22,864 nucleotides of DNA, taken from IMG/VR virus record IMGVR_UViG_3300032298_000149, positions 1 through 22,864 of that record, one strand, 5' to 3'. Positions 1-22,864 of this stretch are shown here, piece after piece. The position numbers and the translations under genes were made by a program. The DNA comes from a virus. Each line of letters begins with the position of its first letter. Positions within the stretch are counted from its first letter, which is position 1. The notes under the pieces were generated by a model. That model had not been told where the DNA came from and ran no database searches. It saw only the letters and a list, made by a program, of their open reading frames with translations.

Positions 1-342
1 ATTCCATGTGATGTTACCAGTTACCGCTGCATTGACACCATTGTGGAAGTAATAAATTGTGCTGCTGCCATGCAACGTATTGTCAAGATGTAACTGGAAT
101 AACTCAATGATGGCATTAGGTGCCAGCACGCTAAGGTCTTCATAGACCGCGCTGATTGCTGTCCAGGTAACGCTACCATCGACAACCGTGCCATCAATCA
201 GCGTTGGCCATGCCGGCTGCGTGGCGCCTGACGTGCCAGCCGTTGTGCATTTAAACACCAGCCCAAAGTCCTGCACCGTGCTGGCGCGGACAATGGCGCC
301 AACGGCATAGCTAGTAGCACTGGCCCAGGCTGTGTATGCCAT
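1..342 (-). CDS. Phage minor tail protein L-like, N-terminal part (cut by window edge)
   Basis: The ORF starts with ATG at 342 and stays open for 114 codons to the window edge, so the C-terminus is missing. The first 65 residues hold a small tail-fibre-type module: YAVGAIVRA, then GTSGATQPAWP and VDGSVTWTAI. The following stretch (about residues 74-114) has IIELFQLHLD and IYYFHNG, which resembles the start of lambda gpL-type tail-tip proteins. In lambda, gpL is part of the tail-tip complex and carries an iron-sulphur centre in its C-terminal half; that part is not in the window. The start overlaps the stop of the gpM-like gene (TAATG), which fits the lambda order H-M-L. The role is inferred from these short motifs and the position. 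Confidence 0.7.
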   Translation of the reverse strand, partial: MAYTAWASATSYAVGAIVRASTVQDFGLVFKCTTAGTSGATQPAWPTLIDGTVVDGSVTWTAISAVYEDLSVLAPNAIIELFQLHLDNTLHGSSTIYYFHNGVNAAVTGNITWN

Positions 343-680
343 TAGGGTTCAAATACCTGCACAAATGTAGCCTGAAGCGTTGCACGGTTTAGGTATGGGA
401 TGGATTTGCTCCATTCCGCGCAGATGTACTTACCGCTGCTTGCTTCTGCTGGTGGTGTCCAGTCGAATGATTCCTGCGCAGCGCGTGCATCAAGGAATGT
501 TTCAATCGTATCTGCATCGGTTTCTGATATTTCCCATGTCAGGCTCCAGCTTTTGGGGTTTTGGTTCAGCCCAAATACAGCACGCATTTGGTAGCCGTCG
601 CCGTATTGAACTGTCGTCACCTTAGGCTGGCTGGTCTTCTGTGCGCCGTAGGTAGGTGCAATGCTAGGGAATGTTGCCAT
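342..680 (-). CDS. Phage minor tail protein M-like (tail tip)
   Basis: This 112-aa protein has the features of the lambda gpM family (Phage_min_tail): an N-terminal PSIAPTYGAQKTSQPKV segment, then VQYGDGYQMR, then a W-x-LTWEISE strand and a C-terminal LQATFVQVFEP strand. gpM joins the tail tip that forms below the tape measure during tail assembly. The length is normal for the family (about 110 aa). The ATG at 680 overlaps the tape-measure stop codon by one base (TAATG), and its own stop overlaps the gpL-like start in the same way, so translation is probably coupled along the row. Confidence 0.85.
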   Translation of the reverse strand: MATFPSIAPTYGAQKTSQPKVTTVQYGDGYQMRAVFGLNQNPKSWSLTWEISETDADTIETFLDARAAQESFDWTPPAEASSGKYICAEWSKSIPYLNRATLQATFVQVFEP

Positions 681-2935
681 TACGCGAGAAGTCCTCCAGG
701 GCGTTTTTGCTTCACCAATTCTGCCTGCACCGCAGCCGATATGGCAACACCAAGTTGCTTGGCCTGCGACTGGTCACCCTGCACGCTGGAGCCGCTTGCA
801 TCGACGTTGACCACAACGCTGGTACCGCCACCGCCTAGGGCGTTGTTGGGGATGATGCTGCCGCCCCTGGAGGGCATGAACAGCTCCGGGCCGCGCTCAC
901 CTACTAGGTACGGGCTGCCGGCGCTTACAGGGCCTCCTAGGGCTCTTGGGGATGGCTTAAACAAGCCGCCAAGCAGGCCACCACCTGTACCGGTGCCACT
1001 CATCGCACCAAACAGCGCCATATTAACCGCTACATCAAGGATCTTATTTGCAATGTTATTTAATACGTTAGCAGCAACCTCGCCTAGGCTCTTGGTGCCA
1101 TCTACTGCACCTTGGATTGCATCAACAACGCCAGATTTAATTGACATTCCGATGTCGGAATATACTTGCCTCATTTGCTCTGCTGCGGATATTTGCTGCT
1201 TTAATGCTTCAATGTTTGCCGCTATACCCCTTGCTTCCGCTTCATTTAAGCCTGGGAATTGTGCTTTGAGATCACGAATCTGTTGGTTGAGTCTTACTTC
1301 CGCTTCATTGCCATTTATTTTGCCTTGCAATAATGCCTGCTCATCTTGCAATGACTTCAGAGCATTTGCATTGTTAATTGCTTCTTCTGCGTACTGTTGT
1401 TTTGATAAAGCACTTTGATTCGATGCGGTCTGAAGTATTTGTTGCTCAAGAATGTTTCGCTGGGTTTTCAAGTTTAAACTTTGCTCATCAAAGTTCAATG
1501 CGTATTGAGCTTTATCGGTTGCGCTTGCAATTAATTGATTGCGAATGCCAGCCCTTGCCGTAAGTGTTTCATCTATAGCATTAATTTGAAGCTGGATATC
1601 TTGATATTTAGCGCCAAACTCAACCATGCGCTTTGCCTGCTGATTATTTGATTGTCCCGCAATACCTACAAGTTTTTGCGCCGTACTTGTTTCAAGTTTT
1701 GCTCTTGCTTGGTCGAGCCTGCGTTTAATGTCTCCACCCAGTAAATCATCAACAGAAAGCTGTTTAGGCTTAACTGTTTCAGGTAGTAAAGCTGGCGTTT
1801 CTCGTGGCTTGGTAGGCTTGGGCTGTGCAGTTTTTAATTGCTTTAAATATCCTTCTAGGTTTAGACGTAAAGTTGTAATTGCTTGATTTTGAGCTAAAAC
1901 TCTATTTAGCGTATTTGGTGGCAACACACTAGCATCATTTAATTTATTTAATACTATTGCTACTCCACGTAATGCTTCTAATTGTGCTTGAACTCCGCCG
2001 ATAGTTTCTTTTTGTGGTACATCTCTAATTTCTCGCAGTATTTTAGCTGTTGTATCTAAAGCGTCAGACCTAGCGCCAGCCGTCATTTGAGTAGATGCGG
2101 CTGCAATTCTCCGTGAGTAATCTCCTTTTAATCCAGTTGCAAATAAAGCATTAATTTGTTCAATGCCAGAAATAGCAAGACTTATTATGTTTTTAATTTG
2201 CGGTGCAAGTGTTGTGCCAATAGTCCTAGCAAGCTGCTCAACACCATCTGTAAGCGTACTAAATTTTCCATTTAATGTATCACTTTGCGCGATAGCACCA
2301 TTGGCGTATTTACCGCCTTTATCGGTCAGTCTGATAATTGCAACTTCTACCGCTTCTGCGCTGATCCTGCCTTTGCTTAGTGCTTTTTGGAACTCATCTC
2401 CAGTCAGCCCATACATCTTCCGCAATTCTTCTTGCAGCGCAATACCACGCTCTTGGAATTGCAGTAGTTCTTCGCCTTGCAGCCGGCCTTTAGCCTGCAC
2501 TTGACCGTAGGCAGTTACCAGTCCTTGCAGCTCAGCGCCGGTAGCGCCAGAAACATCGGCTAGGCGTCTGGTGGTTTCAACTACCTTATCGCCCTCAACA
2601 CCAAACGCATTTAGGCGCTTGGCAGCATCAATTAATTCGGTGCTGGTGAAAGGAGTAACTGCGCCAAGTTGCTGCAATTCTGCAATTATTGATTTCGCTT
2701 TCTGTACGCTGCCGGTTAAGACTTCCAAACTTTTGGTCTGTGTCTCAATTTCAGATGCTTTTGCAAAAACAAATTTAATCGCCTGTACAGCAGTAAAGGC
2801 ACCTACTAATCCAGTTACAGCATTTCTTACTCCATTTACCGCGCCTTCCGTTGCTTTAGAAGCCGCACCAACCTGATTTAGGCTGCGTACAGCACCCTGG
2901 CTGTTTACCTGAATATCGAGAACTGAAACAGCCAC
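680..2935 (-). CDS. Tail tape measure protein
   Basis: At 751 aa this is one of the two longest genes in the window and sits at the usual tape-measure position between the tail chaperone and the tip proteins. Residues of about 55-225 match the conserved tape-measure N-terminal domain: TKSLEVLTGS, the TPFTSTELIDAAKRL segment, GATGAELQGL and LQGEELLQFQERG. Residues of about 390-620 are Gln/Leu/Ala-rich and look helical to coiled coil. A short Gly/Ala/Met-rich hydrophobic stretch follows (about 640-660), then the common C-terminal motif GSPYLVGERGPELFMPSRGG and a basic tail. The start is GTG; a GGAAAGG purine run lies 11 bases upstream. From the usual 0.15 nm per residue, a tail near 110 nm is inferred. 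Its middle is visibly more AT-rich than the flanking genes. Confidence 0.95.
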   Translation of the reverse strand: MAVSVLDIQVNSQGAVRSLNQVGAASKATEGAVNGVRNAVTGLVGAFTAVQAIKFVFAKASEIETQTKSLEVLTGSVQKAKSIIAELQQLGAVTPFTSTELIDAAKRLNAFGVEGDKVVETTRRLADVSGATGAELQGLVTAYGQVQAKGRLQGEELLQFQERGIALQEELRKMYGLTGDEFQKALSKGRISAEAVEVAIIRLTDKGGKYANGAIAQSDTLNGKFSTLTDGVEQLARTIGTTLAPQIKNIISLAISGIEQINALFATGLKGDYSRRIAAASTQMTAGARSDALDTTAKILREIRDVPQKETIGGVQAQLEALRGVAIVLNKLNDASVLPPNTLNRVLAQNQAITTLRLNLEGYLKQLKTAQPKPTKPRETPALLPETVKPKQLSVDDLLGGDIKRRLDQARAKLETSTAQKLVGIAGQSNNQQAKRMVEFGAKYQDIQLQINAIDETLTARAGIRNQLIASATDKAQYALNFDEQSLNLKTQRNILEQQILQTASNQSALSKQQYAEEAINNANALKSLQDEQALLQGKINGNEAEVRLNQQIRDLKAQFPGLNEAEARGIAANIEALKQQISAAEQMRQVYSDIGMSIKSGVVDAIQGAVDGTKSLGEVAANVLNNIANKILDVAVNMALFGAMSGTGTGGGLLGGLFKPSPRALGGPVSAGSPYLVGERGPELFMPSRGGSIIPNNALGGGGTSVVVNVDASGSSVQGDQSQAKQLGVAISAAVQAELVKQKRPGGLLA

Positions 2936-2959
2936 TGCTAGACCGACCTTTCCGCCAGT

Positions 2960-3489
2960 CTAGCGGCGCTGCTTTGCCTTATCCATTTCTTGGCGTTCGC
3001 GTTTACCCTTCACCTCATAGTAGGCGGCAAAGTGAATGAACTCTGCATCGGTAAGTTCTTGCCGAAGCCGGCTTACGGTCATGCCTAGCTCAGTAGCTAG
3101 GAACATTTCAAAGTAAAGCCAGCTATCGGCCTCTAGTCGTTTTTTGCTGTCTCCAGTGATTCAGGTGCACCAAGCCCAAACAGGAACAACTCCAGTTCGT
3201 TTAGCACTGATTCCGGCAGCTCGCGTTGCAGCTTGACGGCATCAGCCGCCGCAAATGCTTTAGTGCCATCTTCCAGTTCAGCCATCTGGCATAGCATCTG
3301 CGTGCTGATGTCCAATGCTTCTTCGCTAGAAGCTAGACCAGTAGCACGCTTGCGATCAGCGCGGGTGATTGGCTTGAAATACAACGACAGCACGATGCTG
3401 CCATCTTCTTTCTTGATATTGAACTGGCGACGCTGGTTGAGATCAAAAGCCCCGGCGAGCAGATCAACGGGGCGGATTGTGGCAGGCAT
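2960..3489 (-). CDS. Tail assembly chaperone GT fusion made by -1 frameshift
   Basis: This is the extended product of the tail chaperone gene. Ribosomes read 117 codons of the G frame and slip back one base at A AAA AAC. They then read 59 more codons in the T frame to the TAG at 2960-2962, for 176 aa in all. The T part begins RLEADSWLYFEMF, then ELGMTVSRLRQELTDAEF, then a YYEVKGKRERQ basic end; this is the usual gpT-like pattern (W-x-YF, ELG-TV, L-x-x-EL, AYY). There is no good independent start for the T frame near the slip site, and T ends 24 bases before the tape measure start. In lambda, the G:GT ratio is essential for tail assembly; the fusion binds the tape measure and tail tube subunits and is absent from the virion. 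Confidence 0.88.
3133..3489 (-). CDS. Tail assembly chaperone, short form (gpG-like)
   Basis: This 118-aa protein is the unshifted product of the chaperone gene. It opens with MPATIRPVDLLAGAFDLNQ, has a strand pair around GSIVLSLYFKPITRADRKRA, and ends in a helical part with LQRELPESVLNELELFLFGLG. The last codons, GCA AAA AAC GAC TAG, contain the slippery heptamer directly before the stop. Length, order (tail tube, chaperone, tape measure) and the frameshift site all match lambda gpG-type chaperones. It binds the tape measure protein during tail assembly. Its ATG overlaps the stop of the upstream tail tube gene by one base. Confidence 0.9.
   Translation of the reverse strand: MPATIRPVDLLAGAFDLNQRRQFNIKKEDGSIVLSLYFKPITRADRKRATGLASSEEALDISTQMLCQMAELEDGTKAFAAADAVKLQRELPESVLNELELFLFGLGAPESLETAKND
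3139..3145 (-). other. Programmed -1 ribosomal frameshift site A AAA AAC
   Basis: Read on the minus strand, the end of the gpG-like frame is GCA AAA AAC GAC TAG, which holds the canonical X XXY YYZ heptamer AAAAAAC in the right phase. After a -1 slip the next codon is CGA, and a 59-codon T frame follows that looks like gpT. The heptamer is two codons before the zero-frame stop. I did not find a convincing strong stem-loop right after it, so the heptamer alone may set the efficiency. Confidence 0.88.
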
Positions 3490-3908
3490 TAGATCGATGT
3501 CGTGATGGCGCCATTCATGGTGAAGTTAATCGTCACCATTTCAAGCTCGCCTACTGTAGCACCATAGTCGGTGGAAGTAATCACGATGCTACCGGTGATC
3601 TTTTTGCCGCCGGTTTCATCGAGGTACAACTCAACAAAGGCGTTGCCTTCATCGGTAGTGGTGTTGACATCCTTGATTAGATCCAGCTTATCACCGGCGC
3701 CAGGTGCGTCATACATCACCTCCATGGTGCCGCTACCAGCGACTAGGCCGCCGATATTGGCCTTGTAGGTAGCACCTTGGGCAGTGGTCTCTAGGACGTC
3801 CTTCTCGACGGTCATAGACCAGGATCGTACAGCAGCCACCTCGGAGACGCCGCCGCTGCTGTCTTTGTCGAAAAAGATGGTGCCCTGTTCGCCGCGAAAG
3901 AAGGCCAT
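3489..3908 (-). CDS. Major tail (tube) protein, copy 2 of tandem pair
   Basis: This 139-aa protein is a beta-rich tail-tube-like protein located directly before the tail chaperone, where the tube gene sits in lambda-like phages. It starts MAFFRGEQGTIFF, has the block RSWSMTVEKDVLETTA followed by GATYK, NIGGL and AGSGT (about residues 28-61), and ends with DYGATVGELEMVTINF. The next gene upstream (3911-4327) has the same blocks in the same order, about 60% identical by eye over the whole length, so the two are tandem duplicates. The start ATG follows the upstream stop by two bases (TAACCATGG). Tube proteins stack as hexameric rings around the tape measure. It is not clear whether this copy or the other forms most of the tube. 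Confidence 0.85.
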   Translation of the reverse strand: MAFFRGEQGTIFFDKDSSGGVSEVAAVRSWSMTVEKDVLETTAQGATYKANIGGLVAGSGTMEVMYDAPGAGDKLDLIKDVNTTTDEGNAFVELYLDETGGKKITGSIVITSTDYGATVGELEMVTINFTMNGAITTSI

Positions 3909-3910
3909 GG

Positions 3911-4327
3911 TTAAATACCGAGGGTGATGGTGCCGCTAGTGACGAAGTTGCAGGTAATAACCTCCAACTCGCCTACGGTAGCGCCGTAGTCGGCAGAGGT
4001 AATCAAACCGACAAAGCTAATCTTTTTGGTGCCAGCCGTATCAAGGAACAACTCAAAGGCGGCTACGCCTTGATCGGTTGCTGTGTTAGCAGCCTCGATG
4101 AATACGTTGGTTTCGTCGGAGCTGCTAGCTGTGTAGATCAGTTCAACGGTGCCAGAACCAGCAATCAAACCGCCGATGTTGGATTTATAGGTGGCGCCAA
4201 GCGCGGTGGTTTCCAGTACGTCCTTTTCAACGGTCATGGACCATGAACGAGTGGAGGCAATGGTGGCAGTGGTAGAGCCGGCATCGTCAAACTTGACGGA
4301 ACCTTGCTCACCGCGATAAAAGGCCAT
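3911..4327 (-). CDS. Major tail (tube) protein, copy 1 of tandem pair
   Basis: This 138-aa protein is the upstream member of the duplicated tail-tube pair. It starts MAFYRGEQGSVKF and has RSWSMTVEKDVLETTA, GATYKSNIGGL and AGSGT near residues 27-60, then DYGATVGELEVITCNF near the C-terminus. These blocks are almost the same as in the neighbour, whereas the region between them (about residues 65-100) differs. The codons under identical residues differ in many third positions, so the duplication is old or the copies came from related phages. It lies directly after a gpU-like tail terminator, with the same TAACCATGG junction as the second copy. Confidence 0.85.
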   Translation of the reverse strand: MAFYRGEQGSVKFDDAGSTTATIASTRSWSMTVEKDVLETTALGATYKSNIGGLIAGSGTVELIYTASSSDETNVFIEAANTATDQGVAAFELFLDTAGTKKISFVGLITSADYGATVGELEVITCNFVTSGTITLGI

Positions 4328-4329
4328 GG

Positions 4330-4755
4330 TTAGAGATCCTCGAAGGTTTCAAAGGTCATGCGGACCTGGGTTTGAAAGTACCCTTCGGGAGACGGCGTGG
4401 CCACCACCTCTGGGCCTGTTGGGGGATCAAAGCGAACCCCTGATGTATTGATTCTAACGTACAAATCCCGGATTCGTTTCGCAACGGTGAGGTTGGCGCC
4501 TGGACCAACGCCTTTAGCTGAAAAGATGTTGATTACCACAACACCAATCACGCTATTGCTGGCACCTGCGCCGGTACCCATCGTCACGTAGTTGTTATTG
4601 CCAAAGCTGACCTGGCATTGCACCCAAGTGCTGCTCGGTGTTGGAGTATATGCCATGTTGTGAAACACAACAGGTATCACTGGCGCTGTAGCTAGTTCAG
4701 TCGCTAGGCGCCCTTCGATTACAGCACGAATTGCATTGAGATCAAGCGCAGCCAT
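4330..4755 (-). CDS. Tail terminator protein, gpU-like (DUF4128 type)
   Basis: This 141-aa protein lies between the gpZ-like gene and the tail tube genes, the place of gpU in lambda. It has an N-terminal helix (LNAIRAVIEGRLATEL), a strand with PVVFHNMAYTP, then STWVQCQVSFGN, a glycine-rich turn, VIGVVVINIFSAKG, and a C-terminal GYFQTQVRMTFETFEDL strand. That alternating pattern and length fit the DUF4128/gpU tail terminator fold. Such proteins form a hexameric ring that ends tube growth and binds the head connector. The family assignment is from pattern and position and is moderately sure. Confidence 0.75.
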   Translation of the reverse strand: MAALDLNAIRAVIEGRLATELATAPVIPVVFHNMAYTPTPSSTWVQCQVSFGNNNYVTMGTGAGASNSVIGVVVINIFSAKGVGPGANLTVAKRIRDLYVRINTSGVRFDPPTGPEVVATPSPEGYFQTQVRMTFETFEDL

Positions 4756-5159
4756 TAAGATTGCCTCCCGATATGATCCGCCAGTTGTCTAGCGCGGTTT
4801 GCCATCTGCCTTGCGATCAGCTCCACCCAACCAGCCGGCGCCTGTGTGCTGTGGCCATTACCTAACCGCTCTGCATATGGCAGCGTGTTATGGATATGAT
4901 AGGAGTTACCAACGCGCTCGCTGCCTGGGTTGTAGTTGATGCCTGTTGTGCGCGTCATTGCAGGTGTTTGCTGCGGCCCTGCATCATAGTTGCCGGTTGT
5001 ATTTTCTCCTACCACCCAACTCATGCGGAATCGCCCAGTATCAACTGGGCTTTGCATCTTTAACTCTAGGTCGGTCTCCAATACCACAATGCGCAGCAAC
5101 TTATCAACTTGCTCTTCGCTGAACTTACCAAAATCACTTAGCCTGATGATTTGCGCCAT
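4755..5159 (-). CDS. Tail completion protein, gpZ / HK97 gp10-like
   Basis: This 134-aa protein carries the hallmark SPVDTGRFRMSWVVGE at about residues 38-53, a motif (VDTGxLRxSW) common to HK97 gp10 and lambda gpZ-type neck or tail completion proteins. A later part has NSYHIHNTLPYAERLGNGHSTQ (about 86-107) and a C-terminal helix with WVELIARQMANRARQLADH. It starts with an acidic and basic helical segment. The stop overlaps the next start (TAATG). The neighbours (head closure before, tail terminator after) fit a protein that completes the tail for joining to the head. Confidence 0.82.
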   Translation of the reverse strand: MAQIIRLSDFGKFSEEQVDKLLRIVVLETDLELKMQSPVDTGRFRMSWVVGENTTGNYDAGPQQTPAMTRTTGINYNPGSERVGNSYHIHNTLPYAERLGNGHSTQAPAGWVELIARQMANRARQLADHIGRQS

Positions 5160-5160
5160 A

Positions 5161-5517
5161 TCAAGCCCTCAGTACCAGTTCATAGGTAATCGACTGGTTA
5201 TCTTGCTCAATTGTTTGTACGTTAATGATCTGATGCGAAATGGTACTGATGATGACCCGATCAGCGGTGCTAGGCGTAACAGCTAGATCAGTTGCAGCAA
5301 TGAATAGGCGCTTATCACCGGCCTGGATTAGTTCATTTACCTCGCGTGCTTTGATGTCTTGCAATACACCGCGCAAGTTGTAATCAGTTGTTGCTTGCGT
5401 CATTGACCCCGTTTCGGTGTTGTAGAGATCGCTTACAACACGTCTATAGGTCAATGCACCGCCAAACTTGCCCATCAGCTTGGAGGCGGTCTTCTGTAGC
5501 GAGGAAGCTAGTGCCAT
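5161..5517 (-). CDS. Head closure / head-tail joining protein
   Basis: This 118-aa protein has a helical N-terminus (LASSLQKTASKLMGKFG) and then a series of predicted strands: ALTYRRVVSDLYN, YNLRGVLQDIK, DKRLFIAATDL, ADRVIISTISHQIINVQTIE and SITYELVLRA. This layout, with an SH3-like barrel after a short helix, is seen in phage stopper or gpFII-like head-tail joining proteins. It sits between the connector adaptor side and the gpZ-like gene, as expected. The assignment depends on position and fold pattern, since no residue motif is unique to the group. Confidence 0.65.
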   Translation of the reverse strand: MALASSLQKTASKLMGKFGGALTYRRVVSDLYNTETGSMTQATTDYNLRGVLQDIKAREVNELIQAGDKRLFIAATDLAVTPSTADRVIISTISHQIINVQTIEQDNQSITYELVLRA

Positions 5518-5765
5518 CAGAGCTTGTAGGCAATGCAGTGGCCAGTCGACAGGTTAATGCTGGTGAAAACACCATAAATGGTTACTCCAGCGGTAGGAGT
5601 ATGGCCGGCAAATGATGCCCCGTCATAGTTGGTGCTAATGATTTCAGTGATTGTTGCGCTGCCAAAAAAAGTAATAGCACACCAGCGGCCAGTCACTGTT
5701 GTTGCAGCGTCAACAAAAGTTGCGCCTTTGGCGTAATCAATGCCAAGCTGGTTGGTATCGCCCAT
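5517..5765 (-). CDS. Small conserved virion-module protein, copy 2 of a tandem pair
   Basis: This 82-aa protein has an N-terminal LGIDYAKGATFV segment, TVTGRWCAITFFGSATITEI in the middle, and ends with VTIYGVFTSINLSTGHCIAYKL. The end closely resembles the end of the upstream neighbour (VEAVFTSVTLTSGKIAAYKI), and both carry a GR-F/W core, so they are paralogues. It looks all-beta. I recall similar small proteins in many phages near connector genes with no proven role; decoration or accessory virion protein is a guess. The ATG overlaps nothing upstream; its stop overlaps the head closure start (TGATG). Confidence 0.7.
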   Translation of the reverse strand: MGDTNQLGIDYAKGATFVDAATTVTGRWCAITFFGSATITEIISTNYDGASFAGHTPTAGVTIYGVFTSINLSTGHCIAYKL

Positions 5766-5767
5766 GA

Positions 5768-5998
5768 TCAGATTTTATAGGCGGCAATCTTGCCGGATGT
5801 CAGCGTAACGCTGGTAAACACAGCCTCGACAGACTGACCAGCCTTCAGTGGCACGCTGGTAAATGTGTTGCCAGTCTGGTTCATAATCACGGCGCTAGCG
5901 ATCACTGAATCCTCGAAAGCAACCAGCTCAGAAAAGCGGCCCGTGTGGGCTACCGTATCGCTGATGTACTCAAACCCGATGGCGTACTCGGAAGACAT
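5768..5998 (-). CDS. Small conserved virion-module protein, copy 1 of a tandem pair
   Basis: This 76-aa protein starts MSSEYAIGFEYISDT, has HTGRFSELVAFEDSVIASAV and ends VEAVFTSVTLTSGKIAAYKI. It shares the overall plan and the C-terminal block with the next gene, more weakly at the N-terminus. No signal peptide or membrane segment is seen. It is probably a small beta-strand-rich domain that can assemble on virions, but the function is unknown. It sits two bases before the next gene in the transcript and after the connector adaptor gene. Confidence 0.7.
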   Translation of the reverse strand: MSSEYAIGFEYISDTVAHTGRFSELVAFEDSVIASAVIMNQTGNTFTSVPLKAGQSVEAVFTSVTLTSGKIAAYKI

Positions 5999-6000
5999 GA

Positions 6001-6564
6001 TCAGCTCCGGCGAATTGAGATGTTGCCTGGTCCACTGATTCTAAGGCCAATCAGGTAGCGTTCAACCATAGGCGGGATCTTATCGGCGCCAGCCTGCGGG
6101 CTGCTGCTGTTTACCGTAACGCTAATCGGACCGATGCTAACGCTGTTGTAATCTTCAAGGCCGCTAAGCCCAAGGCTATCGGTATTGTTGTTCAGGAAGA
6201 CAGCCAGCACGGCCTGAGCTTGCTTGATCTGCGTTGGGATTTCGGTATCAGTGAAATAATCAGTTGTAATACGAAATGGAAAACCAACGGCGTAAGTATT
6301 GATGTAGGTATCAGGCTTGCGTACACCAGTGCGCGGCCATTGCAGCGCTTGCGTATCAGTAGCGCGGGCGCCAAGGAATCGCTCGCGGTCTAGCCTTTGC
6401 GTTGCGGTGTACAATGCACGGTTTTTTGCGTCGGTGGTTGCCGTTGCCCATGCAGTCACATCAGCATCTTCGATTAGGCCATCAATAATGGCCTGCGCAT
6501 CAGCTAGCGTCTGGTACGTGTTTGACGTGCTTCCGCCGGCTGTTGCGATTAGGGTGATCGCCAT
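6001..6564 (-). CDS. Head-tail connector adaptor (DnaT-like / gp6-like family)
   Basis: This 187-aa protein starts MAITLIATAGGSTSNTYQTLADAQAIIDG. That is the typical opening of a phage family labelled DnaT-like ssDNA-binding in some databases but found at the adaptor position of head-tail modules. The middle has ALYTATQRLDRERFLGARA and LQWPRTGV, then PTQIKQAQAVLAVFLNN; the C-terminus is ISVTVNSSS and MVERYLIGLR. The helical layout and the surrounding genes favour the connector adaptor that binds the portal. It is the first gene after the 6.6-kb terminator. The Trp-Pro-Arg (WPRTG) motif is common in this group. Confidence 0.75.
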   Translation of the reverse strand: MAITLIATAGGSTSNTYQTLADAQAIIDGLIEDADVTAWATATTDAKNRALYTATQRLDRERFLGARATDTQALQWPRTGVRKPDTYINTYAVGFPFRITTDYFTDTEIPTQIKQAQAVLAVFLNNNTDSLGLSGLEDYNSVSIGPISVTVNSSSPQAGADKIPPMVERYLIGLRISGPGNISIRRS

Positions 6565-6609
6565 TATTTGGTTCTGGTGTTGGATCTATCTTAGCTGGCT
6601 CCGGCGTAG

Positions 6610-6640
6610 AAAAAGAGGCCACATCCAAAGATGCAGCCTC
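6610..6640 (-). terminator. Rho-independent terminator between capsid and connector genes
   Basis: On the minus strand an 11-bp stem (GAGGCTGCATC with GATGTGGCCTC, two G-U wobbles) closes a TTTG loop and is followed by TTTTT. It lies 36 bases after the stop of the 139-aa protein gene and about 46 bases before the connector gene. It would stop or reduce transcription passing from the abundant capsid genes to the connector and tail genes. No T run follows on the other strand, so it acts in one direction. Confidence 0.82.
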
Positions 6641-6675
6641 CTGGTTACGCAGTCGCCGGAAGGCGAACAAACCCA

Positions 6676-7095
6676 TCAGACGCGCTCAAGCAGTACGCTG
6701 ATGATCACACCAGCCAACGCGGTGGTTGTGCCAGTGACGTCCAGAGACAGGCGGTCACCAGCCTCCAGGGTCAGGTTGGCGGTGGTGCTGGTCAGCTCAC
6801 CAGAATCAGCCGCATCGAACTTCTGCTCAGTAAGAGCAGTGCCCTTGAAGTCGATTTTGGTGGTGCCAAGCAGGTCATCACCAGCGGTAGCAGCTTCAGT
6901 GCCTTGGCAGCGACGAATCGTTGCGGTGACAGCGGAACCGTCAGAACCGGCGACGGTATGGATCTCGCGGATAGTGATCACTTGGCACTTCACCGGAGCG
7001 GTGAAGAACTGGACATCAGCCACCGAAGAGGCGATGAAGTGGTCAGCAACGATGAACTGCTCTGTAGACAGTTCAAACTGGGAAGGTTGTGCCAT
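6676..7095 (-). CDS. Probable capsid decoration protein (unrecognised family)
   Basis: This 139-aa protein directly follows the major capsid gene. It is rich in Thr, Ala and Val and looks all-beta: DVQFFTAPVKCQVITIREIHTV, AVTATIRRC, then TSTTANLTLEAGDRLSLDVTGTT and a last strand GVIISVLLERV. The pattern 'L-x-AGDRLSLDV-T-T' is common in small beta-sandwich phage surface proteins. Placement straight after the capsid gene, and before a terminator, suggests it is made at high level with the capsid, which fits a decoration or head-stabilising protein. No specific family was recognised, so this role is an inference. Start: ATG after GAGGTAATTAACC, a possible ribosome site. Confidence 0.65.
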   Translation of the reverse strand: MAQPSQFELSTEQFIVADHFIASSVADVQFFTAPVKCQVITIREIHTVAGSDGSAVTATIRRCQGTEAATAGDDLLGTTKIDFKGTALTEQKFDAADSGELTSTTANLTLEAGDRLSLDVTGTTTALAGVIISVLLERV

Positions 7096-7106
7096 GGTTA
7101 ATTACC

Positions 7107-8132
7107 TCAATCGAAGTTGGAGGTGTTAGTCGCACGCACGATACCAATGTTCTTGGTTTCGTACACCTTCGTCCAGTTGGTGATGGTCTCCAACTGAGCG
7201 CGGGTTGGGTTGGTGGTAGTCACCGCCCACTTAGCGCCAACAGGGTGGTACACATAATGGAGGTCCATCGACATGGCATCGCTCTTGGCGAGGATGTCAC
7301 GGTCGGTTTCAATCTCCATTCCCATTTGCTCACCGCTGGCGATAGCGCCTTGAGTGAAGAAATAGGTTGCATACTCAGTGCTGGAACCGCTGCCTTCGGT
7401 TTGCACGTCGTCAGAGACGATCACGCGCAGACCCATGTAGGTAGGTACGGTCACATCACCGCCATAGGCAGCAACGATCGTACCGCCGGACTGGGTAGTG
7501 CTAGTGCCACGGGCATCGGTAGTTGCCACGTAGTCAATAGCACGGCGCTCCACCAAGTCGTAGTAGACCTTGGAGTGCATACAAACGGCAGCCAGCTTAT
7601 CGCCTTGGTCACCCAGGATTGAGCGAGCTTCGGCAACGTGGCGGGGCGACAGCACGGTAGGGGTATCACCGCTCAGGCCGTCGATCGTCAGATCAACGAA
7701 AGAAGCGGAAGCGTTGGTGCCGAGCGTGCCGAAGATACCAGCCAGGCAGGAAAGAAGATCTTTCTGGCGTTGGTTGGCAACATAATCAGCAATCTTGGCG
7801 CCAATGGCGGCCATGGGGTCAGCGCCAGCAGCAAGGGCAGCTAGGTCTCTGCTTTCGAAGGCACGCCCGCGATGCAAAATGACTCCTACTTGCTTGTCAG
7901 CAGTGATCTTACCGGGGGTCAGTGAGGTGCTGTCAGTCAGCACTTCAAAGTCGCCGGATAGGTTGGCTTTCCAGAAGGGAACGTTGATGAAATCACCACC
8001 CTCGGTAGCATTCAACTCCGCCAGTGGTTGGACCACACCGCTAGCCAAGAAGGCATCGCGTTGGGTGGTCTGCTCCAGCAAATAGGGAGTAAAAATCTCT
8101 GGGATGATGACATCAGAGCGAAGAGTCGCCAT
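7107..8132 (-). CDS. Major capsid protein (gp13-like family)
   Basis: This 341-aa protein begins MATLRSDVIIPEIFTPYLLEQT, has EGGDFINVPFWKANLSG, and then LTPGKITADKQVGVILHRGRAFESRDLAALAAG (about 75-107). Later parts include DQGDKLAAVCMHSKVYYDLVER and GLRVIVSDDV, with a C-terminal HPVGAKWAVT. These are typical of the HK97-fold capsid group called gp13-like in Pfam. A longer reading from a TTG at 8147 is possible, but the conserved start is the ATG at 8132 and I use that. The gene follows the scaffold gene as in most phages. No strong Shine-Dalgarno is seen; two small hairpins lie in the leader. Confidence 0.92.
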   Translation of the reverse strand: MATLRSDVIIPEIFTPYLLEQTTQRDAFLASGVVQPLAELNATEGGDFINVPFWKANLSGDFEVLTDSTSLTPGKITADKQVGVILHRGRAFESRDLAALAAGADPMAAIGAKIADYVANQRQKDLLSCLAGIFGTLGTNASASFVDLTIDGLSGDTPTVLSPRHVAEARSILGDQGDKLAAVCMHSKVYYDLVERRAIDYVATTDARGTSTTQSGGTIVAAYGGDVTVPTYMGLRVIVSDDVQTEGSGSSTEYATYFFTQGAIASGEQMGMEIETDRDILAKSDAMSMDLHYVYHPVGAKWAVTTTNPTRAQLETITNWTKVYETKNIGIVRATNTSNFD

Positions 8133-8165
8133 GGTGTCGGGGGGCAATGGGATGATTGACGGTTT

Positions 8166-8198
8166 GGGCGCAGCCCCTAGCCGAATGGCGCAGCCATT
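8166..8198 (-). repeat. Two adjacent small hairpins in the capsid gene leader
   Basis: The minus strand carries a perfect 6-bp stem (AATGGC / GCCATT) with a TGC loop, and 7 bases on a second stem (GGGC / GCCC) with the same TGC loop. Both contain the repeat GGCTGCGCC. They lie between the scaffold stop and the capsid start. No T run follows, so they are not terminators; RNA stability, cleavage or control of capsid translation are possible roles. Confidence 0.5.
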
Positions 8199-8216
8199 AC
8201 AGCAGTTGCCACTATC

Positions 8217-8882
8217 TTAGCGTTGCGCGGCTGCTTTCATGCGATCGTATAGATCACGATCGGTGCGATACAGCCTAGATTGCTCGGTTAGGTTGAATGT
8301 TTCAGGCGCAAACGGGTTCTTGCCTAGCGGTGCTTGGCCTGCTGATCCGCCGGCTGATGGTGCGCCGCTACCCTGCGGCCTTGGTGCCTTCTGCATCCAT
8401 GATGGCAACGTCTTAGCCCATTCTGCTACTGGTGTGCGCTGGTAGCCGTCAACAACGACCACAGTGCCATCAGGTTCACGCTCGATCCTGTCAGCACTGA
8501 GCTTAGAACGCAGCACTAGGTCAGGGTCATGGACGATCTCAGCCAATGCTGTAACAGCAGGCGCGATCAGCTCAAGTTCTCTGACTTTTGCTTCAAGGGA
8601 TTCAATGCGCTGGTCCTTTTGCGCCGTCGCCTCACGGTACTGCTGCTCCAGAGCTTGCCTTGCTTCGGTGTAGTTGCCTTGCTGTTCAAGCTGCTGCTGT
8701 TCATGCGTGCGCTTGAACTCAAGCAACTCATCAACGTTGACCCCATCTGGCACCTTAGACGCTTTGGACTTTGCAGCACGTAGCTCAGTGATTAGCTCGC
8801 TGTTTTTGCGTTCTAATGCTTCGATGCTGCGTTGCATTGCATCAGCAGCCGCAGGCTCCTGATTCGTGATTTCTTCGGACAT
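8217..8882 (-). CDS. Capsid scaffolding protein
   Basis: This 221-aa protein is acidic and Gln/Glu/Ala-rich and forms a long coiled-coil stretch at about residues 15-110 (heptad-like runs such as SIEALERKNSELITELRAAK and QQYREATAQKDQRIESLEAK). It has a Pro/Gly/Ser-rich linker (about 165-190) and a short basic C-terminal helix, RLYRTDRDLYDRMKAAAQR. That layout, and the place just before the major capsid gene, is the classic scaffold pattern: an N-terminal coiled coil for self-assembly and a basic C-terminus for coat binding. No protease gene is seen between it and the portal. Its ATG (8882) is clear. Confidence 0.87.
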   Translation of the reverse strand: MSEEITNQEPAAADAMQRSIEALERKNSELITELRAAKSKASKVPDGVNVDELLEFKRTHEQQQLEQQGNYTEARQALEQQYREATAQKDQRIESLEAKVRELELIAPAVTALAEIVHDPDLVLRSKLSADRIEREPDGTVVVVDGYQRTPVAEWAKTLPSWMQKAPRPQGSGAPSAGGSAGQAPLGKNPFAPETFNLTEQSRLYRTDRDLYDRMKAAAQR

Positions 8883-8905
8883 TTATCCCGCAGGGATAGG
8901 TTGCC

Positions 8906-9178
8906 CTACCACTTTACCTTATCAGCCCAGTAAGCAGCAGACAGTTTACCCTTGGCGATATTATCGGCGTGCCGTGCCTTGAATGATGCGCGGCGTGCTT
9001 TATCTGCGGCTGATTCACCTTTCTTCGCTGGTGATCCTGAAACACCTTGCTGGCCAAAACGGATCAACTTTACCGTATTGCCTTCCTTGGCAAGTACAGC
9101 GTGCGACTTCTTTGGATTGTTCGGCGTGCGCTTGGGCTTGTTATAGCCCTCAAATTGCTCGCCGCGATAGGTGATCAC
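8906..9178 (-). CDS. Small conserved phage protein (DUF6321-like)
   Basis: This 90-aa protein is basic. It has ITYRGEQFEGYNKPKRTP near the start, KSHAVLAKEGNTVKLIRFGQQG in the middle and SFKARHADNIAKGKLSAAYWADKVKW at the end. I recall very similar proteins (YRGE-x-F-x-GYNKPKRTP; IRFGQQGVSGSP; SAAYWA-KVKW) in many podo- and siphoviruses, including cyanophages, mostly next to portal or scaffold genes; the role is not known. The start is GTG, overlapping the upstream stop as GTGA. Virion or packaging function is likely from position only. Confidence 0.75.
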   Translation of the reverse strand: MITYRGEQFEGYNKPKRTPNNPKKSHAVLAKEGNTVKLIRFGQQGVSGSPAKKGESAADKARRASFKARHADNIAKGKLSAAYWADKVKW

Positions 9179-9339
9179 TTCTTTTTCTTGGGTTTCTTGG
9201 CAGTCTTAGCAGCAGCCTTGAATGCAGCAGCGCTAGGGCGACCTTCTTCACCTTTGCGTGCCATGCGTTCTTTGCTGCCGGCTTCAATCCGCTTGCGCTT
9301 TGCAGCGATGTTGGCGTATAGGCCGGGTTTCTTAGGCAT
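9175..9339 (-). CDS. Small basic conserved phage protein, 54 aa
   Basis: A 54-codon ORF starting with ATG at 9339 and ending TGA at 9175-9177. The product is very rich in Lys, Arg and Ala: MPKKPGLYANIAAKRKRIEA, then GSKERMARKGEEGRPSAAAF, and a Lys-rich end (KTAKKPKKKK). I recall such short KKPGLYANIAAKRKRI proteins in many phages, often paired with the DUF6321-like protein. Its stop overlaps the next GTG start by four bases (GTGA), so the two are coupled. It could bind DNA or acidic capsid surfaces; the function is unknown. Confidence 0.75.
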   Translation of the reverse strand: MPKKPGLYANIAAKRKRIEAGSKERMARKGEEGRPSAAAFKAAAKTAKKPKKKK

Positions 9340-9358
9340 GATGGCAGTGCTATTACCC

Positions 9359-10618
9359 TCAGTTTACCGCGCCATACCGCTGCCGCAGTTGCGCTAACGT
9401 CAACTCGGAGCCATCATCACGGACCAGCTTTGCCATGGCATCCGTTGGGCCGTACTTATTGGCAAGGCGGTTAAAATATGCCACCTTGCCGGGGCCTAGT
9501 GCATCGGCCTGCGTTGCACGTGGCTGCTTTGCTAGCCATTGCCCGTAGGTTTCATTGCCTGGCACCGGCCCATCCATGCTTGCGCGTTTGCCTTCTGGTG
9601 GTGGTGGTATGTCAAGTGCTTTGTAGTCGATCACTGGCACCGTAGTAGACCGACAATTGAAATGCTGCGGCGGCATTGGACCTTTACCGTATTCAAACTC
9701 GCGGCCATCTAATGCACGGCATATTGCGCTGGTCCTGGTGTCAAGCGTTGCAATGTAGCGGTACTTTTTGGTAATGTCTTGATTTGCTTCGTAAACCTGC
9801 TGGCTTGCTGTATTCGCTACTTGGTTGATGCTAGTACGGATAAGCGCTACAACTTGGCTATCGGTTACGGAGGTGGATTGGCCACCTGCTGCGATGATCT
9901 TTGCCAAGGTCTTGCTGACCATGGTTGGCTCTTGACTGAATTGCAGGCTACCAATCAAGCGCTTGACGATACTTGGAGTGGTTTCACCTGTCAGCAGCCC
10001 TTGCCGCACTACCTGGCTAAACCTCTCAGCCTGGTCTACTGCGATACCACGGAAACTCTTCTCCACGGTGCGACCATTGGGCAATGTAATAGTGGCGCCA
10101 CGCGCAGCGGTAAGACTGAATGTGCCAGTACCGGCCTGCTGCGCCAATGCTTCCACGCCATAGACAGACTTAAACAAGTCATCCGATAATGTGACAACAT
10201 TAAGCTGCGTTGGATCTGTTGTTACAACAGATTGCGCAAACTGCGGGCTGATTTCTACGGTATTGATATTGCTGCGCAATATACCTTCGGGTAATGCTTT
10301 GCGTAACTGCTCAGTGACAAACTCCGATTGCAGCTCAGCAATGCCTTGCAGTTCAGTGGCGGTTAGCTCAGTCGCATCACCCGCCCAACCATCAAGTGAT
10401 TCTTTCAACTGCGCCAGGATTGACCGCAGCCGTGCAGCCTTGACCGGTGCGGTAATTGTCAACGCTCCTTCACCGCCGGCATCTGGCAGGAGCCTGCGCA
10501 ACTGATCTACAGCATCAATGATGATGTCGTTATAGGAATTAATAACACGCCGCGCAACGCTATTACTATAGCGATTAAGATCAATCGCATTTTTATACAG
10601 CCTTGCTGGTGTGCTCAC
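9359..10618 (-). CDS. Minor head protein, phage Mu gpF-like
   Basis: This 419-aa protein has the gpF C-terminal signature at about residues 291-329: TLDTRTSAICRALDG, then PPQHFNCRSTTVPV, including the conserved Asp, Cys, His and Cys-Arg residues. Before it comes a long helical region with RTSINQVANTASQQVYEANQ, also usual in the family. The N-terminal 200 residues are helical and specific to this phage group. Mu gpF-like proteins are minor head components that sit with the portal. The start is GTG with a GTGA overlap on the previous gene. The C-terminal 90 residues, after the signature, look like an added segment. Confidence 0.88.
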   Translation of the reverse strand: MSTPARLYKNAIDLNRYSNSVARRVINSYNDIIIDAVDQLRRLLPDAGGEGALTITAPVKAARLRSILAQLKESLDGWAGDATELTATELQGIAELQSEFVTEQLRKALPEGILRSNINTVEISPQFAQSVVTTDPTQLNVVTLSDDLFKSVYGVEALAQQAGTGTFSLTAARGATITLPNGRTVEKSFRGIAVDQAERFSQVVRQGLLTGETTPSIVKRLIGSLQFSQEPTMVSKTLAKIIAAGGQSTSVTDSQVVALIRTSINQVANTASQQVYEANQDITKKYRYIATLDTRTSAICRALDGREFEYGKGPMPPQHFNCRSTTVPVIDYKALDIPPPPEGKRASMDGPVPGNETYGQWLAKQPRATQADALGPGKVAYFNRLANKYGPTDAMAKLVRDDGSELTLAQLRQRYGAVN

Positions 10619-10893
10619 ATCCCTCTAACGCCAAATGCTTCAAGCGGCCATTCAGTACGGATATTTACATCAGCACCTTGGATCATTGCATCAAGGATGA
10701 CATCTGCTAATTCATTAAAGCCATCTTCGCCATTTTCCATGATGGCAAATTCTGTTACCTTATTGTCTTTAATGTTGATGCGAACGATCGCCAGCATATC
10801 AACAGGCAGCCGACCGCGTACAAAGGTAAGCGTTTGGCCGCTGAAATCATGCTTAGTGCGGCGGCGAAATAAATTGCGGATCCAGTCGATCAT
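10615..10893 (-). CDS. Unknown 92-aa protein between portal and gpF-like gene
   Basis: The 92-aa product has a basic amphipathic start (MIDWIRNLFRRRTKHDFSG), three strands (TLTFVRGRLP, LAIVRINIKDNKVTEFAIM), and an acidic helical part (GFNELADVILDAMIQGADV). No family was recognised. It overlaps the portal stop by ATGA and the next start by GTGA, so it belongs to the same tight transcript. Portal-gpF neighbours often include small head proteins, but no function is claimed. Confidence 0.7.
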   Translation of the reverse strand: MIDWIRNLFRRRTKHDFSGQTLTFVRGRLPVDMLAIVRINIKDNKVTEFAIMENGEDGFNELADVILDAMIQGADVNIRTEWPLEAFGVRGM

Positions 10894-12257
10894 TGCAGGC
10901 CACCATTAGCGGTTGCGTCTACTTCTTCCTGTACATCAAAATCATCGCCTAACACTTCACCATCTGATAGTTGCATCAGCAGCGTTTCCTTGGTGATTGT
11001 GCCTGCCGTATAAAGTTGCAGCAGTGCATTAACATCGGCAGGCTCTAGCCTAGCGCCGATGAAATCACGGTTTACCGTGCAGCTACCTGCTGCCTCTTGC
11101 TGGCCCATGAATTGCGCATGAAACTTAAGACTATTGTCGATCATGTCTTGTACGTTTTGCGCAATCACCATCATGGTGCTATCACCTTGACTGCGGTCGA
11201 TCATCTTGGCTGTTGCAGTTTCAGCCGATAGCTTTTGGCCTAACACAGCAGATAGACCTAGTTCATTGATTTGCGCTTGGATTTGCTCTAACCGCTTGAA
11301 TTGAAAATCAAAACTACGGCCTTGCGGTTCGATGTATTCTGCCCTGCCATCAGCAGGAAATGCTAATGCTTCACCGGGGCCTGCTGATACTTCTTCAGCA
11401 CTTGTCGGAAAGCCAAAAAATGCTAACATCGGCACTGCTGAGATATGGAGCTGGTTGTCAAGGTCTGATTGCACTTGGTAACTTTTTAGGTTTAACTCTG
11501 CAATATCTTCCAGCGGTGGCCTTGATTCCATGAAACCAACGCGGTTGCAATATGCAACGCTAAATGGGATCTCAGGTAGGCTTGTGGTACCTTCATCAAC
11601 TACTTTGTATTCGCCATTGTCTTGGCGTTGGTGGATCTGATACTGTCCAGGCGTTAATAAACGCACCTGATCGATTTGCTTTTCGCCGTACTTACTATCA
11701 GGATCTGCCTCTAGTACGGTTTCTTGAAGCCGTAGTTGGATTAATCGCTGCGCACCATCTTGTTGCTCGGTGCGATAACCAAGGATTTGCCGTGGTGTAT
11801 AAGTACACCAATAAGGACGACCACCATTTGATGGTGCATCAACAAGGCAACCAATATGGCCATAACGTACCAGCTTGCGAGCGGTTTCGTATGTCCATAC
11901 ATTAAGGTCATTGCCTTGCATGTCAACATCGAATAACTGCTCGCGTATTGCGTCTGATACGTCTTGCAGCTTGACGGGCTTGCGCGTCAACATACCAGCA
12001 AGCATACGCTCTAGGCGCTGGTAATAAGGCGGAACAACACTACGCGCTAGGCGGTTGTCGTAGCTTTCGTCAAGTTCGCGTGGCTCCTGCGGCAGGTAAC
12101 GGCGATGCTTGCGCCGCATACCATAAGTGCCTTGCATTAGATCTTCAATCAGGATCCAATGCGGCTCCTGCGCATACCACGCGGAATTAGGATCCCCAAC
12201 CTGCGCAACGCGCCGTTCGGTGACTTTGCGATCGTAGGCGGCTGGGGTGCTATACAT
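10890..12257 (-). CDS. Portal protein (DUF4055-type)
   Basis: This 455-aa protein has the features of DUF4055 portal proteins: a Trp-rich start (AWYAQEPHWILIEDLMQGTYGMR), the RYLPQEPRELDESYDNRLARSVV segment, YYQRLERMLAGMLTRKPV (about 79-96), then WTYETARKLVRYGHIGCLVDAP and a long C-terminal part with LGLSAVLGQKLSAETATAKM. Portal dodecamers form the DNA channel and bind terminase and the adaptor. Position after the terminase region and before gpF fits. Length is normal for the family. The ATG overlaps the upstream stop by one base (TGATG). Confidence 0.88.
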   Translation of the reverse strand: MYSTPAAYDRKVTERRVAQVGDPNSAWYAQEPHWILIEDLMQGTYGMRRKHRRYLPQEPRELDESYDNRLARSVVPPYYQRLERMLAGMLTRKPVKLQDVSDAIREQLFDVDMQGNDLNVWTYETARKLVRYGHIGCLVDAPSNGGRPYWCTYTPRQILGYRTEQQDGAQRLIQLRLQETVLEADPDSKYGEKQIDQVRLLTPGQYQIHQRQDNGEYKVVDEGTTSLPEIPFSVAYCNRVGFMESRPPLEDIAELNLKSYQVQSDLDNQLHISAVPMLAFFGFPTSAEEVSAGPGEALAFPADGRAEYIEPQGRSFDFQFKRLEQIQAQINELGLSAVLGQKLSAETATAKMIDRSQGDSTMMVIAQNVQDMIDNSLKFHAQFMGQQEAAGSCTVNRDFIGARLEPADVNALLQLYTAGTITKETLLMQLSDGEVLGDDFDVQEEVDATANGGLQ

Positions 12258-12370
12258 CAGCGGTTAATCAGTGTCTTTACTTTACCGTCTGAAGCGACGG
12301 CAATCACCTTAAGGATCTGCGGGATGCCGGGCTTTGGCTTAAGCCGCCTCCCGATTGCTGTGGCAGTCAT
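12257..12370 (-). CDS. Tiny 37-aa ORF upstream of portal
   Basis: A 37-codon ORF with ATG at 12370 and TGA at 12257-12259. The product is basic: MTATAIGRRLKPKPGIPQI, then LKVIAVASDGKVKTLINR. It overlaps the portal start by one base and the upstream 48-aa ORF by four (ATGA). The exact head-to-tail fit suggests it is translated and coupled. The function is unknown. Confidence 0.55.
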   Translation of the reverse strand: MTATAIGRRLKPKPGIPQILKVIAVASDGKVKTLINR

Positions 12371-12513
12371 TCTGCATCCTCTTCGTCTTCATCAACCAGC
12401 AGATCAAATGCCATGCGCTGCTTTACCAGCTCCAATGCACCGATCACCTCAATGGCGGTAACATCTTCAAGGCTGTCAACCAGATTATCGAGAGCGGTCA
12501 GGAAGTCTTCCAT
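12367..12513 (-). CDS. Tiny acidic 48-aa ORF
   Basis: A 48-codon ORF with ATG at 12513 and TGA at 12367-12369. The product is strongly acidic and helical: MEDFLTALDNLVDSLEDVT, then AIEVIGALELVKQRMAFDL, ending in an acidic tail LLVDEDEEDAE. Its stop overlaps the 37-aa ORF start as ATGA. Acidic, helical proteins of this size in phage head modules can act as small chaperones or DNA-mimic-like factors, but nothing shows that here. The 41 bases between it and the next gene upstream hold only a short inverted repeat (ACCCTA / TAGGGT). Confidence 0.55.
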   Translation of the reverse strand: MEDFLTALDNLVDSLEDVTAIEVIGALELVKQRMAFDLLVDEDEEDAE

Positions 12514-12554
12514 GGGTTTGGATGTGGACGACCCTATGGTAGCACGGTTAGGGT

Positions 12555-13793
12555 TTACCTTCCATATCGGCGGGCTTGCTCTTGTGCCTTGATATTTTTT
12601 TCTAGTGTTTTTGCTTTATTAGCTGCCTTAGTTTTAGCTGCTTTTTGGCTAGGACTAAGAGCTGGGTTAGTGCTTTTTTTAGGTCTAGAATTAAATACTT
12701 GGGCAGTCGTAAATTCTGATGATTGGCTTCTTTTGAGAATAGAGGAATAACTATTTGCTGCGTTTCTCATTGAATCCGCCCTATTGAATGCCCTACGATT
12801 TTTAGGATTAGCTCGGTCTAAACCTTGTACGGCGCTTTCGGCAAATCTTGCGCGAACATCAGCAACTTCAGCTCTACGCCTAAATGCGCTAGGACTTAAG
12901 TCAGGCTTGCTGGCGCTTGGCTTGGCGGCTGCCGAAACTGGCTTAGGCGCACCTGTCCTGGCCGCCTGCCTTTCTCTGCCTAGTGCTGACCTGAGATTGC
13001 TTTCTCTGTTTTCTGCACGCTGGAAGGATCGCAGCGCCGATGCAGATTGCTTGCCTGCTGCTTCCTCCTTTGCAAAGGCCGATGATCGCGCATCGGATGA
13101 TGCACGGCTAGAAATCCTCCTGCGTTCAGCAAATGCCGCCCCTGTTTCATCTGCCACTTGCTTACGCTTATTTGTAATGCGTGATGCCGTTGCAGTTGCA
13201 CGGGCTAGTCGTTGCTCCCTAGGTAGCTTGGCGGTGGGGTTAGCCTTAGCCCGACTACGCGCTGATTTAGTTGCTACGCGAGCAAATGCGCGATCTGATT
13301 CATTTGCGCCCTTGCCTTGAACTTTCAGGGGTACGCGAGTTGAGCTGGCAACTAATTGATTTTTGGCGTTGATGATTTTTGTTCCGGCTGGACGGCTATT
13401 GAATTTATTTAGCGTCTTGCTTTGCCCTGTTTTATTAGGGGTTGTGTTCTTAGGTGCTGCGGCTTTGGTCGTTTTGCGTGTTCCGCCTAGACGTGCGCCT
13501 TTAGTTGCTGCTTTATTGGCGCGAATCTGCGTTCTTGCTTCGTTGTATGCGCCGCGTTGGCCTGGCTTGGCTGGTCGCGTCAGACCCATATTGAGCCGCG
13601 CATTAGATGTTTTGCCGATCGTACCTTTAAGCGGTGCGCCAGTCATGCGACCTTGGGCAACCATGCCTGATTTACTGGTTACAGTCGCCCGCTTATTGCC
13701 TGCTGCGGTCTTAAGCCGCCCGCCGCGTGCTGTGGCGCCGCTTCCTGCCGGAGCAAAGCGCCCTCGATTGTCCCTGGAATAGCGGCGGGCCAT
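12555..13793 (-). CDS. Large basic Arg/Lys/Ala-rich protein, unknown role
   Basis: This 412-aa protein is dominated by Ala, Arg, Lys, Ser and Thr. It starts MARRYSRDNRGRFAPAGSG and TARGGRLKTAAGNKRAT, and has many RxxR/KKxxA-like repeats with no long hydrophobic segment. The region of about 170-320 (ARVATKSARSRAKANPTAKL, RERQAARTGAPKPVSAAAK) is low in complexity and looks disordered or helical. I recall similar RDNRGRFA-start proteins in phages between terminase and portal genes with no known role. A DNA-binding or internal head protein is a reasonable guess from charge. It starts 15 bases after the terminase stop. Confidence 0.7.
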   Translation of the reverse strand: MARRYSRDNRGRFAPAGSGATARGGRLKTAAGNKRATVTSKSGMVAQGRMTGAPLKGTIGKTSNARLNMGLTRPAKPGQRGAYNEARTQIRANKAATKGARLGGTRKTTKAAAPKNTTPNKTGQSKTLNKFNSRPAGTKIINAKNQLVASSTRVPLKVQGKGANESDRAFARVATKSARSRAKANPTAKLPREQRLARATATASRITNKRKQVADETGAAFAERRRISSRASSDARSSAFAKEEAAGKQSASALRSFQRAENRESNLRSALGRERQAARTGAPKPVSAAAKPSASKPDLSPSAFRRRAEVADVRARFAESAVQGLDRANPKNRRAFNRADSMRNAANSYSSILKRSQSSEFTTAQVFNSRPKKSTNPALSPSQKAAKTKAANKAKTLEKNIKAQEQARRYGR

Positions 13794-13808
13794 GGTGGTG
13801 TCGAATCG

Positions 13809-15158
13809 TTAGTACACTCTAACGCCAGTGCCACGGCCGGCCCCAGCGTGCAGCGGGTTGAACTCACGCCATACTAGGTAGCCGATAGCGTCATTCATGT
13901 GGTCATAACCGCCATCTTTATCGGGTTCGCCCTTTTCGTTGTAGCTTTGAAGCTCTAGGCATTCGATCAACTTATGGCAACTGTGGTCAATGTGCAGGCG
14001 GATCTCACCTTTACCATTTTCCATCAATGCTTGCATTGCTGCCACACGATCACGCACGGGCGGATTAGCGCGTGGTGATTGGTTGCTCATGCCATATGAC
14101 TCAAGGATTGCAATATCGGTTTGGCTTGCGTTGGTACTACGATTGCCGCCGCTTGCGTCTGGGTAAACGTAAAGGCGATGGTCGGGGTAGCGTGCTTTGA
14201 TCGTTTGCGCTAGGGCATCAGTATCATGGGCACCGCTGATCTCATCAAATATATGTAGCGTCTTGCCATTACGGTAAGCGATCACGGCAGACATATTGCC
14301 TACGTTAAAGTCAACGCCGATACGTAACGGCTCGCGATATGATGGCGCCTCGATTGCGGTTACATGCTTTGCGCGATCAAAACGATCATATACCTGGCCT
14401 GTGGTGAGGTTAACAAATTCACCATCAAGATATGCCTTGAGTAGTTGCGGGTCATAGTTTGCTTCAAGGCGTTCGATGAAGTCTGCCGGCAGGTATGGGT
14501 TATCTTGCGTGCGCATCCTGATAAGCCGCCGATCATTGCGGCCTTTGCCATCTTCACTGGCGAATGTTTGCCACATCCACCTAAAACCCTCTGGTGTTGA
14601 TGCAGCAGCAAATTGGCGTACATTACCAGCGCGCAAACGACCAAGGATCTTCGGAAATGCTTTGTTTGCTATTGCAGGCGCTACGGTATCGATCTCATCG
14701 GTCAGTATCCACGCAGCATTGATACCAATAATCCGCTGCCAATTCTCAAAGCTGCGGCATAGGATCTTAGTATCACCGCCAGGTAAATGCAGCATGTATT
14801 CAGGTAATGGCGATGCCCTAAACGTATATGGTATGTCATATGCTTCTAGGAAATCATCAAAGTCTGATTGCCAAATATCACGAATCAATGGGCCCGTAGG
14901 CTCCATTACAACGCCGATAAAACCTTGATTAACAGCAGCAAGATGGACGGCTTTAGCACATAAGGCGCGGGTCTTGCCTGCACCATAACCAGCGCTAACG
15001 CCAAGTATGCTTGATGTTTGGTCATCAACGAAAGCAAGCTGGCCAGGATGCAAATCCTCGCGGATACGTGCCAACAGGTTACTTACGTCAATGCTTTCAT
15101 CACTGTGGCCAAACTGCTGTAATACATTGCCTGCCCTTGCAGTAGCAAGAATACTCAC
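13809..15158 (-). CDS. terL: Terminase large subunit
   Basis: This 449-aa ATPase/nuclease powers DNA packaging. The Walker A region is GVSAGYGAGKT (about residues 53-63) and Walker B with the catalytic Glu is AWILTDEID (about 149-157). The RNase H-like nuclease has RIGVDFNVG (first Asp about 283), YVYPDASGG (Asp about 334) and GGYDHMNDAIGY (Asp about 419 and 423). I chose GTG at 15158 because it overlaps the small subunit stop as GTGA, as in other genes here; a TTG at 15164 would add two residues. The family is the group with a compact 450-aa TerL typical of several cyanobacterial and environmental siphoviruses. Confidence 0.95.
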   Translation of the reverse strand: MSILATARAGNVLQQFGHSDESIDVSNLLARIREDLHPGQLAFVDDQTSSILGVSAGYGAGKTRALCAKAVHLAAVNQGFIGVVMEPTGPLIRDIWQSDFDDFLEAYDIPYTFRASPLPEYMLHLPGGDTKILCRSFENWQRIIGINAAWILTDEIDTVAPAIANKAFPKILGRLRAGNVRQFAAASTPEGFRWMWQTFASEDGKGRNDRRLIRMRTQDNPYLPADFIERLEANYDPQLLKAYLDGEFVNLTTGQVYDRFDRAKHVTAIEAPSYREPLRIGVDFNVGNMSAVIAYRNGKTLHIFDEISGAHDTDALAQTIKARYPDHRLYVYPDASGGNRSTNASQTDIAILESYGMSNQSPRANPPVRDRVAAMQALMENGKGEIRLHIDHSCHKLIECLELQSYNEKGEPDKDGGYDHMNDAIGYLVWREFNPLHAGAGRGTGVRVY

Positions 15159-15478
15159 GAACAAATCTGCGCTAGCTTTGCAGCAGTATTGATCGCACCC
15201 AACGCAATATGCAACTGGCCAGCAGCTCTAGCTTCTTGCTGTAGCGTTGCACATTGACTAAGCAAATCAGCCACCATTTGGGGGCGTTCTAAGTCCCAAT
15301 CTGCTTTGAGCATCTCACGCGCAACAACTAAGTATTGATCGCAACTACGCGCACCAACCCCCCAGTGTTCCGAAGCATATTGAATGCAGTCTGATCTACG
15401 GCCACCATTAGCGATGATCCGCGCAAGCTGATTTGCGCGTTCAATCGTTTCCTGTTTGGTGCCTCGGGGTGCTGCCAT
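15155..15478 (-). CDS. terS: Terminase small subunit-like protein
   Basis: This 107-aa, helical protein precedes the large subunit with a 4-base overlap. It starts MAAPRGTKQETIERANQLARI, has a helix-turn-helix-like part (GGRRSDCIQYASEHWGVGARSCDQYLVVAREML, about 26-58) and a C-terminal helix pair ending in LGAINTAAKLAQICS. Small subunits bind the packaging start site and regulate TerL. Function is inferred from position, size and the helical N-terminal DNA-binding look. Its start lies only 14 bases after the T run of a terminator. Confidence 0.78.
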   Translation of the reverse strand: MAAPRGTKQETIERANQLARIIANGGRRSDCIQYASEHWGVGARSCDQYLVVAREMLKADWDLERPQMVADLLSQCATLQQEARAAGQLHIALGAINTAAKLAQICS

Positions 15479-15492
15479 AAATAGATGCTAGC

Positions 15493-15518
15493 AAAAGCCC
15501 CCAACAAATGTCAGGGGC
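15493..15518 (-). terminator. Rho-independent terminator upstream of terminase small subunit
   Basis: On the minus strand a 9-bp stem (GCCCCTGAC with GTTGGGGGC, two wobble pairs) closes an ATTT loop and is followed by TTTT. It lies just after the cyAbrB stop and 14 bases before the terminase small subunit start. It divides the replication/regulation genes from the virion genes. No promoter can fit between its T run and the terminase start, so late transcription must start further upstream or read through. Confidence 0.85.
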
Positions 15519-15526
15519 CGATGGTA

Positions 15527-15883
15527 TCAGAGTTTACTGATTGCCACGATACCTTCCTCGACATCGACTTCAACGGCGAATTTATCGCCGGGTGCTAGGC
15601 CAAGCTGACTGGTGTAACCACCGGATAGGATGGCATTACCGTTTTTCTGGATGGTGCCTTCATAGGAGAGAGCACGGCCAGATTTCGGTGCTTTGACGAC
15701 TTTAAGGCCATAGGCCTCAAGAAGTCCAGAACGCAGTGCGGCAATTTTTGGTTTGCCTTCTGCGGTGACGTACCCGGTTGCTGCTGCCAGTTCGGGTTCA
15801 GATACTTCGCCAAGGATTTTGACTTGTGCGAGCAGTTCGGAGCCTGTGAGTGCCATGTATGTGGTTGTGACCGTTGGAATCAT
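15527..15883 (-). CDS. Cyanobacterial AbrB-like transcription regulator (cyAbrB)
   Basis: From the internal ATG at 15856 the product starts MALTGSELLAQVKILGEVSE, the near-universal start of cyanobacterial AbrB proteins (MALTG-x-LL-KVKELG). It continues with ATGYVTAEGKPKIAALRSGLLEAYGLKV, matching the family's GYV(S/T) and LLEAKG parts. The C-terminal half, ALSYEGTIQKNGNAILSGGY and LGLAPGDKFAVEV, is the swapped-hairpin AbrB DNA-binding domain, which in cyAbrB is at the C-terminus. In host cells cyAbrB proteins regulate nitrogen and carbon genes. The outer ATG at 15883 overlaps the clamp stop (ATGA) and would add nine residues; either start is possible. A terminator follows the gene. Confidence 0.86.
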   Translation of the reverse strand: MIPTVTTTYMALTGSELLAQVKILGEVSEPELAAATGYVTAEGKPKIAALRSGLLEAYGLKVVKAPKSGRALSYEGTIQKNGNAILSGGYTSQLGLAPGDKFAVEVDVEEGIVAISKL

Positions 15884-16941
15884 ACACGAACCTGCACGGG
15901 CATGACAAGGTAAAGCTGACCGTCAATACCTACTGGCGACATGATGACAGGTGTGGTTGACGTGTTGGCTTGCATTTGAACCTTGGCACCATCAAAGTGC
16001 TTGAGGCCATCGACCAGGTAACGGACATTGAAGGCGGTATCAGGAAATGAACCGGAGCAGGTAAGTTTTTCAGCACCGCTGCTGGCTTCAGAATCCGCAA
16101 CGATCGATAGGGTTTTGTTTTTGACCGAAAGCCTTACCACATCGGAGTTAATGATGGCAATACGTTCTAGGGCTGCGATCAGGGCGATGCGATCAGCGGT
16201 GATGGTGTGCTTGAAGGTTTCAGGCACCAACTTTGCTACGGCGGGGTAGGCGCCTGCGAGTGTGCGGGAGGTGATGGTGACGCCATCGGCAATGATGATC
16301 GCTTGGCTGCTGGATGCGGCAAGCGTTACCTCCAGGCTGTCTAGGCGCTGGATAGCGGAGATGCTACGTGTCGGCAGGATGATGTCAATGACACCATCGG
16401 CTGGCTGGGTGCGGGTGACCATGCGATGACCATCGGTTGCCTCGATGCGCATGGTGCCGGTCTCTATGGCGACGTGTAGGCCGCAGATGACGCCTTTGGA
16501 CTCATCGGTGGCAGCAGCAGCCAAAGCCGCACGCATGGGCTCCACAAGGGCCACGGAGACGGCTCCAGCAGTATCGACGACCGGAAGGGCGGGGAAGTCG
16601 TCTGCATCGTGTCCAGCGAGCTGGTAGGAGCCTGTAGCGCTCGACAAGCTGACGGCAGTGCCATCGGCGGTAAGGAGCAAGGCGGCATCACTGTCTAGGC
16701 GTCCGACGATCTCAGATAGGACGCGGTATGGGACGGCGATAGAGCCTGCGGTTTCAACTGAGGCAAGGATTGTGGTTGAGATGCCAAGTTCAAGATCAAA
16801 TGCCGAAACGCGCAGGTGGCCGTCGGCCATGGCATCGATCAGGACATTGGCGAGAATCGGATGGGTCTTGCCGTTGGAGACAGCGCGACCGACGACCTTA
16901 AGCGCGTGGTTGAGGTCGGACTGAGCGGTAATAAATTTCAT
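15880..16941 (-). CDS. dnaN: DNA polymerase III sliding clamp (beta subunit)
   Basis: This 353-aa protein has the three-domain beta clamp pattern: MKFITAQSDLNHALKVVGRAVS (domain 1), GSYQLAGHDADDFPALP near 105-121 and VKVxx LATDGHRM-type EATDGHRMVTR in domain 2, and NVRYLVDGLKHFDG then MQANTSTTPVIMSPVG in domain 3, ending in LYLVMPVQV. The opening resembles cyanobacterial DnaN by eye (THPILANVLIDA). The usual length is 365-390 aa, so it is slightly short but complete. It would tether a polymerase to DNA during phage replication; no polymerase gene is in the window, so host Pol III is the likely partner. The stop overlaps the cyAbrB start. Confidence 0.93.
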   Translation of the reverse strand: MKFITAQSDLNHALKVVGRAVSNGKTHPILANVLIDAMADGHLRVSAFDLELGISTTILASVETAGSIAVPYRVLSEIVGRLDSDAALLLTADGTAVSLSSATGSYQLAGHDADDFPALPVVDTAGAVSVALVEPMRAALAAAATDESKGVICGLHVAIETGTMRIEATDGHRMVTRTQPADGVIDIILPTRSISAIQRLDSLEVTLAASSSQAIIIADGVTITSRTLAGAYPAVAKLVPETFKHTITADRIALIAALERIAIINSDVVRLSVKNKTLSIVADSEASSGAEKLTCSGSFPDTAFNVRYLVDGLKHFDGAKVQMQANTSTTPVIMSPVGIDGQLYLVMPVQVRV

Positions 16942-17147
16942 GATGCGGCTTCGGTTAGGGCGGTGATGATGGCGCTGTAATCGGCGTCGAAGCTGGCGAC
17001 CAGTTCGGCGGGAATGGGGATGCCTTCGTCTTGTGCGTTATCGCGGATTGCGTTGGCGGTTGCCAGCGCCAAGGTCATGGCGTCATGAAGACGGTTGATG
17101 ACGGGCGACTGCCTGGCTGTGATGCGAATCAAGTCTGGTGATGACAT
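16938..17147 (-). CDS. Unknown small protein, 69 aa (or 46 aa)
   Basis: The 69-aa ORF starts at ATG 17147, which is 62 bases inside the end of the RHH gene in another frame. An inner ATG at 17078, five bases after the RHH stop, would give a 46-aa protein with no overlap. The helical product (TLALATANAIRDNAQDEG and ELVASFDADYSAIITALTEAA) has no recognised family. It overlaps the DnaN start by four bases (ATGA), which supports its being translated. I give the long version; the short one is at least as likely. Confidence 0.5.
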   Translation of the reverse strand: MSSPDLIRITARQSPVINRLHDAMTLALATANAIRDNAQDEGIPIPAELVASFDADYSAIITALTEAAS

Positions 17148-17379
17148 ACGCGGTTAATAACTCAACATGCTGCCTCGGGACAACACCACCCATAAAGGCA
17201 GCGGCATCAGAGACCAACGCATGGTATGCGCTTGGCGTCAGCCCATAAAGCCCCTGTTCATAATCCGCAACAATTGCCCGCTGCCGGATCAATGCCGAGC
17301 GGTTGGTGCCTGCCGCTGCCGCCTGCCGGTCGATCAGGTCCAGATCGGACGGCTGGAAACGGACTTTGACTTCCTGCAT
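17083..17379 (-). CDS. Ribbon-helix-helix (Arc/CopG-type) regulator
   Basis: This 98-aa protein has an N-terminal ribbon-helix-helix at about residues 3-35: the strand EVKVRFQPSDLDLIDRQAAA followed by the turn AGTNRSALIRQRA. The remaining part is helical and ends in a basic, His/Ser tail. RHH proteins bind short repeated or inverted sites as dimers. Directly upstream of its ATG (at 17379) lies an array of TGTTACG heptamers, with the first copy six bases from the start, so it probably regulates itself. The last 65 bases overlap the next ORF in another frame unless that ORF uses its inner start. Confidence 0.8.
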   Translation of the reverse strand: MQEVKVRFQPSDLDLIDRQAAAAGTNRSALIRQRAIVADYEQGLYGLTPSAYHALVSDAAAFMGGVVPRQHVELLTAYVITRLDSHHSQAVARHQPSS

Positions 17380-17403
17380 GGGCCTGTTACGCCTGTTACG
17401 GTG

Positions 17404-17424
17404 GTGTTACGCCTACCGTAACAC
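17404..17424. promoter_or_regulatory. Perfect inverted repeat upstream of the RHH gene (candidate operator)
   Basis: GTGTTACG and CGTAACAC form perfect 8-bp arms around a 5-bp spacer (CCTAC), about 25-45 bases upstream of the RHH start. Two more heptamers (17385 and 17394) sit between this repeat and the start. The site would suit a dimeric regulator such as the adjacent RHH protein. Confidence 0.6.
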
Positions 17425-17620
17425 GCAGATCGCCCGCCAGTACAGGGGTTTGGTGCCCTCTGTTACGTTGTTACGCTTTTTTAGGTATATAGATAGATAG
17501 AGGGGTTTTTCAGGGGTCTGTCCTCCCTCTCTCTTAGTAAGGGGGGCTCTTGCCGGAAAGCGTAACAAGCGTAACAAACGTAACAACCCAGTCACTGACA
17601 GGGTTTTTACCGTAACAGAT

Positions 17621-17640
17621 GGCGTAACAAGTGTTACGCC
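17621..17640. promoter_or_regulatory. Perfect inverted repeat at the end of the primase gene (candidate operator)
   Basis: GGCGTAACA and TGTTACGCC form perfect 9-bp arms with a 2-bp centre. It spans the primase stop codon (17634-17636). On the minus strand no T run follows, so it is not a normal terminator. It fits the same heptamer family as the upstream array, so it is likely part of that system. Confidence 0.6.
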
Positions 17641-20099
17641 TCAAGTGGGAGCGTTACGGCGCGGCAGGTGCCTGCCATGCCCTTAAACCGTGTCACACCA
17701 GCGCGTGTGGCGCCTGGAAGCCGTGCGAGCACCGTTGACCAGCACGTAACCCATGGCGTATCGCGCAGGATGGCTGCGATGGCTGTGGCGTTGTTGGCGA
17801 CGTAGATCAGGTCACCATCAGCTTTGATGCCGTTACGCCCGATGGTGGCCTGCGCGAGGGTAGGCGTAACGTCGATGTCATGGGAGCGGCTTGCTGAAAT
17901 TTGTATCAATTCACCGATAGTCCTGGTGACTGTTTTATCACCTTCGACGCGCATTTGATGCTCCAGTATGTACTGTAAGCAACGCTTTTCATCCGGTATT
18001 TCTGTTGACTGGCTGTAAGGGTCCCAGTTAATTTTATTTACAACATCCCTAGCTTGCTCGGCAGTTGGTATCTCTTTGGACTGCATAGACCATGCACCGG
18101 CTAATAATGTACCGTATTGATCGCCAAGGCGTTGGCTATCAAATGCCTCTGCTGCTATACGTGTAAAAATACGAGTGCTAGCGCGTATTACTGGAATAAG
18201 CGATATTGTACGAGCCTGCAAACGACGGCCAATTTCTGTAGTAATGAGTCGATCAAGATCACGCTCTAATTTCTCCCAATGCGCGATACGAGTTTCCTTT
18301 GCGATTTCATTTGGATTACGCAAAGTAAGCTGAGCAAAGCGTGATTTATCAGCACCTTGTTTCAAGGCAGTTGCAATACTTGACATCAAAAACATCGACC
18401 GTATGGTATAACGTTGCGTATCACCTTCGGGGCTTCCTTTTAATGTATGCGCTTTGGATTCAGAGCTTGCAACACGCGCTAGGCCAAGAACTGCTTGCAT
18501 ACGTTGCTGGTCCGAGCGTTCATTTGATTCGGCTTCATCAAATACAACCGGCAACGCATCAGCGCGTAATGCTTGGCGGATACCTGGTTCTGTGGTATTA
18601 CCACTGACTATGAGACCCATGTCACCAAGCAATGGGCCGACATATTTTTCTAAGACTGCGGATTTACCGGAACCTGCACCTGCGGTAAGCCATGCGTGCG
18701 GGCGCCATGTAAGTGCTCCACATATTGGCGCAAGTGCAACCCAGCCGGCCAGTAGGGAGCCGGAGCCTTCAGCTTCCCAGTGGAAACGCTCTGCTAGCTC
18801 AAGAAGTGCCCATGACTCTTGATCTGTTAATGGTTCAACGTCGGTTGGACCCTTGAGGCTTACCAAACGCTGATAGATGTATAAGCTACTTGGTACTGCT
18901 GTTGTGGTGGGCTGTGAGGTGCCATCAACAATAAGGCGATCACCTAGGTGCAGGACAGTACGCTTATTGTCCCACCATGCACCGCGTCCACGTATGCGAT
19001 CAGGGCTGTAGACACCTACTGCGGCCTGCTGCGTAAAGAGGCTAGCTGCTGCTGCGGTCCAGTTGACGCCTGTTTTGGAGGTATAAAGAGTCTCCCAGTA
19101 GCTAAGTGGTGCAAGAGCAACTAAATTGGTTCCCGTATGGCTGCTGCGTGATAGGCGTGTTACCTGCCCCGTGCTACTGGGTTGGTAGTAGTAGGAGTCA
19201 TTATCAAAACCAAGACATATGAAATGTGCGCCAGCCGACGGCAATGGCGGTGGATCCAATACTGGTACTTCGACTGGTACTGGCGTCGCCGCCGGCAACG
19301 TAATTGGCGCTGAGCGGTTTGCCTTGAGATATTCAGCGGCTTCTGATGGCGTCCATGTTGCATCAGCTAGATCCCAGCCATCCGGTGCATCAGGCGGTGG
19401 AGTGACGATACGAACAAGTTCAGCACCTGCGGCAAGTAGACGCGGCGCTAGCTTTGCCATTGCTTCACGGCCTGGATCATCAGCATCAGGCCATAGGATC
19501 GCCTTGCGACCTGCTATGGGCGACCAATCAGCCTTGTCGATGGCTTTACAACCACTGGGCCATGTGATGCAAGCAACCTGCGGAAATAATGCTTGCGCTG
19601 CATCTGTTGCCTTTTCGCCTTCGCAGATCAGTACAGGGCCTGCGGTATCTGGACGCGCCCAATAAAGAGGACGCGGTGCAGGCGGTGCCTTCCATTTCCA
19701 GCCTGCACCATCAAACCAGAGCGGGCGAATCTTTTTACCAGGAAAGCGGCAAACAAAAAAGGTATTACTGTAACGCCATACATGCTCAGCGCCTGCGGTA
19801 GGCGGTTCCGGGATGATGCCTAGATGCTGCTCAATGCGTGTTGCGGCTTCGGCATAGGACCAATCCATCTTGCGCATGAGCATATCCATTCCGCTGCCGG
19901 CACCGCCGGACTGGTTTTTGCCACCGCAACGATTACAAAACCAGGAGCCGGTGCCGTCTTTGTCGTCAAAGCGATAGCGATCGGTACCACCGCATAGCGG
20001 GCACGGCTGATGCTTGTCGGTTAACTGCTCTGGCGTAAGGCCAGCAAGTTGCGCCAGCAGGTCAGGCCACCTGCCGTTAGCGAGGTCTGATATAGTCAT
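17634..20099 (-). CDS. Primase-helicase (zinc finger, TOPRIM, DUF927-like ATPase)
   Basis: This 821-aa replication protein has an N-terminal zinc-binding motif with Cys33, Cys36, Cys55 and Cys58 (CPLCGG, then WFCNRCG), as in phage primases. A TOPRIM primase domain follows: VLICEGEKATDAA (Glu160) and AILWPDADDPG (Asp205, 207 and 208). Residues of about 290-420 hold a DUF927-like part (WETLYTSKTGVNWTAAAASL, WWDNKR-TVLHLGDRLI). The ATPase has Walker A TAGAGSGKS (about 472-480) and Walker B ALPVVFDEAE (about 515-524). The C-terminal 200 residues include a region (TRTIGELIQISASR) that may bind DNA. It would prime and unwind phage DNA. The ATG overlaps the stop of the 47-aa RHH gene (ATGA). Confidence 0.9.
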   Translation of the reverse strand: MTISDLANGRWPDLLAQLAGLTPEQLTDKHQPCPLCGGTDRYRFDDKDGTGSWFCNRCGGKNQSGGAGSGMDMLMRKMDWSYAEAATRIEQHLGIIPEPPTAGAEHVWRYSNTFFVCRFPGKKIRPLWFDGAGWKWKAPPAPRPLYWARPDTAGPVLICEGEKATDAAQALFPQVACITWPSGCKAIDKADWSPIAGRKAILWPDADDPGREAMAKLAPRLLAAGAELVRIVTPPPDAPDGWDLADATWTPSEAAEYLKANRSAPITLPAATPVPVEVPVLDPPPLPSAGAHFICLGFDNDSYYYQPSSTGQVTRLSRSSHTGTNLVALAPLSYWETLYTSKTGVNWTAAAASLFTQQAAVGVYSPDRIRGRGAWWDNKRTVLHLGDRLIVDGTSQPTTTAVPSSLYIYQRLVSLKGPTDVEPLTDQESWALLELAERFHWEAEGSGSLLAGWVALAPICGALTWRPHAWLTAGAGSGKSAVLEKYVGPLLGDMGLIVSGNTTEPGIRQALRADALPVVFDEAESNERSDQQRMQAVLGLARVASSESKAHTLKGSPEGDTQRYTIRSMFLMSSIATALKQGADKSRFAQLTLRNPNEIAKETRIAHWEKLERDLDRLITTEIGRRLQARTISLIPVIRASTRIFTRIAAEAFDSQRLGDQYGTLLAGAWSMQSKEIPTAEQARDVVNKINWDPYSQSTEIPDEKRCLQYILEHQMRVEGDKTVTRTIGELIQISASRSHDIDVTPTLAQATIGRNGIKADGDLIYVANNATAIAAILRDTPWVTCWSTVLARLPGATRAGVTRFKGMAGTCRAVTLPLEA

Positions 20100-20239
20100 T
20101 TTGGCTGCGCTTGCGCCATAGCACGCGTCAGGTGGTCACGGATCACGGCACCGATACCATGGCCGTATTTTGTTTGAGCCTCAAGCCAGCGCCGCAGGTC
20201 TGGGGGGATGGTAATGCTCGTCGATCGAGTCTGGGCCAT
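20096..20239 (-). CDS. Mini ribbon-helix-helix protein, 47 aa
   Basis: A 47-codon ORF with ATG at 20239 and TGA at 20096-20098. It has an RHH fold pattern: strand RSTSITIPPDLRRWLEAQ, a turn (KYGHGIG) and helix AVIRDHLTRAMAQAQ. It is the first gene of the minus-strand unit, right at the divergent promoter, and its stop overlaps the primase start. A leading RHH gene with an inverted repeat in front of it is a common autorepressor design. It is short but whole: RHH domains need about 45 residues. No close family was recognised. Confidence 0.78.
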   Translation of the reverse strand: MAQTRSTSITIPPDLRRWLEAQTKYGHGIGAVIRDHLTRAMAQAQPK

Positions 20240-20264
20240 GTGGCGCGGTGCAGGTGGTTGCCAG

Positions 20265-20293
20265 ATCCTAGCAGCCTATGCTAGGGTTAGCAA
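20265..20293 (-). promoter_or_regulatory. Candidate sigma70-type promoter for the minus-strand unit
   Basis: The minus strand has TTGCTA (20288-20293) and TAGGAT (20265-20270) separated by exactly 17 bases. Each box has four of six matches to the -35 and -10 consensus. Transcription would start near 20258, about 20 bases before the mini-RHH ATG. The overlapping inverted repeat supports a controlled promoter. Without data this remains a prediction. Confidence 0.5.
20267..20285. promoter_or_regulatory. Inverted repeat CCTAGCA-N5-TGCTAGG, candidate operator
   Basis: Perfect 7-bp arms with a 5-bp spacer lie in the divergent intergenic region, overlapping the -10 box and spacer of the predicted minus promoter. 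A dimeric repressor such as the mini-RHH protein encoded next to it could bind here and control both directions. It differs in sequence from the TGTTACG family, so it may serve a different protein. Confidence 0.55.
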
Positions 20294-20329
20294 GCACCCA
20301 TGGCAATGCCCACCAAATAAACGCTGGCG

Positions 20330-21679
20330 ATGAACCTCCGCCCCTACCAAACGCAACTAATAGATCAAATCCGCCTGCAATACCAGCTTGGGCATCGGTC
20401 GGTCCTAGCCGTACTACCTACTGGCGGCGGCAAAACCGTATGCTTCAGCCATATTGCGCAAGCTGCGGCAAAGAAAGGCAACCGCGTTTGTATTTTGGTG
20501 CATCGCGCTGAGTTACTGGATCAAGCAAGCCGCAGTATGCCATTGCATCATGGCATTATTGCAGCAAACCGCAGCATGGATTTGTCTGCTGCGGTACAGA
20601 TTGCAAGCGTGCAAACATTAGCGCGGCGCCTGCATTTATTACCGCGTGATTTCTTCCAACTGCTAATTGTTGATGAGGCGCACCATACCAGTGCAGGTCA
20701 ATGGTCTACGGTGGTCAATCATTTTGAATCTGCGCGGTTGCTTGGTGTAACGGCAACACCGATCAGACTTGATGGTAAAGGCTTAGGTGAGCACTACCAG
20801 GCAATGGTTCAAGGACCAAGTGCCGCATGGCTAACCGATAACGGATACCTTGCTAATGCACGTGTGCTGGCACCGCCTGGTTTTAATACCACCGGCCTGC
20901 GCAAGCGTATGGGTGATTTTGACACCCGCGAAGCTGAGCATCGGATCGGCACGATAATGGGCGACTGCTTAAGCCATTACCGCAAACACCTTGAAGGGCA
21001 AACGGCGATTGCGTTCTGCTGTTCAGTAGCGCACGCTGAGGCCGTGGCTTCTCTCTTCCAGTGCAATGGCATACCAGCCGCCAGTATTGACGGCAGCATG
21101 ACTGGTGAGCAGCGGCGTGATCTATTGCAGGCACTTGGTACTGGCAGGATCAAAGTTTTGACATCTTGCGCATTGATCGGTGAAGGCATCGACGTGCCAT
21201 CAGTTGGGGGCTGCATCCTGCTGCGACCTACTGCTAGCACCAGCCTGCACCTGCAAATGATTGGCCGATGCTTGCGGCCATCACCCGGCAAGGCTGCTGC
21301 GGTGGTACTAGATCATGTCGGTAATACGCTGCGGCTAGGCCACCACCTAGAGCAACGTGAATGGACGCTAGACGGTGAGCACAAAAAAGACCGAGAAAAA
21401 GCACCATCGGTTAAGGTATGCCCGAAATGCTTTGCTGCAATGGCCAGCCAAGCAAGGCAATGCTTGGAATGCGGCCATGCATTTGTTGCTGAAACAAGGG
21501 AGCTTGAGGTCGTTAAAGGTGAGTTAACAGAACTCGACCTAAGCAAACAACGCCAACGCGCTGAGGTAGGCGGCGCCCGCAGCATGGAGGATCTGCTACG
21601 GCTTGAGCGGCAACGCGGCTACAAATCAGGCTGGGCAAAGCATATAATGGCTGCACGGCAAACCAGGAGGGTGGGATGA
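20330..21679 (+). CDS. DEAH superfamily 2 helicase with C-terminal zinc ribbon
   Basis: This 449-aa protein is an SF2 helicase. It has the Q-motif-like start LRPYQTQLIDQI, Walker A PTGGGKT (residues 30-36), DEAH (115-118), TATP (141-144), and the C-terminal core motifs SIDGSMTGEQRRDLL, GEGIDVPSV and QMIGRCLRP (308-316). A zinc ribbon follows with Cys363, Cys366, Cys377 and Cys380 (CPKC, CLEC). The closest look is to phage and bacterial restriction-type or SSL2-like helicases. It could act in phage DNA replication, recombination or repair. It leads the plus-strand set; its stop overlaps the methyltransferase start (ATGA). No clear Shine-Dalgarno is seen in front of the ATG. Confidence 0.9.
   Translation: MNLRPYQTQLIDQIRLQYQLGHRSVLAVLPTGGGKTVCFSHIAQAAAKKGNRVCILVHRAELLDQASRSMPLHHGIIAANRSMDLSAAVQIASVQTLARRLHLLPRDFFQLLIVDEAHHTSAGQWSTVVNHFESARLLGVTATPIRLDGKGLGEHYQAMVQGPSAAWLTDNGYLANARVLAPPGFNTTGLRKRMGDFDTREAEHRIGTIMGDCLSHYRKHLEGQTAIAFCCSVAHAEAVASLFQCNGIPAASIDGSMTGEQRRDLLQALGTGRIKVLTSCALIGEGIDVPSVGGCILLRPTASTSLHLQMIGRCLRPSPGKAAAVVLDHVGNTLRLGHHLEQREWTLDGEHKKDREKAPSVKVCPKCFAAMASQARQCLECGHAFVAETRELEVVKGELTELDLSKQRQRAEVGGARSMEDLLRLERQRGYKSGWAKHIMAARQTRRVG
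21665..21670 (+). promoter_or_regulatory. Strong Shine-Dalgarno AGGAGG for the methyltransferase
   Basis: AGGAGG lies 5 bases before the ATG at 21676 and 8 before the second ATG at 21679. Most genes in the window lack such a site, so this one is unusual. The spacing slightly favours the second ATG, which would drop one Met. Confidence 0.7.
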
Positions 21680-22596
21680 TGCTTAGACTGTTAGACACCT
21701 TTAGCGGTATCGGTGGATTTAGTTATGCGGCAGAGCAAATCGTCGGCGGTTATGAGACGGTAGCGTTTGTTGAACGCGATCCGTTCTGCCAGAAAATCCT
21801 TGCAAAACACTGGCCCACCATTCCTATTCACGATGACATCTGCACTTTCAATCCAGCACCAGGATCAGTTGACGTTATTTGCGGTGGATTCCCCTGCCAA
21901 GACATTAGCACCGCAGGCAAACAAGCCGGCATCAAGGAAGGCACTCGGTCTGGTCTCTTTTACGAACTCATGCGAGTCGTTTGCTTGGTACAGCCCCAAT
22001 ACGTCGTCTTGGAGAACGTCGCAGCGATCACTGCTAACGGAATGGACGTTGTACTCGGAACGCTGGCCAAGGCAGGGTTTGATGCGGAATGGGCATGTAT
22101 ACCGGCAAGTGCTGTGGGCGCCTGCCATCAAAGAGATCGGTGGTGGCTTGTTGCGTACTCCAACCGTTGGGATGGTCAATCAGGACAGGTCGCAAGATCC
22201 GCAATACATGAGCAAGCTGCTCGCCAAGGGGCAGACGGTGACGCTGGCAGCGCAGATGAAGTCGGCGGAGATGCTGCCAACGCCCAGAGCGGGGGAGACA
22301 TCAGACAGGACCAGTACACCGGGCAACCGTTTCAGCCTCAGTGCATGGGCGAGCCGGGGATGCTCAACATTGCCAACCCCAGTGGCACGCGACTGGAAAG
22401 GTCGGAGCACCCGCAATGGCGCATTACCCAACAGCTTTGTCCCGACTGGGGGGGGTATATATCTGAACCCGTCCTTTGTCGAGGAGATGATGGGCTTTCC
22501 GGTCGGGTGGACCGTCTTAAAGCCTTAGGCAATGCTGTGGTCCCGCAGGTGGCTGCCATACCATTGGCCCGTGTGCGCGAATTAGCCAATGTCTGA
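21676..22596 (+). CDS. DNA (cytosine-5) methyltransferase
   Basis: This 306-aa enzyme has the C5-MTase motifs in order: motif I LLDTFSGIGGFSYAAE (about 5-20), the motif II region AFVERDPFCQKIL, motif IV GGFPCQDIS with catalytic Cys74, motif VI VLENVAAI (Glu113), motif VIII HQRDRWW (about 151-157), and motif X LGNAVVPQ (285-290). The part of about 165-260, where the target recognition domain should be, is rich in Gly, Ala, Asp and Gln with little obvious fold. It would methylate phage DNA, probably against host restriction. No nuclease partner of a restriction pair is adjacent. The same DNA has a long second open frame (see the next entry). Confidence 0.93.
   Translation: MMLRLLDTFSGIGGFSYAAEQIVGGYETVAFVERDPFCQKILAKHWPTIPIHDDICTFNPAPGSVDVICGGFPCQDISTAGKQAGIKEGTRSGLFYELMRVVCLVQPQYVVLENVAAITANGMDVVLGTLAKAGFDAEWACIPASAVGACHQRDRWWLVAYSNRWDGQSGQVARSAIHEQAARQGADGDAGSADEVGGDAANAQSGGDIRQDQYTGQPFQPQCMGEPGMLNIANPSGTRLERSEHPQWRITQQLCPDWGGYISEPVLCRGDDGLSGRVDRLKALGNAVVPQVAAIPLARVRELANV
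21833..22528 (+). CDS. Overlapping +1-frame ORF inside the methyltransferase (possible gene)
   Basis: The +1 frame is open from a TTG at 21767 (253 aa), with the first ATG at 21833 (231 aa). The product looks like a protein family I recall from phages, often labelled methyltransferase-related: FAVDSPAKTLAPQ, then SFAWYSPNTSSWRTSQRSLL, EWTLYSERWPRQGLMRNG, LPTPVARDWKGRST, and the end YLNPSFVEEMMGFPVGWTVL. The motif SSWRTSQ is the DNA of the ENV motif (MTase motif VI) in the other frame, and DSPAKT is that of GFPCQDI. It stops at 22526-22528, exactly where motif X starts. It could be a true overlapping gene, a remnant of an alternative frame, or an artefact of conserved DNA. Confidence 0.4.
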   Translation: MTSALSIQHQDQLTLFAVDSPAKTLAPQANKPASRKALGLVSFTNSCESFAWYSPNTSSWRTSQRSLLTEWTLYSERWPRQGLMRNGHVYRQVLWAPAIKEIGGGLLRTPTVGMVNQDRSQDPQYMSKLLAKGQTVTLAAQMKSAEMLPTPRAGETSDRTSTPGNRFSLSAWASRGCSTLPTPVARDWKGRSTRNGALPNSFVPTGGGIYLNPSFVEEMMGFPVGWTVLKP

Positions 22597-22864
22597 GCAA
22601 CACATCCAACAACACATCCGTCTAGCGTGTGGCACTGGCGCCACGCGGCTATTCCGCAACAATACCGGAGTGCTGCGCGATGCCAATGGCCGCCCGGTCA
22701 GCTTCGGGCTTTGCAAGGGCAGTGCCGACCTGATCGGCTGGACAACGCGCACGATCACCGCCGATATGGTTGGCCAGCAGGTGGCGGTGTTCACGAGCAT
22801 TGAGGTCAAGACGCCCACTGGCCGCCTGACACCAGAGCAGAAGCAATGGCTGGCAGCAGTCGAG
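22589..22864 (+). CDS. VRR-NUC domain nuclease, N-terminal part (cut by window edge)
   Basis: The ORF begins with ATG at 22589, inside the last eight bases of the methyltransferase gene, and stays open to the window edge (92 codons). It has the VRR-NUC pattern: an N-terminal helix (EQHIQQHIRLACG), LFRNNTGVLRDANGRPV, then GLCKGSADLIGW with the conserved Asp, and FTSIEVKTPTGRLTPEQKQWL with the Glu-x-Lys of the nuclease core. VRR-NUC proteins are PD-(D/E)XK nucleases, usually about 100-150 aa in phages and often in replication or recombination gene sets. The C-terminus is missing. Confidence 0.85.
   Translation, partial: MSEQHIQQHIRLACGTGATRLFRNNTGVLRDANGRPVSFGLCKGSADLIGWTTRTITADMVGQQVAVFTSIEVKTPTGRLTPEQKQWLAAVE

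Follow-up and report, generated by a model that had tools for sequence, protein, structure and literature searches.

A heptamer array directly 3' of a phage primase-helicase gene: a probable replication origin whose repeat covaries with the C-terminal domain of the enzyme

The window analyzed here is the whole of virus record IMGVR_UViG_3300032298_000149, 22,864 bases long and possibly incomplete, for which the closest named relative is Synechococcus phage S-H1 (65% primase identity). The gap between the stop codon of a primase-helicase gene (17634-20099, minus strand) and the start of the RHH1 gene (17083-17379, minus strand) is filled by an array of the heptamer TGTTACG (Table 1). Beyond RHH1 come a small gene, a sliding-clamp gene, an AbrB-like gene and a terminase gene. 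The gene set is that of a full phage, with this terminase in the window and, in the annotation of S-H1, terminase, coat and tail genes.

Table 1. Coordinates of the array, its blocks and the adjoining genes in the window.
Feature	Position	Strand	Details or basis
RHH1, 98 aa	17083..17379	-	Adjoins array; outside swapped cassette
Candidate iteron block D	17385..17423		TGTTACG at 17385+, 17394+, 17405+, 17417-; sequence count
Candidate iteron block C	17461..17475	+	Two tandem TGTTACG, 8-nt pitch
Spacer between iteron sets, proposed melting region	17476..17560		Sequence, AT content
Candidate iteron block B	17561..17585	-	Three copies in tandem at 9-nt pitch
Imperfect palindrome AACCC...GGGTT between blocks B and A	17585..17605		Also in several relatives
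Candidate iteron block A	17611..17638		17611-, 17623-, 17632+; last overlaps primase stop codon
Primase-helicase P0001, 821 aa, proposed initiator	17634..20099	-	Pfam, PHROG, hhalign, model
C-terminal winged-helix-like domain (residues 690-821), proposed iteron reader	17637..18032	-	AlphaFold2
Codons V802, T803, R804 (x1, x2, x3), end of first wing strand	17688..17696	-	Proposed specificity residues

TGTTACG occurs 13 times on the two strands of the record (mean of 2.3 and maximum of 7 in 100 shuffles), with 12 exact copies, six per strand, at 17385-17638 and the 13th isolated at 5275. This bears out the count of 12 heptamers in 254 bp, six per orientation, given in a preliminary description of this DNA, as well as its estimate of about 0.03 copies by chance, the expectation from the base composition of the 254 bp being 0.031. 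There is no comparable density elsewhere in the record, and any 260-nt stretch of the window outside the array held at most three copies at up to one mismatch. The RHH-side copies (starts 17385, 17394, 17405, 17417, 17461 and 17469; 5/6 on the plus strand) and the primase-side copies (starts 17561, 17570, 17579, 17611, 17623 and 17632; 5/6 on the minus strand) face opposite ways, as had been described, and the 12 starts are spaced by 9, 11, 12, 44, 8, 92, 9, 9, 32, 12 and 9 nt. A single heptamer (17632-17638) overlaps the primase stop codon, the rest of the array lying 3' of the gene. At the far end, block D comes to within 5 bp of the RHH1 start codon and includes an inverted pair (17405+ and 17417-, 5-nt spacer) that is also found in relatives.

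The AT-rich middle of the preliminary description was recovered in part. AT content in 60-nt windows was 62% and 58% for those starting at 17450 and 17480, against 32-50% for most others between 17300 and 17750, a modest enrichment of 62% at best; the spacer is AT-rich near 17476-17510, and the rest of it is a purine/pyrimidine-biased tract. Mean folding z reached -1.3 only at the inverted heptamer pair of block D and -1.0 at the primase stop, and the palindrome between blocks B and A gave a weak signal (about -0.3 to -0.7). In some relatives (e.g. L042, L059 and L106) this palindrome is replaced by other palindromes. Conserved hairpins as a structural element made a weak candidate, single palindromes being inconsistent among relatives. 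Neither the window nor the portion of S-H1 covered (37,668 of 39,158 nt) showed a second heptamer cluster; in S-H1, 17 exact sites were counted, nine clustered after or at the primase stop and eight scattered. Cumulative GC skew, suggested earlier as a locator of the origin, did not serve as one, with no extremum or turning point at the array in either S-H1 or the window.

The primase-helicase comprises a zinc ribbon and TOPRIM-like N half, an AAA+ initiator helicase and a C-terminal putative origin-binding domain, and matched Pfam Zn_Ribbon_Prim (3.6e-15) and PHROG 35358, DNA primase (3.4e-134). An hhalign comparison of A1 with P4 alpha gave 99.5% over the N half. For a model of residues 291-821, the top Foldseek match was SCCmec Cch (5dgk_B, 2.4e-8), with a VIA Z of 14.5 over 414 aligned residues at an rmsd of 8.3; the SaPI5 primase-helicase and SaPIbov1 Rep (7ola, 8tch) were also matched, and many MCM helicases scored nearly as high over the helicase part. 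AlphaFold2 predicted a winged-helix-like fold for the C-terminal 132 residues (pLDDT 91, pTM 0.81), in which residues 802-804 close the first strand of the wing. Taken in isolation, this domain gave weak VIA matches (all Z < 5), mostly to DNA-binding domains and including, both weakly, the C-terminal domains of SaPIbov1 Rep (8tch_A, Z 4.6) and Cch (5dgk_B, Z 3.7), and no Foldseek match at 1e-3. The C-terminus of P4 alpha gave no sequence match to the domain (hhalign probability 0.3), and PDB sequence searches with the domain, the whole protein and A1 returned nothing relevant.

The analysis was extended to viral loci with primase relatives (80 of 103 matches fetched, all scanned), and the set was widened by named phages, further viral contigs and bacterial genomes. 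At ≤93% identity, 123 representatives were kept, two of which were dropped for too little downstream DNA. A repeated heptamer above the best of its own 20 shuffles was present in 81 of the remaining 121. Under a stricter array cut, 74 passed and 47 failed downstream of the primase. Seven of the 74 (L173, L186, L195, L218, L219, L233 and L275) did not align with the family motif and were excluded, leaving 67.

In most relatives the array lies at the same place 3' of the primase and the repeated heptamer differs by group, all sites having switched together (CCTAACG, CCTCACG, TCTTACG, TCTGACG, TGTCCCG, TGTTCCG and TGTAACG). Read in the sense of the primase, the common layout starts with block A at the primase stop and continues with two or three tandem sites at 8-9 nt pitch (block B). 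After a gap of mostly 80-125 nt start to start, which contains AT-rich as well as pyrimidine tracts, come two sites in the opposite orientation, again at 8-9 nt pitch (block C), and then block D, in which an inverted pair is accompanied by additional sites. Position and layout are kept from cyanophages to Bdellovibrio phage phi1422, where the heptamer is TGTTACC. In locus L044, a long CT microsatellite stands in place of the pyrimidine tract, roughly 100-150 nt after the primase stop.

Matches to the origin-binding domain were found in 29 of 299 genomes of the picocyanobacterial order (1e-3) and in 2 of 399 and 1 of 394 genomes of two other orders (1e-8, centre genomes included). Two picocyanobacterial genomes, G001 and G111, hold four and five such matches, respectively, in one host genome. 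Further viral scans gave no matches for L092, L205 and L227, and for L096 only its own record.

With the motif frames of the 74 arrays aligned without protein data, the residue aligned to R804 (x3) was found to predict heptamer position 2 in the 67 non-redundant arrays. Specifically, x3 was R or K with G2 in 52/52 arrays and H or Y with C2 in 8/8, and W with C2 in 7/7, the orientation of the W arrays being taken from the tandem block where the frame alone is ambiguous and that of L268, and partly of L205, not being independently fixed. Relative mutual information with position 2 was 0.94 for column 804 and 0.44 for the next column. Lys at residue 802 (x1) went with C5 in 9/9 arrays, C5 occurring among the other 58 only in L241; for position 5, column 802 ranked top (0.76), with column 772 close (0.70). 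Position 4 had no clean column, the best being 802 and 809-811 at only 0.25-0.29. In L316 compared with L317 and L319, the wing is the same (VVH) and the word differs (ATCCAAC vs ATCTAAC), so that position 3 has changed with 802-804 unchanged.

The association holds over repeated changes in a tree from which the C-terminal 75 residues were left out. Of its 132 branches, 10 carry a change at position 2, and these are also the 10 on which residue 804 changed; after pruning of the W rows, all eight switches of the two still coincided (118 branches). Lys802 changed six times, every time on a branch where C5 also changed (seven C5 changes in all). A held-out set of 56 more loci, from one further viral scan and from genomes, included 22 not near-identical to earlier loci, of which 13 were scored, eight had no usable array and one, the W locus L309, was left out of the score. 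In the scored loci, R went with G2 in 7/7 and H or Y with C2 in 6/6, a total of 13/13 that by our reading stands for roughly seven lineages and not for 13 independent events. C5 without Lys802 was seen in the held-out loci L278, L279, L296, L306 and L324, in addition to L241. Among the arrays set aside, L173 and L218 combine R with a tandem block reading TGT and would be consistent, and L233 (R with CATGACC) would not; L233 is a possible exception at x3 along with L226 and L239 (W with CATTACA), of which L226 falls under the array cut and L239 is its near-duplicate. Neither the position of the array nor the residue-base code is universal, as these exceptions indicate together with the many proteobacterial relatives that have no downstream array (e.g. 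L088-L091 and L093) and the upstream cluster of Acinetobacter phage Acjo_20 (L094), in which eight copies of TGTAACA lie at 951-1450, upstream and not downstream of the primase (start 1571).

Closer comparison of related pairs points to two modes of switching, in place or by exchange of a cassette made up of domain and origin. Between L270 (wing PTR) and L262 (PTH), position 2 changed in 11 of 13 sites, 10 of them from G to C, with five other in-site substitutions and differences in 51 of 296 columns outside the sites, the origins being otherwise similar. Between L022 (AVW) and L041 (SIW), position 4 changed in 12/12 sites with one other in-site substitution. Hypergeometric probabilities were 6e-9 and 1e-13, respectively, and the five control pairs, in which the wing class is constant, showed 0 to 12 in-site substitutions scattered over positions. 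The second mode is illustrated by L042 and L043, whose flanks are mostly about 91% identical. Per 100-nt bin, identity falls to 39-74% in a block that begins within the primase gene near -300 and ends where the array does, near +300, and it is back at the RHH start codon. Similarly, L253 and L265 share 96-99% identity from -1200 to -400, dropping to 60-66% between -400 and the stop and to 54% immediately beyond, and the genes differ further downstream. As the reader domain adjoins its sites, both can move as one cassette.

On this basis, the array is very probably the replication origin of the phage, with the heptamers as iterons read by the C-terminal winged-helix domain of the primase-helicase; the binding, melting and origin activity are what we infer. 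The observations in support are the conserved position and layout, the concerted change of the heptamers, the covariation over many switches, the modes of switching and the dissociation from RHH genes. An iteron-type phage origin, one of the roles offered in the preliminary description, is thus the best-supported reading in view of layout and residue-base covariation. In the mechanism proposed, copies of the primase-helicase would bind the twelve heptamers via the C-terminal winged-helix domain, residues 802-804 of the wing reading the heptamer bases, and would assemble on the two iteron sets flanking the AT-rich gap. The bound protein would then melt this gap, where the fused helicase-primase would be loaded.

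Several elements of this arrangement have precedents. SaPI and PICI Rep and SCCmec Cch/Cch2 are likewise initiator helicases with a C-terminal putative origin-recognition domain, the AAA+ helicase is of a Cch/SaPI-Rep-like type, Cch having been the top match over the helicase and C-terminal region, and in SaPI/PICI elements the array likewise lies immediately 3' of the initiator gene in two sets flanking an AT-rich stretch. The SaPI origin is reportedly the subject of papers by Ubeda and colleagues. According to PMC7581432, the repeats directly downstream of the gene are recognized by the C-terminal domain in SaPI Rep and Cch2, and PMC6092414 describes PICI origins as two iteron sets with an AT-rich stretch between them, placed directly 3' of rep. 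Unlike these elements, the viruses examined here are full phages with terminase and structural genes, so that the system would work like a SaPI/PICI-type replicon but is not a PICI; the helicase is, in addition, fused to a zinc-ribbon/TOPRIM primase half, and the 7-bp sites, the four-block layout and the residue-level recognition pattern also differ. According to PMC8263062, the origin and the DNA-binding domain of the initiator RepA of PLE covary and swap as a module, and PLE origins are reported to diversify under the origin-directed nuclease Odn. Origin and reader domain thus vary and swap together in both cases, whereas PLE has a RepA_N initiator, three ~30-bp iterons and two origin groups in place of serial base switches (PMC8263062). 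As proposed here for the primase-helicase, lambda O is a phage initiator that reads iterons at ori. Lambda-type iterons, however, are located inside a replication gene (PMC11447400), whereas the present array is 3' of the gene with only one copy overlapping the stop codon.

The comparison with P4 bears on the main alternative. P4 alpha shares the zinc-ribbon and TOPRIM primase half (N half homologous by hhalign), and P4 also has a short-repeat cluster in both orientations, crr, directly 3' of the alpha gene; the structure of a domain of P4 alpha has been solved. It is conceivable, but improbable, that the primase-helicase domain binds the array and that the array has a regulatory or copy-control function like that of crr, or is an operator of the primase/RHH operon, with the origin elsewhere. 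The ten type-1 repeats of crr and the annotated P4 origin about 4.5 kb away would fit such a role, as would the lack of a GC-skew turning point at the array and the short distance from block D to the RHH1 start codon. However, crr and ori are separate in P4, whereas only one cluster was found here in the window and in the part of S-H1 covered, and the two sets with an AT-rich gap between them match the layout described for PICI origins in PMC6092414. The P4 sites are octamers, and no similarity was detected between the C-terminal sequences.

An operator array for an RHH1 repressor in the style of omega/CopG, the other role raised in the preliminary description, is very unlikely and was rejected, both on the distribution of RHH1 and on the swap between L042 and L043. 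The heptads of omega are an example of an RHH operator, and the present array adjoins RHH1 and has heptad-like tandem and inverted copies; RHH1 also gave weak profile matches, NikA-like (1.6e-5) and RHH_1 (5.9e-4), both just below the curated cut-off. The idea nevertheless fails because, among the 61 kept arrays with ≥900 nt of downstream DNA, an RHH1 homologue follows only 13 and is lacking from 48. In addition, the block that L042 and L043 have exchanged stops short of RHH1, whose N-terminal part is the same in both (MPEIKINVTADDLARLNAEAAAHGIPRAHLIRQRAL) although the arrays are TGTTACG and TCTGACG. The RHH strand KVRF was found with TGTTACG, CCTAACG and TCTTACG, and TGTTACG with three strands. 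The heptad sequence thus does not follow the DNA-reading strand of RHH and tracks the end of the primase-helicase. These sequence comparisons indicate that RHH1 is not the heptamer reader across the family, although the array region may regulate it or be shared by it. Many relatives (L009, L010, L022, L049 and others) have a second, shorter RHH gene immediately ahead of the primase, for which no counterpart was found in the window. That the array is a centromere for partition or a host-factor site, unrelated to the primase, is most improbable, even though iteron clusters can serve as centromeres too, given that at the inferred switches the heptamer goes with residues 802 and 804 of the primase and that heptamer and primase tail change together in close relatives, which disfavors a host factor.

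Going beyond the origin itself, the wing may represent a small amino-acid-to-base origin code (804: R/K for G2 and H/Y/W for C2; 802: K for C5), in which a change of one or two residues with rewriting of a dozen sites, or the exchange of a cassette, would repeatedly give origins that the initiators of relatives could not read, driven by origin conflict. We put this forward as possible and with some reserve. If true, the conflict could be with co-infecting relatives, satellites or origin-directed nucleases. A strict incompatibility was not supported, as three of the four domain loci co-resident in G001 (Synechococcus HJ21-Hayes), L177, L179 and L208, have the wing PVR and TGTAACG in common; elements sharing one code in this way speak against strict incompatibility as the driver of switching.

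Self-loading helicases whose C-terminal domain reads the origin are already known from satellites and SCC elements. Here a probable arrangement of this type is found in full cyanobacterial phages, with variants enough to tie individual residues to individual bases. The full-text literature searched, a scope that leaves most subscription papers outside, gave no account of a code of this kind or of origins resembling those of PICIs in cyanophages. As natural variants link residue to base, origin specificity would become predictable from sequence and open to direct test. The family also shows a multi-site DNA target and its reader changing together, a hard step for any iteron system, and it offers a test of whether phages diversify their origins to evade rivals or origin-targeting nucleases.

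Two other features of the window are worth recording. The phage has its own DNA polymerase III beta sliding clamp (15880-16941, minus strand), shortly downstream of RHH1, with three beta domains (Pfam E 1e-12 to 2e-20) and the same gene order in S-H1. Among the structural genes there is a tandem duplication, with paralogues at 3489-3908 and 3911-4327 (minus strand) that have the motif RSWSMTVEKDVLETTA.GATYK.NIGGL in common.

Follow-up and report, generated by a model that had tools for sequence, protein, structure and literature searches.

A phage gene coding in two frames, probably for a two-subunit C5-cytosine DNA methyltransferase of the M.EcoHK31I kind

Introduction

Nested two-frame C5-cytosine DNA methyltransferases (C5-MTases) have been regarded as an oddity seen in a handful of restriction systems. 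In M.EcoHK31I, the β polypeptide is encoded in an alternative frame inside the gene for α, and M.EaeI is a two-polypeptide C5-MTase of the same kind. As summarized in PMC3404938, which cites Lee 1995 on this point, the large subunit of M.EcoHK31I carries motifs I-VIII and X and the small subunit motif IX; the predicted TRD is placed in the large subunit (PMC3404938). M.AquI is a natural C5-MTase split between motifs VIII and IX, and its small subunit holds both IX and X (PMC3404938). An out-of-frame ORF of another sort, with no obvious ribosome-binding site, is found in mycobacteriophage methylase genes: the ShiLan-domain insertion, which is mobile, codes for an HNH endonuclease and has a patchy distribution (PMC11855218). 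A literature search for overprinting in C5-MTases returned nothing. Here we describe a phage C5-MTase gene, α, which contains a second open frame, β, at +1. We conclude that the locus is very probably a dual-coding gene for a two-subunit C5-MTase of the M.EcoHK31I kind, in which the nested β would supply the recognition region and motif IX.

Results

The α frame carries motifs I-VIII and X

The material was IMGVR_UViG_3300032298_000149, positions 1-22,864, and this whole stretch of 22,864 nucleotides is called the window. Judged by its gene content it is a fragment of a tailed phage, with genes for tape measure, head morphogenesis, portal, terminase, DNA polymerase beta clamp and primase on the minus strand, and the helicase, α/β and VRR-NUC nuclease genes on the plus strand. 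The VRR-NUC gene starts at ATG 22589, inside the last codons of α (which ends at 22596), and is truncated by the window edge (22864). The features of the α frame are:

21665..21671, plus strand: AGGAGGG, Shine-Dalgarno of α (from sequence; anti-Shine-Dalgarno duplex -10.8 kcal/mol)
21676..22596, plus strand: α, C5-MTase frame, 306 aa (ORF list; PF00145, phrog_363 and Foldseek matches)
21694..21720, plus strand: motif I, DTFSGIGGF (from sequence)
21883..21900, plus strand: motif IV, GGFPCQ, with the catalytic Cys (invariant or nearly so in 58 relatives)
22012..22020, plus strand: motif VI, ENV (its +1 reading falls within SSWRTSQ)
22126..22146, plus strand: motif VIII, HQRDRWW (from sequence)
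22171..22503, plus strand: residues 166-276, low-confidence linker (model pLDDT; low identity among relatives)
22513..22545, plus strand: motif X, RLKALGNAVVP (from sequence; model pLDDT)

The original prediction described this frame as intact, with all catalytic motifs and motif X. Motifs I-VIII and X are indeed present and phrog_363 matches α with E=2.1e-74, but no motif IX was found in the gene's own frame and the PF00145 match (E=1.5e-36) is limited to residues 4-166; α does not carry motifs I-X in one frame as an ordinary single-chain C5-MTase does. In the AlphaFold model of α the Rossmann core is confident, and motif X lies in a helical segment at the C-terminus (pLDDT 69 over residues 281-290 and 94 over residues 291-300); between the two is a disordered gap, with residues 193-275 mostly below pLDDT 50. 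With this model Foldseek returned M.HhaI as top match and M.HaeIII further down, over about 170 aligned columns of about 325. Since the linker is disordered and the alignment partial, the target-reading part of a C5-MTase has no folded counterpart in the α model. Among relatives, α identity is 0.22 over codons 163-255 versus about 0.7 elsewhere. The linker occupies the place of the recognition domain and motif IX of a single-chain MTase.

The nested +1 frame has its own homologues and a motif IX-like block

A 253-codon +1 frame, from TTG 21767 to 22528, lies wholly within the 306-codon α gene, as had been predicted, and its translation contains SSWRTSQ, RWPRQG, LPTPVARDWKG and LNPSFVEEMMGFPVGWT. 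The open stretch is real; its proposed beginning did not hold, for TTG 21767 is merely the first start codon of that stretch and the signal of selection starts at α codon 54, near ATG 21833. The features assigned to β are:

21833..22528, plus strand: β long form, 231 aa, from a probable start at ATG 21833 (synonymous constraint, stop avoidance, ATG excess)
22004..22093, plus strand: conserved block SSWRTSQ...WPRQGLMRNG (1 +1 stop versus 183 expected, codons 93-134)
22004-22024, plus strand: SSWRTSQ, overlapping the ENV codons of α (22012-22020)
22069..22077, plus strand: AAGGCAGGG, Shine-Dalgarno-like, preceding ATG 22082 (duplex -8.1 kcal/mol)
22082..22528, plus strand: candidate β short form, 148 aa, from internal ATG 22082 (start-codon excess at codons 135-137)
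22148..22402, plus strand: LRTP/LPTP/LPTP repeats (22148, 22274, 22370), proposed recognition region (from its position between motifs VIII and IX)
22463..22510, plus strand: motif IX-like block LNPSFVEEMMGFPVGW (consensus, position; hhalign segment)
22526-22528, plus strand: β stop TAG, end of the +1 frame, at α codon 284

Independent relatives of the +1 translation were found in 483 viral stretches, and 58 of 58 β members examined matched phrog_1008, a family annotated as DNA methyltransferase. The homologues predicted for this frame thus exist, and no β without α was seen among the loci examined. In addition to the LPTP repeats, β carries the C-terminal block LNPSFVEEMMGFPVGW, similar to the motif IX of single-chain enzymes, LTPRECARLMGF. 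When β was compared with single-chain MTases by hhalign, the best segment placed LNPSFVEEMMGFPVGW on their motif IX, LTPRECARLQGFPD, at E=0.2, which is not significant alone; the motif IX assignment rests on consensus and position, the profile match being weak. The original prediction took α for a complete MTase and so overlooked that the second frame alone holds motif IX. Its suggestion that β might be a partner subunit gains support, as this motif IX-like block appears in β and is absent from α.

Other searches give β no counterpart. No Pfam domain matched it (its members gave four chance-level hits, best E 0.05, none of them HNH), a PDB sequence search with the β profile gave only chance hits (glycolipid transfer protein, E=0.24), the AlphaFold model was poor (pLDDT 55, pTM 0.24) and Foldseek on that model gave no meaningful match. 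The β N-terminal block (SSWKTSQ...WPRQG) has no aligned counterpart in single-chain MTases. Overprinted genes commonly have novel functions, and the missing Pfam match and unaligned N-terminal block could be read as signs that β acts on its own in some other role, for instance as a regulator or in counter-defence, and happens to be overprinted on an MTase gene. We consider this very unlikely: the motif IX-like block ends β at the correct place in the VIII-IX-X order while α has no IX, β is never seen without α in the loci examined, and at one actinophage locus (described below) IX and X stand together in that same frame.

Both frames are under selection

With the α protein of the window held fixed and its synonymous codons reshuffled, 6.4 +1 stops are expected in codons 54-280; none is seen, and none of 300 shuffles gave zero. 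The same statistic was computed over 72 non-redundant viral loci, a set that is partly selected (IX at +1, α open). In these loci +1 stops were near expectation in codons 2-50 (94 versus 117 expected), fell in codons 54-92 (14 versus 57), practically vanished in codons 93-134 (1 versus 183), 137-162 (0 versus 40) and 226-279 (0 versus 98), and reappeared in codons 284-304 (112 versus 88). Stops in frame +2 were much closer to expectation than those in +1. Synonymous diversity relative to expectation followed the same boundaries: about 0.92 in codons 1-50, about 0.74 in codons 54-100, between 0.2 and 0.75 over the whole of codons 54-279, and back to about 0.95 from codon 280, the β stop being at codon 284. 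Reshuffling in the reverse direction, with β fixed, predicts 5.3 stops per locus in the α linker. Selection keeps both frames open. The case for dual coding is strong, and the overprinting suggested by the original prediction is borne out by the +1 stop avoidance and by synonymous diversity that is reduced in the overlap and near normal outside it. That the second frame is a real gene is all but certain.

Might the +1 conservation reflect only the MTase motifs or an RNA-level constraint, with no second protein? Part of the β sequence is forced by α, since the ENV codons read WRTS at +1, and weak β-profile matches do occur over the conserved motifs of ordinary MTases (loci L194-L196). Searches of viral contigs with Bacteroidaceae and Vibrio-phage single-chain MTase queries gave no loci, so the controls were drawn from genome loci found by PF00145: 33 C5-MTases with an in-frame motif IX, in the region equivalent to codons 93-160. 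These contained 139 +1 stops versus 154 expected, with at least one in each of the 33 loci, so the MTase motifs alone do not hold the +1 frame open. Among the other 22 genome loci the +1 frame was stop-free only in L257 and L291, both with a +1 motif IX-like block. Moreover, strong stop avoidance is confined to +1 within the overlap, the boundaries of constraint coincide with the ORF, and the fastest codon position, which is α position 3 outside the overlap, moves in codons 226-285 to α position 1, the third position of β. A by-product of this sort also predicts that close α relatives would keep α and freely break β, whereas 62 of 65 keep β (see below). This explanation is hardly credible, and as a by-product of MTase motifs it was rejected on the 33 controls. 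SSWRTSQ does echo the ENV codons, but this explains little. The idea that the +1 family is a general feature of C5-MTases fell with the same controls; the open +1 frame belongs instead to a class with motif IX coded at +1.

The two-frame layout in relatives

Both motifs were found in 80 viral loci, the window included, with IX at +1 and X in the α frame; α is open through motif X in 78 of them. A query with α only avoids picking loci by β, and with it the β C-terminus lay at +1 of α in 62 of 65 relatives and in frame 0 in none. The exceptions were a one-base shift moving both frames (L158), a divergent +1 block visible by eye (L165) and an interrupted locus (L160). As the 72-locus set is partly selected, the 62/65 figure and the single-chain controls matter most. 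Taken with the 483 viral relatives, these counts run against both findings that would have spoken against the prediction, a +1 translation without homologues and a +1 frame freely broken by stops.

In L158 and L063, one-base indels in the overlap break both frames together and the same +1 offset resumes downstream; these indels are either sequencing errors or marks of decaying genes. In L088 and L089, a stop codon interrupts the α linker, β is open and motif X is still found downstream.

The layout appears to be widespread in phages and bacterial genomes. We found it in Synechococcus, Microbacterium and Mycobacterium phages, with mycobacteriophage Royals2015 as one carrier of the pair; in the Bacteroidota Pedobacter borealis, Chitinophaga chungangae and Prevotella bivia; in a Planctomycetota MAG; in archaeal MAG contigs, which are possibly viral; and in several genomes of each of two samples, 201 from the Prevotella bivia family and 369 from the class to which a Gammaproteobacteria locus belongs. 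In Streptomyces phage Lilbooboo, an actinophage (L005:1790-2846), α stops after motif VIII, and IX and X lie together in +1.

Several loci have features of their own. In Prevotella bivia DSM 20514 (L179:1839-3440), a 495-codon β frame with several LPTP repeats lies within a 526-codon α, strikingly long for dual coding in a bacterial genome. The α frame of L206, a Gammaproteobacteria MTase of this class, has near 3-1922 an apparent intein-like insertion just after the Pro-Cys of motif IV (CFPEGTLVLTKRG...GIIVHNC). In Lilbooboo the +1 frame is open and conserved long before the point at which the annotated second gene begins. In Microcystis phage Mwe-JY08 (L002:392-652), the annotated 'hypothetical protein' is the β frame and the overlying α is unannotated; in Synechococcus phage S-H1, α is the sole annotated frame.

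Start sites of β

The boundary of selection at α codon 54 adjoins ATG 21833. An ATG is present within codons 52-55 in 61 of 69 loci (43.8 expected), and loci with +1 stops at codons 63-92 tend toward later ATGs. No Shine-Dalgarno was found before ATG 21833. A second site lies at codons 135-137, where 69 of 72 loci have an ATG or GTG whose exact position shifts by one codon; ATG accounts for 60 of the loci versus 33.8 expected. These starts are usually preceded by AGGCAGGG, and the Shine-Dalgarno-like duplex before them averages -6.15 over 49 loci versus -3.07 at random positions, although the sequence before ATG 22082 could be a coincidence of the encoded PRQG. Since stops are avoided between the two sites, most lineages must translate the long β form, to which the second site may add a short one. 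The choice of start is unsettled, with ATG 21833 the best supported and ATG 22082 the alternative.

The same boundary bears on programmed +1 frameshifting from α, which would yield a fused chain and no separate subunit. The two frames do overlap at +1, and in Lilbooboo one +1 shift would be enough to link motifs I-VIII with the frame holding IX and X. Against this, β constraint begins at codon 54, some 100 codons ahead of a useful junction, codons 41-53 contain no conserved nucleotides fit to act as a slippery site, and in the nested form X is back in the α frame, so that one fused chain would take a +1 shift followed by a -1 shift. We judge such a fusion very unlikely, and for want of a conserved site and with the constraint boundary in the wrong place we rejected frameshifting, including the earlier proposal that it supplies recognition.

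Discussion

The reading we prefer is that of two subunits encoded in one stretch of DNA. From the motif content of β we infer its function as a subunit. In this scheme, α would contribute the Rossmann domain for AdoMet binding and catalysis, with motifs I-VIII, and the helix of motif X; the linker connecting these would have no recognition domain of its own. β, probably a separate protein made from an internal start in the +1 frame, would give the recognition region and motif IX in trans and would bind α, the two proteins assembling as one enzyme. The heterodimer would then methylate DNA, and this modification would probably protect the phage genome. Selection on the two frames lends indirect support to the view that each polypeptide is made and required for activity. 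The points against are the poor β model, the lack of a Pfam match, the hhalign E of 0.2, the absence of a Shine-Dalgarno before ATG 21833, the α-linker stops of L088 and L089, and the assignment of the TRD to β here versus the large subunit in M.EcoHK31I.

More tentatively, and with the odds somewhat against the whole, the N-terminal part of β (codons 54-135) might have been born by overprinting of motifs IV-VI and now be selected, two β forms might be made from ATG 21833 and the Shine-Dalgarno-preceded ATG 22082, and the nested two-frame MTase might be, for the most part without annotation, among the commonest long dual-coding gene pairs of phages and prophages.

It is rare for a long same-strand overlap to have both its proteins under strong selection, and hard to prove. 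Here more than 200 codons are dual-coded, with sharp boundaries and a clean control, and the gene class occurs across phages and bacterial genomes. Gene callers retain one frame only, β in Mwe-JY08 and α in S-H1, so many phage 'orphan MTases' may have been cloned or modelled minus their recognition subunit. The enzyme makes the splitting of one protein across two frames of the same DNA testable.

Among known systems, the ShiLan-domain insertion is alike in being an out-of-frame ORF in a phage methylase gene. It differs in that β is conserved, has no Pfam domain, HNH included, and overlies the MTase motifs themselves. M.AquI shares the split of a C5-MTase between VIII and IX, but its small subunit has both IX and X, whereas the α frame holds X in the window, as in 79 further viral loci; the M.AquI-like motif split is present at the actinophage locus L005. 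phrog_1008 may include M.AquI-type β proteins with IX and X together, to judge from its profile, which also weakly matches motif X of α (positions 294-316, E=0.18). YGGCCR and CYCGRG are the targets of M.EcoHK31I and M.AquI, respectively. The closest known enzyme, by described motif layout, is M.EcoHK31I. The present gene differs from it in belonging to a phage, with no restriction partner noticed beside it, and in that the recognition region apparently lies in β and not in the large subunit. The two are alike in a large subunit with motifs I-VIII and X and without IX, and in a motif IX, assigned here by consensus and position, that is coded in a second frame inside the large-subunit gene.
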